Below the pieces are notes generated by a model, which was not told the DNA's origin, did not search any database, and saw only the letters and a program-made list of their open reading frames with translations. Below are positions 1 to 64,000 of a DNA stretch of 64,000 bases, in pieces (the first letter of the stretch is position 1; each line of letters starts with the position of its first letter). Both the position numbers and the translations under genes were made by a program. Origin of the DNA: Anaerostipes sp. MSJ-23 (GTDB lineage Bacteria > Bacillota > Clostridia > Lachnospirales > Lachnospiraceae); contig NZ_JAHLPY010000002.1 in the NCBI RefSeq assembly GCF_018918155.1, positions 124,001 to 188,000 on the forward strand, in the 5' to 3' direction.

Positions 1-1683
1 GCCTGGTTTGAATATATTATTACAGATTCTGAATTGGAAGCTTTGGTTCTTGAAAGTAATTTGATCAAAGAGCATCGTCCGAAATATAACACAATGTTAA
101 AGGATGACAAGAATTATCCTTATATTAAAGTAACAACGAATGAAGATTATCCCAGAATTCTGCTTGCAAGACAAATGAAACAGGATGGATGTAAATACTT
201 TGGACCTTATACGAGTTCTGCAGCTGTGAATGATATCATTGAACTTTTACGAAAAATTTTTCGGATAAGAACGTGCAGCCGTCGTCTGCCAAAAGATATT
301 GGAAAGGACAGGCCATGCCTTTATTATCAAATCAAGCAATGCAATGCGCCGTGTCAGGGATATATTTCGAAGGAAGATTATGAAAAACAGGTGCGAGAAG
401 TTCTTGAATTTTTGAATGGAAATGATAAAAATGTAGCAGAACAAATTCGCCATAAAATGGAAGAAGCATCGAAAGATTTGGAATTTGAAAAAGCAATGGA
501 ATATCGTGATCTTTTAAAAAGTATTGAACGTGTTATGGATCGGCAGAAGATTAATACAAAAGGATTTGAAGATCGAGATATTATTGCAATGGATCAGGAT
601 GAAAAGGATGCAGTGGTTTCTATCTTTTTTATTCGACAGGGGAAATTGCTTGGAAGAGAACATTTTCATATGGAATCTAAGGAGCAAACAAAAGATTCAG
701 AAATTCTGGGTGCGTTTGTTAAGCAGTTTTATGCTGGAACACCTTATCTGCCAGCTGAGATTTTTTTGGAACAACCAATTGAAGATATGGATATCATCGA
801 AGAATGGCTTGAAAAAAAACGAGGATCTAAGGTACATGTAAGGGTACCTGTTCGAGGACAAAAATATCGGATGGTAAAAATGGCCAAAGAAAATGCTCAA
901 AATGTTTTGAAAATGGATCGTGATAAATTAAGACGAGAAGAAAAAAGAACGATTGGAGCAGTCAGGGAAATAGAACAACTTATCGGAGTTTCAGGGCTTC
1001 ATCGGATGGAGGCATTTGATATTTCTAATATTAGTGGTTTTCAGACAGTAGCATCTATGGTTGTCTTTGAAAAAGGAAAACCAAGACGTCAGGATTATCG
1101 AAAATTTCGCTTAAAAACAGTGAATGGACCAGATGATTATGCCAGCATGGAAGAAGTTCTTACAAGACGTTTTCTCCACGGACAAAAAGAACGAAAAGAA
1201 ATGGAAAAAACAGGAAAAGATTTGAAACTTGGGAGTTTTACAAAATTTCCAGATTTGCTTTTAATGGATGGAGGAAAAGGGCAGGTCCGTATTGCACAAA
1301 AAGTATTAAAGCATTTAGATCTCCATATTCCAGTTTGCGGAATGGTAAAAGATGATCATCATAGGACAAGAGGTCTCTATTATAACAATAAAGAAATTAT
1401 TTTTCCAAAACAAAGTGAGGCATTTCTTCTTATCACAAGAATTCAGGATGAAGCTCACCGCTTTGCCATAGAGTATCATCGTTCCTTGAGAACGAAAGGA
1501 CAGGTACATTCTGTCCTTGATGATATCAAAGGGGTTGGACCAAAGAGAAGGAAAGCTTTGATGAAATATTTTAAAGATATTGGAGAGATAAAAACAGCCA
1601 AAATAGAAGAATTACTGCAAGTTCCAGGCATTGATCGAAAAACTGCACAGCAAATACACTATTTTTTCCATTCTGCTAAGTGA
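1..1683 (+). CDS. uvrC: UvrC, excinuclease ABC subunit C (5' truncated by window)
   Basis: Nucleotide excision repair nuclease that cuts both sides of a lesion after UvrAB loading. The frame is open from base 1, so the true start and most of the GIY-YIG domain lie outside the window. The first residues continue that domain ([16 protein letters not shown]). A UVR/UvrB-binding helix pair follows around bases 440-535 ([11 protein letters not shown]). The RNase H-like endonuclease domain comes next, with AFDISNISG and [10 protein letters not shown]. The protein ends with a tandem helix-hairpin-helix DNA-binding region ([21 protein letters not shown]). Order and visible length match the family. 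It lies 46 bases upstream of hprK in the same direction. The product is not in doubt. Confidence 0.96.
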
Positions 1684-1729
1684 AAAAATATGATAAAATA
1701 AAAATAATATATAGAAGGGAGACAACAGT

Positions 1730-2674
1730 ATGAACCAGGAACATAAAGTTTCCGTATATGATATGATCAAAAAAATGAATCTTGAGGAAGTAATTCCGGA
1801 GATTAATACAAGAGAAATCTTTATTAATCAAGCAGAAGTGAATCGTCCTGCTTTACAGCTTGCAGGATTTTTTGATCATTTTGACAGTAATCGCGTACAG
1901 ATCATCGGAAACGTAGAAGCTCTGTATATGAAAGAAGTCCGAAAAGACGATGCAACCGAAGGTGTAATTCTGGAACGATTATTTAGCGCAGGAATTCCAT
2001 GTCTTGTTTATTGCAGTAATCTTAGACCAAATAATCGTACAAAATACATTGCCAAAAAACATGGTGTTCCAATCTTAATTTCACAGGAAAAGACATCAGC
2101 ATTTATGGCAGAAGTTATTCGTTGGCTCGGAGTCGTTCTTGCACCAAGAATTTCTATTCATGGTGTACTCGTGGATGTTTTTGGTGAAGGTATTCTGATC
2201 ACTGGTGAAAGTGGAATCGGAAAGAGTGAAGCAGCTTTGGAACTAATTAAGAGAGGGCATCGTCTGGTATCTGATGATGTGGTAGAGATCAAACGTGTTA
2301 GTAAAGATACACTGGTTGGTTCTTCACCGGCAGTGACAAGATTCTTTATTGAACTTCGAGGAATTGGAATCATTGACGTAAGAAAGCTGTTTGGAGTGGA
2401 AAGTGTAAAAATGACGCAGAATATTGATCTTGTCATTCAGTTGGAAGATTGGAATAAAGATGCCGATTATGATCGCCTGGGATTGGAAGAAAAATATGTT
2501 GAATATCTTGGAAACAAGGTTGTTGCGCATTCCCTTCCAATTCGTCCAGGACGAAATCTTGCAATTATCGTCGAGGCTGCTGCCATTAACCACAGACAGA
2601 AAAAGATGGGATATAATGCAGCGGAAGAGCTGTATAAACGTGTCACAGGACAAATGAATGAGGAGGAAGAATAA
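1730..2674 (+). CDS. hprK: HPr kinase/phosphorylase
   Basis: Bifunctional regulator that phosphorylates Ser46 of HPr/Crh and removes the phosphate again, linking glycolytic flux to carbon catabolite repression. The N-terminal half (about 1-130) is the HprK_N domain. The C-terminal kinase domain carries Walker A GESGIGKS at residues 159-166, the following SDDVVEI stretch and the ELRGIGIIDVRKLFG signature. Its 314 aa is the normal family length. A GGGAG ribosome site precedes the ATG. The stop is followed one base later by the glucokinase start. Its likely partner substrate (Crh-like protein) is encoded four genes downstream. Confidence 0.97.
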   Translation: MNQEHKVSVYDMIKKMNLEEVIPEINTREIFINQAEVNRPALQLAGFFDHFDSNRVQIIGNVEALYMKEVRKDDATEGVILERLFSAGIPCLVYCSNLRPNNRTKYIAKKHGVPILISQEKTSAFMAEVIRWLGVVLAPRISIHGVLVDVFGEGILITGESGIGKSEAALELIKRGHRLVSDDVVEIKRVSKDTLVGSSPAVTRFFIELRGIGIIDVRKLFGVESVKMTQNIDLVIQLEDWNKDADYDRLGLEEKYVEYLGNKVVAHSLPIRPGRNLAIIVEAAAINHRQKKMGYNAAEELYKRVTGQMNEEEE

Positions 2675-2675
2675 T

Positions 2676-3617
2676 ATGAAACATTTATATGGGATTGACG
2701 TAGGTGGAACAACAGTAAAAATCGGATTATTTTCCGAAGATGGGAAATTAATTGAAAAATGGGAAATTCCTACGAGAAAAGAAGAAAACGGAAAGTATAT
2801 CCTTGCAGATATTGCGGCTTCGATCAAAGAAAATAGTGAAAAACATAATCTTTCTAAAGATGATATTTTAGGTGTAGGTGTTGGTGTACCTGGTGCTGTT
2901 TTAGAATTTACAAAGGTAAATGAGTGTGTCAATCTTGGATGGGGAAGTGTAAATGTAGGAGAAGAATTATCTAAGCTTCTTGGATATCCGGTAAAAGTTA
3001 CAAATGATGCCAATGTAGCAGCACTTGGAGAACTTTGGACTGGTGCAGCTGCAGATTATGAAAGTGCAGTTATGGTAACTCTTGGAACCGGTGTTGGAGG
3101 AGGAATCATTGTTGACGGTCATATTATCAATGGAAGCCGTGGTTATGGTGGAGAGATTGGGCATATGACGGTAGATCCATGTGATGACAGAGTCTGCAAT
3201 TGTGGAAAAACAGGATGCCTGGAATTATATGCATCTGCAACAGGAATCGTTTTTGAGACAAAGAAAGCTCTAAAAAACAGTGAAGAAGCAACAGCACTTC
3301 GTGATCTTTCAGAAATCACAGCAAAAGATATTTTTGATCTTGCAAAAGAAGGAGATGCGTTTGCAAATGAACAAGTGGATGCACTTGGACAGAAACTTGC
3401 ACTTGCATTTGGAAATATTGCTTTGACAGTCGATCCAGAAGTCTTTGTTATTGGCGGAGGAGTTTCCAGAGCAGGGCAGATTCTTTTGGATGCAATCGCA
3501 AAATATTATAAGAAATACACATTTGGAAAGGCACAGGATGGGAAATTTGTTTTAGCAACATTGGGAAATGATGCCGGAATTTATGGAGCAGCCAGCCTGA
3601 TGCTCTCTGAATCATAG
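2676..3617 (+). CDS. glcK: ROK-family glucokinase
   Basis: Phosphorylates glucose with ATP at the entry to glycolysis. The N-terminal phosphate-binding loop is DVGGTTVKIG. The ROK zinc motif CNCGKTGCLE and the sugar-binding GGEIGHM stretch lie mid-protein. A start 18 bases earlier is open, but AGGAGG at 2661-2666 lies inside it and is well placed for the ATG at 2676, giving 313 aa, normal for the family. It is tightly coupled to hprK. Substrate choice (glucose rather than N-acetylmannosamine or another sugar) is inferred from the family and the glycolytic context. Confidence 0.9.
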   Translation: MKHLYGIDVGGTTVKIGLFSEDGKLIEKWEIPTRKEENGKYILADIAASIKENSEKHNLSKDDILGVGVGVPGAVLEFTKVNECVNLGWGSVNVGEELSKLLGYPVKVTNDANVAALGELWTGAAADYESAVMVTLGTGVGGGIIVDGHIINGSRGYGGEIGHMTVDPCDDRVCNCGKTGCLELYASATGIVFETKKALKNSEEATALRDLSEITAKDIFDLAKEGDAFANEQVDALGQKLALAFGNIALTVDPEVFVIGGGVSRAGQILLDAIAKYYKKYTFGKAQDGKFVLATLGNDAGIYGAASLMLSES

Positions 3618-3629
3618 AATGGAGAAATC

Positions 3630-4538
3630 ATGGACAAAGTAAATGAACAGCTCAAGCAAGCAATTGGATCTGAGAAAGTTTTCGATCAAGAGCCAATGAA
3701 AAAACATACAACGTTTCGAATTGGGGGACCAGCAGACCTTTTTGTTGTGCCGGAAACGATCGAAGATATTAAGACAACATGTCAGATTGCCAAAGAACAT
3801 AACATTCCACTTTTTGTTCTTGGAAATGGAAGTAATCTTTTGGTTGGAGATCATGGAATTGAAGGAATTGTTCTGCAAATTTATAAAAATTTAAGCCAAA
3901 TTAGCGTAGAAGGTGATCAGATTCACGTACAGGCGGGGGCCTTATTAAGCAGTGTTTCTAAAACTGCTTTAAAAGAAGAACTTACAGGATTTGAATTTGC
4001 TGGAGGAATTCCGGGAACCTTTGGAGGTGCAGTTGTTATGAATGCAGGCGCCTACGGTGGTGAAATGGTACAGGTGCTTAAAGAAGTTACAGTACTTACC
4101 CAAGAAGGAGAAGTGGAGACAATAAAAGCCAGTGAACTCGAACTTGGATATCGAACAAGCAATGTTTTACAAAATGGTTATGTTGTTTTAAGTGGTGTGA
4201 TCGAACTGAAAAAAGGAAAAAAAGAAGAAATCAAAGCCCAGATGGATGAATATGCATTGGCGAGAAAAACAAAACAGCCTTTGGAATTTCCAAGTGCCGG
4301 AAGTACGTTTAAACGCCCAGAAGGATATTTCGCCGGAAAATTAATCCAAGATGCTGGACTTCGTGGATATCAAGTTGGTGGAGCTAGAGTTTCTGATAAA
4401 CATTGTGGATTTGTTGTAAATCAGGAAAATGCGACTGCAGCCGATGTTATGCAATTAATTGAAGATGTGCAAAATAAAGTAAAAGAACAATTTGGAGTTC
4501 TTCTGGAGCCAGAAGTAAAGAGAATTGGACGATTTTAA
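3630..4538 (+). CDS. murB: UDP-N-acetylenolpyruvoylglucosamine reductase
   Basis: FAD-dependent, NADPH-using reductase forming UDP-MurNAc in cytosolic peptidoglycan precursor synthesis. The FAD-binding region contains LGNGSNLLV near residue 70 and the GIPGTFGGAVVMNAGAYG segment around residues 126-145. The C-terminal MurB domain has AGSTFKRP, with the serine that protonates the intermediate, and the terminal LEPEVKRIG. Its 302 aa matches the short Firmicutes type. GGAG precedes the ATG. It sits between glcK and rapZ with gaps of 12 bases, so co-transcription is likely. Confidence 0.96.
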   Translation: MDKVNEQLKQAIGSEKVFDQEPMKKHTTFRIGGPADLFVVPETIEDIKTTCQIAKEHNIPLFVLGNGSNLLVGDHGIEGIVLQIYKNLSQISVEGDQIHVQAGALLSSVSKTALKEELTGFEFAGGIPGTFGGAVVMNAGAYGGEMVQVLKEVTVLTQEGEVETIKASELELGYRTSNVLQNGYVVLSGVIELKKGKKEEIKAQMDEYALARKTKQPLEFPSAGSTFKRPEGYFAGKLIQDAGLRGYQVGGARVSDKHCGFVVNQENATAADVMQLIEDVQNKVKEQFGVLLEPEVKRIGRF

Positions 4539-4550
4539 AGAGGAAACAGC

Positions 4551-5405
4551 ATGAGATTTGTAATTGTAACAGGAATGTCAGGAGCTGGAAAAAGCAGTGC
4601 TCTTAAGATGCTGGAAGATATCGGATACTTTTGTGTCGACAATCTTCCAGTGCCCCTGCTGGATAAATTTGCTCAGATGACATTGGACAAAACAGCTCAT
4701 ATTGAGGATGTTGCCCTTGGGATTGATATTCGAAATGGGGAAGGAATTAGTGAGCTGGAACAAAAGCTTAAAGAGATCAAGGATATGGGAATTGCATTTG
4801 AAATTTTATTTTTGAATGCAAGCAACCGCATTTTGTTAAAGCGTTATAAAGAGACAAGGAGAAATCATCCACTTTCAAGAGATGGACGTGTGGAAGATGG
4901 AATTGCGAAAGAAAGAGAAATCATGGATTTTCTTCTTAAAAGAGCAGATTATGTAATTGACACCAGTCAATTGCTCATTCGTGAGCTAAAAGGAGAGATT
5001 GATAAAATCTATGTGGAAGGTCAGGTAAATAAGAGATTTCAAATTGCAGTCGTTTCTTTCGGATTTAAATTTGGAATTCCAGCGGATGTCGATCTAGTAT
5101 TTGATGTACGTTTTCTTCCAAATCCATATTATGATCTGAAATTGCGGCCATTAACTGGGAATGATAGACCAATTCAGGAATTTGTTATGAAATACGAGGA
5201 ATCTGTTGAATTTTTGAAGAAACTTTATGATATGTTGGAATTTCTAATTCCAAATTATATCCGGGAAGGAAAATATAATCTTGTCATAGGAATAGGATGT
5301 ACTGGAGGAAAACATCGTTCTGTGACAATCGCAAATGCGTTAACAGAAAAATTAAAACAGCTTCCATATTCAGTGAAAGTCGAGCATAGAGATATAACGA
5401 GGTAG
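4551..5405 (+). CDS. rapZ: RapZ/YvcJ nucleotide-binding RNase adapter protein
   Basis: P-loop nucleotide-binding protein of the RapZ/YvcJ family. In enterobacteria it guides RNase E to glucosamine-6-phosphate-responsive small RNAs. In Gram-positives its role is less clear (competence and envelope links). Walker A GMSGAGKS is at residues 8-15. The conserved DVRFLPNP and the C-terminal GIGCTGGKHRSV segment are both present. Length 284 aa is typical. It overlaps no neighbour but is spaced by 12 and 3 bases. Note that the yvcK gene usually found between rapZ and whiA is missing here. Confidence 0.94.
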   Translation: MRFVIVTGMSGAGKSSALKMLEDIGYFCVDNLPVPLLDKFAQMTLDKTAHIEDVALGIDIRNGEGISELEQKLKEIKDMGIAFEILFLNASNRILLKRYKETRRNHPLSRDGRVEDGIAKEREIMDFLLKRADYVIDTSQLLIRELKGEIDKIYVEGQVNKRFQIAVVSFGFKFGIPADVDLVFDVRFLPNPYYDLKLRPLTGNDRPIQEFVMKYEESVEFLKKLYDMLEFLIPNYIREGKYNLVIGIGCTGGKHRSVTIANALTEKLKQLPYSVKVEHRDITR

Positions 5406-5408
5406 CAA

Positions 5409-6335
5409 ATGTCATTTTCAAGTAATGTAAAAGAAGAGCTATCCAGAAATGAAACCGGTGCCAGACACTGCAAGATAGCAGAGCTGGCCGGTTTCATTAA
5501 ATTTTGCGGAGAAGTGACTCAGGATGGCGAAAATTACAGGGTAAAAATACATACAGAGACAGTGACTGTTGCCAGAAGATTTTATACACTTTTGAAAGAT
5601 CTGTTTAAAATCCAGGCGAAAATTGATGTAAGTAGAAATGATTTTCTAAAAAGAAGTAGAAATTATACAGTTAGTGTTGACAACAGGGATGATTGTGTTT
5701 TATTATTGAAAACAGTGAAGTTAATGGAACAAGATGAATTTGGACTAGTTCTTCAGAATACATGTTGTAAGAGAGCATATATTCGTGGAGCATTTCAGGC
5801 AGCTGGTTCCATGAGCGATCCAGAAAAAAATTATCATTTTGAGATCGTATCTGCAGATGAAAAAACATCAGAACAGTTAAAAGAGGTCTTGAATTTTTTC
5901 GAATTGGATGCTAAAATTGTTTTGCGGAAGAAATATTATGTCGTATATATTAAAGAAGGATCCAAGATTGTTGATGTATTAAATATTATGGAGGCTCATG
6001 TAGCATTGATGAAATTTGAAAACATCAGGATTTTGAAAGATATGCGTAATACCGTGAATCGAAGAGTCAATTGTGAAACTGCCAATATTCATAAGACGGT
6101 ATCTGCCGCTGTGAAGCAGGTAGAGGATATTGAATATATCATGGAGCATAAGGGACTTCATCATTTGAGTCAGGGATTACAAGACATTGCTTATCTGCGC
6201 ATGGAACATCCGGAAGCTACCCTGAAAGAGCTTGGTGATATGCTGGATCCTCCTGTTGGAAAATCCGGAGTAAATCATCGTCTGAAGAAGTTAAACAAAA
6301 TGGCAGAAGAGATGAGATTAGGAGGAAAAGGATAA
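5409..6335 (+). CDS. whiA: WhiA, DNA-binding cell-division/sporulation regulator
   Basis: Gram-positive regulator with a degenerate LAGLIDADG homing-endonuclease-like N-terminal region (about residues 1-200) and a C-terminal helix-turn-helix. The SVNHRLKKL-like signature is seen as GVNHRLKKLNKMAEEM. The conserved ELSRNE start and the CCKRAYIRGAFQAAGS core are both visible. Length 308 aa is normal. It starts 3 bases after rapZ and is followed 2 bases later by the crh-like gene, reproducing the rapZ-whiA-crh order of Bacillus subtilis apart from yvcK. Confidence 0.95.
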   Translation: MSFSSNVKEELSRNETGARHCKIAELAGFIKFCGEVTQDGENYRVKIHTETVTVARRFYTLLKDLFKIQAKIDVSRNDFLKRSRNYTVSVDNRDDCVLLLKTVKLMEQDEFGLVLQNTCCKRAYIRGAFQAAGSMSDPEKNYHFEIVSADEKTSEQLKEVLNFFELDAKIVLRKKYYVVYIKEGSKIVDVLNIMEAHVALMKFENIRILKDMRNTVNRRVNCETANIHKTVSAAVKQVEDIEYIMEHKGLHHLSQGLQDIAYLRMEHPEATLKELGDMLDPPVGKSGVNHRLKKLNKMAEEMRLGGKG

Positions 6336-6337
6336 GA

Positions 6338-6595
6338 ATGATTTCTAGAAATGTGAAAGTGCAGGCAGCATTAAAGGAAGAAGACAGACCAATCGCACTT
6401 CTCGTACAGATGGCAAGTCAGTTTGAAAGCAAGATTTTATTTGAGGCGGGAAATAAACAGGTAAATGTAAAAAGTATCATGGGTATGATGAGCCTCGGAT
6501 TAAACCAGATTGAAGATTTGACTGTTGTAGCAGATGGCTCTGATGAAGAAGAAGCTGTTACACAGATCGAACATTATCTTACAAAAGGAGCATAG
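6338..6595 (+). CDS. crh: Crh-like HPr paralogue (regulatory, not phosphotransfer)
   Basis: HPr-fold protein of 85 aa. The Ser46 regulatory site is intact in VKSIMGMMSLG. The active-site His15 of true HPr is missing: aligned by the RP motif at residues 17-18, position 15 is Glu (EEDRPIALLV). This matches Crh, which HprK phosphorylates on Ser46 to act as CcpA co-repressor but which cannot carry phosphate in the PTS. Placement right after whiA also matches Bacillus crh. I infer that a genuine ptsH lies elsewhere in the genome. An annotation as plain HPr would miss the His loss. Confidence 0.85.
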   Translation: MISRNVKVQAALKEEDRPIALLVQMASQFESKILFEAGNKQVNVKSIMGMMSLGLNQIEDLTVVADGSDEEEAVTQIEHYLTKGA

Positions 6596-6618
6596 ATTTT
6601 ATCTGTGCTTTCATATAT

Positions 6619-6691
6619 GCCGAAATAGCTCAGTTGGTAGAGCACTTCACTCGTAATGAAGGGGTCGCCGGTTCAAGTCCGGTTTTCGGCT
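6619..6691 (+). tRNA. tRNA-Thr (anticodon CGU)
   Basis: Cloverleaf of 73 nt. Acceptor GCCGAAA pairs with TTTCGGC. The anticodon stem CTTCA/TGAAG closes the loop CTCGTAA, which gives anticodon CGT and reads ACG threonine codons. The T-arm is GCCGG TTCAAGT CCGGT. CCA is not encoded. It follows crh by 23 bases with no clear own promoter, so it may be read through from the operon. It is followed at once by a strong terminator. Confidence 0.96.
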
Positions 6692-6700
6692 GATGATTAT

Positions 6701-6735
6701 AAAGCGTAAACCTTTTTGGGTTTACGCTTTTTTTA
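6701..6735 (+). terminator. Rho-independent terminator after tRNA-Thr
   Basis: Twelve-base stem AAAGCGTAAACC/GGTTTACGCTTT with a six-base loop and a T-run. It ends the hprK-to-tRNA transcription unit. Confidence 0.92.
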
Positions 6736-6738
6736 TAT

Positions 6739-6778
6739 GAAAAAACAGGGTTTCCCAAGAATAGGAAGACCCTGTTTT
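6739..6778 (-). terminator. Rho-independent terminator of pgi
   Basis: Perfect AAAACAGGGT/ACCCTGTTTT outer stem with a further GAA/TTC inner pairing. On the minus strand it is followed by TTTTTT. It lies 28 bases past the pgi stop. Confidence 0.85.
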
Positions 6779-6805
6779 AATTTGTTACTTCGATAGTTTT
6801 CTGGA

Positions 6806-8389
6806 TTAGATTTCAAGTAAGTCACTGTAAGCTTTTAATGCTCCATCTGTGTCATGAGCAAGAACGCGTTTTGCAAGGACTTTACCAAGCTGAACACCTT
6901 CCTGGTCAAAGCTGTTGATATTCCAGATGAATCCCTGGAACATGATTTTGTTTTCAAAATGAGCTAATAAAGCACCGAGTGATTCAGGAACTAATTTTTC
7001 ACCAGTGATGATGCTGGATGGACGACCACCTTCAAATTTCTTGTTTTTATTTTCATCATCTTTACCACATGCAAATGCAACGATCTGAGCTGCAACGTTT
7101 GCACATAATTTCTTCTGGCTTGTACTTCCTTCAATTTCAACATCCATACCGATCTGGCTGTCTTTGAATCCAACGAATTGTAATGGAACAATGTCAGTTC
7201 CCTGATGTAATAACTGATAGAAAGAATGCTGTCCATTTGTACCAGGTTCACCAAAGATTACAGGTCCTGTTACATAGTTTACTGGTTCACCAAAACGGTT
7301 AACAGATTTACCATTTGATTCCATATCACACTGTTGTAAATGAGCAGGGAAACGGCTTAATGCCTGAGAGTATGGTAAAACAGCTGTATCAAGATATCCC
7401 TGAACGTTACGTTCATAAACACCAATTAAAGCATCCAGAAGATCTGGGTTTTTGAAGATGTCTTTGTTTGTTGCAAGTTTGTCTTCTTCTGCCATACCAT
7501 CCAGGATTCTTGCAAAGATTTCAGGACCAAATGCAAGAGAAAGAATAACTCCGCCAACAGCAGATACAGAAGAATAACGTCCTCCGATAAAGTCATCCAT
7601 GAAAATTGCAGTAAGATAATCATCACTCTTTGCAAGAGGAGATGTTTCGCTTGTTACAGCAAGCATATGTTTGGATGGATCAAGACCTGCTTTTGTCAGG
7701 GCATCTTTTACGAATGCTTCATTTGTCAGAGTCTCTAAAGTTGTTCCGGATTTAGACACAACAATAAACAGAGAACGTGATACATCAATTGATTTTAAAA
7801 CAGCAGCTGCATCATCAGGATCTACGTTACTGATAAATTTTGCTTCCATTTTTGCAAGATTATTTTCTTTGGCCCAGTTTTCCAGAGCAATATATAAAGC
7901 ACGAGGACCTAAGTCACTACCACCGATACCGATCTGAACAACCGTTGTAAATTTTTCACCAGCTTCATTTGTAATTTCACCAGCATGAACTTTGTTTGCA
8001 AAGTCAGCGGCTTTCTTTTGCTGTGAAACGTAGAATTCACGTTTATCAACACCATCAACAACGACTTTGTTTCCTAACTGTCTGCGAGCTAAATGATGAA
8101 GAACGAGACGCTGTTCACCAGTATTGATGATTGCCCCATTATATAATTCTTCAAATTTGTCAACTAACTGAGCTTCGTCAGCTAATTCTGCAAGTGCATC
8201 TAAGATTGTGTCATCGACCTGTTTTGCAGCGTAATTAAAATTCATGCCGGCAGCCATAGGTGTTGTGTATTTTGCTACACGTTTCGCACCGTTTTCACCA
8301 GACATTGCTTCTGCAATGTTTACACGATTTTTCATACCTGCAAGTTTGTCATAAGATGCCAAGGTATCAAGGTTTTTCCATGTTACCAT
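6806..8389 (-). CDS. pgi: Glucose-6-phosphate isomerase
   Basis: Interconverts glucose-6-phosphate and fructose-6-phosphate in glycolysis. Family signatures are GEPGTNGQHSFYQLLHQG and WNINSFDQEGVQLGK. The sugar-phosphate binding motifs GIGGSDLGPRA and SKSGTTLET are also present. Its 527 aa places it with the longer Pgi type rather than the roughly 450-aa Bacillus type. AAGGAGG lies 8 bases before the ATG on the minus strand. It is monocistronic, with its own promoter and terminator. It lies opposite to the two other glycolytic genes of the window (glcK, pfkA). Confidence 0.97.
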   Translation of the reverse strand: MVTWKNLDTLASYDKLAGMKNRVNIAEAMSGENGAKRVAKYTTPMAAGMNFNYAAKQVDDTILDALAELADEAQLVDKFEELYNGAIINTGEQRLVLHHLARRQLGNKVVVDGVDKREFYVSQQKKAADFANKVHAGEITNEAGEKFTTVVQIGIGGSDLGPRALYIALENWAKENNLAKMEAKFISNVDPDDAAAVLKSIDVSRSLFIVVSKSGTTLETLTNEAFVKDALTKAGLDPSKHMLAVTSETSPLAKSDDYLTAIFMDDFIGGRYSSVSAVGGVILSLAFGPEIFARILDGMAEEDKLATNKDIFKNPDLLDALIGVYERNVQGYLDTAVLPYSQALSRFPAHLQQCDMESNGKSVNRFGEPVNYVTGPVIFGEPGTNGQHSFYQLLHQGTDIVPLQFVGFKDSQIGMDVEIEGSTSQKKLCANVAAQIVAFACGKDDENKNKKFEGGRPSSIITGEKLVPESLGALLAHFENKIMFQGFIWNINSFDQEGVQLGKVLAKRVLAHDTDGALKAYSDLLEI

Positions 8390-8499
8390 AATAAAATCCT
8401 CCTTAAGTCCACAAATAATTTGTACTGTACATCAATGGAAATATTAAGAAATACAAATGTCCGCTAGGGATGTTTTGCAATCAAAATATTCTACTGATA

Positions 8500-8528
8500 A
8501 TTATACAGAAAAACATAGTTGATTGCAA
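8500..8528 (-). promoter_or_regulatory. Sigma-A promoter of pgi
   Basis: On the minus strand, TTGCAA, 17 bases, then TATAAT. It lies about 110 bases upstream of the pgi start. The remaining bases of 8390-8696 hold the divergent promoter listed next and nothing else I can recognise. Confidence 0.72.
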
Positions 8529-8626
8529 TGCATGCACATTTAAAATCCATGGAAGCTATAAATAAAACTTATAACTACTGATCTGTTTTCGGTATTAGAC
8601 GATGTAAGTATCATGTGCTATCATCA

Positions 8627-8655
8627 ATGACAAGTAAAAAATAAAAACATATATA
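8627..8655 (+). promoter_or_regulatory. Candidate promoter of the thioredoxin-arylsulfotransferase operon
   Basis: ATGACA, 17 bases, TATATA, about 42 bases upstream of the thioredoxin-like gene. The -35 box is good, the -10 box imperfect. Confidence 0.45.
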
Positions 8656-8696
8656 AAAAGTAGGAAAAGTAGGAAATAAAAAAGGAGCGATGCTGG

Positions 8697-9005
8697 ATGA
8701 TAAAAGAATTAGATCAAAAAACTTTGAAAGAAGTCTTAGAAGAAAATAAAATTGTTATTGTAGAGTTTTATTCAAAAACGTGTAGTCATTGTAGAAAACA
8801 AGAGGCAGGAATTGAAGAACTTTCAGAAGAAGAAACGGGAGTTTTTTTTGGAAAAGTAGAAATTCCAAAGGAAATAGCATTGGCAGAAGAATATGATGTA
8901 ACTTCTCTTCCAACACTTTTGTATTTTAAAGAAGGAAAGATAAGAGAAAAATCTATAGGATTTACACATAAATTAATCGTTGCAGAAAATATAAAGAAGC
9001 TATAA
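8697..9005 (+). CDS. Thioredoxin-like protein with CSHC active site
   Basis: Single thioredoxin fold of 102 aa. The redox motif is C29-S-H-C32 rather than the usual CGPC. The strand EFYSKT precedes it and the cis-proline loop is SLPT. No signal peptide is seen, so it should be cytosolic. AAAGGAG precedes the ATG. It sits 12 bases ahead of the arylsulfotransferase gene and probably shares its transcript, which suggests a role in keeping that protein or its substrate reduced. This partnership is inferred from position only. A general housekeeping thioredoxin is less likely given the atypical motif. Confidence 0.85.
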   Translation: MIKELDQKTLKEVLEENKIVIVEFYSKTCSHCRKQEAGIEELSEEETGVFFGKVEIPKEIALAEEYDVTSLPTLLYFKEGKIREKSIGFTHKLIVAENIKKL

Positions 9006-9017
9006 GGAGTGATAGAA

Positions 9018-10505
9018 ATGGGATACCCAAGTATTTTCCCGACAGGGACAACAATTTATAATAAAGAAAAAGCATTTAACGGATATACTGTATTTCCTTC
9101 AGATAAAGGGGCACTTTTGATTGATATGAATGGAAGAGAAGTGCAGCTTTGGGCAGGACTCGGAGGATTTCCAAATAAAATTCTTCCAGGAGGCTATGTC
9201 ATGGGGACAACAGGAACAAGACCAGGAAAGAAAGCTTATCAAGATCAGATTGATCTCGTACAGGTTGATTGGGAAGGAAATATTGTTTGGAAATTTGATC
9301 ATACAGAATTAATTGCAGATGGAGAAAAAGATCCGGTCTATATGGCAAGACAGCATCATGATTATCAAAGAGAAGGATCAACCGTAGGATATTATTATCC
9401 GGGAGGCGAACCAAAGACAACGGAAGGAAATACACTGATTTTAACACATGAAAATTTGTATCAGCATGAAATTTCAGACAAGCGCTTGATTGATGACAAA
9501 ATTATTGAGGTTGACTGGGAAGGAAATATTTTATGGAGTTGGAGAGCTAGTGATCATTTTGACCAGCTTGGTTTTGATGAAGCAGCAAAAAATGCATTGT
9601 TCCGTAACCCATGTATACAAGGAGAAGCTGGTGGAGATTGGATGCATATTAATAGCATGTCAACGCTTGGTGAAAACAAATGGTATGATCAGGGAGATGA
9701 AAGATTTCATCCGGATAATATTATCTTTGATGCGAGAAATGCTAATATTCTTGGAATTATTAGTAAAAAAACAGGAGATATTGTCTGGAGACTTGGACCG
9801 GATTTCAATGAAAATGAAGCAACAAAAAAACTTGGTTGGATTATTGGACAACATCACTTTCATATGATTCCAAAAGGACTGGAAGGAGAGGGAGATTTTC
9901 TTGTATTTGATAATGGAGGAGAAGGCGGATATGGAATCCCAAATCCTGGAGCTTTGACTGGAGTTAATTGTGCAAGGAGAGATTATTCAAGAGTGTTACA
10001 GTTTAATCCTATTACATTAGAAATTACATGGCAGTATACACCACTGGAAGCCGGGAATTTGTTATTTACAGATGCTTCGAAATTTTATAGTTCTTATATT
10101 AGTTCTGCACAGCGACTTCCAAATGGAAATACTTTAATTACAGAAGGATCGGATGGAAGACTTATCGAAGTAACAAAAGATCATGAGGTTGTGTGGGAAT
10201 ATATTAATCCATATTTTCATACCATTCTTGGACAATTTACGAACAACATGGTTTATCGTGCATACCGTGTACCATATGAGTGGATTCCACAGTTAGAAAA
10301 ACCAGAAGAAATATCAATTGAAAAAATAGATCCTTCGACATTTAGAGTACCTGGCTCGATTGTTGGTGCAGGACTTGGAAAAGTAACAACAATAGATGGA
10401 GTTGATCCAAATGTATCCCTGATGACAGGAGGAGGTTCTGAAGAAGACGAAGATACAGAAGTAAATTTCTGTGTGGCTACAGTAAAAAAGAGTGACTTGA
10501 TTTAA
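9018..10505 (+). CDS. Arylsulfotransferase-family (ASST) protein, leaderless
   Basis: Beta-propeller-like protein of 495 aa with the repeated W-x-G-N-I-x-W pattern (VDWEGNIVWKF, VDWEGNILWSW) typical of aryl-sulfate sulfotransferases. These move sulfate from one phenolic ester to another without PAPS. Histidine-rich stretches DWMHINSMS and IGQHHFHMIP, and the downstream QRLPNGNTLITEG, are candidates for the catalytic site. Known ASSTs are often periplasmic or exported, but no signal peptide is present here. A GTG start 9 bases earlier overlaps the AAGGAG site, so the ATG at 9018 is preferred. It is followed 37 bases later by a sulfonate/taurine-type ABC importer, suggesting handling of an imported sulfo compound. 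The exact substrate is unknown. Confidence 0.8.
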   Translation: MGYPSIFPTGTTIYNKEKAFNGYTVFPSDKGALLIDMNGREVQLWAGLGGFPNKILPGGYVMGTTGTRPGKKAYQDQIDLVQVDWEGNIVWKFDHTELIADGEKDPVYMARQHHDYQREGSTVGYYYPGGEPKTTEGNTLILTHENLYQHEISDKRLIDDKIIEVDWEGNILWSWRASDHFDQLGFDEAAKNALFRNPCIQGEAGGDWMHINSMSTLGENKWYDQGDERFHPDNIIFDARNANILGIISKKTGDIVWRLGPDFNENEATKKLGWIIGQHHFHMIPKGLEGEGDFLVFDNGGEGGYGIPNPGALTGVNCARRDYSRVLQFNPITLEITWQYTPLEAGNLLFTDASKFYSSYISSAQRLPNGNTLITEGSDGRLIEVTKDHEVVWEYINPYFHTILGQFTNNMVYRAYRVPYEWIPQLEKPEEISIEKIDPSTFRVPGSIVGAGLGKVTTIDGVDPNVSLMTGGGSEEDEDTEVNFCVATVKKSDLI

Positions 10506-10542
10506 GAGCAAGAGATAAAAGGATAAGGAGGATATTTGTACA

Positions 10543-11604
10543 ATGAGAGCAAAAAGATGGACCGTTAGTATTTTAAGCATTATTTTAATTTTATCATTTG
10601 TTCTTGCTGGATGTGCAAAGTCTGGCGATGAAAGTACGAATGGTGGGAAAGCAGCGAAAAAATCTGGAAAATATACAGTTATAAACATTGGCTTCCCAAG
10701 CTCTGGGGCAGATTGGGCGGATGGACCGTTGGCGGTTGCAAAAGTATCGGGATATTTAGATGAATATTTACATCCACTTGGATATGAGGCAAAATTGACT
10801 GGATTTACAGGAGCAGCGCCGGCAATTCATGAGACTTTGACTTCTGGGGATCTTGATTATGCTTATTACGCAGGATTTGCTGGGGTTCTAGCAAAATCGA
10901 AAGGAATCGATACAAAATTACTAGCAGTGACAAGTTTTGGTTCCGTATGGCAGCTGGCAGTTAGTAAAGATTCTAAAATTAATTCTTTAAAAGATTTAAA
11001 AGGAAAGAAGATCGCATATCAGAGAGGTGCAACGCCTCAGATGTATGTTTTAAAAGTTTTACAGGAGGCAGGTCTTTCTGAAAAAGATGCACAGCTTGTA
11101 AATAGTACGATTCCAGAAGGACTTTCTGGGCTTTCAACAGGAGCTGTAGATGCAGCCGTTGTATCTTATGGGCAGGCAGATGAGCTAATAAAGCAAGGAA
11201 AGGCAAAGGTAATTCATAAAGGAATCGATGCAGATAAGGATAAATTTTATGAACCAAATGTTTTGATAGGAAGAACAGATTTTGTAAAGAAACATGCGGA
11301 TGTGAATGTTGCGATCATTAAGGCAATGTTAAAAGCAAAAGATCAAATAAAAAAAGATCCGGAAAAATATTATGAATTATCTGCAAAGAAAAGCGGAAGA
11401 GATTTAAAACAGATCAAGGAAGTAGCTGTAAAAGATTTGAATATTGGATTTCCGGTAAATCTTGATAAGAGATATCTTTCTTCTTTAAAGACGATTGAAA
11501 CTTTTGAAAAAGACAATAAGATTATACAAAATGATGTTGATTTTAAATCATGGGTAGATTCTTCCTATTTAAAAAAGGCACAAAAAGAGTATGAGCAGAA
11601 ATAA
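10543..11604 (+). CDS. ABC transporter substrate-binding lipoprotein (SsuA/TauA/NMT1-like)
   Basis: Exported binding protein of 353 aa. A lipoprotein signal ends in LAGC with the lipidated Cys at residue 24. The mature part has the NMT1/SsuA-like fold, seen in the opening INIGFPSSGADWADGPLAVAK, the LTSGDLDYAYYAGFAG segment and LKDLKGKKIAYQRGA. It leads a canonical binding protein-permease-ATPase set. Aliphatic sulfonate, taurine or nitrate-type substrates are known in this family. The neighbouring arylsulfotransferase points to an organosulfur compound, but this is inference. Confidence 0.88.
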   Translation: MRAKRWTVSILSIILILSFVLAGCAKSGDESTNGGKAAKKSGKYTVINIGFPSSGADWADGPLAVAKVSGYLDEYLHPLGYEAKLTGFTGAAPAIHETLTSGDLDYAYYAGFAGVLAKSKGIDTKLLAVTSFGSVWQLAVSKDSKINSLKDLKGKKIAYQRGATPQMYVLKVLQEAGLSEKDAQLVNSTIPEGLSGLSTGAVDAAVVSYGQADELIKQGKAKVIHKGIDADKDKFYEPNVLIGRTDFVKKHADVNVAIIKAMLKAKDQIKKDPEKYYELSAKKSGRDLKQIKEVAVKDLNIGFPVNLDKRYLSSLKTIETFEKDNKIIQNDVDFKSWVDSSYLKKAQKEYEQK

Positions 11605-11615
11605 GGGAGCGGAAC

Positions 11616-12395
11616 ATGAAGAGACAGACAAAAAACATACAAAATGTACTCGTATTTTTAAATATGATTTTATTACCAATTCTTATCATCATCGCTTGGC
11701 ATTATGCGACAGTTAGTGGTGCGATGTCAACCTTGATTTTGCCAAAGATCAGCACGGTTCTTGAAACATTAAAGACAGAAATTACTCATGGGACTCTTGT
11801 TTCAGATATTGCAATTAGTTTAAGCCGTATTGCAAAAGGGTATGCGTTAGCTGTTGTAATTGGAATTCTACTCGGTGTTTTGATGGGAATGAATCAGACA
11901 GCAAATCGATTTTTTATGTTGACATTTACAGCAATCCGGCAGGTTCCGATGATTGCATGGGTTCCTATTTTGATCATATGGTTTGGAATTGGGGAAGAAT
12001 CAAAAGTAGCAGTAATCTTTTTAGCTGCATATTTCCCAATCCTTGTAAATACGGTTGATGGAATTGAAAGAACGGATCCCAAATTGGTTGAAGTGGGGAA
12101 AATGTATCATTTAAATGGATGGCAGCAGTTTACGAAAATTTACCTGCCATCAGCTCTTCCTTCTATTTTTGTGGGATTAAAACTTGGACTTAGTGTTTCT
12201 TGGATGGCTGTTGTAGGAGCAGAAATGATTGCAGCAACTTCTGGAATTGGATTTCGGATCAATGATGCAAGAAGTTTGATGCAGTATCCAGTTGTATTTG
12301 CAGGAATGATCGCCATTGCAGTCATTGGTGTCATCATGGATTTTATCATATCATTTATATCGAAAGCATGCACACCATGGGAAAGAGGCAGGTGA
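11616..12395 (+). CDS. ABC transporter permease (SsuC/TauC-like)
   Basis: Integral membrane subunit of 259 aa with about six transmembrane helices. The cytoplasmic EAA-type loop that contacts the ATPase is visible around residues 160-200 (YHLNGWQQFTKIYLPSALPS). It starts 11 bases after the binding protein and its 3' end lies 5 bases before the ATPase start, so the three are one operon. Family-level assignment is firm and substrate is not. Confidence 0.9.
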   Translation: MKRQTKNIQNVLVFLNMILLPILIIIAWHYATVSGAMSTLILPKISTVLETLKTEITHGTLVSDIAISLSRIAKGYALAVVIGILLGVLMGMNQTANRFFMLTFTAIRQVPMIAWVPILIIWFGIGEESKVAVIFLAAYFPILVNTVDGIERTDPKLVEVGKMYHLNGWQQFTKIYLPSALPSIFVGLKLGLSVSWMAVVGAEMIAATSGIGFRINDARSLMQYPVVFAGMIAIAVIGVIMDFIISFISKACTPWERGR

Positions 12396-12400
12396 GAAAC

Positions 12401-13171
12401 ATGGGAAAAGAATTAAAAATTCGGGATGTTAATAAAAGTTTTGACGTGAACGGAGAGAAAGTAAAAGTATTGAGTGATATTGGTCTCGACATTGAAGAAG
12501 GAGAATTTGTTGTTATTGTAGGACATAGTGGCTGTGGCAAAAGTACTCTTTTGAAAATTATTGCTGGTTTAGAGACGAATGATACAGGAACAGTTCAGAT
12601 TGATGGAAAAGAAGTGAAGGGACCAGGGATTGATCGTGGAATGATCTTTCAAGAACATCGTCTTTTCCCTTGGATGAGTATAGAAAAAAATGTTCAGCTT
12701 GGGTTAAATGGAAAGTCAAAAAAAGAAAAAGAGAATATTTCAGATCAGTATTTGAGTCTGGTGAAACTTTCGGAATTTAAAAAAGCATATCCGGGACAGC
12801 TTTCTGGTGGAATGTCTCAAAGAGCTGCAATTGCCAGAGCGCTGGCAACTCAGCCAGAAGTCCTTTTATTAGATGAACCATTTGGAGCATTGGATGCATT
12901 AACAAAGATAGAACTTCAGGAAGAATTGTTAAAAATAAAAAAACGTTGTAAAAATACAATGATTATGGTGACACACGACATTGAGGAAGCTGTATTTTTA
13001 GCCGATCGGATTGTTGTTATGTCCTCAAGACCAGGAACGATTAAGGATATTATAAAAGTAGAACTTGGTCATACGAGAGATCGTGGAGGAAGTGATTTTG
13101 CCAAATATAAAAAGAAAATTTATAACTATTTCTTTGAAGATAAGATTGTAGCTCCAGAATATAATATTTAA
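12401..13171 (+). CDS. ABC transporter ATP-binding protein (SsuB/TauB-like)
   Basis: ATPase subunit of 256 aa. Walker A is GHSGCGKST, the signature is LSGGMSQRAAIARAL, Walker B is LLLDEPFGALD and the switch histidine is in MVTHDIEEAV. An upstream in-frame ATG at 12368 lies inside the permease gene. The ATG at 12401, preceded by GAGG-like sequence, is the better start. It completes the importer encoded by the two genes before it. Confidence 0.92.
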   Translation: MGKELKIRDVNKSFDVNGEKVKVLSDIGLDIEEGEFVVIVGHSGCGKSTLLKIIAGLETNDTGTVQIDGKEVKGPGIDRGMIFQEHRLFPWMSIEKNVQLGLNGKSKKEKENISDQYLSLVKLSEFKKAYPGQLSGGMSQRAAIARALATQPEVLLLDEPFGALDALTKIELQEELLKIKKRCKNTMIMVTHDIEEAVFLADRIVVMSSRPGTIKDIIKVELGHTRDRGGSDFAKYKKKIYNYFFEDKIVAPEYNI

Positions 13172-13181
13172 TTGAAATAAA

Positions 13182-13230
13182 AAATTGCCGTACAAAAAAG
13201 TATTGATATTTTGTACGGCAAAAATTTATT
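13182..13230. terminator. Convergent (bidirectional) terminator
   Basis: Thirteen-base stem TTGCCGTACAAAA/TTTTGTACGGCAA between the ABC operon and the convergent lipoprotein gene. On the minus strand it is followed by TTTTTTATTT, so it is strongest for the lipoprotein gene. It can also serve the plus-strand operon. Confidence 0.82.
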
Positions 13231-13688
13231 TAATCATCTATATTAAATTTATGTTCTAGGGCATCTTCTGCCAAATCCAATTGATCTTCTAATTTTTCAA
13301 TGGAGTCTTCTCTTTTCTGATATTGTTCAAAGTTGAGCTGTTTGGATTTATAGTCATGTTCTAACTGGTCATCTAGGAAGTCAAGATCATCATCAATGGA
13401 ATCGATTTGTTTTTTTATAGATTGAAATCGATGATGGTTTGTTGAAGGATTAGACGATATTTTGACATGATTGATCTGTTCTGTAAGTTTATTGATTCGT
13501 TTTTTATAAGAAGAAAAATCATTCATTACATTTTGAGCATCTGTAGTTTTAGAATTTGTCTGTGAATTGGATGTAGAAATTGTCGAAGTTTTTGTATTTT
13601 GTTTTGTTTCTTTCTTCCGTGCTGAGCATCCGAAAAAAGAGGAAATTGCCATTGCAGACATTATGAAAAGTAAAACTTTTTTCTTCAT
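13230..13688 (-). CDS. Small coiled-coil lipoprotein, unknown function
   Basis: 152 aa. A signal peptide ends in SSFFGC with the lipidation Cys at residue 21. A Ser/Thr/Asn/Gln-rich linker follows (about 22-50), then a highly charged, helix-forming region to the end (KRINKLTEQIN, DDDLDFLDDQLEHDY, EKLEDQLDLAEDALEHKF). AAAGGAG precedes the ATG on the minus strand. I do not recognise a family. The layout suggests a membrane-tethered coiled-coil spacer or scaffold. Confidence 0.75.
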   Translation of the reverse strand: MKKKVLLFIMSAMAISSFFGCSARKKETKQNTKTSTISTSNSQTNSKTTDAQNVMNDFSSYKKRINKLTEQINHVKISSNPSTNHHRFQSIKKQIDSIDDDLDFLDDQLEHDYKSKQLNFEQYQKREDSIEKLEDQLDLAEDALEHKFNIDD

Positions 13689-13903
13689 TTTAAATCTCCT
13701 TTCAATGATAAGTCTTAAAGATATTTTAAATTATAAAGCATATGCATATGAATTACAACGACAGAAAGAAGTCAGAGCTTCCTGTTTCAATCACTTTTTC
13801 GATATTTGATGCATATGGTTAGATGATAATGAAGCAAAGTACTGAATAATAATTTGAACAAACTTTATTTTTCAGTTTTAAAAGAAACAATCCTGTGTTA
13901 CAA

Positions 13904-13937
13904 TGGACTCCTGTGAGTCTGTATCCACAAGACGGAC
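13904..13937 (+). promoter_or_regulatory. Possible pseudoknotted leader ahead of the NSS transporter gene
   Basis: TGGA at 13904 pairs with TCCA at 13924. Inside that 16-base loop GTCTGT (13917-13922) can pair with ACGGAC (13932-13937) downstream, giving an H-type pseudoknot with ACAAG between. A further CTGTAT/ATACAG pairing surrounds the downstream part. A weak -10-like TACAAT ends inside it, so promoter and leader readings conflict. The rest of 13689-13998 shows nothing else I can support. Confidence 0.3.
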
Positions 13938-13998
13938 ATCTTATGAGAAAAATACAGTGGTACACTGACAAATAAAAAAGAAAAGAGAGGAATTTATT

Positions 13999-15372
13999 TT
14001 GGAAAACAGAGAGAAGTTTTCATCAAGAATCGGTTTTATTCTGATATCGGCAGGGTGTGCGATTGGGCTTGGAAATGTATGGAGATTCCCGTTTATTACA
14101 GGACAGTATGGCGGTGCTGCGTTTGTACTAGTATACTTGTTTTTCCTAATGATTCTTGGACTTCCAATCATGGTCATGGAATATGCGGTTGGAAGAGCCA
14201 GTCAGAGAAGTATTGCAACATCGTTTCAGAAATTAGAACCGGCTGGCAGCAAATGGCACTGGTATAGTTATATTGGAATGGCAGGTAACTATCTTTTAAT
14301 GATGTTTTATACGACGGTTGCTGGGTGGATGCTTTGTTATTTCGTAAAAATGTTAAAAGGTGATTTTGTACAGAGAAACCCACGTCAGGTAGAACATATT
14401 TTTGGAACGATGTTATCAGATCCAAAGACACAAATTTTTTGGATGGCAGTTGTGATTGTGCTTGGATTTTTGGTTTGTTCTCTTGGACTTCAAAATGGGG
14501 TAGAGAAGATTACAACCGTTATGATGTCTTGCCTATTTGTGGTTATTGTTATTTTGATTATTAGAAGTGTTACTTTAAATGGAGCTTCTGCAGGACTGAA
14601 GTTTTATTTGATTCCAGATTTTGCAGCGATGAAGAAGCAGGGAATTACAAAAGTTGTATTTGCAGCGATGGGACAGGCATTTTTTACTTTAAGTCTTGGA
14701 ATTGGTGCGATTGCGATTTTTGGAAGTTATATAGATAAAAGTCGGAGACTGGCTGGCGAGGCAATCAGTGTAGCAGTTCTTGATACACTTGTTGCATTAA
14801 TGGCCGGGCTTATTATTTTTCCAGCATGTTTTGCCTTTGGAGTAAATCCGGGAAGTGGTCCAAACCTTGTATTTATTACATTGCCCAATGTATTTAATGA
14901 GATGCCTGGAAGCAGGATTTGGGGAGCAATGTTTTTCTTATTTATGAGTTTTGCAGCGCTATCAACAATTATTGCAGTATTCCAGAATATCATCTCTTTT
15001 GCACAGGATTTATGGGGATGTAGCCTAAAAAAAGCCATTTTATTTAATATCATTGTTATTACATTATTATCTTTACCATGTGCACTTGGATTTAATGTAT
15101 GGAGTTTTATTACACCATTTGGAGAAGGGTCCACGATTCAAGATTTGGAAGATTTTATTATCAGTAACAACATTCTTCCATTAGGATCTCTCGTATATTT
15201 ATTGTTCTGTGTGACAAAATATGGATGGGGATGGGATAATTTTATGAAAGAAGCGAATGAAGGAAAAGGAATTAAATTTCCTAAATGGCCTAAATTTTAT
15301 ATTACGTATATCCTTCCGCTGATCGTATTATTTATTTTTATTCAAGGATATATCGATAAATTTTTTCTGTAA
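13999..15372 (+). CDS. Sodium-dependent amino-acid symporter (NSS family)
   Basis: Na+-coupled LeuT-fold transporter of the plasma membrane, 457 aa with 11-12 predicted helices, the usual size of the short prokaryotic NSS type. The N-terminal signature is GCAIGLGNVWRFPF, with the unwound TM1 glycines, followed by GGAAFVLVY. The TM6 region is FAAMGQAFFTLSLGIGA. The start is TTG with AGAGAGG placed 8 bases upstream. An ATG alternative with equal support was not found. The substrate amino acid cannot be read from sequence. A possible structured leader precedes it. Confidence 0.92.
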   Translation: MENREKFSSRIGFILISAGCAIGLGNVWRFPFITGQYGGAAFVLVYLFFLMILGLPIMVMEYAVGRASQRSIATSFQKLEPAGSKWHWYSYIGMAGNYLLMMFYTTVAGWMLCYFVKMLKGDFVQRNPRQVEHIFGTMLSDPKTQIFWMAVVIVLGFLVCSLGLQNGVEKITTVMMSCLFVVIVILIIRSVTLNGASAGLKFYLIPDFAAMKKQGITKVVFAAMGQAFFTLSLGIGAIAIFGSYIDKSRRLAGEAISVAVLDTLVALMAGLIIFPACFAFGVNPGSGPNLVFITLPNVFNEMPGSRIWGAMFFLFMSFAALSTIIAVFQNIISFAQDLWGCSLKKAILFNIIVITLLSLPCALGFNVWSFITPFGEGSTIQDLEDFIISNNILPLGSLVYLLFCVTKYGWGWDNFMKEANEGKGIKFPKWPKFYITYILPLIVLFIFIQGYIDKFFL

Positions 15373-15393
15373 TGATTAATGACAAAAAAATCA

Positions 15394-15436
15394 AAAAGAA
15401 CCAAGAAGCAGAAAGTGATGCTTCTTGGTTCTTTTG
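15394..15436. terminator. Convergent bidirectional terminator
   Basis: Seventeen-base perfect stem AAAAGAACCAAGAAGCA/TGCTTCTTGGTTCTTTT with an eight-base loop between the NSS gene and the convergent cstA gene. It can end both transcripts. Confidence 0.9.
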
Positions 15437-15442
15437 TTTTCT

Positions 15443-17146
15443 TTATTTTGCGGCAGCTGCATGGTAGTTGCTATGATTGTTTCCTTCCGCCTTAAAAAGT
15501 TTCTTAAAGCAAGAGATGGCGACCATCAGTCCTAAGGCCATTAAAAGCAATGCCACGATCAGCTGGAGTCCGTCAATCATGAATACAAATCCTCCAGTTA
15601 CGAAGATCTTTGTGAAAATTCCAATGACAGACTGTACCAATGCTGTAAATGTTACAACAAGCATGATGCACATTGGTGCATAAAGCATCCATCCTTTTCT
15701 TCCAGTTGTTAATAGGAAGACAGATAATGCGATCAGTACCAGAGATGCTAATAACTGGTTTGCAGCTCCGAATAAAGGCCAGATATTTTCATATCCGCCA
15801 AGGCATAATAAGAATCCAAGGAATAATGTAATTACAGTTGCAAAATATTTATTTGTAAACAGTTTTCTTACACCTGTAAGATCTGATGCATCTGCTGCAT
15901 CTCCAAGGAATAGTTCCTGGAAAGACATACGTCCAATTCTGGCAACAGAGTCAAGAGATGTCAGGGCCAGTGCGGATACGCACATTGTCATAAAGCAGGT
16001 AGCAACATGTTTTGGGATACCAAGTAAAGTAAGGAATCCGGCAACATTACCAGAAAAGATCTGGAATGGAGTACCCTGTGGCATTTTACCACCAACGGCA
16101 GCAGCACCGACAACAACCAGTGCGATAACACCTAATAAGGATTCTATCATCATGGAACCATAACCAACACAGAGCATATCTTTTTCATTGCTAACTGTTT
16201 TTGAAGAGGTTCCAGAAGATACTAAGCTATGGAATCCTGATACAGCACCGCAGGCGATTGTGATAAATAATGTAGGGAATAAACTCTTTCCACCTACGTT
16301 AAAGCCGCTAAATACTGGAAGATTCATTGCTGGATGAGCAACAAAGACTCCAAGAACAGCACCGATGATCATACCAACTAATAAGAAAGTACTTAAATAA
16401 TCACGAGGCTGCATCAATAACCACATTGGCATAACAGAAGCCAGGAATAAGTAAATCATGATGACACCTGTCCATGCACTCTTTCCGAAATATAATGGGA
16501 AGGCGATACCAACAGCAAGCATAACAATTAATAAAACAACACCGATTACAAATTCAACTATCTGATTTGGTTTTACATATTTGGTGAATAAACCAAACAG
16601 GATTGCACCTACGATAAACAGCATGGAAATAGAGGCGGCAGCTGCATTTGGAGTGCTCTTTGCCCCAGTTTCTGTAAAGCCATTAAAGGTTGTTGCAACC
16701 ATGTCAGTAAAGGCTGCGATAACAAGTAACGTAAATAACCATGAAAACAGAAGGAATAATTTTCTTCCAGTTTTACCGATGTATTTTTCAATCAAGACAC
16801 CCATGGATTTTCCTTCATTTTTTACAGAGGCATAAAGGGAGGTAAAATCCTGTACAGCACCAAAGAAAATTCCTCCGATCAGCAGCCATAAAAGAACTGG
16901 CAACCATCCAAACATTGCTGCGATAATTGGTCCGGTTACAGGACCTGCACCAGCGATGGATGAAAACTGATGAGAAAAGACAACCAGTTTTGGTGTCGGG
17001 ATATAATCTTCTCCATCTTCATGTGTATAAGCAGGGGTTTTTGCCTTTGGATCAATGCCCCATGATTTTGCAAGCCACCGTCCGTAAAAGATATAACCGG
17101 CAGCTAATACAACGATTGCGATTGCTACGATTGTCAAGCTATTCAT
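15443..17146 (-). CDS. cstA: CstA-family peptide/pyruvate transporter
   Basis: Membrane transporter of 567 aa from the carbon-starvation CstA family. Enterobacterial members import peptides or pyruvate. The N-terminal domain has the conserved FSHQFSSIAGAGPVTGPI and QDFTSLYASVKNEGKS segments. The remainder is helix-rich and includes SGFHSLVSSGTSSKT. It ends AEGNNHSNYHAAAAK. The length is of the shorter Firmicutes type, well below the roughly 700 aa of Escherichia coli CstA. A T-box leader with its own consensus promoter lies just upstream, so expression should respond to uncharged tRNA of one amino acid, which fits peptide import. Confidence 0.92.
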   Translation of the reverse strand: MNSLTIVAIAIVVLAAGYIFYGRWLAKSWGIDPKAKTPAYTHEDGEDYIPTPKLVVFSHQFSSIAGAGPVTGPIIAAMFGWLPVLLWLLIGGIFFGAVQDFTSLYASVKNEGKSMGVLIEKYIGKTGRKLFLLFSWLFTLLVIAAFTDMVATTFNGFTETGAKSTPNAAAASISMLFIVGAILFGLFTKYVKPNQIVEFVIGVVLLIVMLAVGIAFPLYFGKSAWTGVIMIYLFLASVMPMWLLMQPRDYLSTFLLVGMIIGAVLGVFVAHPAMNLPVFSGFNVGGKSLFPTLFITIACGAVSGFHSLVSSGTSSKTVSNEKDMLCVGYGSMMIESLLGVIALVVVGAAAVGGKMPQGTPFQIFSGNVAGFLTLLGIPKHVATCFMTMCVSALALTSLDSVARIGRMSFQELFLGDAADASDLTGVRKLFTNKYFATVITLFLGFLLCLGGYENIWPLFGAANQLLASLVLIALSVFLLTTGRKGWMLYAPMCIMLVVTFTALVQSVIGIFTKIFVTGGFVFMIDGLQLIVALLLMALGLMVAISCFKKLFKAEGNNHSNYHAAAAK

Positions 17147-17250
17147 TTTTAATCACTCCTCTAAGTTTTAACATACTTTTTAATAAAACTTACAAAATAC
17201 AAAATTTTTTGTGGACGGAAATTTTCCCGGGTTATGTTTTTTTATTTTAT

Positions 17251-17540
17251 AAAATAAAAAATCGCCTTCCAAAATGCTTGTGCATTTTAGAAGACGAAAC
17301 AATTTCCGCGGTACCACTTCTTTTATTACGATTGTAATCTCTTAGCCACATCCGTCAATGTGTTCCCTGATAACGGAAGGAATCCGGTCTCACTTACTTA
17401 TTTTTCATGTTCAGTTGACTGCTCGCAGGGGATGCAGATAAAAGTCCTTTGCTGTTTTACACCACACAACAGCTCTCTGAAAAAGGGTCAGTCACTTGCC
17501 TGTCCTGCTCATTGCATTCTGTATTCGTTTCATTGGCACT
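17251..17540 (-). promoter_or_regulatory. T-box riboswitch leader of cstA
   Basis: On the minus strand the T-box sequence AAGTGGTACCGCGG occupies 17319-17306. It is preceded by the stem III hairpin ATTAC/GTAAT. It is followed by an intrinsic terminator with stem CGTCTTCTAAAATGC/GCATTTTGGAAGGCG and a T-run ending near 17251. Upstream lies a long stem I region containing the AGTGA S-turn-like element and the GACTG/CAGTC helix. I could not fix the specifier codon with confidence. Confidence 0.9.
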
Positions 17541-17541
17541 T

Positions 17542-17570
17542 ATTGTAGACTCGTAAAATGGCCTTGTCAA
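17542..17570 (-). promoter_or_regulatory. Sigma-A promoter of the cstA T-box transcript
   Basis: On the minus strand TTGACA, exactly 17 bases, TACAAT. It lies just upstream of the T-box leader, so transcription should begin near 17535. Confidence 0.88.
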
Positions 17571-17606
17571 GAGAAAAATATGTATAATTTTAAATACAAT
17601 TTTGCA

Positions 17607-18965
17607 CTATTTCATAAGAGCTTTAGAAACTTCACTTAATTTCATTCCATTAGAACCTTTGATTAGCACAACATCTCCCTTTTTAAGATAATCCTTTAAA
17701 AATGCTGTTAATTCGCTGTTAGAATCAAAAGCACGTGTGTGAAGAGAAGGATTTTCTTTCCACGCTTCTTGAATATATTCTTTTGAAAGCTCGCCAGTAA
17801 TAAAAAGGTCTGTCACTTTAGTAGAACCGATAAATTTTCCCACTTCTTTGTGATAAGAGGGAGAGTCAGGACCAAGTTCCAGCATGTCTGATAAAACAGC
17901 AATTTTTCTTCCACGTGTTTTGAAATCAGATAAAATGCTTAAACTTGCTTTCATGGAATCTGGGCTTGCATTGTAAGCATCATCGATTATTGTAAAGTCT
18001 CCAACGTTGACAATATTTTGTCTTTGACCAGAAAATGTGGATAATTGTTTTTTAATCGCTTCCATTGGAACGTGATATCGTAGGCCGATGGCGATGGCAG
18101 CGAGAGCGTTTGAAACATTATGTTTTCCGAGAACATTTAAGGTAATATCTTCTTTTTGTTTTCCGTAGCAGAATTGGAAGAGAGTCTGTCCATCTTTCTC
18201 ATGGATTTTTTCTGCGCGATAAGTACAATCTTTTGCAAAACCGTAAAATTCATAAGGTTTTTTAACATAATCGATATGTTTGCGAATCATATCATTATCG
18301 CCGTTTAAGAAAAGAACACCGTCTTCTGGAAGTCCATTTTGAATATCTAGTTTTTCCAGGCAAATATTATCTCTAGATCCCATCATTTCGATATGAGATA
18401 CACCGACATTAGTTACAACGCCAACATTTGGATGAATGATATTACCGAGAATTGTGATCTGTCCTTTCTCACTCATTCCCATTTCCAGAACACCGATTTC
18501 ATCTTTGGATGTCAAATGATCTAAAGTTAGAGGGACACCAACTTGGCTATTTTGATTACCAATTGTTTCAAAAACCTGATATTTTCCTTTTAGGACATGA
18601 GCGATCATTTCTCTTGTGGTTGTTTTTCCGACACTTCCAGTAACACCGATGATTGGAAGGGACATTTTATTGCGGTAATAAGAAGCAATCTGCTGCATAG
18701 CTTTTAATGTATCTGGAACCTTAACATAAGGGGCATTGCCTTCCGCATGATTGTGTTCCTGTGTTAGGCAGGCTCCACCGTTTTTTAAGGCACTTGGGAT
18801 AAAAACATGGGCATCCACTCGTTCTCCAATGATTGGAACAAATAGAGTGTTTGGTCCCATTTCCATAGAATTTGTACTAATGTGATCAATTTTAAAGGAA
18901 GGATCACCGCATAGCAAAGTTCCACCGGTTGCAGTTAAAATATCGTTAATTGTCATATTTTCCAT
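17607..18965 (-). CDS. murF: UDP-N-acetylmuramoyl-tripeptide--D-alanyl-D-alanine ligase
   Basis: ATP-dependent Mur ligase adding D-Ala-D-Ala to the UDP-MurNAc-tripeptide in the cytosol. The Mur ligase P-loop is GVTGSVGKTTT near residue 110. The central domain has LEMGMSEKGQI and the conserved IDDAYNASPDSM. The C-terminal domain ends with VLIKGSNGMKLSEV. Its 452 aa is normal for MurF. It is transcribed on the minus strand, divergent from dnaE. It stands alone here rather than in a division/cell-wall cluster. Confidence 0.95.
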   Translation of the reverse strand: MENMTINDILTATGGTLLCGDPSFKIDHISTNSMEMGPNTLFVPIIGERVDAHVFIPSALKNGGACLTQEHNHAEGNAPYVKVPDTLKAMQQIASYYRNKMSLPIIGVTGSVGKTTTREMIAHVLKGKYQVFETIGNQNSQVGVPLTLDHLTSKDEIGVLEMGMSEKGQITILGNIIHPNVGVVTNVGVSHIEMMGSRDNICLEKLDIQNGLPEDGVLFLNGDNDMIRKHIDYVKKPYEFYGFAKDCTYRAEKIHEKDGQTLFQFCYGKQKEDITLNVLGKHNVSNALAAIAIGLRYHVPMEAIKKQLSTFSGQRQNIVNVGDFTIIDDAYNASPDSMKASLSILSDFKTRGRKIAVLSDMLELGPDSPSYHKEVGKFIGSTKVTDLFITGELSKEYIQEAWKENPSLHTRAFDSNSELTAFLKDYLKKGDVVLIKGSNGMKLSEVSKALMK

Positions 18966-19019
18966 ATTTGAAACCTCAGTTCTGTTTGATTTATGATTTA
19001 TATAGTGTATTACTATCCG

Positions 19020-19049
19020 ATTATAGCATAAAACAGAATGGTATGATAA
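19020..19049 (-). promoter_or_regulatory. Candidate promoter of murF
   Basis: On the minus strand TTATCA, 18 bases, TATAAT, about 55 bases upstream of the start. Confidence 0.55.
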
Positions 19050-19093
19050 AATAAAAAAACATAAATAAAATAATATTTATGTAATTTATCATA
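19042..19093. repeat. AT-rich nested inverted repeat in murF-dnaE gap
   Basis: Outer arms TATGATAAA/TTTATCATA and inner arms ACATAAATA/TATTTATGT, each perfect over 9 bp, lie between the divergent murF and dnaE genes and overlap the murF -35 box. It could be a shared operator or a cruciform. It is not followed by a proper terminator T-run. Confidence 0.55.
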
Positions 19094-19123
19094 AAATTAA
19101 AAAAATTTTTAGAAAGAGGTTTT

Positions 19124-22100
19124 ATGAGTTTTACACATTTACATGTTCATACAGAGTATAGCCTTTTGGACGGATCGAGTAAGATCAAGGAACTAATTCA
19201 TCAGACAAAAGAACTTGGAATGGACAGCATTGCGATTACAGACCATGGAGCGATGTATGGAGTGATCGATTTTTATAAGGCTGCAAGAACAGAAGGAATC
19301 AAGCCAATTATCGGATGTGAGATTTATGTAACAACGGGTTCGAGATTTGACAAAGACAGCAGGAAAGGTGAGCATCGTTATTACCATTTAGTATTACTTG
19401 CTGAAAATAATACAGGATATCATAATTTGATGAAAATCGTTTCCAGAGGGTTTACGGAAGGATTTTATTATAAACCGCGAGTTGATTATGAGGTATTAGA
19501 ACGTTACAGAGAAGGACTCATTGCGTTAAGTGCTTGTTTGGCTGGAGAAGTGGCAACTTATATTAGGGAAGATCACTACGAAAAGGCAAAGGAGACGGCA
19601 CTTAGGCTGCAAGATATCTTTGGAAAGGAACATTTCTTCCTGGAACTGCAGGATCATGGTATTAGTGAGCAGACAAAAGTGAATACGGCGCTGCTTCGGA
19701 TGTCAAAAGAAACAGGCATTGAATTGGTGGCAACCAATGACATTCATTATACTTATAAAGAAGATGCGGAAGCACATGATATTCTTCTTTGTATCCAGAC
19801 TGGAAAAAAAGTGCAGGATGAAGATCGTATGCGTTACGAAGGTGGACAGTATTATTTAAAGTCACCAGAAGAAATGCAGCGCTTATTTCCATACGCAGCG
19901 CAAGCTCTGGAAAATACAGGAAAAATTGCGCAGCGATGTAATGTAGAAATCGTATTTGGAGAGCAAAAAGTACCGAAATATGAAGTTCCGCAAGGGTATA
20001 CAGCCGTCAGTTATCTCACACATCTTTGTGAGGAAGGAATAAAAAGAAGATATCCAGATGTAACAAAAGAGCTTAGAGAACGACTGGAATATGAGTTAAA
20101 AACCATCGAAAATATGGGATATGTTGATTATTTTCTGATCGTTTGGGATTTTATTCATTATGCCAAAGAAAACGGAATTGCCGTAGGACCTGGACGTGGA
20201 TCTGCTGCTGGAAGTATTGTGGCTTATTGTTTGGAAATTACAGATATTGATCCTATCCGATATCAGCTGTTATTTGAGCGTTTCTTAAATCCAGAACGTG
20301 TATCCATGCCGGATATTGATGTAGATTTCTGTTATGAACGCAGGCAAGAAGTGATTGATTATGTAGTTAGAAAATATGGAAAAGAACAGGTTGTTCAGAT
20401 TATTACTTTTGGAACAATGGCGGCAAGAGCGGTAATTCGTGATGTTGGAAGGGTACTTGATATTCCTTATGCAAAAGTTGATAGTATTTCGAAAATGGTA
20501 CCAAATGAATTAAATATTACAATTGATAAGGCATTAAAAATGAGTCCGGATCTGAAAAAAATTTATACGCAAGATCGGGAAACACAATATTTAATTGATA
20601 TGTCCAAACGTCTGGAAGGGCTTCCAAGGCATGCATCTATGCATGCAGCCGGAGTTGTCATCGGTAAGACAGCAATCGATGAATATGTTCCGCTTGCAAC
20701 TGGTGCAGATAATGCGGTAGTTACTCAATTTACGATGACAACCATTGAAGAGCTTGGGTTGTTAAAAATGGACTTTCTTGGTCTTCGAACATTAACCGTC
20801 ATTCAGGATGCAGAAAAAATGGTGCAAAAAAGGGTGCCTGATTTTGATATTACAAAAATAAATCCAGATGATCCGACTGTTTATGAGATGATTGGAAACG
20901 GTCATACCGAAGGAGTTTTTCAGTTGGAAAGTTCCGGAATGAAATCTTTTATGAAAGAATTAAAACCAGAAAATATGGAAGATATCATCGCGGGAATTTC
21001 TTTATACCGCCCAGGTCCGATGGATTTTATTCCGCGATATGTAGAAGGAAAAAATCACAGGGAAAGCATCCATTATGAATGTCAACAAATGGAAGAAATA
21101 TTAGAGCCAACTTACGGATGTATTGTCTATCAGGAACAAGTTATGCAAATTGTTATGAAACTTGCTGGATATACGCTTGGACGTAGTGATCTTGTGCGGC
21201 GTGCCATGTCAAAAAAGAAGGGAGATGTCATGGCGCGTGAGAGACAGAATTTTGTCTATGGAAATGCTGACGAGAAGATTCCGGGTTGTATCAATAATGG
21301 AATTGATGAGAAAACAGCAAACCAGATTTGGGATGAAATGCTTGATTTTGCAAAATACGCATTTAATAAATCGCATGCTGCAGCGTACGCAGTTGTCGCT
21401 TATCGTACAGCCTATCTGCGGTGCCATTATCCGGTAGAATTTATGGCCGCATTATTGACATCAGTTCTTGGTAACACAGCAAAGATTGCAGAATATAGTT
21501 ATGCTTGCAGGAAGCTTGGCATTGAAATTCTGCCTCCGGATATTAATTATGGAGAAGGAGCTTTTTCTGTTGACCATGGAAATATTCGCTATGGAATGAC
21601 GGCAATTAAGAGTCTTGGAAAACCAGTCATTGATGCAATTATAAGAGAACGTAAAGACAATGGAAAATACAAAGATTTTAAGGATCTTGTAGAACGCCTC
21701 TCAAGCAAGGAAATCAATAAACGGACAGTGGAAAATTTAATTAAATCGGGTGCATTGGATAGTTTTGGTGTGACGAGAAAACAACAGATGCTTGTTTATG
21801 CAGGAGTCATTGATAGCATCCAAAAAGAGCGTAAAAATGAAATTGCAGGGCAAATGAGTCTTATGGATCTTCTCGGAGAGGAAGAGAAAGAATCTTTTCA
21901 GATTTCCTATCCTGATGTAGGAGAATATGAAAAAGAACAGCTTCTTGCTATGGAAAAGGAAGTGCTCGGAATTTATGTTAGTGGACATCCGTTAGATGAT
22001 GATGTGACGCTTCTTGAACAGAGTGTGACAGCACATACATCTGATTTTGTTATGGATGAAGAAACCGGAAAGACAAAGATTCATGATCAACAAAGTTGCA

Positions 22101-22579
22101 TTCTTGGCGGAATTATTAGTGAATTAACGGTTAAATTGACAAGAAGAAATCAGAATATGGCATTTCTTACTTTGGAAGATTTAAGAGGAACGGTTGATGT
22201 TGTTGTATTTCCAAGACAGTTTGCCGCGTACCAGTCTTTGTTAAAAGAAGATGCAAAAATTTTTATTAAAGGAACGGCGCAAGTTTCGGAGGAAGAAAGT
22301 AAATTGATTTGTAATCAGATTGCTTCTTTTGATGGAATTTCTCAGGAACTATGGATTCAATTCCAGAATAAAAATAAGTTTTTTGAGGCAGAATTATTGT
22401 TAAAAGAAACGTTAAGTGCATATAAAGGAAATTGTCCGGTGGTTGTTTATTGTAAGGAAGAACGGGCAGTGAACCGACTTGGACATGATTTCATGATAAA
22501 TGGCGATGAAGAGCTTATGATTTTGTTAAAAAAGCGTTATGGAAAAGAAAATATTCGCATTAGATCGTTAGGATTATAA
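19124..22579 (+). CDS. dnaE: DNA polymerase III alpha subunit DnaE
   Basis: Replicative C-family polymerase of 1151 aa. The N-terminal PHP domain begins HLHVHTEYSLLDG. The polymerase core has GPGRGSAAGS and the catalytic aspartates in MPDIDVDFC near residue 395-405. The tandem HhH region and a C-terminal OB-fold (GIISELTVKLTRRNQNMAF) follow. There is no embedded 3'-5' exonuclease domain, so this is DnaE and not PolC. Low-GC Firmicutes normally carry both. AGAGG precedes the ATG. It is divergent from murF. Confidence 0.96.
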   Translation: MSFTHLHVHTEYSLLDGSSKIKELIHQTKELGMDSIAITDHGAMYGVIDFYKAARTEGIKPIIGCEIYVTTGSRFDKDSRKGEHRYYHLVLLAENNTGYHNLMKIVSRGFTEGFYYKPRVDYEVLERYREGLIALSACLAGEVATYIREDHYEKAKETALRLQDIFGKEHFFLELQDHGISEQTKVNTALLRMSKETGIELVATNDIHYTYKEDAEAHDILLCIQTGKKVQDEDRMRYEGGQYYLKSPEEMQRLFPYAAQALENTGKIAQRCNVEIVFGEQKVPKYEVPQGYTAVSYLTHLCEEGIKRRYPDVTKELRERLEYELKTIENMGYVDYFLIVWDFIHYAKENGIAVGPGRGSAAGSIVAYCLEITDIDPIRYQLLFERFLNPERVSMPDIDVDFCYERRQEVIDYVVRKYGKEQVVQIITFGTMAARAVIRDVGRVLDIPYAKVDSISKMVPNELNITIDKALKMSPDLKKIYTQDRETQYLIDMSKRLEGLPRHASMHAAGVVIGKTAIDEYVPLATGADNAVVTQFTMTTIEELGLLKMDFLGLRTLTVIQDAEKMVQKRVPDFDITKINPDDPTVYEMIGNGHTEGVFQLESSGMKSFMKELKPENMEDIIAGISLYRPGPMDFIPRYVEGKNHRESIHYECQQMEEILEPTYGCIVYQEQVMQIVMKLAGYTLGRSDLVRRAMSKKKGDVMARERQNFVYGNADEKIPGCINNGIDEKTANQIWDEMLDFAKYAFNKSHAAAYAVVAYRTAYLRCHYPVEFMAALLTSVLGNTAKIAEYSYACRKLGIEILPPDINYGEGAFSVDHGNIRYGMTAIKSLGKPVIDAIIRERKDNGKYKDFKDLVERLSSKEINKRTVENLIKSGALDSFGVTRKQQMLVYAGVIDSIQKERKNEIAGQMSLMDLLGEEEKESFQISYPDVGEYEKEQLLAMEKEVLGIYVSGHPLDDDVTLLEQSVTAHTSDFVMDEETGKTKIHDQQSCILGGIISELTVKLTRRNQNMAFLTLEDLRGTVDVVVFPRQFAAYQSLLKEDAKIFIKGTAQVSEEESKLICNQIASFDGISQELWIQFQNKNKFFEAELLLKETLSAYKGNCPVVVYCKEERAVNRLGHDFMINGDEELMILLKKRYGKENIRIRSLGL

Positions 22580-22588
22580 CAAAGACTA

Positions 22589-22617
22589 TTGAAAAATCGA
22601 GTCAAATGAATTAGAAT
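22589..22617 (+). promoter_or_regulatory. Candidate promoter of pfkA
   Basis: TTGAAA, 17 bases, TAGAAT, about 45 bases before the pfkA start in the short dnaE-pfkA gap. Confidence 0.6.
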
Positions 22618-22662
22618 AATTCTAGCTAAGAATTGTATGAGTTAAATTGGAGGATGTAGCAA

Positions 22663-23652
22663 ATGGGAAAACCAAAAATTAAAACCATTGGTGTACTGAC
22701 CAGTGGAGGAGACGCACCAGCAATGAACGCAGCAGTTAGATCTGTTGTAAGAATTGGTAAAGAACGCGGACTGAATGTAAAAGGTATTAAAAAAGGATAC
22801 AATGGTCTGTTAAACGAAGAAATCGTAGATTTAACACCTAGAGATACTGCAGACAGTATTTCACATGGTGGAACAATTCTGTTCACTGCTCGTTGTGAAG
22901 AATTTAAGACACCAGAAGGACAGAAGAAGGGTGCAGATATTTGTAAAGCACACGGAATTGAAGGTCTGGTAGTCATCGGTGGTGATGGATCTTTCCAGGG
23001 AGCAAAAAAACTTGCAGAACTTGGAATTAACACAATCGCAGTTCCAGGAACCATCGATTTGGATATTGCATGCACAGAATATACCATTGGTTTCGATACA
23101 GCTGTTAACACAGCAATGGAAGCAATTGATAAAATCCGTGATACATCAACATCTCATGAAAGATGTAGTATCGTAGAAGTTATGGGACGTGGTGCTGGAT
23201 ACATCGCTTTATGGTGTGGTATTGCGACAGGAGCAGAAGATATTCTGATTCCAGAAAGCTTCGATGGAAACCTTCCAAAAGTAGAACAGCAAATCATCGA
23301 GCATCTGCTTCGTAACAGAGCAAGAGGTAAAACACATCATATGGTTATCAATGCAGAAGGTGTTGGACATTCTTACAGCATGGCTAAAAGAATCGAATCT
23401 GCAACAGGAATTGAAACAAGAGCAACAATTCTTGGACATATGCAGCGTGGTGGAAACCCTACAGCAAAAGATCGTGTTTACGCATCTATGATGGGTGCAT
23501 ATGCCGTTGATCTTCTTTGTGCAGGTAAGACAAACCGTGTTGTTGGATATCAGAATGGTAAATTCATGGATATGGACATTGAAGAAGGACTTGCAATGGA
23601 AAAACATATTGATGAATATCAGTTACAGATTGCTCATTTATTAGGTAAATAA
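22663..23652 (+). CDS. pfkA: 6-phosphofructokinase (ATP type)
   Basis: Commits fructose-6-phosphate to glycolysis. The 329-aa protein has LTSGGDAPAMNAA at the N-terminus, GGDGSFQGA and PGTIDLDI. The glycines in GGDGS and PGTID mark the ATP-dependent type, because PPi enzymes carry Asp and Lys there. The catalytic Asp of TID is kept. The residue after it is Leu instead of the near-universal Asn (PGTIDND in most family members), and CTEY follows where PGTD or similar is common. The sugar-binding MGRGAGYIA and LGHMQRGG are normal. GGAGG precedes the ATG. Confidence 0.92.
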   Translation: MGKPKIKTIGVLTSGGDAPAMNAAVRSVVRIGKERGLNVKGIKKGYNGLLNEEIVDLTPRDTADSISHGGTILFTARCEEFKTPEGQKKGADICKAHGIEGLVVIGGDGSFQGAKKLAELGINTIAVPGTIDLDIACTEYTIGFDTAVNTAMEAIDKIRDTSTSHERCSIVEVMGRGAGYIALWCGIATGAEDILIPESFDGNLPKVEQQIIEHLLRNRARGKTHHMVINAEGVGHSYSMAKRIESATGIETRATILGHMQRGGNPTAKDRVYASMMGAYAVDLLCAGKTNRVVGYQNGKFMDMDIEEGLAMEKHIDEYQLQIAHLLGK

Positions 23653-23669
23653 GATTCAGAAAATAAAGA

Positions 23670-23721
23670 AAGAGAAAAGCATGGCCTCTTTTGTATGAGA
23701 TGGAAGCTTGCTTTTCTCTTC
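23670..23721 (+). terminator. Terminator-like hairpin after pfkA
   Basis: AAGAGAAAAGCA can pair with TGCTTTTCTCTT across a loop of about 26 bases. It ends in a pyrimidine-rich tract and not a clean T-run. It probably separates pfkA from ktrB. Confidence 0.5.
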
Positions 23722-23755
23722 TTTCAATTTAGAGAGAAGAGGTTAGAAGCGTGCC

Positions 23756-25117
23756 ATGAAAAATTTAAAACCGGTACAGATTATACTGATAGGCTTTTTG
23801 CTTACCATTTTGGTAGGGTCTGTTCTTCTGACACTTCCAGTTGCATCAAAAAGTGGGCATATGACACCATATATTGATGCACTGTTTACAGCAACAACTT
23901 CTGTATGTGTGACAGGATTGGTTGTGGAAGTGACGATGACACACTGGAGTATTTTTGGACAATTTGTGATCATGCTCCTGATACAAATCGGAGGCCTTGG
24001 AGTTATTACAATAACAACAGGTATGTTGTTTTTACTTGGAAAAAGGTTATCTCTTGGAGATCGTCTGCTTGTTCAGGAATCCCTTGGATTAAATACGATG
24101 TCAGGACTTGTTAGAATGGTTTGCCGTATTTTTAAAGGTACTTTTTTGGTGGAAGGGTTAGGAGCTCTGCTTTTTGCAACGCAGTTTGTTCCACAATTTG
24201 GTGTTGGTTATGGATTATGGGCTTCCGTATTCAACTCCGTTTCTGCATTTTGTAATGCAGGGATGGACATTGTAAAGGAGGATAGCCTAAGATCTTATGT
24301 AAGCAATCCAGTTATCAATTTTACAACGATGGCCCTGATTATTTTAGGAGGACTTGGTTTTATTGTATGGAGAGATCTCTATCAGATGTTAAAAGAGGTA
24401 AGAAAAAGAAATTGTAGTTTGATTCGTGGAATACAAAAATTGAAATTTCATACAAAGATTGTATTGTCAGCGACGGCCTTTTTGATTATAGCAGGAACGG
24501 TGTTGATCTTTATCTTTGAATATCATAATCCACATACAATGGGAAATCTTCCGATAGGAGATAAGATCATGGCTTCAATGTTTCAGGCAGTAACGACCCG
24601 TACAGCTGGTTTTGAGACGGTAGCGCAAGGAGCTCTTTCCGAGGGATCTTCTTTGATTTCGATGATTCTAATGTTTATTGGAGGATCACCGATGGGAACT
24701 GCGGGTGGTGTAAAAACAATCACATTTGTTATTTTAATTTACTGTGTAATCGCGGTTGTAAAACAAGAAGATGATATTAGTTTATTTCGAAGAAGAGTAT
24801 CCCCTTCTCTTGTATCAAAAGCACTTGCAATTATTGTGATTCATCTGATCGTTTTGCTAACATCTATTTTGCTGTTATTGCTTACTGATCATGGGACATT
24901 TATGAATACATGTTATGAGTGTGTTTCTGCTTTGGCCACAGTTGGATTAACAAAAGGAATGACTCCAGGATTGTCAATTGCAGGTAAGATGATTATTATC
25001 ATTACAATGTATATCGGAAGAGTTGGACCAATTTCCATGGCGATGGGATTTTCAGAGAGTGGCAAAAAGAAAAAGAAACGGGTATTTAAATATCCACAAG
25101 AGGATCTGATTTTATAA
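23756..25117 (+). CDS. ktrB: Potassium uptake protein, membrane subunit (TrkH/KtrB family)
   Basis: K+ translocating subunit of 453 aa built from four M1-P-M2 repeats. The pore loops with selectivity-filter glycines are TTSVCVTGLVV near residue 50, FCNAGMD near 178, TRTAGFETV near 285 and ALATVGLTKGM near 395. The gating-loop glycine-rich segment GGSPMGTAGGVKT is present. It is followed 20 bases later by the regulatory ring protein gene, together making a complete Ktr-type system. Na+ coupling is known for KtrAB but cannot be read here. Confidence 0.93.
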   Translation: MKNLKPVQIILIGFLLTILVGSVLLTLPVASKSGHMTPYIDALFTATTSVCVTGLVVEVTMTHWSIFGQFVIMLLIQIGGLGVITITTGMLFLLGKRLSLGDRLLVQESLGLNTMSGLVRMVCRIFKGTFLVEGLGALLFATQFVPQFGVGYGLWASVFNSVSAFCNAGMDIVKEDSLRSYVSNPVINFTTMALIILGGLGFIVWRDLYQMLKEVRKRNCSLIRGIQKLKFHTKIVLSATAFLIIAGTVLIFIFEYHNPHTMGNLPIGDKIMASMFQAVTTRTAGFETVAQGALSEGSSLISMILMFIGGSPMGTAGGVKTITFVILIYCVIAVVKQEDDISLFRRRVSPSLVSKALAIIVIHLIVLLTSILLLLLTDHGTFMNTCYECVSALATVGLTKGMTPGLSIAGKMIIIITMYIGRVGPISMAMGFSESGKKKKKRVFKYPQEDLIL

Positions 25118-25137
25118 AAAGAAATGTGAGGTTTGAG

Positions 25138-25782
25138 ATGAAAAAATCAGTTGCAGTTTTAGGACTTGGTAAATTTGGAGATAGTGTGGCAAGAAATTTG
25201 ATGAAAGATGGAGCAGAAGTACTTGCCATAGATATCAAGGAAGATCTTGTAAGAGAAATTGCGGATGATGTTACCTGTGCAGTGTGTGCGGATGTATCTG
25301 ATCGAGAGATGATGAGTAGTATTGGTCTTGAGGAAATGGATGCGATGGTTCTTGCAACGGCAGAACATCTTGATGCCAGTGTTATGGCAGTAATGATTGC
25401 AAAAGAAATTGGAGTGCCATATATTCTTGCAAAGGCAGATGGAAAATTAAAAGGAGAAATTTTACGAAGAGTTGGAGCCGATGAAATTGTTTATCCAGAA
25501 GAAGAAATGGGGGCAAGAATTGCAAACAATCTTCTGGGAGGAAGAATGACAGATCTTTTTGATTTGTCAGCGGATACAAGTATTGTAAAAATTTCTGTTA
25601 GACAGGAATGGGTTGGAAAATCTCTTGCAGAGATTAATTTTAGAGAACGGTATCATTTAAATGTGATTGCAATTGAAAGTCATCAAGGTGTAGATGGAGC
25701 ACCGAATCCAAATGAACCACTGCAGGAAAATCAAAGTCTTGTATTAATCGGGAAAAAAGATTGTCTTTCAAAACTTCGTTGA
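25138..25782 (+). CDS. ktrA: Potassium uptake regulatory subunit (KtrA/TrkA type)
   Basis: RCK protein of 214 aa. The N-terminal Rossmann fold has GLGKFGDSVARNL, with the acidic ribose-binding residue in AIDIKED. The C-terminal TrkA_C domain spans about residues 135-214. An earlier GTG is open, but GAGG at 25128-25131 lies inside it and serves the ATG at 25138. Cytosolic octameric ring binding ATP/ADP or NAD(H) gates the partner KtrB encoded immediately upstream. In Firmicutes, TrkA_C domains also bind c-di-AMP. Confidence 0.92.
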   Translation: MKKSVAVLGLGKFGDSVARNLMKDGAEVLAIDIKEDLVREIADDVTCAVCADVSDREMMSSIGLEEMDAMVLATAEHLDASVMAVMIAKEIGVPYILAKADGKLKGEILRRVGADEIVYPEEEMGARIANNLLGGRMTDLFDLSADTSIVKISVRQEWVGKSLAEINFRERYHLNVIAIESHQGVDGAPNPNEPLQENQSLVLIGKKDCLSKLR

Positions 25783-25790
25783 GGGAAATT

Positions 25791-26564
25791 ATGATTACAA
25801 CAAATCAGAACAAACAGATAAAAAATATTTTAAAATTAAAAAAAAGTGCTAGAGAGCGTAGGAAACAAGGATTATTTCTTGTAGAAGGTATTCGCATGTT
25901 TGAAGAAATTCCAGAAAAACTATTGTACAAAGCATTTGTAACAGAAGAATTTTTTCAAATGCATAAAGAATTATTCCAACAGATAGAACCAGAATTTGTA
26001 TCAGAAAAAATTATGAAAGAAATTTCGGATACAATGACACCACAAGGGGTTCTTGCACTTGTAAAAATGCAAAAATATGAGTTGGAAGACCTTGTAAAAG
26101 GGAATCCATTACTTCTGGTTCTTGAAAATATTCAGGATCCAGGCAATCTTGGAACAATTCTGCGGACAGGAGAAGGGGCTGGTGTGACAGGAGTTCTTAT
26201 GAGTCGTGATACGGTGGATATTTATAATCCAAAAGTCATAAGATCTACCATGGGTTCTATTTTCCGTATGCCGTTTTTATATATAGACAATATGGATGAG
26301 GCACTTGAATTTCTGAAAAAAAGCCATATTACAACGTATGCAGCGCATCTGGATGGAACAAACTATACAAAAGAAAACTTCCATCAAGGGACGGCATTTT
26401 TCATTGGAAATGAAGGAAATGGCCTTAGTCAACACATGTCAGATGCTGCACAGAAGTTAATCAAAATTCCAATGCATGGAAAGGTTGAATCGTTAAATGC
26501 AGCAATGGCATCCGGACTTCTTGTCTATGAGGCAAGACGTCAGCGAGAGGAAGGAGGAAAGTAG
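25791..26564 (+). CDS. TrmH/SpoU-family RNA 2'-O-methyltransferase
   Basis: SPOUT-class methyltransferase of 257 aa. An N-terminal substrate-binding domain (KSARERRKQGLFLVEGIRM) precedes the knotted catalytic domain. The three motifs are NIQDPGNLGTILRTGEGAG, FFIGNEGNGLS and IKIPMHGKVESLNAAMASG. The target (rRNA or tRNA ribose) is not determined by sequence. The longer open frame starts inside ktrA. GAGGG at 25781-25785 supports the ATG at 25791. The gene lies directly after ktrA and runs into nfeD with one base between. Confidence 0.9.
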   Translation: MITTNQNKQIKNILKLKKSARERRKQGLFLVEGIRMFEEIPEKLLYKAFVTEEFFQMHKELFQQIEPEFVSEKIMKEISDTMTPQGVLALVKMQKYELEDLVKGNPLLLVLENIQDPGNLGTILRTGEGAGVTGVLMSRDTVDIYNPKVIRSTMGSIFRMPFLYIDNMDEALEFLKKSHITTYAAHLDGTNYTKENFHQGTAFFIGNEGNGLSQHMSDAAQKLIKIPMHGKVESLNAAMASGLLVYEARRQREEGGK

Positions 26565-26565
26565 C

Positions 26566-27012
26566 GTGTATGCACTTTACTGGATCGGGGCTACAATTGT
26601 GTTTTTGTTGGTCGAAATTATGACTCTTGGTCTGACCAGTATCTGGTTTGCTGCAGGTGCTTTTGTGGCAGGAATCGCAGCTTTTGTCGGAGCATCTTTG
26701 ATGGTTCAGATGATTTTGTTCCTTGTTATTACAGCGATTCTTTTTGCCTTGACAAGACCTTGGGCAAAAAAATATTTAAATAGCAGGGTGCAAAAAACAA
26801 ATGTAGATGCTTTGATTGGTGAGAAAGGTCTGGTTCGAGAGACGATCGATAATCGCCTAGAAACCGGAAAAGTTTATGTTAACGGGTTAGATTGGACTGC
26901 AAGATCAGAGGATGGAATACCGATTCCAAAAGACATGGAAGTAAAAATTTGTGATATCAGAGGAGTAAAACTGATCGTAAGAGCAATCAGTGAGGATGAA
27001 GAGGAGGCGTAA
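26566..27012 (+). CDS. NfeD-family membrane protein
   Basis: 148 aa with two or three hydrophobic helices in the first 70 residues and a C-terminal OB-fold NfeD domain (GEKGLVRETIDNRLETGKVYVNGLDWTA region). The start is GTG with AAGGAGGA 7 bases upstream, because the longer frame runs back into the methyltransferase gene. It is paired with the SPFH gene that begins two bases downstream, the standard partnership for membrane microdomain organisation. Confidence 0.88.
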   Translation: MYALYWIGATIVFLLVEIMTLGLTSIWFAAGAFVAGIAAFVGASLMVQMILFLVITAILFALTRPWAKKYLNSRVQKTNVDALIGEKGLVRETIDNRLETGKVYVNGLDWTARSEDGIPIPKDMEVKICDIRGVKLIVRAISEDEEEA

Positions 27013-27013
27013 T

Positions 27014-27949
27014 ATGGCAATTATTTTTTTAGCGGTCATTATTATACTTGTTGTGTTAGTAATTATTTCAACAATCCGCGTTGTACCGCAGGCACATGCT
27101 TATGTGGTAGAAAGACTTGGTGCTTATCAGGGCACATGGTCTGTAGGGCTTCATGTAAAAGTTCCGTTTATTGATCGTGTGGCAAGAAAGGTAAATTTAA
27201 AGGAACAGGTTGTAGATTTTCCACCACAGCCGGTCATTACAAAAGATAATGTCACCATGCAGATTGACACTGTTGTTTATTTTCAGATTACAGATCCTAA
27301 ATTGTATAGTTATGGAGTAGAAAATCCAATCATGGCAATTGAAAATCTGACAGCGACAACGCTTCGTAATGTCATTGGAGATTTGGAATTGGATGAAACA
27401 TTGACTTCAAGAGAAACAATCAATACACAGATGCGTTCGACTCTAGATGTTGCAACAGATCCATGGGGAATCAAGGTCAATCGTGTAGAATTAAAAAATA
27501 TCATTCCACCAGCAGCAATTCAAGATGCTATGGAAAAACAGATGAAGGCGGAACGAGAAAGACGAGAAGCTATTCTGATTGCGGAAGGTGAAAAGAAATC
27601 TGCAATTTTACGTGCAGAGGGACAAAAGGAATCCGTGGTTCTTCAGGCACAGGGTGATAAAGAATCTGCAATCTTACGTGCAGAAGCTCAAAAAGAGGCA
27701 ACGATTAAAGAAGCCGAAGGTCAGGCAGAGGCGATTCGTAAAATTCAGCAAGCCAATGCACAGGGAATTGAATTTATTAAAAATGCAGGTGCAGATGATG
27801 CAGTTATTCAGTTAAAGAGTCTGGAAGCGTTTGCAAAAGCGGCTGATGGAAAAGCAACAAAAATTATCATTCCATCAGAAATTCAAAGCCTTGCAGGACT
27901 TGTAAAATCTGTAACGGAGATTGGACAAAAAGAAGAAGCAGATGTATAA
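27014..27949 (+). CDS. SPFH/stomatin-like (paraslipin, QmcA type) membrane protein
   Basis: 311 aa with a single N-terminal transmembrane helix, an SPFH/band-7 domain (VERLGAYQGTWSVGLHVKVPF, ITKDNVTMQIDTVVYFQI) and a long Ala/Glu-rich coiled coil (about 175-265). That coiled coil has internal repeats of AEGxKxSAILRAxGxKES type. It forms membrane-associated rings with NfeD partners. The AGGAGG inside the upstream NfeD tail supports the ATG at 27014 rather than the longer frame. Confidence 0.93.
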   Translation: MAIIFLAVIIILVVLVIISTIRVVPQAHAYVVERLGAYQGTWSVGLHVKVPFIDRVARKVNLKEQVVDFPPQPVITKDNVTMQIDTVVYFQITDPKLYSYGVENPIMAIENLTATTLRNVIGDLELDETLTSRETINTQMRSTLDVATDPWGIKVNRVELKNIIPPAAIQDAMEKQMKAERERREAILIAEGEKKSAILRAEGQKESVVLQAQGDKESAILRAEAQKEATIKEAEGQAEAIRKIQQANAQGIEFIKNAGADDAVIQLKSLEAFAKAADGKATKIIIPSEIQSLAGLVKSVTEIGQKEEADV

Positions 27950-27992
27950 TCCAGGAAGGATAGACTGATCAATATGGAATAACAAAGAATAT

Positions 27993-28030
27993 CCCTTTAA
28001 GACATCGTTTATGTCTTGAAGGGGTTTTTT
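27993..28030 (+). terminator. Rho-independent terminator after the nfeD-SPFH unit
   Basis: Stem CCCTTTAAGACAT/ATGTCTTGAAGGGG with a short loop and TTTTTT. Confidence 0.9.
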
Positions 28031-28046
28031 GATAGGAGGTTTGACA

Positions 28047-28706
28047 ATGAAGACAATCGTTTGTTTTGGGGATTCAAATACGTATGGTTATAATCCAGAA
28101 AATGGGTTCCGTTATCCATATGAAAAACGATGGACGAGTATTTTACAAAAAAATCTTGGAGATAAGGCAATTGTAATACCAGAAGGATTAAACGGAAGAA
28201 CCACTTGTTTTGAAGATGAGATTCGGCCAGGAAGAAATGGAGTCACCTACCTTGATCCCTGTCTGCACAGTCATGGACCTGTGGATCTTGTGATTTTAAT
28301 GCTTGGAACAAATGATTTGAAAATTCGTTTTCAGGCAACACCGACGGATATTGGAAAAGGGATTGATCGTTTGATTAAAATGATTCTTTCGATTACACCA
28401 CAAAAGAGAGAGGATGGAAAACCAGCCAAAATTCTTTTAATGGCCCCGCCGCATATTGGAGATAATCTTTGTGAGATACCAAGTGGGGAAGAAATGGGAT
28501 TTGAGCGTGGAATTGAATATTCGAAACGCTTGGCACCGATTTATGAAGAATGGGCAAAATTCCATCATATTGATTTTTTGGATGCAGCTCTGTACGCACA
28601 GCCATCAAAAATAGATGCCTGTCATTTAAGTGAAGAAAGCCACAGGACACTTGGAGAAGCTGTCACAAAAAAATGCAGAGAAATCCTTGATCTGACGGAT
28701 TGTTAA
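28047..28706 (+). CDS. SGNH/GDSL-family hydrolase (arylesterase type)
   Basis: Cytosolic esterase of 219 aa. The nucleophile block is CFGDSNTYGYN. The oxyanion glycine and Asn blocks are GLNGRTT and LMLGTNDLK. The acid-base pair is DACHLSEESH. An in-frame TTG 18 bases earlier is excluded because AGGAGG at 28034-28039 serves the ATG at 28047. Related enzymes hydrolyse aryl esters or remove acetyl groups from sugars. The natural substrate is unknown. It is a single gene bounded by a terminator and the argF promoter. Confidence 0.88.
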   Translation: MKTIVCFGDSNTYGYNPENGFRYPYEKRWTSILQKNLGDKAIVIPEGLNGRTTCFEDEIRPGRNGVTYLDPCLHSHGPVDLVILMLGTNDLKIRFQATPTDIGKGIDRLIKMILSITPQKREDGKPAKILLMAPPHIGDNLCEIPSGEEMGFERGIEYSKRLAPIYEEWAKFHHIDFLDAALYAQPSKIDACHLSEESHRTLGEAVTKKCREILDLTDC

Positions 28707-28710
28707 GGGG

Positions 28711-28739
28711 TTGTCAACCGTGGAAGCTTCCTATATAAT
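28711..28739 (+). promoter_or_regulatory. Sigma-A promoter of argF
   Basis: TTGTCA, exactly 17 bases, TATAAT, 40 bases upstream of argF. The spacer carries GGAAGCTTCC, a perfect 10-bp palindrome that may be an operator. Confidence 0.82.
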
Positions 28740-28778
28740 AGCTAGTAAATAAGCGAAAAAAACCGGAGGAATAAACAA

Positions 28779-29717
28779 ATGAATTTAAAAGGAAGAAGTT
28801 TTCTGACGTTAAAAGATTTTACGCCGGACGAAATTGGATATTTATTGGATCTTGCAGCAAAATTAAAGGCTGATAAGAAAAAAGGAATTACAGGAAATAG
28901 TTTAAAAGGGAAAAATATTGCCCTGATTTTTGAAAAACCAAGTACAAGAACCAGATGTTCTTTTACGATTGGATGTATTGATGAAGGTGGACATCCAGAG
29001 TATTTAGGAAAAGATGATATTCAGCTTGGACATAAAGAATCTGTAGAAGATACAGCAAGAGTTCTTGGAAGAATGTTTGACGGAATTGAGTTCCGCGGAT
29101 TTCTCCATGAAAATGTAGAAAAACTTGCAAAATACAGTGGAGTTCCTGTATGGAATGGTTTAACAGATGACTATCATCCAACACAGATTCTTGCAGATTT
29201 TCTTACATTAAGAGAACAGTTTGGAGAATTAAAAGGACTGAATTTTGTTTTCGCAGGAGATGGGCGCAATAATATGGGAAATTCCCTGATGATTGGATGT
29301 GCTAAGATGGGTGTAAACTTTACATGCCTGGCACCAAAGAGCTTATGGCCGAAAGAAGAATTAATTCATCAGTGTGAAGAGTATGCAAAAGAATCTGGAG
29401 CAAAACTTACATTTACAGAAAATGTAGATGAAGCAGTGAAAGGTGCTGACTGTATTTATACAGATGTATGGGTATCTATGGGAGAAGAAGAAAAATCAGC
29501 AGAGCGTGTTGCACTGCTACGTCCATATCAGGTAAACAAGGAAATGCTTGCCAAAACAGGAAAAGATCGTACCATTGTCATGCACTGTCTGCCAGCAGTA
29601 AAAGGAAATGAGATTACAGAAGATGTCTTTGAAAAATTTGCAGATGTCATCTTTGATGAAGCAGAGAACCGTATGCATACGATCAAAGCCGTTATGGTAG
29701 CAACATTAGGAGAATAA
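28779..29717 (+). CDS. argF: Ornithine carbamoyltransferase
   Basis: Transfers carbamoyl phosphate to ornithine to make citrulline. 312 aa. The carbamoyl-phosphate loop is [11 protein letters not shown]. The HPTQ-type motif is [10 protein letters not shown]. The ornithine-binding and catalytic Cys motif is MHCLPA near residue 269. CGGAGG precedes the ATG. No other arginine gene is adjacent, so it could be biosynthetic (argF) or catabolic (arcB). The lone promoter and the absence of arcA/arcC favour argF, moderately. Confidence 0.93.
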
Positions 29718-29723
29718 ACTGGA

Positions 29724-30707
29724 ATGATGAAAACCAGAATTCTAAAAGAATTAAAAGAGGCCGGAGATTATATCTCCGGTCAGGAACTTTGTGAAAAACT
29801 GAATGTATCAAGAACTGCTGTATGGAAACATATCAAGGCACTCAAAGAAGAAGGATATGAGATTGATTCTGTGACAAAGCGTGGGTATCGACTTGTAACA
29901 TGTCCAGATCTCATTACGCAGGAAGCAGTGTCAAGCAATCTAAACAGCCAGTGGCTTGGAAAAGATCTTCGTTTTTATGATATGATTGATTCAACAAACC
30001 TGGAAGTAAGACGATTAGCAGAGGCTGGTGCAGAACATGGTTTAACAGTAATTGCAGAAGAACAGGTGAGTGGAAAAGGAAGACGTGGAAGAAGTTGGCT
30101 TGGAAAAGCCGGGACTGGAATTTGGATGAGTTTTCTTCTGAAACCGGAGATCGCTTTGGAAAATAGTTCAATGTTGACATTGATTACAGCATTAGCAGTT
30201 GCAAAAGCAATTAACGAAGTTACGAATGTCAGCTGTGGTATTAAATGGCCAAATGATTTAATTGTAAATGGAAAAAAAGTTTGTGGAATTCTGACAGAAC
30301 TTAGTGCACAGATGGACGAATTGAATTATATTGTTGTAGGTCTTGGAATTAATGTAAATATGGAAAAATTTCCAGATGATTTGAAAGATAAAGCAACGTC
30401 TCTTCAGATAGAAACAGGAAAAAGAGTTTACCGTGCACTTTTGGCGGCAAAAGTTTTGGAATATTTTGAAAAATATTATGAACAGTTTATTCAGACAGAG
30501 GATTTATCAACTTTCAAGGATGAATATAATCATTTGCTTGTTCATATGAATCAAAAAATTCGAGTGATTCGTGGGTCAAAAGAAACAATTTACACATCCC
30601 ATGGAATTAATGAACGCGGAGAGCTTCTGGCAGAAACTGCAAGTGGAACGATAGAACCTATCTTATCTGGAGAAGTATCTGTCCGTGGAATTTTAGGTTA
30701 TGTATAA
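29724..30707 (+). CDS. birA: BirA, biotin--[acetyl-CoA-carboxylase] ligase and repressor
   Basis: Bifunctional protein of 327 aa. An N-terminal winged helix (GQELCEKLNVSRTAVWKHIKAL, about 1-60) binds bio operators. The ligase domain has SGKGRRGRSW, KWPNDLIVNGKKVCGIL and a C-terminal SH3-like domain (about 275-327). The start is one of two consecutive ATGs. It lies 6 bases after argF and is likely co-transcribed. Confidence 0.94.
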   Translation: MMKTRILKELKEAGDYISGQELCEKLNVSRTAVWKHIKALKEEGYEIDSVTKRGYRLVTCPDLITQEAVSSNLNSQWLGKDLRFYDMIDSTNLEVRRLAEAGAEHGLTVIAEEQVSGKGRRGRSWLGKAGTGIWMSFLLKPEIALENSSMLTLITALAVAKAINEVTNVSCGIKWPNDLIVNGKKVCGILTELSAQMDELNYIVVGLGINVNMEKFPDDLKDKATSLQIETGKRVYRALLAAKVLEYFEKYYEQFIQTEDLSTFKDEYNHLLVHMNQKIRVIRGSKETIYTSHGINERGELLAETASGTIEPILSGEVSVRGILGYV

Positions 30708-30723
30708 GGAGTTATAGATCGCT

Positions 30724-31053
30724 ATGTATCAGGATAAAGTGACCTTGTGTGGGTCCAATGCATATCAAAAAAAATATTATTTAAATGAAGATTTTCAAGG
30801 ACTGCCGGATCAGGTAAAAGATGAATTGAAAATCGCCTGTGTTCTTTATACGGCAGAAGTTGGAGGAATTCTTACACTAGAATTTGATGAAGACGGACAT
30901 CTATCTTTTGTGACAAGAGCAGAGGAAAACGATTTCTTTTATGACGAAATTGGAAGTGCATTAAAAATTAAACAAATGCAAAAAGAGAAGAGAGACCTGT
31001 GGGAATCTCTGGAGATGTATTACAGAGTATTCTTTTTAGGAGAAGAGGTATAG
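30724..31053 (+). CDS. Conserved hypothetical protein between birA and coaX
   Basis: 109 aa, acidic, no signal peptide or membrane segment. It has an aromatic-rich N-terminus ([15 protein letters not shown]), a central strand-rich part ([18 protein letters not shown]) and a helical tail ([20 protein letters not shown]). I do not recognise the family. It is spaced by 16 and 4 bases from birA and coaX, so it belongs to this biotin/pantothenate cofactor operon. Confidence 0.8.
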
Positions 31054-31057
31054 AAAT

Positions 31058-31822
31058 ATGTTATTAGCACTGGATGTCGGAAATACGAATATTACAATTG
31101 GAGTATTTCGGCGCAAAGAGATTATCGAGTTGTTTCGAATCACAACAAAAATTCCAAGAACATCAGATGAATTCGGATTAGTACTTGCAAATCTATTACG
31201 TGAGAAAGGATTGCAGTGTGAAGAAGTGAAGGCAGCAGTGATTGGATCTGTTGTTCCTAATATTATGCATTCACTAGCAAGTGGTTTGATTAAGTATTTT
31301 GGCGTAAAACCGATTATTGTCGGACCTGGAATTAAGACAGGAATTAACCTTGGCCGTTTGAATCCAAGAGAAGTAGGAGCCGATCGTATCGTCGATCTTG
31401 TAGCAGGATATGAGATTTATGGAGGACCAGCATTAGTCATTGATTATGGGACAGCGACAACGTATGATATGGTAACAGAACATGGTGTGTTTCTTGCTGG
31501 AGTTACGGTTCCTGGAATCCGCACTTCAGCCAATGCCCTTTGGCAGGGAGCTGCAAGACTTCCGGAAATTGAAATTGTAAAACCTAAAACTATTCTTGCA
31601 CATAATACGATCAGTAGTATGCAGGCAGGGCTGTTTTACGGAGTTGTCGGTGAGACAAAGCATATCATTCAGCAGATGAAGCTAGAATCGGGATATCATG
31701 AGATGAAGGTCATCGCAACAGGAGGTCTTGGAAAAATGGTAGCAGATGCGGTCGATGAGATTGACTACTATGATGAGACACTTACATTAAAAGGGTTGGA
31801 GATTATTTATGAAAAACAGTAA
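31058..31822 (+). CDS. coaX: Type III pantothenate kinase
   Basis: First step of coenzyme A synthesis. ASKHA-fold protein of 254 aa with phosphate-binding [13 protein letters not shown] at the N-terminus, [11 protein letters not shown] with the catalytic Asp, and the DYGTATTYD phosphate 2-type loop. The C-terminal ATGGLG is the adenosine motif. It overlaps dus by 14 bases. Confidence 0.95.
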
Positions 31823-32801
31823 AATACAACCTTTAGTGATTGGAAATGTGAAGATCGAGCATCCATTTGCACTGGCTCCAATGGCTGGAGTTACAGATCT
31901 TCCGTATCGTTTGTTGTGTAAGGAACAAGGTGCGGGATTGATGTGCACGGAAATGGTTAGTGCAAAAGGATTATATTATGGAAACCGTAAATCTGAGCCA
32001 TTAATGGCAACTGATGAAAAAGAACAACCGGTAGCTATTCAGATTTTTGGCTCAGATCCAGAAATTATGGGACAAATGGCGGCGCAAGTAGATCATGGGA
32101 AATTTCAGCTGATTGATATCAATATGGGATGCCCAGTACCCAAAATTGTAAATAATGGAGATGGATCAGCATTAATGAAAAACCCGAAACTGGCAGGAGA
32201 AGTTATTCGAGCGGTATCATCAGCGGTTAAAGTACCAGTGACAGTAAAGATCCGAAAAGGATTTGATGATGATCATATCAATGCAGTGGAGATGGCGCAG
32301 ATTGCAGAAGAAAATGGGGCCAAAGCAATTGCTGTTCATGGAAGAACAAGAGAGCAATATTATTCTGGAAAAGCAGACTGGGAAATTATACGAAAAGTAA
32401 AAGAAGCTGTTCATATTCCGGTGATTGGAAATGGGGATATTACCTGTCCAGAAGATGCACTGCATATGAAGGAGCAAACAGATTGTGATGGTTTTATGAT
32501 TGGAAGGAGAGCCAAGGGAAATCCATGGATTTTCAAAGAAATGATTTATTATTTTGAAACGGGAGAAAAACTTTCAAGACCATCTTTACAAGAAGTAGTT
32601 GCAATGATGCTGCGGCATGGAAAGATGATGATCGATTTCAAAGGAGAATATACTGGAGTACGAGAAATGCGTAAACATGTTGCCTGGTACACCTTTGGTT
32701 TTCAGGGTGCTGCAAAACTTCGTGATAAGGTGAATCATACAGAAACATATGAGCAGCTGGAAGAGTTACTTCTTAGTTATTTAAAGGCCAATGAAGCTTA
32801 A
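31809..32801 (+). CDS. dus: tRNA-dihydrouridine synthase
   Basis: FMN-dependent reductase of uridines in the tRNA D-loop, 330 aa. The TIM-barrel has [13 protein letters not shown] at the N-terminus and the catalytic Cys in [10 protein letters not shown] near residue 102. Further motifs are [10 protein letters not shown] and the FMN phosphate-binding [15 protein letters not shown]. The C-terminal helical domain binds tRNA. It resembles DusB. The exact uridine position is not assigned here. Confidence 0.93.
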
Positions 32802-32821
32802 AAAGGAAAAACGCATCAGCA

Positions 32822-32851
32822 TTGACAAAAGAAAACGATGTAGGATATAAT
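32822..32851 (+). promoter_or_regulatory. Sigma-A promoter of greA-lysS
   Basis: TTGACA, 18 bases, TATAAT, about 37 bases upstream of greA. Confidence 0.82.
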
Positions 32852-32887
32852 TAATCAGTTAACATCTAGAACGAAAGGAAGAGTGTT

Positions 32888-33367
32888 ATGGCAGAGGCAA
32901 AAAAGAATATATTAACCCCCGCTGGTTTAAAAGCATTAGAAGATGAATTACAGGAATTAAAAGTCGTAAGACGTAAAGAGATTGCACAAAAGATTAAAGA
33001 AGCAAGAGAACAGGGTGACTTATCAGAAAACGCGGAATACGATGCAGCAAAAGACGAACAGCGTGATATGGAAGCACGTATTGAAGAAATCGAAAAGATT
33101 TTAAAAAATGCGGTTGTCATTGATGAAAAATTTGAAAAAGGTGTTATCAGCCTTGGATGTCTTGTCGTATTAGAAGATATCACTCTCGGAAAAGAAGTAA
33201 CTTACCATATCGTAGGTTCTACAGAAGCAGATATTCTGCAGAATAAGATTTCCAATGAAGCACCGATTGGAAGAGCTCTTCTTGGAAAGAAGATCGGAGA
33301 TGTTGTTTCTGTAGAAGGAATTAATCAGGTAAATGATTTCAGAGTCATTGACGTACAGAGAAAGTAA
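32888..33367 (+). CDS. greA: Transcription elongation factor GreA
   Basis: 159 aa. An N-terminal antiparallel coiled coil (LTPAGLKALEDELQELK to LKNAVVID) places acidic tip residues (SENAEYDAAK region) in the RNA polymerase secondary channel to stimulate transcript cleavage. The C-terminal FKBP-like domain is about 85-159 (PIGRALLGKKIGDVV). AAAGGAAG precedes the ATG. It lies 15 bases ahead of lysS. Confidence 0.96.
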   Translation: MAEAKKNILTPAGLKALEDELQELKVVRRKEIAQKIKEAREQGDLSENAEYDAAKDEQRDMEARIEEIEKILKNAVVIDEKFEKGVISLGCLVVLEDITLGKEVTYHIVGSTEADILQNKISNEAPIGRALLGKKIGDVVSVEGINQVNDFRVIDVQRK

Positions 33368-33382
33368 GAGGAAGTAAGAAAA

Positions 33383-35287
33383 GTGGCAGAACAGAAAAAA
33401 GATACAAACGAACTCATTAAAGTAAGGAGACAAAAACTTGCTGATTTACAGGAAGCAGGAAAAAATCCTTTTGAGATCATGAAATATGATGTGACACATC
33501 ATTCAAAAGAAATTAAAGATCATTTTGAAGAACTGGAAGGAACGGATGTAGCAGTTGCAGGACGTTTAATGTTCAAACGTGTTATGGGAAAAGCTTCTTT
33601 TTGTAATGTTCAGGATCTTCAAGGTGGAATTCAAGCATATGTTGCAAGAGATGAAATCGGTGTAGAAGAATATAAAGATTTCAAAAAAATGGATATTGGT
33701 GATATCGTAGGAATCAAAGGAAGAGTTTTTGCGACAAAGACAGGAGAGAAATCCATTCATGCAACAGAAGTTGTATTATTATCAAAGAGTCTTCGCCCAC
33801 TCCCTGAAAAATTCCATGGATTAACAGATACAGATACAAGATATCGTCAAAGATATGTAGATCTGATTATGAACGAAGAATCCAAAGAGGTATTTATCAA
33901 ACGTTCTAAAATCATCAGTAAAATTCGTAATTATCTTGATGGACAGGGATTTATGGAGGTAGAAACTCCTATGTTAGTAGCCAATGCTGGAGGAGCTGCT
34001 GCAAGACCATTTGAAACTCACTACAACGCATTAAGTGAAGATGTCAAATTACGTATTTCTCTGGAATTATATTTAAAGAGACTGATTGTTGGTGGTTTAG
34101 AAAAAGTATATGAAATCGGACGTGTATTCCGTAATGAAGGTGTTGATACCCGTCATAATCCGGAATTTACACTGATGGAATTATATCAGGCATATACAGA
34201 CTATCATGGCATGATGGATCTAACAGAAAATTTATATCGTTATCTTGCACAGGAAGTATGTGGCGGAACAAAGATTCAGTACAAAGATTTTGAAATTGAT
34301 CTTGGAAAACCATTTGAAAGAATTACAATGGTAGATGCTGTCAAAAAATATTCAGGTGTAGACTTTAATCAGATCAATACACTGGAAGAAGCAAGAGCAG
34401 CTGCACAGGAACACCATGTAGAATATGAAGAACGTCATAAGCGAGGAGATATCTTAAATCTTTTCTTCGAAGAGTTTGTAGAAGATAAACTGATCCAGCC
34501 TACTTTTGTTATGGATCATCCAGTGGAAATCTCTCCATTAACAAAGAGAAAACCAGAAAATCCAGATTATGTAGAACGTTTTGAGTTCTTTATGAATGGA
34601 TGGGAAATGGCAAATGCTTACTCTGAGTTAAATGATCCAATTGATCAGAGAGAACGTTTCAAAGCCCAGGAAGAACTTCTTGCCCAGGGAGATGAGGAAG
34701 CTAACACAACAGATGAAGATTTCTTAAATGCATTAGAAATTGGTATGCCACCAACAGGTGGAATCGGATTCGGAATCGACCGAATGGTAATGCTGTTAAC
34801 AAATTCAACAGCAATTAGAGATGTATTATTATTCCCAACCATGAAGTCTCTGAATGCAAAAGAAACAAAGAAAGCTGCAAAACCAGTAGCTGCACCTGAA
34901 AAAGAAGTGATTGACTTCTCAAAAGTAAAAGTAGAGCCATTATTTGAAGAAATGGTAGATTTTGATACTTTTAGTAAATCTGATTTTAGAGCAGTGAAAG
35001 TAAAAGCATGCGAGGCAGTAAAAAAATCTAAGAAACTTCTTCAGTTTACTTTAGATGATGGAACAGGAACAGACCGTACAATCTTAAGCGGAATTCATGC
35101 TTACTATGAGCCGGAAGAATTGGTTGGAAAAACACTGATTGCAATTGTGAATCTTCCACCACGTGCAATGATGGGAATTGATTCTTGTGGAATGCTCTTA
35201 TCTGCAATTCATGAAGAAGAAGGGGAAGAAAAACTCCATCTTTTAATGGTAGATGATCATATTCCAGCAGGAGCAAAACTGTACTAA
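33383..35287 (+). CDS. lysS: Lysyl-tRNA synthetase with C-terminal tRNA-binding domain
   Basis: Class II lysyl-tRNA synthetase. The OB anticodon-binding domain spans about 50-155. The catalytic core carries motif 2 ([19 protein letters not shown]) and motif 3 ([14 protein letters not shown], near residue 465). The canonical enzyme ends near residue 500. Here 634 aa continue through a linker ([13 protein letters not shown]) into a second OB-fold of Trbp111/EMAP type ([22 protein letters not shown] to the end), normally seen on MetRS. Start GTG with AGAGGAAG upstream. The fused domain should raise tRNA affinity. Confidence 0.95.
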
Positions 35288-35324
35288 AATAAGATATAAC
35301 TTCATTTATTGAAAAAAGAAAAAA

Positions 35325-35369
35325 CATCAATTTACATCAAACTTATGTCATTTGATGCTTAAATTGATG
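35325..35369. repeat. Inverted repeat after lysS
   Basis: Arms CATCAATTT plus CATCAAA pair with TTTGATG plus AAATTGATG around a nine-base loop. No T-run follows, so it is not a classical terminator by itself. Confidence 0.6.
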
Positions 35370-35400
35370 CAAGCAAAATTGTACAATTAACAAAATGAGT

Positions 35401-35430
35401 GGGCAGTCCTAATCAGGATTGCCCATTTTC
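35401..35430 (+). terminator. Rho-independent terminator of greA-lysS
   Basis: GGGCAGTCCT/AGGATTGCCC with an AATC loop and a short T tract (one G-T pair). Confidence 0.8.
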
Positions 35431-35471
35431 AAAAGTAAAAAGAAATACAAGTGATATTTGTAAGGATAAAA

Positions 35472-35927
35472 ATGCAACTTCGAAGATATAAACCTGCTGA
35501 CTGTGAACCGTTGGCAAAATTGTTTTATCAAACTGTTCACAGCGTGAATGCAAGGGATTACACAAAAGAACAATTAAATGTTTGGGCAACAGGAAAAGTA
35601 GATTTGCAAGAATGGAACAGTTCTTTTCTAAAGCATGAAACGATTGTCGCTGTGGAAAATAACAAGATTGTTGGCTTTGGAGATATGGATAAATCTGGAT
35701 ACTTGGACAGATTGTTTGTTCACAAAGACCATCAAGGTAAAAGTATTGCATCTGCGATTTGCAATGAGTTGGAATGTTCAATAAAAGGAAAATGAATTAC
35801 TACACACGCTTCTATTACAGCAAAGCCATTTTTTCTGCATCGAGGATATTGTGTTATTCGAGAACAGGAAGTTGTCCGGCACGGAATCTCTCTTACGAAT
35901 TATATAATGGAGAAATTGACTAGATAA
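35472..35927 (+). pseudogene. GNAT acetyltransferase interrupted by an in-frame TGA
   Basis: Residues before the stop form a GNAT N-terminal half (LRRYKPADCEPLAKLFYQTV and VGFGDMDKSGYLDRLFVH, acetyl-CoA strand HKDHQGKSIASAI). After TGA at 35793-35795 the same frame continues for 43 codons as ITTHASITAKPFFLHRGY and EQEVVRHGISLTNYIMEKL. That is the expected GNAT C-terminal half, ending in TAA at 35925. So one nonsense codon splits an otherwise intact protein. No frameshift is needed. The gene is followed by a strong terminator. Confidence 0.82.
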
Positions 35928-35941
35928 TTTTCAATTTATCA

Positions 35942-35988
35942 AAAAGCCCTTTGAGAGAGGAGAAATCCTTTTCTCAAAGGGCTTTTTT
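35942..35988 (+). terminator. Rho-independent terminator after the acetyltransferase
   Basis: Perfect 15-base stem AAAAGCCCTTTGAGA/TCTCAAAGGGCTTTT followed by T bases. Confidence 0.88.
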
Positions 35989-36001
35989 GATGAGAAATTA
36001 C

Positions 36002-36202
36002 TCGGATGCTATGCTGATTGGGGCGAGTTTTGGACTTCCTGCTGGATTCAGTTATTCCGGAGAACGATTAGAAAAATATTTTTCTAATTTCAGATAAAAG
36101 TATGGGATTCAGGATATGAACAGCGCAGGATGCTATCCATTTGAAAGCCGGGGAGAGGACTTGGTATATTGGTCTAGACATATCTACTGGAACAGATATG
36201 TG
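36002..36202 (+). pseudogene. Remnant of a SirTM-type sirtuin gene
   Basis: Translation gives MLIGASFGLPAGFSYSGE, then RLEKYFSNFR, a stop, then KYGIQDMNSAGCYPFES and YWSRHIYWNRYV. This matches residues of the intact SirTM gene about 3.2 kb downstream (VLIGAGSGLSASAGFSYSGE, KYGIQDMYSGGFYPFDS, WWSRHIYWNRYV). It has two codons deleted, an in-frame TAA and no start or C-terminal two-thirds. It is a decayed partial copy of the same gene family. Confidence 0.9.
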
Positions 36203-36298
36203 TATGTGTTGGATGCTATTCTCCCAGGTAGATGATATGACCAGGTGTATGGCTCATTTGTCATACATTCGAAATTAATTTATATCATGTATATTATT

Positions 36299-36326
36299 GC
36301 CTGGGAGTAAATCTCAGGCTTTTTTT
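36299..36326 (+). terminator. Orphan terminator in the decay zone
   Basis: GCCTGGGA/TCTCAGGC stem with GTAAA loop and seven T. No intact gene precedes it. It probably belonged to the decayed sirtuin locus. Confidence 0.7.
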
Positions 36327-36378
36327 ATTACCAAAAAAGATGAGAAATAACTAAAAATCTGACGGTGGGCCGCTGGAA

Positions 36379-36429
36379 TGACATAGGTTGTATAGACGGA
36401 ATATGATGGTTCGAATCCATCCGCTGTCA
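36379..36429 (+). pseudogene. tRNA-like fragment (T-arm and acceptor only)
   Basis: The T-arm is perfect (GATGG TTCGAAT CCATC) and is followed by CGCTGTCA. The 5' TGACATA can pair with five of the seven final acceptor bases. Between them only about 19 bases remain where the D-arm and anticodon arm should be. It is a truncated tRNA or the 3' end of one duplicated by an integration event. No anticodon can be read. Confidence 0.6.
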
Positions 36430-36481
36430 TTTGCTTTACGATTGTAGGGTTTTAAAATTGATATTAAGGAGATTGATAATT

Positions 36482-37081
36482 ATGAATGATATTTCAAGAG
36501 AAAAGGCATTTACATTGCTAAAGAAGTATAACAAAGATCCATTTCATATTCAGCATGCTCTTACTGTAGAGGCTGTGATGAAATGGTATGCAAGAGAATT
36601 AGGTTATGGTGCAGAAGAGGAACATTGGGGAATCGTTGGGCTATTGCACGACATAGATTTTGAAAATTATCCAGCAGAGCATTGCTTGAAAGCACCAGAA
36701 CTTTTAAGAGAGGGAGGAGTATCAGAAGATATTATTCATGGAGTTGTTTCACATGGTTATGGAATTACGATTGAGTGCGGTGTGACACTGGATGTGGAGC
36801 CTATCCATGAGATGGAGAAAGTGTTGTTTGCAGTTGATGAACTGACAGGCCTGATTTGGGCAGCAGCGCTCATGCGTCCATCGAAAAGCACTAAGGATAT
36901 GAAACTGAAATCTTTAAAGAAAAAATATAAGAGTAAGGGATTTGCCGCAGGTTGCTCAAGAGAGGTAATTGAGAGAGGCGCAGACCAGCTTGGATGGGAA
37001 TTAGAAAAGCTTCTTGCCATGACCTTGCAAGCAATGGCTGACAGTGAAGACATTATCAATAAAGAATTAGAAGCCGAGTAG
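36482..37081 (+). CDS. HD-domain phosphohydrolase family protein
   Basis: 199 aa, soluble. The HD motif is visible as HALTVEAVMKWYA, then LLHDIDFENYPAEH, a downstream histidine pair in VVSHGY, and an Asp in AVDELTGL. These fit the H...HD...D metal ligands. Known members hydrolyse nucleotides or phosphate esters, and the substrate here is unknown. The longer frame runs back into the tRNA-like fragment. AAGGAG at about 36466 supports the ATG at 36482. Confidence 0.88.
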   Translation: MNDISREKAFTLLKKYNKDPFHIQHALTVEAVMKWYARELGYGAEEEHWGIVGLLHDIDFENYPAEHCLKAPELLREGGVSEDIIHGVVSHGYGITIECGVTLDVEPIHEMEKVLFAVDELTGLIWAAALMRPSKSTKDMKLKSLKKKYKSKGFAAGCSREVIERGADQLGWELEKLLAMTLQAMADSEDIINKELEAE

Positions 37082-37169
37082 ATATAGATTATATTGAAGT
37101 TGTTTTCGAGAACAGAAAATTTCTATAAGAAGTTATCACTGAGAACAATTTTTATAAATATGGGAAAGA

Positions 37170-37206
37170 TGTAAACGTTGAAATTACATCATAAAAATGC
37201 TATACT
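37170..37206 (+). promoter_or_regulatory. Promoter and operator of the Rrf2 gene
   Basis: TTGAAA (37178), 17 bases, TATACT (37201). Over the -35 box lies the inverted repeat TGTAA-N9-TTACA, whose arms extend to GATGTAA/TTACATC. The same repeat recurs twice at the next promoter downstream. Confidence 0.8.
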
Positions 37207-37233
37207 GCAAAGAAAAAAGAGAGGTGTTTTACC

Positions 37234-37665
37234 GTGCAGATTTCGAGCAGATTTACGTTGGCCGTGCATATTTTGACGTGTATTGATACATTCAAAGATG
37301 AATATAAAATTACGAGTGAATTTCTTGCAGGAAGTACAAATGTTAATCCGGTGATTGTCAGAAAAATTCTTGGACAATTAAAAGCAGCAGGAATTGTAAA
37401 TGTAGCAAGAGGTACAGGGGGAGCCTCTATTGCTAGACCACTTCAGGAAATTACATTTTTAGATATTTATCGTGCAGTGGAATGTATAGATCATGGAGAA
37501 TTGTTTCATTTCCATGAGAATCCAAATCCAGATTGTCCGGTAGGGAGAAATATTCATCATATTTTAGATGAAAAATTGGAGCATATTCAAAAAGCAATGG
37601 AAGCAGAATTGCAGAAAATTACACTTTTGGATATTAGAAGAGATGCAGAAAAATATATTAAATAA
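37234..37665 (+). CDS. Rrf2-family transcriptional regulator
   Basis: 143 aa. Winged helix-turn-helix (about 1-60: QISSRFTLAVHIL, TSEFLAGSTNVNPVIVRKIL, AGIVNVARGTGGASIARP) and a C-terminal dimerisation helix. Only one cysteine lies in the sensor loop (NPDCPVGRNIHHIL), so the three-Cys Fe-S cluster of IscR/NsrR is not possible. This is the YwnA-like subgroup. Start GTG with GAGAGG upstream. An identical spaced palindrome in its own promoter and twice in front of the next gene suggests autoregulation and control of that flavoprotein. Confidence 0.92.
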   Translation: MQISSRFTLAVHILTCIDTFKDEYKITSEFLAGSTNVNPVIVRKILGQLKAAGIVNVARGTGGASIARPLQEITFLDIYRAVECIDHGELFHFHENPNPDCPVGRNIHHILDEKLEHIQKAMEAELQKITLLDIRRDAEKYIK

Positions 37666-37671
37666 TAAAAT

Positions 37672-37706
37672 GGAGCATAATTGTTTTGATTATGCTCTAT
37701 TTTTTA
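37672..37706 (+). terminator. Rho-independent terminator of the Rrf2 gene
   Basis: GAGCATAAT/ATTATGCTC stem with a seven-base loop and six T. Confidence 0.9.
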
Positions 37707-37713
37707 AAAATGA

Positions 37714-37775
37714 TGTAACCATTGACATTACAACAAAAAATAAATATAATAATAAATGTAACAATAATGATTACA
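37714..37775 (+). promoter_or_regulatory. Promoter with two Rrf2-type operators
   Basis: TTGACA (37722), 17 bases, TATAAT (37745) is a full consensus promoter. One TGTAA-N9-TTACA palindrome (37714-37732) covers the -35 box. A second (37757-37775) covers the start region. Their centres are 43 bp apart, close to four DNA turns. Confidence 0.85.
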
Positions 37776-37832
37776 ACAAAAGAAATAGCAGGGCGGCCGT
37801 CTGCATATAAAACAAAATGGAGGATCATAATC

Positions 37833-38228
37833 ATGAAGAAAGTAGTAGAATTTTTACAGGCAAACCCAGTACAGTATCTTGCAACCGTAGGACGCGATGG
37901 AAAAGCAAAGTGTCGTCCTTTTATGTTTTGCTTTGAACAGGATGGAAAGCTTTGGTTCTGTACAAACAATACAAAAGATGTTTATAAGGATATGCTTGAG
38001 AATCCAGAAATCGAGATTTCTGTCTCATCACCAGAATATGCATGGATCCGTCTTGCTGGTAAGGCAGTTTTTGAGAATGATATGAGTGTAAAAGAAGGAT
38101 GTATGAAGAATCCTATTGTAAAAGGACAGTATCAAACAGCAGATAATCCCATTTTTGAAGTGTTCTATTTGGAAAATCCACATGGTGTGATTGCGGATTT
38201 CTCTGGAAATCCACCATATGAATTTTAG
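37833..38228 (+). CDS. Pyridoxamine-phosphate-oxidase-like FMN-binding protein
   Basis: 131-aa split-barrel flavoprotein (VEFLQANPVQYLATVGRDGKAK in parts; CRPFMFCFEQDGKLWFCT; ISVSSPEYAWIRLAGKAVF). Family members bind FMN or F420 and act as small reductases, for example on nitro compounds or quinones. GGAGG precedes the ATG at 37833. The longer open frame begins inside the promoter. Control by the Rrf2 protein upstream is suggested by shared operators, hinting at a redox or electrophile response. Confidence 0.88.
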   Translation: MKKVVEFLQANPVQYLATVGRDGKAKCRPFMFCFEQDGKLWFCTNNTKDVYKDMLENPEIEISVSSPEYAWIRLAGKAVFENDMSVKEGCMKNPIVKGQYQTADNPIFEVFYLENPHGVIADFSGNPPYEF

Positions 38229-38378
38229 TAGTATAATGTACATAAAAAAGAGAAAATATGATGAAGCTTTCCCTGCAGGAAATTTTATCCTGTAGTCATT
38301 GATTACAAGCACTGTCTGTACGGTGTAAGGTATGTGAAAATTTGTCCAAGATAGGTAATCCGAAACAAGAGGTAAACT

Positions 38379-39152
38379 ATGAATCAGAACGAACGTAGAC
38401 AGTTTTTAATTAGAGAATTGTTAAAAGAAAGTGATGAATACAAAAATATGCAAATACCGTCTGGATCAGTAGAACAGAAACAATTGTTGCGTGGAATGAT
38501 GAATATTCGAAGGCCCAAAAAGATTACGCCGGCTTTTCTTGCAGTGCAAGATGAATATTTACAAAAAGAAAATACAGATAGAGGTATTGTTGATGTAGAG
38601 AAACTTCCAGAGATTAAAAAAGGTATTAGCGTATGGCAGGGAGACATTACTTCTCTTAAATGTGATGCCATTGTAAATGCAGCAAACAGTGGTATGACAG
38701 GCTGCTATGTGCCAAATCATAGATGTATTGATAATTGCATTCATTCTTATGCAGGGATTCAGCTTCGTCTTGAATGTGCAGAATTTATGAAAAAGCAGGG
38801 ATATGAAGAGCCAACAGGAAGGGCAAAGATTACAAAGGGATATAATCTTCCCAGCAGATATGTCATTCATACAGTAGGGCCGATCATATATGATCATGTC
38901 AGAATAAGAGATGAAAAATTATTGGCGGACTGTTATCGTTCCTGTTTGGAATTGGCAGCACAGAAAGGCCTTGGAAGTATTGCATTTTGCTGCGTTTCAA
39001 CAGGAGAGTTTCATTTTCCAAACCAAAAAGCTGCAGAGATTGCAGTGCAGACAGTCAATGAATTTATGCAGAAAGAAAGTAGTATAACGAAGGTGATATT
39101 TAATGTTTTCAAGGACATTGACAAAAAAATCTATGAAGAATTACTTAGATGA
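38379..39152 (+). CDS. Zinc-type macrodomain protein (SirTM-linked ADP-ribosyl hydrolase)
   Basis: 257 aa. An N-terminal helical extension (1-85) precedes a macrodomain (about 86-257) with the ADP-ribose loop IVNAANSGMTGCYVPNHRCID and the second loop CCVSTGEFHFP. The C-x(n)-H-x(n)-C arrangement in GCYVPNHRCIDNCIH and the loss of the usual GGGVD-type loop mark the zinc-containing subclass that removes ADP-ribose added by SirTM. It overlaps the SirTM gene by 50 bases, so the two are translationally coupled. Confidence 0.92.
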   Translation: MNQNERRQFLIRELLKESDEYKNMQIPSGSVEQKQLLRGMMNIRRPKKITPAFLAVQDEYLQKENTDRGIVDVEKLPEIKKGISVWQGDITSLKCDAIVNAANSGMTGCYVPNHRCIDNCIHSYAGIQLRLECAEFMKKQGYEEPTGRAKITKGYNLPSRYVIHTVGPIIYDHVRIRDEKLLADCYRSCLELAAQKGLGSIAFCCVSTGEFHFPNQKAAEIAVQTVNEFMQKESSITKVIFNVFKDIDKKIYEELLR

Positions 39153-39990
39153 AATAGGCAGATTACAAGATGCGTTCGAAAGGGCAGATGTTGTGTTGAT
39201 TGGAGCGGGTTCTGGTCTTTCTGCTTCTGCTGGATTCAGTTATTCTGGAGAACGATTTGAAAAATATTTTTCTGATTTCAGACAAAAATATGGAATTCAG
39301 GATATGTACAGCGGGGGATTTTATCCATTTGACAGTCTGGAAGAGTACTGGGCATGGTGGTCTAGACACATCTACTGGAACAGATATGTGGATGCACCGA
39401 ATGACACATATGAAAAGCTTATGGAAGTTGTAAAAGATAAGGATTATTTTGTCTTAACTACGAATGTGGATCACTGTTTTCAAAAGTCAGGGTTTGATAA
39501 AAAACGTCTTTTTTATACACAGGGAGATTATGGACTGTTTCAGTGCAGTAAGTTTTGCCACCAAGAGACTTATGATAATGAAACTGCAATTTGTGCTATG
39601 GTAGAACAACAGCGTGATATGCAGATTCCAACAGAACTGATTCCAAGATGTCCGCAGTGTGGTGCACCAATGACCATGAATCTTCGATGTGATGAGACCT
39701 TTGTACAGGATGAGGGATGGTACAGAGCAAAGAATCGATATGATGAATTTGTGCGCAGACATGAAGGAATGAAAATAGTTTATCTAGAACTAGGTGTAGG
39801 CGGAAATACCCCTGTTATCATAAAATATCCTTTCTGGAGAATGACTGCAAAAAATCCAAAATCGACATATATATGTATCAATTACGGAGAAGCTTATGTG
39901 CCGGATGAGATTAGAAAACAGGCAATCTGTATAGATGAAGATATCCGAAAGATAATAGTAGAAGTTTTACGATTTAAAAATAACAAATAA
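39103..39990 (+). CDS. SirTM-type sirtuin (protein ADP-ribosyltransferase)
   Basis: 295 aa. The NAD-binding Rossmann fold has LIGAGSGLSASAGFSYSG. Further sirtuin motifs are LTTNVDHCF and the zinc ribbon CPQCGAPM...LRC. Class M sirtuins transfer ADP-ribose rather than deacetylate, classically onto a lipoylated GcvH-like protein. The GcvH-L and LplA2 genes often found beside it are absent from this window. GAAGGTGA suits the ATG at 39103. A second ATG at 39133 is possible. A decayed partial copy lies at 36002. Confidence 0.92.
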   Translation: MFSRTLTKKSMKNYLDEIGRLQDAFERADVVLIGAGSGLSASAGFSYSGERFEKYFSDFRQKYGIQDMYSGGFYPFDSLEEYWAWWSRHIYWNRYVDAPNDTYEKLMEVVKDKDYFVLTTNVDHCFQKSGFDKKRLFYTQGDYGLFQCSKFCHQETYDNETAICAMVEQQRDMQIPTELIPRCPQCGAPMTMNLRCDETFVQDEGWYRAKNRYDEFVRRHEGMKIVYLELGVGGNTPVIIKYPFWRMTAKNPKSTYICINYGEAYVPDEIRKQAICIDEDIRKIIVEVLRFKNNK

Positions 39991-40000
39991 AAACAGAAAA

Positions 40001-40037
40001 GAACATTATCAGATTATTTTCGAGGTAATGTCCTTTT
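40001..40037 (+). terminator. Rho-independent terminator of the macro-SirTM operon
   Basis: ACATTATC pairs with GGTAATGT around a 13-base loop, followed by TTTTTT. Confidence 0.75.
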
Positions 40038-40042
40038 TTGCA

Positions 40043-40067
40043 TTCACAGAGTATTTTACTCTACGAA
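40043..40067 (-). repeat. Recombinase-type site 1 (upstream border of the int cassette)
   Basis: TTCACAGAG, core TATTTTA, CTCTACGAA: two imperfect 9-bp arms around a 7-bp core. Read on the minus strand it gives TTCGTAGAG-TAAAATA-, the same arm and core as site 2. Confidence 0.75.
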
Positions 40068-40180
40068 GAATTTTCGACAAATCATAGCATAAATTTTTTA
40101 TGAATAAACGCAAAAATTCTATATTCTATTTAAAAGTATCATCTTAAAATTGTAATGTCAATAAAAATTTCCATTTTTAG

Positions 40181-40210
40181 TTACAACAATCGAAAAAATA
40201 CATTTATAAT
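40181..40210 (+). promoter_or_regulatory. Candidate promoter of the recombinase gene
   Basis: TTACAA, 18 bases, TATAAT, inside the putative invertible segment and about 137 bases before the start. The rest of the 39991-40347 gap holds the terminator, site 1 and the direct repeat listed next. Confidence 0.55.
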
Positions 40211-40239
40211 AGGTAATTGGACCTCACATACACTTGTTT

Positions 40240-40261
40240 ATTATAGTCAGAATTATAGTCA
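40240..40261 (+). repeat. Tandem direct repeat ATTATAGTCA x2
   Basis: Ten-base unit at 40240 and 40252, spacing 12, just downstream of the candidate int promoter. Possibly a regulator or recombinase arm-binding site. Confidence 0.55.
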
Positions 40262-40347
40262 TATATGATTTTCATAAAATATAAAATTTAGGGCAGACCT
40301 TAGAGATAAAACAAGCTTCAAAAAAATATTAATATGGAGGTCATATT

Positions 40348-41490
40348 ATGTCAAGAAAAGGTGAAAGTATTTTTAAAAGAAAGGATGGTAGGTGGGAAGC
40401 ACGCTATATCAAAGAAAGGACACCAGAAGGGAGGGCTATTTATGGATATGTTTATGCAAAATCTTATCTTGAAGCAAAAAAGAAACGTTATGAAGTTTTA
40501 AAACAATTAGGAAAAGATTCTGTTGAAAACAAAAAACTAATCAAAAATAAAGCTATATTTACAGATCTTGCAGATTTATGGCTTAGATCTTTGCAACCTC
40601 AAATAAAAAAATCCACATATATTAAATATCAAAATATTATTCATTCTTATATTTATAAAGGATTTTACAATGTAAATGTGAACGAAATTTCAGCTAATCA
40701 GTTAAATATGTTTTGTAACAATCTTCTCTTAGCAGGAGGCAAACAACATCAGGGATTATCACCAAAAACAGTTGTAGATATACTTTCTGTTATTCGAAGT
40801 ATTCTATCTTATGCAAATCTTCAAAAAATTGAAACGCAATGTACTGGAAAAGAAGTTGTTATAAAACAGTCTGCTGCAAAAATGTATATTTTCAGTCATT
40901 CAGAACAATCTATTTTATGCAACTATTTAGTTGATCATTTATCCAATCGAAACTTTGGAATTCTATTGAGTTTATTTACTGGAATAAGAATTGGAGAACT
41001 TTGCGCGCTTCGGTGGGAAGATGTTTCAATTGATGAAAAGACAATTTATATTCATAAAACGATGCAAAGATTGCAGACACAAGGAAATTCCGCAAAAAAA
41101 ACGGAAGTTATTATAACTTCACCAAAGAGTTCTTGTTCTATACGAACGATACCAATTCCAGATAATCTCATTTTTCTTATAAAACATTTATCTCAAATAA
41201 ATCATGGTTATGTCTTAACCGGAAAAGATACCAAATATGTAGAACCTCGTACAATGCAAAATCATTTTAAAAAAATATTGTTAAAAGCAGGTCTTCAGCC
41301 GGTGAAATTTCACTCTTTGCGACATACATTTGCTACTCGATGTATTGAAGTTGGATTTGACATTAAAAGTTTAAGTGAAATTCTTGGACATGCCAATGTC
41401 AATATTACAATGAATCGTTATGTACATCCAACAATGAAAATGAAAAGAGAAAATATGCAGCGTTTATCTGATTTATTTATTGTCAGCTAA
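40348..41490 (+). CDS. Tyrosine recombinase (integrase/invertase)
   Basis: 380 aa. The N-terminal arm-binding motif is FKRKDGRWEARYIKERTPEG, followed by a SAM-like core-binding domain (about 65-165). The catalytic domain has R214 in FTGIRIGELCALRW, H322-x-x-R325-H in HSLRHTF, the second GH near residue 349 and nucleophile Y358 in MNRYVHPT. The catalytic set is complete. GGAGG precedes the ATG. No other mobile-element genes (excisionase, relaxase, phage) are nearby. It lies between two inverted copies of a two-armed site with identical cores, so I read it as an invertase for this locus, not a remnant integrase. Confidence 0.93.
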   Translation: MSRKGESIFKRKDGRWEARYIKERTPEGRAIYGYVYAKSYLEAKKKRYEVLKQLGKDSVENKKLIKNKAIFTDLADLWLRSLQPQIKKSTYIKYQNIIHSYIYKGFYNVNVNEISANQLNMFCNNLLLAGGKQHQGLSPKTVVDILSVIRSILSYANLQKIETQCTGKEVVIKQSAAKMYIFSHSEQSILCNYLVDHLSNRNFGILLSLFTGIRIGELCALRWEDVSIDEKTIYIHKTMQRLQTQGNSAKKTEVIITSPKSSCSIRTIPIPDNLIFLIKHLSQINHGYVLTGKDTKYVEPRTMQNHFKKILLKAGLQPVKFHSLRHTFATRCIEVGFDIKSLSEILGHANVNITMNRYVHPTMKMKRENMQRLSDLFIVS

Positions 41491-41508
41491 TCTGGTCATA
41501 GGTATTAA
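41480..41508 (+). promoter_or_regulatory. Candidate promoter of the pilus operon, inside the invertible segment
   Basis: TTGTCA, 17 bases, TATTAA. It overlaps the end of the recombinase gene and reads through site 2 toward the pilus genes. Confidence 0.45.
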
Positions 41509-41541
41509 TACTTATGGTAATAAAAGGAAATCATAGTTTTT

Positions 41542-41566
41542 TTCGTAGAGTAAAATACTCCACGAA
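41542..41566 (+). repeat. Recombinase-type site 2 (downstream border of the int cassette)
   Basis: TTCGTAGAG, core TAAAATA, CTCCACGAA. Its first 19 bases are the exact reverse complement of 40049-40067 in site 1. Confidence 0.8.
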
Positions 41567-41603
41567 AAAAATGCAATGTCAAAAGAAAGTGAGCGAATAG
41601 GAT

Positions 41604-42128
41604 ATGGCCGAAAAGGGATTGCGCAGAATGAAGCGCACAGAACTGATTGAAATTATATACGCGCTTAAAAGTGATGAGGAAAGAATCAGAAAAGAAAAAG
41701 ATGAGCTATGGGATCAGCTTCATCAGCGCAATATCAAAATTGAAGAGGCCGGCTCTATTGCAGAAGCATCGCTTAATATTAATGAGGTTTTTGTATCAGC
41801 ACAAGCAGCAGCAGATGATTATTTAAATTCAGTGAAAGCAGTCAATGCTGAACAGGAAGCTTATATACAATCGGTAAAAGAAAATGCCGAACAGGAAGCT
41901 ATGCAGATTATACTGCAAGCCAGACAAAAAGCAGAGGTAATTGAAGCGCAGGCAAAACAGAAAAAAGAAGAAATAGAAGAAGAGTGCAAGTTAATGAAAG
42001 AGCAGGCCACAAAGGAAATAGAAGGTCAGTGGGATGATTATCGAAGAAAAATCATCGAAGTTCTAGATTGGCATAAAGAGTTGAGCAAGGAGGCATTAAA
42101 TGAAGCAGGAGAATCTGAAGCCGGTTGA
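41604..42128 (+). CDS. Coiled-coil protein of the pilus operon (DivIVA-like)
   Basis: 174 aa, no signal peptide. Almost entirely helical and charged, with long heptad-like stretches (LKSDEERIRKEKDELWDQL, EQEAMQIILQARQKAEVIEAQ, KKEEIEEECKLMKEQATKEI). The layout recalls DivIVA/GpsB or V-ATPase E-type coils, but I cannot assign a family with certainty. It overlaps the signal peptidase gene by 29 bases. Being first in the operon, it may position pilus export or assembly at the membrane. That role is inferred. Confidence 0.8.
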   Translation: MAEKGLRRMKRTELIEIIYALKSDEERIRKEKDELWDQLHQRNIKIEEAGSIAEASLNINEVFVSAQAAADDYLNSVKAVNAEQEAYIQSVKENAEQEAMQIILQARQKAEVIEAQAKQKKEEIEEECKLMKEQATKEIEGQWDDYRRKIIEVLDWHKELSKEALNEAGESEAG

Positions 42129-42690
42129 GATTCCTTCTATGGAAGAAGTGACGCAGGAAAGGAATCGTCTTGCCTATCAAAGCCGATATCGGCGAATATT
42201 GCGAAGTACGATTTCATCGCTAATTGTTGTAGCGGCTATTGCTGTTTTAATGGCAACTTTGTTATTTCCAGTTCTTCAGGTATCTGGCGATAGTATGGAA
42301 CCAACTTTACATGATCGCAATATTCTTCTTCTTATAAAAACACATGATTTAAATACAGGAGATCTTTGCAGCTTTAGCTGGCAAAATAAACTTTTAATCA
42401 AGCGAATAATCGGGGGACCGGGAGACGTAATCAACATTGATGAAAAAGGGGAGGTTAGTGTAAATGGAAAGGTTCTTGATGAGCCTTATGTTGATGAACT
42501 TGCATTGGGAGAGTGTGATCTGAAATTTCCTTATCAAGTTCCGGAAAATCGTTATTTTGTTCTTGGGGATCATAGAAGTGTTTCGATTGATAGTCGTAGC
42601 AGTGCAATTGGGTGTATAGATAAAAAACAAATTGTTGGAAAAGTTTTTTTAAGAATATGGCCATTAAAAGACTTTTCAATTATGAAATAG
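42100..42690 (+). CDS. Signal peptidase I, pilus-linked
   Basis: 196 aa with one transmembrane helix (about 35-58). Catalytic Ser65 lies in SGDSMEPTL and Lys101 in LLIKRIIGGPGD. Box E reads GDHRSVSIDSRS. All catalytic motifs of type I leader peptidases are intact. A dedicated signal peptidase is common in Gram-positive pilus islets, where it processes pilin precursors or assists their assembly. It ends 12 bases before the adhesin gene. Confidence 0.92.
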   Translation: MKQENLKPVEIPSMEEVTQERNRLAYQSRYRRILRSTISSLIVVAAIAVLMATLLFPVLQVSGDSMEPTLHDRNILLLIKTHDLNTGDLCSFSWQNKLLIKRIIGGPGDVINIDEKGEVSVNGKVLDEPYVDELALGECDLKFPYQVPENRYFVLGDHRSVSIDSRSSAIGCIDKKQIVGKVFLRIWPLKDFSIMK

Positions 42691-42702
42691 GGGAGTGCCT
42701 GG

Positions 42703-45558
42703 ATGAAAGAGAATTTAAACAAATATATAGAAAAAATTAAAACAAATCGTAAAAACTATCGAAAATATGCATCTATTTTTATTGTACTTGCATTGATTAC
42801 AGTTGTTGGAGTAAATGGATGGCTTCATCAAAAAGGAGTTTCCATGACAGCGGATTATCAATGTGGAAAAGAAGAACATCAACATACGGAGGATTGTTAT
42901 AAAGAGGTATTGATTTGCGGAAAGGAAGAATCCACGGAAGAAGGAGGACATCAACATACGCAGGATTGTTATAAGAAAGAACTTGTTTGTAAGATTCCGG
43001 AACATGAACATACCATGGAATGTATTTCTGACGATAAGGCAGATGCAGAGACGGAAACAGACTGGGAAAAAACAATTCCGCAAAAATTAAGTGGTGTATG
43101 GGCAAAGGATCTTGTAGATGTTGCAAAATCACAAGTTGGTTATAAAGAGAGTACAAAAAATTTCCGATTGGATGAGGATGGAAAAACGAAAGATGGTTAT
43201 ACGCGATATGGAGAATGGTATGGTAACAAATATGGCAATTGGTCGGTAATGTTTGCAGCATTTTGTCTGCATTATGCAGGGATTCCGCAAAAAGAGGTAC
43301 CTGTAAATTCTGGATGTGAAGCTTGGATGGTAAATCTAAAGGATGCGCAACTTTATCATAATGCAGATAACTATCAACCAACGGTTGGGGATATTGTTTT
43401 TCTTGATTCGGAGGAAGAAGATGGAGTGGCAGACCATGTTGGAATTCTAGAAACTGTTAAAAAAGATTCAAAAGGAAAGATAACTAGTTTTGTAGTTGTG
43501 GAAGGTGATTCTTCCAAAGAGGTAAAAGAAAATATATATTCTATCAATGATCGATCCATTATTGGTTATTGTGCATTGCCAGAGAATAAAGAACAAGAAA
43601 CAGAAAAAACAGGGGAAACGACAGAAAAGACAACCGAGAAAACAACAACCGAAAAGAAATCCGAGAAGAAGACAAAAGAGGTGTCAACTAAAAAGAAAAT
43701 TCAAAAGCAAACAAAGAAGAGTGTAAAAGCAGCAGGGGATGCAAAAAGCACGGTTGATACTTGTAATGTGACAGTGACAGTAAACCTAAATTGGTCGGGT
43801 ACAAGGGATAAAGCAGTGAATGTTTATTTGATCAATCAGCAAACAGGTGAACGAGTAGGAACAGTCACACTGAATAAAGGAACCGATAGCAATACAGTGA
43901 CATTTAAAAATGTTTCGAGAGTTGATGGAGATGGAAAAGATGTTTCCTATGGAGTAGAGCTAGAAAAGGTTGATGGATATATCAATGGATATAATTTAGA
44001 TATTTCTTTGGATCAGACTAATGAGTGGAAAGAGAGTGATACGCTTTGGGTAAAGGCAACATCGATTAAGGAGGGCAATCACTATCTTCTTTTGACAAGT
44101 GATGCTACAGGACCTGGAAATAGTAAATTTATCAGAGCAGATAGTACCATTACTCCAACAAACATGATATCGGCAGATCTAGCATTATCAAAAGGACCGA
44201 TCACAGCAGCAAATGGAACCTCTTATTCTCCATATTTGAAATCAGATGGTGGAGAAGATGGTGCCTTATGGACAGCAGAAAAAAGTGGTGCAGAGTTTTT
44301 ATTTTCCAGTGATTATTTAGCAGGAAAAAATATGCCAGGATATTATCTTGAGAGCACAAAATCGTTAAGTAAAAAGAATAATAATAAGTGGAAGGTTGAT
44401 AAGGACACCAAGGAAATTACAAAAAATGGAGAAACGTTATATCCATTTGAAAAGGTTGATCCAGTATATGGAAAAGTCCGAACGGTAAATATGACAGTCG
44501 ATGCAACTTATCAATCGAAAGGAGAAGCAGAGGAGACACAGGAATATACAACGATTCGAGTATCAAAAAACTGGCAGGATGAAAAAGGAAATAAACTTAC
44601 AGAAGGTCTTCCATCAAGTATTGAAGTAACATTAAATGCAGATGGAAAAGAAGCATCGATAAAAGATGCCAAAGTTTCTCTTTCGGCAGATAATAATTGG
44701 ACATATGAATGGACCGTGCCAAGGTATTCTTTTGAAAATGGATCGAAGAAAGAAATCTCATATGATGTTTCAGAAAGTGAAGTGAACGGATTTAAGTTCG
44801 TCAATAAAGAAAAGAAACAAGAATTTGGTGAGAAAACCACTGCCTGGGTATTAACAGATGATTTTGAGGATAATGGAGAATTTATTTTAACGACTTCTCC
44901 AAAAACAGGATCAGTTGGAGCACTGACAGCTACAAAGAATGGAGCACACTGGGCAGATGGAAGTCAACAAAAAACCAATGTTGAAAAAGGGGATTTAAAA
45001 GTAGGAGATAAAGTTTATAAAGATTGTCAGTATATTTTAAATCCTTCTGGAAATATTATATGGAAAACTGGAACGGGAAAAGAAATGACAGCACATCAGC
45101 ATGGTACCCATAAGATGTGGACGCTTTATAACGAAGTTGTCAATGGATATTTAAAAAATAATGGGCAGGGAGATATTAGTTCCGATGTCAAACAGGAATG
45201 TTGGTTTTATTATAACTGGTATACTGGAACTCCTGGAAAGAGACCGCCAAGTAATCCAAAGTCTGAATGGAGCAATGTATTAGGAAGTTATAATGATTAC
45301 TTCTTATTATCGAACAATCATACAGGGGATGGTGGTTCAACAACAGCACAAACATTTTATCTATATAAGAAAGTCGAGGCACAGCCCGTGATTTACAAAA
45401 TTGAACTTACTAATAAAAAAGAGGGAGAGATTTATGAGCTTCCAGAAACTGGTGGGCCAGGAACAAAAATGTTTACAATCATTGCAGTTGCTCTTATGGG
45501 CTCAGCATTGTTGTATGGATATTATTTGAGATGTAGACGAAGAGGGAGGGAGATGTAA
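42703..45558 (+). CDS. Large LPXTG pilus-tip adhesin with degenerate CHAP-like domain
   Basis: 951 aa. Membrane segment at about 24-42. Then three Cys/His repeats (CGKEEHQHTEDC, GGHQHTQDC, CKIPEHEHTMEC) that look metal-binding. Next is a CHAP/NlpC-like region (about 133-290) whose nucleophile position is Ser181 (NWSVMF) while His245 is kept (VADHVGIL), so it is probably not a peptidase. A Thr/Glu/Lys-rich linker (about 293-345) leads to Ig-like and Cna_B-type domains. The C-terminus has LPETG at about 913 with a hydrophobic helix and RCRRRGR. It is the likely tip pilin of a sortase-built fibre. Confidence 0.88.
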   Translation: MKENLNKYIEKIKTNRKNYRKYASIFIVLALITVVGVNGWLHQKGVSMTADYQCGKEEHQHTEDCYKEVLICGKEESTEEGGHQHTQDCYKKELVCKIPEHEHTMECISDDKADAETETDWEKTIPQKLSGVWAKDLVDVAKSQVGYKESTKNFRLDEDGKTKDGYTRYGEWYGNKYGNWSVMFAAFCLHYAGIPQKEVPVNSGCEAWMVNLKDAQLYHNADNYQPTVGDIVFLDSEEEDGVADHVGILETVKKDSKGKITSFVVVEGDSSKEVKENIYSINDRSIIGYCALPENKEQETEKTGETTEKTTEKTTTEKKSEKKTKEVSTKKKIQKQTKKSVKAAGDAKSTVDTCNVTVTVNLNWSGTRDKAVNVYLINQQTGERVGTVTLNKGTDSNTVTFKNVSRVDGDGKDVSYGVELEKVDGYINGYNLDISLDQTNEWKESDTLWVKATSIKEGNHYLLLTSDATGPGNSKFIRADSTITPTNMISADLALSKGPITAANGTSYSPYLKSDGGEDGALWTAEKSGAEFLFSSDYLAGKNMPGYYLESTKSLSKKNNNKWKVDKDTKEITKNGETLYPFEKVDPVYGKVRTVNMTVDATYQSKGEAEETQEYTTIRVSKNWQDEKGNKLTEGLPSSIEVTLNADGKEASIKDAKVSLSADNNWTYEWTVPRYSFENGSKKEISYDVSESEVNGFKFVNKEKKQEFGEKTTAWVLTDDFEDNGEFILTTSPKTGSVGALTATKNGAHWADGSQQKTNVEKGDLKVGDKVYKDCQYILNPSGNIIWKTGTGKEMTAHQHGTHKMWTLYNEVVNGYLKNNGQGDISSDVKQECWFYYNWYTGTPGKRPPSNPKSEWSNVLGSYNDYFLLSNNHTGDGGSTTAQTFYLYKKVEAQPVIYKIELTNKKEGEIYELPETGGPGTKMFTIIAVALMGSALLYGYYLRCRRRGREM

Positions 45559-45644
45559 GGTTCTGCACTCTTAGCCTGAAAACTATTCCAGGTTATGAAA
45601 GTATCCAATAAAAAATGATTTACAAAAGAAAGTGGGGAATGATG

Positions 45645-47282
45645 ATGAAGATCATGAAAAAGACATGGACTCTGTTATTGAGTCTTGTAATGGTACTGGC
45701 AATGAGTGTTACAACATTTGCAGCAGACAGTACGTTAAAAATTAAAACAACAGCAGGACATACTTACAAAGTATATCAGATTTTAACTGGAGATGTAACA
45801 ACAGGAGATAATGGAACAAAAAAATTATCGAATCTTGGAAAAGGTTCTTCTGTGACATCAAATGCAACAGCACAAGAGATTCTTAATGCCCTGAAAGATA
45901 AAAAAGATAATGAACTTGGAGATGCAGCCTATGAATATGTTAAAGGTGGCAAAGAAGTCGCAACGATTTCAGGTGATGGAAGTGAAAAGACAGTTACAAT
46001 TCCTACAGGTTACTATATTGTAACAGACGAAGTAACAGGTGAGACGAAGGATACTGTTTCCCGTTATATGGTAGACGTTGTAGGTCCTACAGAGATGACA
46101 CCAAAAACATCAACAACTCCTGACATTGATAAGAAAATTATTGATACAGATGCAAACCAAGCATTAGATGACAGTAAAAAAACAGATACAGCTGCAATTG
46201 GTGACACAATTAATTATGAAGTAACTGGTAAAGTTCCAGATTATAAAGGGTATAAATACTATTATTATGTCCTTAATGATACATTATCAAAAGGATTGAC
46301 ATTAGATAAAGATTCTTTTGTAGTAACGGTTGGAGGAAAACCATTAACAAAGGATACAGATTATTATGTGTATACAACAACAAATCAAGATGGAACAACA
46401 AGTTTTAAACTTGCTTTTGAAAATATCAAGAACTTTGAAGTAGGTGCAGACATTTCTGTAAAATATAATGCTACAGTTAATGAAAATGCAGTGATTGGAA
46501 AAGATCCTAACACGAATACAGTAAAGCTGGAATATTCTAACAATCCAAATTCTTCTGAAAGAGGAGATAAAGAACCTGGTATTCCAGGAGATAAAGTACC
46601 AACAGGGGAAACTCCAGATAGAGTGACAAAAACTTATGTTACAGAATTAAAACTTTTAAAAGTAGATGAACAAGGAAATAAGCTGACAGGGGCTGAATTT
46701 ACTCTGACAGGAGAAAACCTTCAGACAATTAAGTTTACAACAGGACAGGCGTTTGTAGAAAATGAGAATGGTACATACTGGAAATTAAAAGATGGTACTT
46801 ACACAACAGATGATCCAAACACAGAAGGAATGGATCAGAGTAAATATGAAAATACAACAAAAAAATACAAAAAAGAAACTGTTATAACATCCCAGACTGC
46901 AGATGCAGGAAGCAAAAAGGTAACAGCATTTGTTGATGAAAATGGTCAGATTCAGTTTACAGGTTTAAATGCTGGAAAATATACTTTGACAGAAACGGTT
47001 GTACCTAAAGGATACAACAAAATCGACCCAATTGAATTTACTATTTCCGCAACACAGGATGGTTCTACAACATTAGTTGGTGGAAATATCACATGGAGTT
47101 CTGACAATCATGATATTACATATAGCGATGGAGTTTTTGGAATTAAAGTTACAAACAAATCAGGTTCTACTCTTCCATCTACAGGTGGTATTGGTACAAC
47201 AATCTTCTATATTATCGGTGGTGTCTTAATGCTTGGCGCAGCTGTTTTACTCATTACAAAAAAACGTATGAGCGCAAGATAA
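45645..47282 (+). CDS. Major (backbone) pilin, isopeptide-forming
   Basis: 545 aa. Signal peptide KKTWTLLLSLVMVLAMSV...FAA. A TPK at the end of the first domain (VDVVGPTEMTPKTST) fits the pilin-motif lysine. Next come a fimbrial D2-type domain (GDTINYEVTGKVPDY) and a Cna_B domain with E-box YTLTETVVPKGY. The cell-wall signal is LPSTG near 509, with a hydrophobic helix and KKRMSAR. GTGGGGA places the start at the ATG at 45645 (45642 possible). It is followed by the class C sortase that should polymerise it. Confidence 0.93.
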   Translation: MKIMKKTWTLLLSLVMVLAMSVTTFAADSTLKIKTTAGHTYKVYQILTGDVTTGDNGTKKLSNLGKGSSVTSNATAQEILNALKDKKDNELGDAAYEYVKGGKEVATISGDGSEKTVTIPTGYYIVTDEVTGETKDTVSRYMVDVVGPTEMTPKTSTTPDIDKKIIDTDANQALDDSKKTDTAAIGDTINYEVTGKVPDYKGYKYYYYVLNDTLSKGLTLDKDSFVVTVGGKPLTKDTDYYVYTTTNQDGTTSFKLAFENIKNFEVGADISVKYNATVNENAVIGKDPNTNTVKLEYSNNPNSSERGDKEPGIPGDKVPTGETPDRVTKTYVTELKLLKVDEQGNKLTGAEFTLTGENLQTIKFTTGQAFVENENGTYWKLKDGTYTTDDPNTEGMDQSKYENTTKKYKKETVITSQTADAGSKKVTAFVDENGQIQFTGLNAGKYTLTETVVPKGYNKIDPIEFTISATQDGSTTLVGGNITWSSDNHDITYSDGVFGIKVTNKSGSTLPSTGGIGTTIFYIIGGVLMLGAAVLLITKKRMSAR

Positions 47283-47324
47283 TGAAATCTTGATAAGAAA
47301 GCTATTTAAAATTAAAACAAAAGA

Positions 47325-47355
47325 GAACTGGGCAGGAGAATTTCCTGCCTGGTTC
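47325..47355 (+). terminator. Hairpin between backbone pilin and sortase genes
   Basis: GAACTGGGCAGGA/TCCTGCCTGGTTC stem with a GAATT loop and no T-run. Probably an RNA-stabilising or attenuating hairpin that lowers downstream expression relative to the backbone pilin. Confidence 0.6.
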
Positions 47356-47378
47356 CTGATAACATTAGGGAGTGACTC

Positions 47379-48215
47379 ATGAAGAAACATTTTAGCACAA
47401 TCATTTTAATATTGGTATTTTTCGTGGGTCTTTCCGTACTGTTATATCCGACGATCAGTAATTATATCAATCAGAAAAATCAATCAAGAGCGGTGATTGA
47501 TTATGATACGGCGGTTTCAAAAATGAAAAAAGATGACTACAATGCTTATTTTAAAAAGGCAGAGTTGTACAATCAAATGCTAGCAAAACATCCCTCGTAT
47601 TTTTATGAACCGGATCAATTACCTGGTTATAACAATATTTTAAATATTGAGAAAACAGGAATGATGGGTTATATTTCGATTGAAAAAATAGGAGTTGAGT
47701 TGCCCATTTATCATGGGACGAGTGACAGTATATTGCAATCAGCAGCAGGTCATTTAAAAGGGACTAGTTTTCCAATTGGTGGAACAAGTACGCATAGCGT
47801 TATTTCTGCACATAGAGGACTTCCAAGTGCAAAATTATTTACAAATCTAGATGAACTTGAAAAAGGTGATACATTTACAATTACAATATTAGATCGATTA
47901 TTAACTTATGAAGTCGATTCAATTTCAATTGTTTTGCCAGATAAGGTTGATCAATTGCAAATACAAGAAGGAAAAGATTATTGTACTCTTATGACGTGTA
48001 CTCCATATGGAATTAATACGCATCGGTTGCTTGTCCGTGGACATCGGATACCAAATAAAAAAGATAGCAATATTAGAGTCATTTCAGATGCTTATCAGAT
48101 TGAACCAATTGTTATTGCACCAATCATTGCAGGGATTCTTTTGTTCCTATTATTGGTTTGGATGTTGATTCGTAATAGAAGAAAGAAAACACGAGGTGAA
48201 AAGAATGAAAAATAA
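47379..48215 (+). CDS. Class C (pilin-polymerising) sortase
   Basis: 278 aa with N-terminal and C-terminal membrane helices (about 6-26 and 240-263), typical of class C. The active site has His in ISAHRGL, Cys207 in LMTCTPYGIN and Arg in THRLLVRGHR. The lid region before the catalytic domain is normal in length. It joins LPXTG pilins through the pilin-motif lysine. It overlaps the minor pilin gene by 11 bases. Confidence 0.94.
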   Translation: MKKHFSTIILILVFFVGLSVLLYPTISNYINQKNQSRAVIDYDTAVSKMKKDDYNAYFKKAELYNQMLAKHPSYFYEPDQLPGYNNILNIEKTGMMGYISIEKIGVELPIYHGTSDSILQSAAGHLKGTSFPIGGTSTHSVISAHRGLPSAKLFTNLDELEKGDTFTITILDRLLTYEVDSISIVLPDKVDQLQIQEGKDYCTLMTCTPYGINTHRLLVRGHRIPNKKDSNIRVISDAYQIEPIVIAPIIAGILLFLLLVWMLIRNRRKKTRGEKNEK

Positions 48216-48942
48216 TTGTATGTTAAAATGGCTGGCAGTTTTTCTATTGTCTATCACAGTGACTGCAGGATATATGGTTCCTGTCCGTGCAGATGACAGT
48301 ATACCTGAGGAAAAAACAGGTTCTATCAGGGTTACATTGCGTAACAGTAAAAAAGAGGTTGTTTCTGGTGGAGAGATTTGTCTTTATCAGGTAGCTTCTA
48401 TAGAACAGGATATGGATGGCAATTTAAAATACATATATATCAATGGTTTTGAAAACTGTGGTATCAAGCTTGAAAATCTTGATGATAGTAATCTTGCGAA
48501 GCAGCTTGAGGCAAAGATTTCACCAAGTTCAAAGAAAGTAACAAAGACAATTGGAACGACTGGAACAGTGGTGTTTGAGAATCTTCCGACAGGTCTTTAT
48601 CTTTTAAAACAGAACCAGGCAGCAAAAGGTTATGAAAAAATTAGTTCTTTCCTTGTATCGGTACCAATGAAAGATGGAGAGAATTGGACGTATGATGTAG
48701 ATGCGACACCAAAGGTAGAAACAGTGACACCAATAACGCCAGATACACCGAATCATCCAAATACACCAAATCATCCGAATACGCCGAATAATCCAGGGGG
48801 CTCTGGAGGCTCTGGTGGAGGTTCCCGTAGTTCTAGACTGCCACAGACAGGACAGTTAGATTGGCCGATTCCTGTACTAGCTATTTCTGGAATGCTCATG
48901 ATTGTAATTGGATGGGTTTTACGGAAAGGAAAGAACGAATGA
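48205..48942 (+). CDS. Minor pilin with LPQTG anchor
   Basis: 245 aa. Signal peptide ending near RADD. One Cna_B-like domain (GSIRVTLRNSKKEVVSGGEICLY to VFENLPTGLYLLKQ). A short Pro/Asn repeat stalk (PNHPNTP units, then GGSGGSGGGS). LPQTG, a hydrophobic helix and RKGKNE complete the sorting signal. GAGGTGA overlaps an earlier GTG, so the ATG at 48205 is the start. It is a likely base or accessory pilin. The stalk should span the wall. Confidence 0.9.
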   Translation: MKNNCMLKWLAVFLLSITVTAGYMVPVRADDSIPEEKTGSIRVTLRNSKKEVVSGGEICLYQVASIEQDMDGNLKYIYINGFENCGIKLENLDDSNLAKQLEAKISPSSKKVTKTIGTTGTVVFENLPTGLYLLKQNQAAKGYEKISSFLVSVPMKDGENWTYDVDATPKVETVTPITPDTPNHPNTPNHPNTPNNPGGSGGSGGGSRSSRLPQTGQLDWPIPVLAISGMLMIVIGWVLRKGKNE

Positions 48943-49547
48943 AACATAAAGTAGGTATTTTTTGTATGTTTCTTGGGACGGTGCTAGTGTTTTTAGCACT
49001 GTCTCTTTTCCTGTATAATCAGTGGGATGCAAAGAGAGCACAAAAAGCTTCTGCATTGGTATTAAAACAGTTGGAAAAAAAGCTTGATAAAGAAGTAAAT
49101 TCTACTTCGGAAACTTCGTTTATTACAGATACATACAAAAAAATGAAAACAGTGAAAATCGGTGGATATGAATACATTGGTTATCTTTCGATTCCATCTG
49201 CAGGTTTAAATCTTCCAGTTATGTCAAAATGGAGTTATGCGGGCCTTAAAATTGCACCAGGAAGGTTTTCTGGTTCTGTTTATATGGACAATATGGTCAT
49301 CGCAGGGCATAACTATGCAAGACATTTTAGTCCAATTAAATGGTTGGCTATTGGAAGCAGTGTATATTTCACGGATATGGAGCATGTTGTGTGGAAATAT
49401 AAGGTTGTTACAAGAGAAACTTTGCAGCCAGTACAGGTAAAGGATATGACGATAAAAACGAAAAAAGATAGTTGGGATCTTACACTGTTTACCTGTAATA
49501 CAGGAGGACAAACAAGATGTGCGGTACGATGCATTAGAATTCGTTAA
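48939..49547 (+). CDS. Second sortase of the pilus operon
   Basis: 202 aa with one N-terminal membrane helix (about 7-27). Catalytic residues are His in IAGHNYARHF, Cys186 in LTLFTCNTGG and Arg in RCAVRCIRI. It lacks the C-terminal helix of class C enzymes, so it is a candidate housekeeping-type or base-anchoring sortase that attaches the finished fibre to peptidoglycan. Subclass is uncertain. Its ATG overlaps the stop of the minor pilin gene. It is the last gene before recombinase-type site 3. Confidence 0.88.
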   Translation: MKHKVGIFCMFLGTVLVFLALSLFLYNQWDAKRAQKASALVLKQLEKKLDKEVNSTSETSFITDTYKKMKTVKIGGYEYIGYLSIPSAGLNLPVMSKWSYAGLKIAPGRFSGSVYMDNMVIAGHNYARHFSPIKWLAIGSSVYFTDMEHVVWKYKVVTRETLQPVQVKDMTIKTKKDSWDLTLFTCNTGGQTRCAVRCIRIR

Positions 49548-49577
49548 AAAAAGTAGGCGTCAGAGTGCTTTATTTTA

Positions 49578-49602
49578 GTCGCTGGGTATCCTACTCTACG
49601 AA
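49578..49602 (-). repeat. Recombinase-type site 3 (downstream of the pilus operon)
   Basis: GTCGCTGGG, core TATCCTA, CTCTACGAA. The right arm is identical to that of site 1. The left arm is poor. The core reads TAGGATA on the minus strand. Confidence 0.65.
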
Positions 49603-49911
49603 AAGCTTTTTATTAAAATAAGATAGGTTTGAAATTCTCCTATCGGATATATTGAAACCTTTCATATATTTTAGGTTACAACTATAAAATCAATCAATTT
49701 ATGATTTCCCATGTTATGCATAAATTGCAATGTATAATAAGTATTCAGCAGTACTTTTTTCCTTTCATAATTGATGAGATAATTATGGTCGCAGTTGTGA
49801 TCACAAACTGATTTTTATTTTATAGAAAAGAAAACATTTTTTGTTTTATCGTCAAGAACTCTGGTCAAAATCGTTTTCACCCCTCAAAAAACGTAGAGAC
49901 TTGCGATATTT
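49603..49911. other. Gene-free putative invertible segment between sites 3 and 4
   Basis: No reading frame worth calling. It contains TTTTAGGTTACAAC, nearly the same as TTTTAGTTACAAC at 40175 in the upstream cassette, a TATAAT at 49733 without a good -35 box, and the 12-bp perfect palindrome TTGTGATCACAA at 49795-49806. A partial arm-like ACGTAGAG lies at 49891. It sits in front of the AP2-domain gene. Confidence 0.5.
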
Positions 49912-49936
49912 TTCGTAGAGGAGGATACTCAACGAA
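49912..49936 (+). repeat. Recombinase-type site 4 (upstream of the AP2-domain gene)
   Basis: TTCGTAGAG, core GAGGATA, CTCAACGAA. The left arm is identical to site 2. The core matches inverted site 3 in six of seven positions. Confidence 0.75.
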
Positions 49937-49990
49937 AAAATAGAATAGGAGTATAAGTATATCATAATATACTTGTTGTAAGGGATTAAA

Positions 49991-50797
49991 ATGAAAAAAA
50001 ATTTAATAGGGAAAAGATTTGGAAAACTTGTGGTAATAGAACCAACAGATCAAAGAAAAAACGGGTATATGATCTGGAAGTGTCACTGTGACTGTGGAAA
50101 TGATATTCTCGTAGATTACCGTAAATTAATGTGTGGAACAGCCATGGATTGTGGATGTTCGTCAATAAAGGGTAAAGTTGATTTAAGAGGCAGACGGTTT
50201 GGAAAGCTTACGGCGATTGTACAAGCAAATAAGACAGATCCAAAAGATGGGTGGATTTGGATCTGTCGATGTGATTGCGGAGCAATAATAGAAATACCAA
50301 CACGTCATTTGACCAATGGACGGCGTAAAAGTTGCGGCTGTCTTAGTAAACCACCATTAAAAAAGTATGTTGGAAAAAAATTTGGTAATTTAACGGTGCT
50401 TCACTATGCAGGAAAAAGAAAAGGTTCTCATTTTTGGCATTGTCGTTGTGATTGTGGAAATGAATTAGACGTTCAGCAGTCAAATCTGCAAAATGGACAC
50501 ACAACAAGTTGTGGATGCAACGTCGATATTAAGAAAAATATTCATTTTGTAAATGGAACGAGCGTGGAAGCAATTCGCTCAAAAAAATTAAATAAAAATA
50601 ATAAGAGCGGTGTTCGTGGTGTCTATTGGAATAAGAAAACCCACAAATGGATAGCGCAAATAACATTCCAGGGAAAAACAAAGAGTCTTGGAAGTTATCA
50701 GACATTAGAAGAAGCTGCTGCTGTAAGAAAAGAAAAGGAGGATTTTTTGTTTGGCGAATTTCTAGAGTGGTATGATCGACAGGAAAAAAAGAAATAA
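49991..50797 (+). CDS. Triple zinc-ribbon-like repeat protein with AP2 DNA-binding domain
   Basis: 268 aa. Three tandem units of about 50 residues each carry the pattern G-x-x-F-G-x-L, then W-x-C-x-C-D-C-G, then a Cys-G-Cys (CHCDCG...DCGCS; CRCDCG...SCGCL; CRCDCG...SCGCN). Each looks like a four-Cys metal site. After a linker comes an AP2-type domain (SGVRGVYWNKKTHKWIAQIT, about 203-245). The protein should bind DNA. Similar AP2 domains occur in mobile-element and phage proteins. It starts 54 bases after site 4, so its transcription may depend on the orientation of the adjacent segment. Confidence 0.82.
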   Translation: MKKNLIGKRFGKLVVIEPTDQRKNGYMIWKCHCDCGNDILVDYRKLMCGTAMDCGCSSIKGKVDLRGRRFGKLTAIVQANKTDPKDGWIWICRCDCGAIIEIPTRHLTNGRRKSCGCLSKPPLKKYVGKKFGNLTVLHYAGKRKGSHFWHCRCDCGNELDVQQSNLQNGHTTSCGCNVDIKKNIHFVNGTSVEAIRSKKLNKNNKSGVRGVYWNKKTHKWIAQITFQGKTKSLGSYQTLEEAAAVRKEKEDFLFGEFLEWYDRQEKKK

Positions 50798-50910
50798 AGG
50801 TAAAACTTAATCAGACATAAAGTTCTTTAAATAGTTTATTAAAATAATCATTTGTAATTTGTTACAAAAATAATTCTTTTCCATGTTTTATATTTATGCA
50901 GTATTTGGTA

Positions 50911-50941
50911 TTTAACTTTGTGTTGCACAAAGCTGTATAAT
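50911..50941 (+). promoter_or_regulatory. Candidate promoter with internal palindrome, upstream of the P-II pseudogene
   Basis: TATAAT at 50936, with TTTAAC 19 bases upstream. The spacer holds the inverted repeat CTTTGTG-TTG-CACAAAG (50916-50932), a good operator candidate. Confidence 0.5.
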
Positions 50942-51004
50942 AAATCTAGATCGATCGATTTATTTAAAAAAACGCAGGGAAAAATAAATACAAATTTTGA
51001 AAGA

Positions 51005-51053
51005 GGTCAAAGGAGACAATACAAGAAAAGTTGTTTCTTTTGACCTTTTTTTG
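51005..51053 (+). terminator. Terminator-like attenuator in the P-II leader
   Basis: AGGTCAAA-GA-ACAA pairs with TTGT-TC-TTTGACCT, followed by seven T and then at once by the GGAGG ribosome site. A competing AT-rich pairing (ATTTATTT/AAATAAAT) lies just upstream. The arrangement looks like transcription attenuation. Confidence 0.7.
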
Positions 51054-51065
51054 GAGGTAATGGAT

Positions 51066-51412
51066 ATGGAATTTTCAAGAGTTGATATTGTAACCAGTAT
51101 GAGTAAATTATCTGGATTAAAAGAAGCACTGAATAAATTAAAAATCAGTGGGATGACGGTAATGCAGGTGATTGGCTGGGTGTAGAAAAAGGAACTTATG
51201 AGTATGAAAGCAAATAGAATGAGAAAATGGAATTGCTTCCGAAGCAACTCATAATGGTTATTGTTGAAAATAATAAAATTGAAGAACTGATTGAACTTGT
51301 AAAGAAAGAATTATATACAGGGCATATTGGAGATGGAAAAATATTTATATCTCCGATTTCTAATATTATCAGGGTACGTACTGGAGAGACAGGAAAAAAT
51401 GCATTAGAGTAA
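51066..51412 (+). pseudogene. glnB: P-II nitrogen regulatory protein gene with frameshift and nonsense codon
   Basis: The first part reads MEFSRVDIVTSMSKL and LKISGMTVMQVIGW, then hits TAG at 51183. Shifting frame at 51179 gives GVEKGTYEYESK, another TAG at 51215, then NEKMELLPKQLIMVIV, KKELYTGHIGDGKIF and VRTGETGKNALE. Joined, these are a full P-II chain including T-loop, B-loop (TGHIGDGKIF) and C-loop (RTGE). One G missing from a GGGG run plus one nonsense change inactivates it. The APC permease gene follows. Confidence 0.85.
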
Positions 51413-51426
51413 GTGGGGAACGAAGA

Positions 51427-52836
51427 ATGAATGAGAAGAAACTTGGATTTCCAAGTGTGTTAGCTGCTGGAGTAGGACTTATTGTGGCAACAAGCAGCCT
51501 GATGTCATTAGGACAAGGGGCAGGAACCATCGGAATGACGTTTGCGATTGCGATGGTGATTGCCTGCGGAATCAATATATGCAGTGTAATGTCTATTTCC
51601 GAATTAAATGCGATTATGCCAAATCTTACAGGTGGTTTGGCACAATATACCTTAGTAAGTATGGGACCGTTTGTAGCAATTGTATCCATGACTGGAGGAT
51701 ATTTGCTATGCAACATTATTTCTGCAAGTGTGGAATGTGCTATGTTTGGAAATTCTATTAATAGTGTTTTTCATACTGGAATTCCATCCAGTGTTTTATG
51801 CATTATTATGTTGGTCGTTATAACATTGGCAAATTTAAGAGGAATTGATATTTTTGCAAAAATCCAAAATGTTGTAGCTTATAGTTTGATAGGGTCGTTA
51901 ATTTTGATTGGCTTCATTGGCTGTTTGAGGGCTGGAACTCAGACGGAAATAAATCAGGCGTGGGCTCTTAGTGAAAATCCATCGGATATTATGTCTATGG
52001 TAGGATTAGCTTTTTTCCTTTTTATTGGTTCTGAATATGTTATTCCAATTGCCAAAAGTGTCAAAAATGAAAAGAAAAACATTCCAGCAGGAATGATCGC
52101 AAGTTTGCTTGTTGTATGTTTCATGCAGTTCATTATTATGTTGGGGATGCATAATTACACACCATGGAATGAATTGGCAAATAACAGTTCACCACATATT
52201 TTCTATGGGACTTCAGTTTTAGGAAACGTAGGAACCGTGTGGATGATATTGGTTTCGGTTTTAGCTGTTGTTAGTACAACAAATTCTGTAATTAGCTCAT
52301 TATCTTTTTTGTGCACTGGAATGGCAAAAATTGGATTATTACCACAGATTTTTTTAAAAAGAAATAAACATGGCGCACCATACATAGGAATTTTTACAAT
52401 TAGTGGATTCATGATTTTGATTAATGTTTTAGGATTATCAACAGCAAAACAGATATCTTTTGTAATTTTAGTAGGGTGTGTTTATTATATGCTTTGTTAT
52501 ATTATATCGAACATAAATGTCCTGATATTTCGAAAAAGATTTCCTACTGTTCCAAGAAATTTTAAGACATCATTAGGTATAATAGTGCCGTTGATTGGAA
52601 TCATTGGAAATATTTTTATGATTATGCATATAGATGGGAATGCAGATGTAAGACGGAAAATATATGGAGTTTGCATTATCTTGTTTGTAATTTTAAGTAT
52701 ATATGCTATTTTATGGATTAAAAAGGTTATGAAGAAAAAATTATTTGAAACATATGAAATAAAAGAGGTTATGGCAATGGAGCATGAGTTATATTTAGCA
52801 GCGCATAATTGCAACCAAAAAGAAAAGAATGTGTAG
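51427..52836 (+). CDS. APC-family amino-acid permease
   Basis: 469 aa, about 12 transmembrane helices. The N-terminal substrate motif is GVGLIVATSSLMSLGQGAG. SELNAIMPNLTGGLAQY lies in TM2-3. FFLFIGSEYVIPIAKSVKNEKKNIP is the conserved TM6-loop region. It belongs to the amino acid-polyamine-organocation superfamily. Substrate not assigned. It begins 14 bases after the P-II pseudogene and probably shares its attenuated transcript, suggesting nitrogen-linked control. Confidence 0.9.
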   Translation: MNEKKLGFPSVLAAGVGLIVATSSLMSLGQGAGTIGMTFAIAMVIACGINICSVMSISELNAIMPNLTGGLAQYTLVSMGPFVAIVSMTGGYLLCNIISASVECAMFGNSINSVFHTGIPSSVLCIIMLVVITLANLRGIDIFAKIQNVVAYSLIGSLILIGFIGCLRAGTQTEINQAWALSENPSDIMSMVGLAFFLFIGSEYVIPIAKSVKNEKKNIPAGMIASLLVVCFMQFIIMLGMHNYTPWNELANNSSPHIFYGTSVLGNVGTVWMILVSVLAVVSTTNSVISSLSFLCTGMAKIGLLPQIFLKRNKHGAPYIGIFTISGFMILINVLGLSTAKQISFVILVGCVYYMLCYIISNINVLIFRKRFPTVPRNFKTSLGIIVPLIGIIGNIFMIMHIDGNADVRRKIYGVCIILFVILSIYAILWIKKVMKKKLFETYEIKEVMAMEHELYLAAHNCNQKEKNV

Positions 52837-53022
52837 CGGTGCATATTCTTTCAAAATGTATATTTATATACTATAAGAGTGTGGATAAAAAGGTTGATAG
52901 GATACTTGCGACAAACAAAGGTAAATTGGCGCTTGTCAGTTTATAATAGGGTATGGTATCATATGAAATTGCAAGAAATATAAAATATATTAGTGTGATG
53001 AAAGAAAAGGACCTTAAATATA

Positions 53023-53424
53023 ATGAAAGTAACATTAAAAAGAATACTGGCAATTGTAGTAGTTTTATGCGTGATGATAACACTGGTTTTATATCATGAG
53101 AGTAGAAGAACAAAAGAAAATATTCAAAAGCAAAATACTATTATGATAAGAAATACATCACCATTTGAGCTTAGAAATATCAAAGTGAAATTCAATCATA
53201 CCTATGTGGAAAAAGTAGAGAAAATCAAACTAGGAGAAAGTATAAAAGTCAAAATTCCAGAAAACAGAGTTTATGTTGTAAATATTGAAATTAGTGGTGA
53301 TACGGATCAAAACCGTTCATTTTCGAAACAACTTTGTGGAAGCATTGGCGATAATACTTGTATTACCGTGTCTCTTGGCGATGATATGAAACCTAGTATT
53401 TCATCGAACATTTTTAATAAGTAG
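53023..53424 (+). CDS. Hypothetical membrane-anchored small protein
   Basis: 133 aa. N-terminal hydrophobic helix (about 8-24) followed by a short charged linker and a soluble, strand-rich domain (IMIRNTSPFELRNIKVKFNH, KIKLGESIKVKIPENRVYVVNIEI). Two cysteines (QLCGSIGDNTC) could form a disulphide outside the cell. I do not recognise the family. AAAGGACC precedes the ATG and a terminator follows, so it is a single-gene unit. Confidence 0.75.
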   Translation: MKVTLKRILAIVVVLCVMITLVLYHESRRTKENIQKQNTIMIRNTSPFELRNIKVKFNHTYVEKVEKIKLGESIKVKIPENRVYVVNIEISGDTDQNRSFSKQLCGSIGDNTCITVSLGDDMKPSISSNIFNK

Positions 53425-53429
53425 GAGAG

Positions 53430-53460
53430 ACAGTACAGTTTTTAGCTGTACTGTTTTTTG
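53430..53460 (+). terminator. Rho-independent terminator
   Basis: ACAGTACAG/CTGTACTGT stem, seven-base loop, T-run. Confidence 0.9.
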
Positions 53461-53529
53461 TGTATTAGGAAATATGTGATATACTTACGATAACAATAGT
53501 ATTTAAAACGAAGGTATGAGGTAGAGTAT

Positions 53530-55011
53530 ATGTCAACAGTAGAGAAGAATCGTTTTAGTGAATTACTGGAACAACTGATCAATATGTCTGAGGTAAAAAA
53601 TGCTTCTATTGCCAAAGCATTGCAGTATGATGCCAGTTATATCAGTAAATGGATTAGTGGACGTATGATGCCAGCAGAAAAGACAAAGAAAAAAGTTCTG
53701 ACAGGGATCAGCCATGAGATTGTAAGACAGAGTACACAAGATGGGTTAGAAAATTTATATTCTAATTATCAGGTAACATTTCCAGAAGAACTTGAAAAGG
53801 TTATTTATGATAATCTAGAAATCGAATATGATTATGTAATGGATCTACAGAAAACGTGTGGTACATCGATTGCGCCAAAAGTTAATTTCTTTGTTGAGCT
53901 GAGTCCTGCTCAGTATATTACGAAAATGCGTCATCCAGTTTTGCGTAGAGTCAAAATGCTTCACATTATGGCAGAGATGGATCTATTGCTTTTGAATCAT
54001 GAATATAGGCTTCAAATTATGCAGGGAGATATTCATAGAGAATTGCATCATACATATCCAGATGTGCATTTTTCACTGGTGATTGATTTATCGGAAGATA
54101 AAATTGATGATATTTATGATCCAATTTTTCTGATGAATATGCTTTCAGCGATGTCTCAGGTTGATTTTCATCTATATAAGAATATACAAGCATCTGGGAA
54201 AATGGTATTTACAGTGAAAGATGATTTTATGATTAGTGGCATGCTGGTAGATCCGAATAAATGTATGTCTGTTACGGTAAGTAGTGATTCAGCAAATTGT
54301 AATGCTATTTTTTATAATATTCGTGATCTTTGTATAAGAGAAGCACTTCTTTGCCGTAGAGAGACAATGGAAAAGATGATTGTACATTATGATTATATGC
54401 ATTCGATGCTTTCCTTGAACCAAAGATGGGTTATTGGACATATGACAGAACATTTTCTGCCAGAAGATTTATTTGAAGAGCTGTTAGAAAAGGTAAAACA
54501 ACAAAAAGGAAAAGAATTTCGTTATGAAAAGGAAATTCGTTATGTTCATACACTTACAAGGAAGGCGTTAGAAGAGGCCAGATTTGATATTTTAATTTAC
54601 AGTCAGGCATTTTTAAATCTTGCTGTGGAAAGTGAGTTGGATTTCTTCGATTATAAAATTCGTCTGACATTACAGCAGAGAGAACGTTATATTGGACATT
54701 TGCTGAAGCTTTGTTCAGAGCAGAAAAATTTAAGGTTTAAATTAATCTATAAGCAGTTGATGCCGGATTTTCAATATCATGTGAATCAATGTGTATTCCT
54801 TTCGGATCAGTTTTCTTATTTAAGATTGAGTACATACAATGGACATAATAATCTTGCTGTTTTAAATCATCCAGACATGCAAAGGATTTTTGATCGCTTT
54901 TTTGATATTATGTGGGATGATAAAAATGAAGATATTCTGTCAGACTCTGATCAAATTTATTCCTTTATTTGCCATATGATTCAAAGAGTAAATATCATTT
55001 CTGAAATTTAA
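53530..55011 (+). CDS. Large XRE-like HTH regulator, unknown ligand
   Basis: 493 aa. The first 60 residues form an XRE-like helix-turn-helix (LLEQLINMSEVKNASIAKAL, DASYISKWISGRMMP). The remaining roughly 430 residues show no motif I recognise, no membrane helix and several aromatic/His-rich segments (RELHHTYPDVHFSLVIDL). The size suggests a ligand-sensing domain. The next gene, 210 bases on in the same direction, encodes an adenylate-forming enzyme that may be its target. This link is positional only. Confidence 0.8.
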   Translation: MSTVEKNRFSELLEQLINMSEVKNASIAKALQYDASYISKWISGRMMPAEKTKKKVLTGISHEIVRQSTQDGLENLYSNYQVTFPEELEKVIYDNLEIEYDYVMDLQKTCGTSIAPKVNFFVELSPAQYITKMRHPVLRRVKMLHIMAEMDLLLLNHEYRLQIMQGDIHRELHHTYPDVHFSLVIDLSEDKIDDIYDPIFLMNMLSAMSQVDFHLYKNIQASGKMVFTVKDDFMISGMLVDPNKCMSVTVSSDSANCNAIFYNIRDLCIREALLCRRETMEKMIVHYDYMHSMLSLNQRWVIGHMTEHFLPEDLFEELLEKVKQQKGKEFRYEKEIRYVHTLTRKALEEARFDILIYSQAFLNLAVESELDFFDYKIRLTLQQRERYIGHLLKLCSEQKNLRFKLIYKQLMPDFQYHVNQCVFLSDQFSYLRLSTYNGHNNLAVLNHPDMQRIFDRFFDIMWDDKNEDILSDSDQIYSFICHMIQRVNIISEI

Positions 55012-55029
55012 ATAATACAGGATACAAAA

Positions 55030-55082
55030 AATCGGCTGTTTGTAAGGAATTCTCGTCTCTTTCAAACAGTTGATTCATTTTT
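55030..55082 (+). terminator. Weak terminator after the XRE-like regulator
   Basis: AATC-CTGTTTG pairs with CAAACAG-GATT around a 20-base loop, then CATTTTTG. Confidence 0.4.
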
Positions 55083-55221
55083 GAGAATAAAAATCAATAA
55101 ACGCTTTTTTTTTGTCAAGTTGATTCCACTGAGTTCCTGATTTTTTATGTTATACTTGCAGTCAGCGTATTTTGAATATAACAATGCGAACAATGGAAAA
55201 GTTAGAATAGGGGGAACTTTT

Positions 55222-56961
55222 ATGAATCAGAAAATGACAGGAAAGCCAAGCGTTGACCGTCCGTGGATGCAATATTATCCAAAAGAGTTAATAGATGGAC
55301 TTTCCATTCCAAAGGATACAATCTATGAATATTTAATGAAACGATGTCCAGGAGAGGATGTTGTTGCGATTCATTATTATGGAAGAGAAATTACATGGAA
55401 AGAAGTAAAAGAACAGACAGAAAAAGTAGCGCGTTCGTTGAGAGCCATTGGGTTTGGTGAAGGGGATGAAATCCCAATGTTTTTAAGATCCGCTCCTGAA
55501 TTCATCTACCTTTTACTGGCAGCAGAGAAAATTGGGGCGTCTTTACTTTGCCGCGATAATACCATTGAAGAAAATGTAGAAGCCGTAAAAAAATCTGGAG
55601 CAAAGATGATTATTGCACACGATTTTCTTTCTCATGAAGATTTTAATCAGTATCGTTCTGGAGCAGGAGTTCGCGGAGCTGTTTTATTGAGTCCAATTCG
55701 CAGTGCAGATAGAACACAAATTCCGGATTACTGTTGGGATTATCTTGATTCTTTATATACAGATCATCCAGCTTATGGACCATGTACACTTTCTTGGGAT
55801 GAATTTTTAGAGCTTGGAGAGAAATTTACAGGTAAAGTAGAAGCATCGAAGGATATTGATCGTCCATTATTCCGAGCATATACAAGTGGATCGACAGGAC
55901 CATCCAAACAGGTGATTCATTCCGCACATACAATGATCGGAACGATCCATCAGATGAATTTTTATGGTGCTTCCGATGAATTCCGTCCAACATGGATGGT
56001 GACAATACTTCCACCAGCTTTGGTAGCTGTTGTGGTTTCTATGGTTTTGGTGCCGCTTGCATCGAATAAATTATTAATTTTATGTCCGTTTGTAAAGCCG
56101 GAAGATGTAGATCTTGAGATGATGCGTTATCGTCCAAATTGTTGGCCATTGATTCCAATGTTTGTTGAACTTATTATGAGAAATGGACGTGTACCGGATG
56201 ATTATGATATGTCACATTTAATGGCGGCTGGAGTAGGGTGTGAAGCTTATAATAACAATCAGTTGGCAAGAGCACAGAAATTTTTGAATGATCATAATTG
56301 TAAGGCGCGTCTTACAACAGGTTATGGATGTAGTGAGGCAGGTTCTAATATGGCTCTTCCAATGATAACATCACATCCAGCTGGAAATGGAAATGTTGGG
56401 ATTCCAATGCCATTGACAACCATTTCAGTTTTTAAACCAGATACAGATGAAGAGCTTACTTATGGAGAATTGGGAGAAATCTGTCAGTGTGGACCTGGAA
56501 CAATGATTGGATATGACAATCCAAAGGAGACTGCAAAAGCAATTAGAATTCATTCGGATGGTAATCGTTGGCTCCATACAGGAGATATTGGATATATGAA
56601 GGAAGATGGAACGCTTTTTGCATTAACAAGAGGAGAAGCACCTCGTTATGGAGGTGGAGATTTGGCAACATTACCAATGGAAAATCTTTTAGCGGATGCG
56701 AAAATTCCAGGAATCGATGATGAATTTTTTGTAATTCTTCCAGATGAAGAGCATCATCGCTGCTTTGTTCCGTATTTATTTGTTGTTCTAAAAGATGGAT
56801 ATACATTGGATGATGTCAAAGAAGGAGTAAAAGATGCTCTGGAAAATTATATGCAGCCAGTGGATATTATTGTGTTACCAGAACGTCCATTCTTCCATTT
56901 TAAAACAAATCGTATTGGATTAACTCGAGATATCCAGGCAGGAAAGTTTAAAAAGGAATAA
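55222..56961 (+). CDS. Class I adenylate-forming enzyme (acyl/aryl-CoA ligase-like), orphan
   Basis: 579 aa. Core motifs: A3 AYTSGSTGPSKQVIHS, A5 TGYGCSEAGS, A7 WLHTGDIGYMKEDG. The C-terminal A10 region is FKTNRIGLTR, where the PKTxxGKxxR-type catalytic lysine is expected. Gly appears at that position, so the adenylation half-reaction may be impaired or use another residue. There is no carrier protein or PKS/NRPS gene nearby. AGGGGGAA supports the ATG at 55222 rather than the earlier frame start. Substrate unknown. It probably forms a pair with the upstream regulator. Confidence 0.85.
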   Translation: MNQKMTGKPSVDRPWMQYYPKELIDGLSIPKDTIYEYLMKRCPGEDVVAIHYYGREITWKEVKEQTEKVARSLRAIGFGEGDEIPMFLRSAPEFIYLLLAAEKIGASLLCRDNTIEENVEAVKKSGAKMIIAHDFLSHEDFNQYRSGAGVRGAVLLSPIRSADRTQIPDYCWDYLDSLYTDHPAYGPCTLSWDEFLELGEKFTGKVEASKDIDRPLFRAYTSGSTGPSKQVIHSAHTMIGTIHQMNFYGASDEFRPTWMVTILPPALVAVVVSMVLVPLASNKLLILCPFVKPEDVDLEMMRYRPNCWPLIPMFVELIMRNGRVPDDYDMSHLMAAGVGCEAYNNNQLARAQKFLNDHNCKARLTTGYGCSEAGSNMALPMITSHPAGNGNVGIPMPLTTISVFKPDTDEELTYGELGEICQCGPGTMIGYDNPKETAKAIRIHSDGNRWLHTGDIGYMKEDGTLFALTRGEAPRYGGGDLATLPMENLLADAKIPGIDDEFFVILPDEEHHRCFVPYLFVVLKDGYTLDDVKEGVKDALENYMQPVDIIVLPERPFFHFKTNRIGLTRDIQAGKFKKE

Positions 56962-56972
56962 AAAATAATAAT

Positions 56973-57141
56973 GTGTATTTTAAAGTGGGAGTTCTCTGTA
57001 ATTTAATTACAGAGGGGCTCACAAGAAAAAAACTAGGGCTATCGTCTGAAACGCCAGGGATGCGGACATCTAAATTTGCATATTGGGGGAACATGTGAAG
57101 ATATAAGAGATGAGACTGGTGCCTTTATGAAAAAATTTTAA
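56973..57141 (+). pseudogene. C-terminal remnant of an unidentified protein, with frameshift
   Basis: One frame gives FKVGVLCNLITEGLTRKK and LGLSSETPGMRTSKFAYWG. After removing one G from the run at about 57085-57089, the adjoining frame continues CEDIRDETGAFMKKF and a stop. Together these read as about 55 residues of a real C-terminus without start or ribosome site. I cannot name the family. The perfect palindrome CTCTGTAATT-T-AATTACAGAG (56994-57014) lies inside it. Confidence 0.55.
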
Positions 57142-57152
57142 GTATTATAAAG

Positions 57153-57188
57153 AAAAGTTCAGGCAGAATTTCTGCCTGAACTTTTTAT
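57153..57188 (-). terminator. Terminator of pepT
   Basis: Perfect 16-base stem AAAAGTTCAGGCAGAA/TTCTGCCTGAACTTTT with a one-base centre, directly at the pepT stop. It is bidirectional in form. Confidence 0.85.
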
Positions 57189-58402
57189 TTTGCATACAAT
57201 TTTACAAGTTCGATCATTATGTTAACGCTTTGATCCATGGCTTCGACGGTAATATGTTCATATGGGCCATGATAAGCGTGGCCACCAGTGCCAAGATTTG
57301 GGCATGGAAGTCCTTTGAAACTTAATTGGCAACCATCGGTACCGCCTCGAATTGGAAGAATTAGTGGTGTTACATGGGCATTTTCACAGGCAAGTTTTGC
57401 ATGATCAATAAGGTGCATACATTCCTTGATGATTCCTGCCATGTTGTAATATTGGTCTGTAATTGTTAGAGAAACTGTACCATTTCCCCATCTCTCATTA
57501 AGATTTTTTTCGATGAGGCGTAGGGTTTGTTTTTTTGCTTCAAAGAGAGAAGAGTCATGATCTCTGATGATATAGTGAAGATTTGCTTGGCTGACATCAC
57601 CGGACATGCTAAGAAGGTGGTAAAATCCCTCGTAATCTTCAGTTCCACGTGGTGTTTCCATCGAAGGAAGCGCGTTATTAATTTCCATGGCTACAAGACA
57701 TGCGTTAATCATTGTATTTTTTGAAGATCCAGGATGAACATTGAAACCTTTAATGTGAAAATCGGCTTTGCATGCATTGAAATTTTCATATTGAATTTCT
57801 CCTTCGGTATCACCATCCATGGTGTAAGCATAGTCGGCTCCAAAGGTTTCGATGTTGAAATGGGATGCCCCACTTCCGATTTCTTCATCTGGGGTAAATG
57901 CTACGCAGAGTGCTCCATGGGGAATATTTTCTTTTTGAATTAGCTCAATCATAGTAAGAATTTCTGCAATTCCAGCTTTATCGTCGGCCCCAAGGATGGT
58001 TGTTCCATCGGATGTAATTAATGTACGTCCTGCCAAGGTTTTTAAATGAGGAAAGATTTTTGGAGATAAAACGAGGCCGCTATTTCCAAGAGGAAGTTCT
58101 TTTCCATCATAGTTCTTTGTAATGATTGGATGGATATCGTGATTACAAAAATCAGATACCGTATCCATATGTGCGATAAATCCAATGGTTGGTCGATCTT
58201 CATAACCACTGGTTGCTGGAAGTTTTCCATATAAATAACATTGATCGTCGAGTAAAATATCGCAAAGACCAAGATCATTCATTTCTTCTTTTAGGAGATT
58301 TGCAAGATGAAACTGACATTTAGAAGATGGTATTGTCTTGCTGTTTTCATCACTTGGTGTTCGTATAGCAACATAATTTAACAGTCGTTCATAAGCTTTC
58401 AT
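57185..58402 (-). CDS. pepT: Peptidase T (tripeptide aminopeptidase)
   Basis: M20 metallopeptidase of 405 aa removing the N-terminal residue of tripeptides in the cytosol. Zinc ligands and catalytic residues are in FIAHMDTVSDF, GTTILGADDKAG, TPDEEIGSGASHF, YTMDGDTEGE and the C-terminal GTGGHAYHGPYEH. Length is normal. Its own terminator overlaps the stop. Peptide use fits the CstA-type transporter also found in this window. Confidence 0.95.
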   Translation of the reverse strand: MKAYERLLNYVAIRTPSDENSKTIPSSKCQFHLANLLKEEMNDLGLCDILLDDQCYLYGKLPATSGYEDRPTIGFIAHMDTVSDFCNHDIHPIITKNYDGKELPLGNSGLVLSPKIFPHLKTLAGRTLITSDGTTILGADDKAGIAEILTMIELIQKENIPHGALCVAFTPDEEIGSGASHFNIETFGADYAYTMDGDTEGEIQYENFNACKADFHIKGFNVHPGSSKNTMINACLVAMEINNALPSMETPRGTEDYEGFYHLLSMSGDVSQANLHYIIRDHDSSLFEAKKQTLRLIEKNLNERWGNGTVSLTITDQYYNMAGIIKECMHLIDHAKLACENAHVTPLILPIRGGTDGCQLSFKGLPCPNLGTGGHAYHGPYEHITVEAMDQSVNIMIELVKLYAK

Positions 58403-58493
58403 AAATAGGTTCCTTTCTAAGTTTTTTGTTTATCATAGCACATTCGAACAAAGATATAAAATTTTGGATAATATTTCAATGTTTGAACTTTCA

Positions 58494-58541
58494 TTGACTT
58501 TATGAAAAAATGATCCTAAAATACTTAGGACCCTAAGTATT
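58494..58541 (+). promoter_or_regulatory. Promoter and palindromic operator of marR-MATE
   Basis: TTGACT, 17 bases, TAAAAT (58517). A perfect 10-bp-arm palindrome AATACTTAGG-AC-CCTAAGTATT (58520-58541) begins inside the -10 box, where a bound MarR dimer would block transcription. Confidence 0.88.
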
Positions 58542-58567
58542 TACGAGAGATAGGAAAGGAGGATAAA

Positions 58568-58996
58568 GTGGAAACAGGAAAGATTATTAATCGGATTTCC
58601 AACCGTTTGCAACGCTGTTCTAGATCGATACAAAATGCAGTTGGTATCGGTCAGGCACAAGCGAATGTTTTGAAGTTTATTTTAGTAGAATCGCCTCTAC
58701 GCGCGATTTATCAGAAAGATATTGAAAAGGAATTTGGACTTCGGCCGCCGACAGTAACGGAGATGCTTAATGTGTTGGAAAAGAAAGAGTATATCAAAAG
58801 AGTACCGGATGAAAATGATGGAAGACGCAAGAAAATTATGTTTACAGATAAGGCAGTGGCAATCAAAGATGTTTTGCGTAATCAAGTAGAGACATCAGAA
58901 CAAGTTCTTCTACAGAACATTACGCCAGAAGAACATCAGCAGTTTATGAAAATTGCACAGAAAATGCTTGCAAATTTGGAACATTACAGATATTAA
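58568..58996 (+). CDS. MarR-family transcriptional regulator
   Basis: 142 aa winged helix-turn-helix protein. The recognition region is KDIEKEFGLRPPTVTEMLNVLEKK and the wing is RVPDENDGRRKKIMF. N- and C-terminal helices form the dimer interface. Start GTG with AAAGGAGG 5 bases upstream. It is followed 12 bases later by a MATE exporter. The perfect palindrome over its promoter is the expected operator, so it is likely an autorepressor released by a drug or metabolite. Confidence 0.93.
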   Translation: METGKIINRISNRLQRCSRSIQNAVGIGQAQANVLKFILVESPLRAIYQKDIEKEFGLRPPTVTEMLNVLEKKEYIKRVPDENDGRRKKIMFTDKAVAIKDVLRNQVETSEQVLLQNITPEEHQQFMKIAQKMLANLEHYRY

Positions 58997-59008
58997 AGGG
59001 AGAAAAAG

Positions 59009-60349
59009 ATGGATGATAATGAATTAATGGAAAAGATGAAGGTTCCCAAAGCAGTAGCTAAAATGGCAATACCAAGTGTAATCAGTAGTTTGGTCACTGT
59101 TGTTTATAATATGGCAGATACTTTTTTTGTAGGACAAACAGGGGATCCGCTTCAGGTAGCAGCAGTCAGCTTAACGAATCCTATTTTTATTTTATTTATG
59201 GCTTTTGCTAATATGTTTGGTATGGGTGGAAGTGCAGCGGCATCCATTGCTATGGGTGAAAAAAATGAAAAGCGTATGAAGAATGTTTCTTCTTTTATTA
59301 CTTATGCATCTCTGGCGGTTGGGTGTGTATTTGCGATTCTTTTACTTTTATTTTCAAGACCCATTTTAAATATTTTCGGAGCAAATCAGCAGACGTATTG
59401 CTATGCGTATGGATATCTATTTCATATTTCTTATGGAGCACCTTTTATCATATGGTCTGCGGCAGCAAGTTTTGTTGTTCGTTCAGAAGGTGCAAGCAAA
59501 GAGGCTATGATTGGAAGTATGATTGGAACGATTGTAAATATTGTGTTAGATCCGATTCTAATTAGTGGATTTCATCTTGGAGCAGCAGGGGCAGCCATTG
59601 CAACAACCATTGGAAATATATTAGCCAGCATTTATTATATTTGGTATTTTGTAAAGAAAAGCAGTTTCTTCTCTATTCATATAAAATATTTTCAATGTAA
59701 AGATAAGATTTTAAAAAGTGTGTGCAGCAGTGGACTGCCAACAGCAATTTTCTCTATGTTAATGAGTTTATCTACGATTGTTTTAAATCAGATTCTTGTA
59801 GCTTATGGAAATGAACCAGTGGCTGCGATTGGAATTGTATTTAAAGCCAATATGTTTATTACTTTCTTACAGATGGGACTTGCTAATGGGGTACAGCCAT
59901 TGTTTGGTTATAATTTTGGATCGGGAAATGTAGAACGCTTTCAAAGTGTGGAACGTTATACCAAAAAATGCTGTTTGATTGTTGGAATTCTTGCGACTGC
60001 TTTGTTTTTTATTTTTCGTGTACAAATTCTACAGTTATTTATTCAGGATCAAAAGGTTATCCATTATGGTGTTTCTATGTTAATTGCTTATATGATTTCC
60101 GGACCAATAATCGGACTCTTATTTGTAAATATGAACTGTATGCAATCGATTGGAAAAGCATTTCCAGCAACAATTCTTTCAATATTAAGACAAGGACTTT
60201 TGCTAATTCCATTATTATATCTGTTGAACTTTTGCTTTGGATTAAATGGAGTTATTTACGGACAAGGTTTGACAGATTATATTGCGGTCATTTTATCTGC
60301 AATATTATGGAAAAGATGCAGGAAAGCGCTTGGTAAAAATCAATGTTGA
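59009..60349 (+). CDS. MATE-family multidrug exporter
   Basis: 446 aa with 12 membrane helices in two bundles. The N-lobe signature MAIPSVISSLVTVVYNMADTF and FVGQTGDPLQVAAVS, the ASIAMG stretch, and the C-lobe GLANGVQPLFGYNFGSGN are typical of the MATE family (cation-coupled efflux). Co-transcribed with the MarR gene. Substrate unknown. The csoR promoter overlaps its last codons. Confidence 0.93.
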   Translation: MDDNELMEKMKVPKAVAKMAIPSVISSLVTVVYNMADTFFVGQTGDPLQVAAVSLTNPIFILFMAFANMFGMGGSAAASIAMGEKNEKRMKNVSSFITYASLAVGCVFAILLLLFSRPILNIFGANQQTYCYAYGYLFHISYGAPFIIWSAAASFVVRSEGASKEAMIGSMIGTIVNIVLDPILISGFHLGAAGAAIATTIGNILASIYYIWYFVKKSSFFSIHIKYFQCKDKILKSVCSSGLPTAIFSMLMSLSTIVLNQILVAYGNEPVAAIGIVFKANMFITFLQMGLANGVQPLFGYNFGSGNVERFQSVERYTKKCCLIVGILATALFFIFRVQILQLFIQDQKVIHYGVSMLIAYMISGPIIGLLFVNMNCMQSIGKAFPATILSILRQGLLLIPLLYLLNFCFGLNGVIYGQGLTDYIAVILSAILWKRCRKALGKNQC

Positions 60350-60374
60350 CAGAAATTTAAGTTTTCAGGATAAT
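60346..60374 (+). promoter_or_regulatory. Promoter of csoR
   Basis: TTGACA, exactly 17 bases, GATAAT, overlapping the end of the MATE gene. Shortly downstream TATAC-N8-GTATA (60380-60397) resembles a degenerate CsoR site. Confidence 0.75.
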
Positions 60375-60416
60375 GTGTTTATACCATAGGAAGTATAAGT
60401 ATTGGAGGTAAGAGAT

Positions 60417-60692
60417 ATGAAACAATGTATGGATTCAGATAATCTTCATCGAAGATTGAAAAAAATTATTGGACAAGTACAGGCTATTGATCGAATGATT
60501 GATGAAGATATTCCTTGTGAAGATGTTTTATCACAGATGAATGCAGCAAAATCTGCACTTCATAAATGCGGACAGATTGTGTTAGAAGGGCATATTAAAC
60601 ACTGCGTCAAAGATGGGATAGAACACGGAGATGCAGATAAAACAATTGAAGAATTTACAAAGGCAGTAGAAAGATTTGCTAATATGGGGTAA
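60417..60692 (+). CDS. csoR: CsoR/FrmR-family metal-sensing repressor
   Basis: 91 aa all-helical repressor. LHRRLKKIIGQVQAIDRMID is the DNA-binding helix. The metal ligands C34, H59 and C63 match the Cu(I) C-H-C set of CsoR. GGAGGT overlaps an earlier TTG start, so the ATG at 60417 is used. It precedes a P-type ATPase gene whose promoter carries two CsoR-type boxes. Copper is the best guess, though related proteins sense nickel or aldehyde. Confidence 0.88.
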   Translation: MKQCMDSDNLHRRLKKIIGQVQAIDRMIDEDIPCEDVLSQMNAAKSALHKCGQIVLEGHIKHCVKDGIEHGDADKTIEEFTKAVERFANMG

Positions 60693-60890
60693 GGCATCCT
60701 TTGCCAAGGGTTGGATGTTTTAAACATAGTAGTTTTATCCTAAAAGATTCTTTAAATAATGAAAAAATAACCAAAAAACAGCCATATAGTCACATTAGCA
60801 TTTAGCAAATGATTAAAATCATTTATTTTGGCACTGTTACGTGTGATTTTAAATAAAAGTGTGCTGCTATTTGGTTATTTTTTTCTTTTC

Positions 60891-60941
60891 TTGACAACCA
60901 ATACCCCTATGGGTATAATGCACCTATACCCCGTATGGTAT
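60891..60941 (+). promoter_or_regulatory. P-type ATPase promoter with two CsoR-type operators
   Basis: TTGACA, exactly 17 bases, TATAAT (60914). ATACCC-CTAT-GGGTAT (60901-60916) fills the spacer and ATACC-N6-GGTAT (60926-60941) covers the start region. Confidence 0.9.
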
Positions 60942-60957
60942 ATAAAGGAGGCTTAAA

Positions 60958-62834
60958 ATGAAAATTTTAATGAAGAAGTTAGAAGGAATTTTGGAGATTG
61001 GCGGAAGGAAGAGAGAGATTGGATTCCTTGTTGTTTCTGGTGTTGCTCTTTTGTGTAGTTTGTTTCATTTGTTTCCTTCCGGGTTAGATCCTGCGTGGAT
61101 ATCGATTGTTCTTTGTGGAATTCCAATTATTTTAGAAGCAATCATCGGACTTGTCATGGAGTTTGATATTAAAGCAGATGTTCTTGTGTCACTTGCGCTG
61201 ATTGCTTCTGTTTGTATTGGTGAAATTTTTGCTGCTGGTGAGGTTGCTTTTATTATGCAAATTGGAGGGCTTTTGGAGGAGCTTACGGTAGCAAAGGCTA
61301 GAGCTGGGATTGAAAAGCTTGTACATTTGACGCCACAGACAGCAAGAATACTTTACAAAGATCAGGAAAAAATGATTCCGGCAAAGCAAGTATGCATTGG
61401 TGATAGAATTCGGGTGCTTCCGGGGGAAATGATTCCTGTGGATGGAGTAATTGTATCTGGACAGACTTCGATTAACCAGGCAGTTATGACAGGAGAATCT
61501 CTTCCGGTAGATAAGACAATTGGAGATAAAGTCTCTTCTGGAACCGTAAATCAATTTGGTGTATTTGAAATGAAGGCAATGAAAGTTGGAGAAGATAGTT
61601 CCATTCAGCGTATGATTCGTTTGGTTCAGTCTGCGGATGCTGGGCAAAAATTGTAAGCCTTGCAGACCAGTGGGCAACATGGATTGTTGTGATTGCTTTG
61701 ACAGCAGCGGTGTTGGCATGGCTTTTTTCTGGAGAAATTATTCGTGCTGTCACGATTCTTGTAGTGTTTTGTCCATGTGCGCTTGTTCTTGCAACGCCAA
61801 CGGCAATTATGGCAGCAATCGGAAATGCTACAAAACATGGATTTCTTGTTAGAGAAGGAGATGCCTTAGAACGCCTTGCAAAGGTAGAAAAAATCATGTT
61901 TGATAAAACAGGAACATTAACCTTAGGACATCCACAAGTGATTGCAGTGGAAACTTTTCAAGATCTCGTGAGTAAAAAAGAAATTTATACTTATGCAGCA
62001 GCTGCAGAAAAACTGTTAGAGCATCCACTTGGCAAGGCTGTTGTTTTCTGCTATGAGATGAAATACGGAGATCATTTAATGGAAGCTACTGATTTTATGA
62101 TGATACCTGGAAGAGGAATCACGGCAAAAATTAATGGTAAAATAGTGTTGGCGGGAAACGAGAAACTAATGGAGGAGCACCATCTGATTTTATCTGAGAA
62201 AATGAAACAAACAGTGCAAAAATTTTTAGATAAGGGTTCCACTGTAATCTATATTGCGCTAGACCAAAGGATACAAGGAATTCTTGCGCTGGCAGATACG
62301 ATGCGAGGACAAAGTAAAAAAATGATCGATGAACTGAAACCGCTCCATGTAAAACCGGTTCTTCTAACGGGAGATCATAAAAATGTAGCAGAAAATATTG
62401 CGGCTCAACTTCGTATTACAGAATTTTGTGCGGATTGTTTGCCAGAAGATAAATTAAATTATATTGATCACATCCAGAAAAAGAAGCAGGCAGTTTGTAT
62501 GATTGGAGATGGGATCAATGATGCACCTGCGTTGAAAAAAGCAGATGTTGGAATTGCTATGGGAGGTGTTGGAAGTGATATTGCCGTTGATGCAGCGGAT
62601 ATAGCACTTGTGGCTGATAAAATAGAAGAATTGCCGCATCTTCTGGCATTGTCAAAGAAAATGATGAAAAAGATTAAACTAAATTTAACATTTTCTCTTA
62701 CTTTAAATTTTGTGGCCATTATACTTGCCATTACTGGAGTTCTTCATCCAGTGGTAGGAGCCTTAGTGCACAATGTGGGGTCTGTATTTGTAATCATAAA
62801 TTCAGCATTATTGTTAAAATGGAGGATGAATTGA
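60958..62834 (+). pseudogene. Metal-transporting P1B-type ATPase gene split by a -1 frameshift
   Basis: The first frame (232 aa) carries N-terminal helices and the actuator motif AVMTGESLPVDK, then stops at TAA 61654. The second frame continues without loss from base 61647 or 61650: KIVSLADQWATW, the CPC helix VFCPCALVLATPTA, phosphorylation motif DKTGTLT, and GDGINDAPAL. The break is at GGG CAA AAA TTG. No N-terminal metal-binding domain is present. CPC fits Cu, Zn, Cd or similar metals, and CsoR control points to copper. It may be inactive, or rescued by -1 slippage on the A-run. Confidence 0.88.
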
Positions 62835-62930
62835 CTTAAATTTTTGGTTTCTTCTATATAAATAGTTTTCTTGTATTTTTCTTTGTTTCAGGATAAGATA
62901 AGAAACATATAAGAACGAGGAGGAATATCA

Positions 62931-63878
62931 ATGAATTTTGGAATCATAGGTTTTGGAAGAATTGCCAGAAAGTTTGTACAAAGCATTGAAGCAATACAGG
63001 GAGTTGTTTCAGCGATTGGATCTAGATCCATGACATTGGATGATCCTTATCTAAAAAAACATCCGCAGATCAAGATTTATCGGGATTATGAACAAATGCT
63101 CTGTGATAGTGACATTGAGGCGGTTTATATTGCGTTGCCGCATAAATTTCATAAAAAATGGATTTTAAAGGCACTCGATCATCATGTTCCGGTTTTGTGT
63201 GAAAAACCGTTAGTACTTTTTGCAGAAGAGGTGGAAGAAGTCAGGCAGAAAATGAGAGAAACGAAGACATTATGTGTGGAAGCGTTAAAAACAAAATTTA
63301 ATGATGGATATGATCAACTAAAAAAAGATTTGGAAAAAATTGCACCTGTGCAAAAAATATATGCAAATTTTTGTTCAGATTCGCTGGATATGCCAAAGAC
63401 TTGTTTCCTCTTTGACCCACAACAGGGGGGTGCGTTAAATGATATCGGAAGTTATATCCTTGGTTTTATTCTTGGAATTGAGACATCGGAAATTGTGGAT
63501 GTAAAATCTGAGCAAAAGATGGTAGATGAAATTAACTATTATTTTAAAGCAGAGATTACATTTGCAGATGGATGCCTTGCAACGGCAGAAGGAGCAATTG
63601 ATCGCAAAAAGAAACGAATGGCTATCATTGAAGGACAAAATGGAACAATTGAAATACCAGATTATAATCGAATCATGGATTATAAAATAGAACAAAAGGA
63701 TGGTGTTGTTATTCACCGACATTTTCCGTTTGATGGAAATGATATGACAAAAGAGATTGAAGATTTTATAAAGGATGTCGAAGAAGGGAACATAGAAAGT
63801 AAAAAACACTCTATGGATGATACAAAAGCAATTTTAACGCTTTCGGCCTATATTGCATCAAAGAAAAAAAGAAGCTGA
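62931..63878 (+). CDS. Gfo/Idh/MocA-family oxidoreductase
   Basis: 315 aa. The NAD(P)-binding N-terminal fold starts NFGIIGFGRIARKFV. The family EKP motif is in VLCEKPLVLFAEE. The C-terminal domain has the GGALNDIGSYILG segment that includes the usual catalytic Asp/Tyr region. Oxidises or epimerises a sugar or polyol. Substrate unknown. AGGAGG precedes the ATG. The stop codon lies inside the following terminator stem. Confidence 0.92.
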   Translation: MNFGIIGFGRIARKFVQSIEAIQGVVSAIGSRSMTLDDPYLKKHPQIKIYRDYEQMLCDSDIEAVYIALPHKFHKKWILKALDHHVPVLCEKPLVLFAEEVEEVRQKMRETKTLCVEALKTKFNDGYDQLKKDLEKIAPVQKIYANFCSDSLDMPKTCFLFDPQQGGALNDIGSYILGFILGIETSEIVDVKSEQKMVDEINYYFKAEITFADGCLATAEGAIDRKKKRMAIIEGQNGTIEIPDYNRIMDYKIEQKDGVVIHRHFPFDGNDMTKEIEDFIKDVEEGNIESKKHSMDDTKAILTLSAYIASKKKRS

Positions 63879-63899
63879 CATAAAGCAGCTTCTTTTTTG
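63870..63899 (+). terminator. Rho-independent terminator of the oxidoreductase gene
   Basis: AGAAGCTG/CAGCTTCT stem with an eight-base loop and T6. Confidence 0.88.
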
Positions 63900-63905
63900 A
63901 GAAAA

Positions 63906-64000
63906 TTAATCAAAAATAATCAATGCCATAAATACAAGATCAGTATCTCCAGTATTTACAAGGCCATGTCCGCATCCATCTGGTGTAAAAGTAACATCAC
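63906..64000 (-). CDS. Cupin-like protein, C-terminal end only (cut by window)
   Basis: Minus-strand frame open to the window edge, ending in TAA. The last 30 residues include VTFTPDGCGHGLVNTG and DTDLVFMALIIFD, the final strands of a cupin barrel (G-H-G-x-x-N-T-G is the second cupin motif style). It converges on the oxidoreductase gene. The main part lies outside the window. Confidence 0.7.
   Translation of the reverse strand, partial: DVTFTPDGCGHGLVNTGDTDLVFMALIIFD

Follow-up and report, generated by a model that had tools for sequence, protein, structure and literature searches.

A probable self-contained promoter inverton that encloses an integrase-type recombinase, in front of a sortase pilus operon of Anaerostipes

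What does a tyrosine recombinase gene do between two inverted sites that stand just ahead of a sortase pilus operon? Tyrosine recombinases are classical agents of promoter inversion, and such an arrangement occupies positions 40043-41566 of the stretch of Anaerostipes sp. MSJ-23 DNA analysed here (64,000 nucleotides, hereafter the window; Table 1). We consider it likely, with a probability of roughly 0.83, that this segment is a self-contained promoter inverton, assembled in the OFF orientation and turning the pilus ON when flipped.

The two 25-bp inverted sites with an identical 7-bp core that the preliminary description had placed here were recovered at exactly the same positions. Site A reads TTCACAGAG-TATTTTA-CTCTACGAA and site B reads TTCGTAGAG-TAAAATA-CTCCACGAA; site A and the reverse complement of site B match at all but 3 of 25 positions, those 3 being in the arms, and the cores are identical in the inverted sense. 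The arms of site A agree with the consensus drawn from 53 homologous pairs. When three mismatches or fewer are allowed, the 17-mer CGTAGAGTAAAATACTC occurs four times in the window against 0.07 expected, and across the entire 2.52-Mb genome the arm pattern matches sites A, B, C and D only; with a looser pattern, all extra matches in the genome scored at or below a backwards-pattern control. The tyrosine recombinase is the sole gene inside the A-B cassette of ~1.5 kb, and transfer genes are absent from it.

Table 1. Position of the cassette, the pilus operon and the second inverted pair in the window
Feature	Position	Strand	Remarks
Left site A	40043-40067	-	arms around core 40052-40058, TATTTTA on + strand
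Predicted outward promoter TTGACA-17-TACTTT, TG-extended	40133-40161	-	p 0.005 in window; weak -10
Tandem GTCA repeats, 5' side	40246-40261	+	starts 40246, 40258; spacing 12; predicted arm-type sites
Alternative leftward promoter TTGACA-17-TAATAT	40354-40326	-	overlaps recombinase start codon
Tyrosine recombinase, integrase type	40348-41490	+	380 aa; N-terminal beta-beta-beta-alpha (arm-binding-like) domain predicted
Tandem GTCA repeats, 3' side	41482-41498	+	starts 41482, 41495; spacing 13; predicted arm-type sites
Right site B	41542-41566	+	core 41551-41557, TAAAATA
First operon gene, coiled-coil/DivIVA-like protein	41604-42128	+	start codon 37 bp past site B
Signal peptidase I	42100-42690	+	
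CHAP / Cna_B surface protein, LPETG-anchored	42703-45558	+	
Major pilin, SpaH/RrgB-like, LPSTG anchor	45615-47282	+	
Class C (pilin) sortase	47379-48215	+	NF033745 E 4e-83
Minor pilin, SpaA fold, LPQTG anchor	48196-48942	+	
Second sortase	48861-49547	+	true start may be further in
Site C	49578-49602	-	core TAGGATA in arm sense
GTCA repeat pair inside site D	49851-49867	+	spacing 13; resembles 3' end of cassette
Site D	49912-49936	+	core GAGGATA, one mismatch to C

The gene between the sites, described earlier as a complete tyrosine recombinase gene, is indeed a full open reading frame with a match to Pfam Phage_integrase (E 5.5e-30), and its catalytic residues (R214, K260, H322, R325, H348 and Y358) are intact and invariant in a homologue comparison of 24 sequences. 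In the predicted model, the N-terminus is composed of strands at residues 8-10, 16-24 and 30-37 and a helix at residues 40-55. The closest solved structure to the model is the Tn1549 integrase (Z 22.9, rmsd 3.0 over 290 residues), and this match spans residues 68-377 only, leaving the N-terminal fold unmatched. Because the structure matches listed mostly begin at about residue 60-70, the assignment of an N-terminal arm domain rests on predicted secondary structure. A fim-type (FimB/FimE) invertase was considered and rejected, as such an enzyme is expected to have ~200 aa and no N-terminal domain whereas the present one is 380 aa long with one; its scores against PRK09870 and PRK09871 were 30 and 20 bits, with cut-offs of 221 and 222.

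The short tandem GTCA repeats inside each end of the cassette recur in its relatives. Tandem pairs were found at the 5' end of 41/56 loci, where 0.5 would be expected, and at the 3' end of 38/55 loci, where 0.2 would be, mostly 12 bp apart and on the recombinase-sense strand only. Given the predicted N-terminal domain and the Tn1549 integrase as the nearest solved structure, the repeats are probably arm-type binding sites. On this reading, the enzyme would be an integrase that has become an invertase and not a FimB-like one.

Relatives of the recombinase were drawn from the family (397 genomes), from the genus and from GTDB contigs, with one genome per species. An inverted pair scoring at least 15 surrounds the recombinase at 61 of 90 loci (Lachnospiraceae and other Bacillota), with the centre-aligned site consensus TTCGYAGAn-T-NNNNN-A-nTCTRCGAA; the median distance from the left site to the start codon is 231 bp, and from the stop codon to the right site 64 bp. 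Such a pair was present at none of 16 control tyrosine recombinases (XerD-like and others), a small control set because 14 of the 30 loci from the XerD search were left out when the signature or the flanks failed. A recombinase inside its own invertible segment had been called unusual, but in the recombinase tree 60 of 77 related enzymes lie embedded within an inverted pair of their own. The window recombinase falls within a well-supported set of nine, eight of them embedded and one at a contig end. We discarded the idea that the embedded architecture is a single clade, as this label requires 12 changes on the tree. At one locus, a small ORF that by eye looks like an IS200-type transposase (L055:10648-11076) is located between the recombinase and the right site and lengthens the segment. 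The cassette is of a known kind, the promoter inverton, and encloses an integrase-type recombinase, and the family is widespread and little described; in the literature searched, which covered few subscription journals, we found no account of the embedded family or of its outward promoter, arm repeats or locus-specific cores.

The cores of these sites bear directly on inversion. Within a pair they are identical in 53/53 cassettes, with mismatches in the arms only, and 47 distinct cores are found among the loci. As a control for selection bias, sites were also picked on arm score alone, regardless of their mutual match; 41/41 of the pairs obtained in this way had inverted-identical cores and none had direct-identical cores, with 1.1 expected. 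Inverted-identical cores are what the homology requirement of strand exchange predicts for inversion.

This pattern also bears on a different view of the cassette, in which it is a minimal mobile element of the Tn916/Tn1549 type whose inverted sites are transposon ends and not part of any switch. The likeness is considerable: the Tn1549 integrase has the closest solved fold, an arm-binding-like N-terminus is predicted for the window enzyme, tandem arm-type repeats are located inside both ends, and members of the family precede unrelated operons in different genera. However, Tn1549/Tn916 elements move between targets and their core sequences need not match, whereas the cores of the family cassettes are always identical and inverted, never direct. 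Both outer arms are kept across unrelated loci, although an insertion would meet arbitrary targets; there are no transfer genes inside the cassette; flanks are conserved around flipped cassettes, as described below; and in L060, L101 and L108 a short inverton adjoins the gene rather than enclosing the recombinase. We therefore regard a mobile element as very improbable.

Flipped cassettes were found among the relatives. Two loci of one genome (L111 and L113) have outer flanks that are 88% and 92% identical and cassettes that are 95% identical, and the cassettes are in opposite orientation. Likewise, L054 and L055 are the same locus in a pair of sister species from the genus of the window; both flanks are conserved and the cassette is reversed. 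A comparison of related strains for both orientations had been proposed as a check; in these two pairs of loci from relatives, the segments are flipped exactly between the sites. Several further locus pairs have a reversed cassette with conservation on one flank. Core identity in the family and the two flank-conserved flipped pairs together support cassette inversion well, with flipped forms seen in relatives only. For the earlier claim that the segment inverts itself, the family evidence is thus strong, and by extension the window copy would be active too.

In a census of reference assemblies, the recombinase points toward the operon in 27 cases and away from it in 4, and this 27-to-4 bias suggests that flipping may be slow or biased. 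The census was too biased to serve as direct proof of flipping, and the flank-conserved pairs were used instead; cassettes at contig ends, taken as a sign of mixed orientation, were set aside as suggestive at most. L111 and L113, both in genome G376, have the same core, TACTTTA, and could for this reason recombine together and rearrange the chromosome, while genome G124 contains four copies with four different cores.

It may be asked whether the window copy is a fossil of a family that once inverted, now locked in one orientation. The three arm mismatches between sites A and B, the strong orientation bias among assemblies and a relative (L169) that retains a single site before its pilus operon all point in this direction. 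Against this, the ORF is intact with all its catalytic residues, the cores, arms and repeats are intact as well, and family site pairs with mismatched arms (L111/L113) were found flipped, so that a locked copy seems quite unlikely to us.

Which orientation would be ON depends on the promoter. We scanned the stretches between site and gene on both strands in 56 cassettes, with simple base shuffles as controls. A near-consensus TTGACA-17-TATAAT promoter that reads outward, divergent from the recombinase, was significant in 91% of the 56 loci (mean z 3.7) and is typically located ~40 bp inside the left site, compared with 2% of loci at the 3' end reading out and 18% in the direction of the recombinase. 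In the window taken alone, promoter-like matches were not in excess, and no convincing promoter was found in the 37 bp that lead from site B to the first pilus gene.

The preliminary description had instead put a promoter, TTGTCA-17-TATTAA, at the other end of the recombinase gene, reading into the pilus operon. The letters are present at 41480-41508, but as a promoter match they do not exceed chance (p 0.315) and they are unconserved in relatives, and what was taken for the -35 box is in fact the first of the two conserved tandem GTCA repeats of the 3' end. This promoter was rejected on its lack of conservation and its overlap with the repeat. A flip would accordingly not disconnect the pilus promoter, as had been supposed; the conserved promoter points left, so that a flip would connect it to the operon. 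Because this promoter points away from the operon as assembled, we read recombinase-toward-operon as OFF, the state in which most reference genomes would then be (27 to 4); the pilus is most likely OFF in the assembled orientation and ON in the flipped one.

The opposite polarity, in which the segment inverts but is ON as assembled through read-through from the recombinase gene or a promoter at its 3' end, has some points in its favor. The recombinase is co-directed with the operon in the window and at 26 other loci, and in the window no clear terminator was found from the recombinase 3' end to site B, which makes read-through into the pilus operon possible. However, the family promoter is divergent and outward in the great majority of loci and rarely found in the two positions that the opposite polarity would need, the supposed -35 box belongs to a GTCA repeat, and terminator-like hairpins (-8 kcal/mol or lower) are located between the recombinase and the right site in 26% of loci, compared with 5% in shuffles. 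In L175, inspection by eye showed a strong terminator-like hairpin at this place (GCGCCGCCA...TGGCGGCGCTTTTT). An ON state as assembled is therefore unlikely in our judgement.

In the inverton that we favor, the recombinase would bind the inverted arms TTCGYAGAG / CTCTRCGAA, probably aided by its N-terminal domain, which would occupy the tandem GTCA repeats at both ends. Strand exchange inside the identical 7-bp cores would then invert the 1.5-kb segment, recombinase gene included. The outward promoter, of the sigma-A type, would occupy the stretch that separates the left site from the recombinase start and would point in the opposite direction to the recombinase. In the assembled state it would face left, off the pilus operon; when the segment was inverted in silico, the promoter ended 128 bp before the first pilus gene, where it would turn the operon ON.

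The sortase pilus operon that had been recognized behind the cassette was borne out by the identification of pilins, two sortases and a signal peptidase. We searched the genus for the same operon with a flipped cassette, and the operon was absent from the 10 other species. In more distant copies of the pilus operon, the sites are mostly missing. The closest pilus relative, L175, has a recombinase 59% identical to that of the window and a similar operon behind the site, with recombinase and site at a contig end. A lone site (L169:3102-3126) is located just upstream of a related pilus operon, where neither a recombinase nor a second site was found, and this orphan is a probable relic of a switch.

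Several known systems resemble the cassette in part. The E. coli fim switch (fimS with FimB/FimE) likewise combines a tyrosine recombinase, a promoter between short inverted repeats and a pilus operon, but fimS is a gene-free segment of 314 bp with its recombinases outside, whereas in the window an integrase-type recombinase with an N-terminal domain lies inside. In Providencia stuartii, a putative fimbrial inverton of 844 bp with inverted repeats encloses a recombinase gene near a fimbriae locus, and the same paper mentions Hin as an invertase inside its own segment (PMC5903667). The P. stuartii case is single and concerns a Gram-negative fimbrial locus, in contrast to the Bacillota sortase pilus and the family with a common site consensus described here. 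The Salmonella Hin / H segment also encodes its invertase within the segment and carries an outward promoter, but Hin is a serine recombinase with other chemistry and sites. In C. difficile, the tyrosine recombinase RecV inverts a short segment before the surface-protein gene cwpV (PMC2784873); there, RecV is encoded elsewhere and the promoter is outside the switch (PMC2784873). In the hCom2 community, inverton group 139, paired with invertase group 35, is found in Clostridia with a nearby tyrosine-type recombinase/integrase and with reads that show flipping; the examples of group 139 are invertons of ~200-230 bp, one of them with 26-bp repeats (PMC11892184). Groups 139/35 may belong to the same family as the window cassette.

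A second inverted pair, C/D, is located directly behind the pilus operon, 334 bp centre to centre and ahead of an AP2-domain gene (49991-50797). Its arms are like those of A/B, but its cores differ by one base, a mismatch seen in none of the 53 family pairs. Outside the sites and repeats, the similarity between C-D and A-B is not significant for the 5' region (p 0.145) and marginal for the 3' region (p 0.025). C/D is probably a mini-switch and resembles a cassette that no longer has a recombinase gene; the recombinase of the A-B cassette might invert it in trans, and the core mismatch may mean that the pair is decaying. An AP2-domain gene is located behind the pilus operon in another genus as well (L163:11004-11645) and may thus belong to the module of the operon.

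The order of elements in the module is site, outward promoter, arm repeats, recombinase, arm repeats and site. As a tentative and broader proposal, in which our confidence is limited, this module could be an integrase-derived, plug-in phase switch that stands before dozens of unrelated Bacillota operons, with private 7-bp cores insulating the copies of one genome from each other; in the window, its recombinase would also work C-D in trans, making a coordinated two-switch system. The varied cores suggest ready-made orthogonal recombination sites.

The family cassettes mostly stand before surface-structure genes. The first gene behind the cassette is of the polysaccharide type (sugar transferases, Wzz, epimerases) at L010, L015, L053, L054, L075, L077 and L123, an LPXTG or pilin-like protein at L012, L082 and L091, a sortase at L122, TadZ of Tad pili at L114 and L128, and a type IV pilin-like protein at L079. 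From its position and promoter, the cassette would control these downstream genes. Phase variation has been described less fully for gut Clostridia than for Bacteroides, and the family leads one to expect that sortase pili, Tad pili, LPXTG proteins and capsules are phase-variable in commensals. Because recombinase, site, promoter and polarity are all recognizable, the operon controlled and its ON/OFF state can be read from assemblies.

Less expected kinds of first gene were also observed. At five loci it encodes a TnpB-like protein of ~440-480 aa with a Cas12f1-like TNB domain (L062:10576-11925, L063:7954-9279, L112:5355-6695, L124:8323-9759 and L125:8482-9798); these TnpB-like genes are possibly phase-variable. 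At another five loci, a multi-HA-domain helicase comes first (L097:7995-10178, L107:4604-6715, L111:8623-10902, L113:4504-6774 and L118:4501-6834), followed by a sugar transferase in L107 and by a DegT-type aminotransferase gene in L113.
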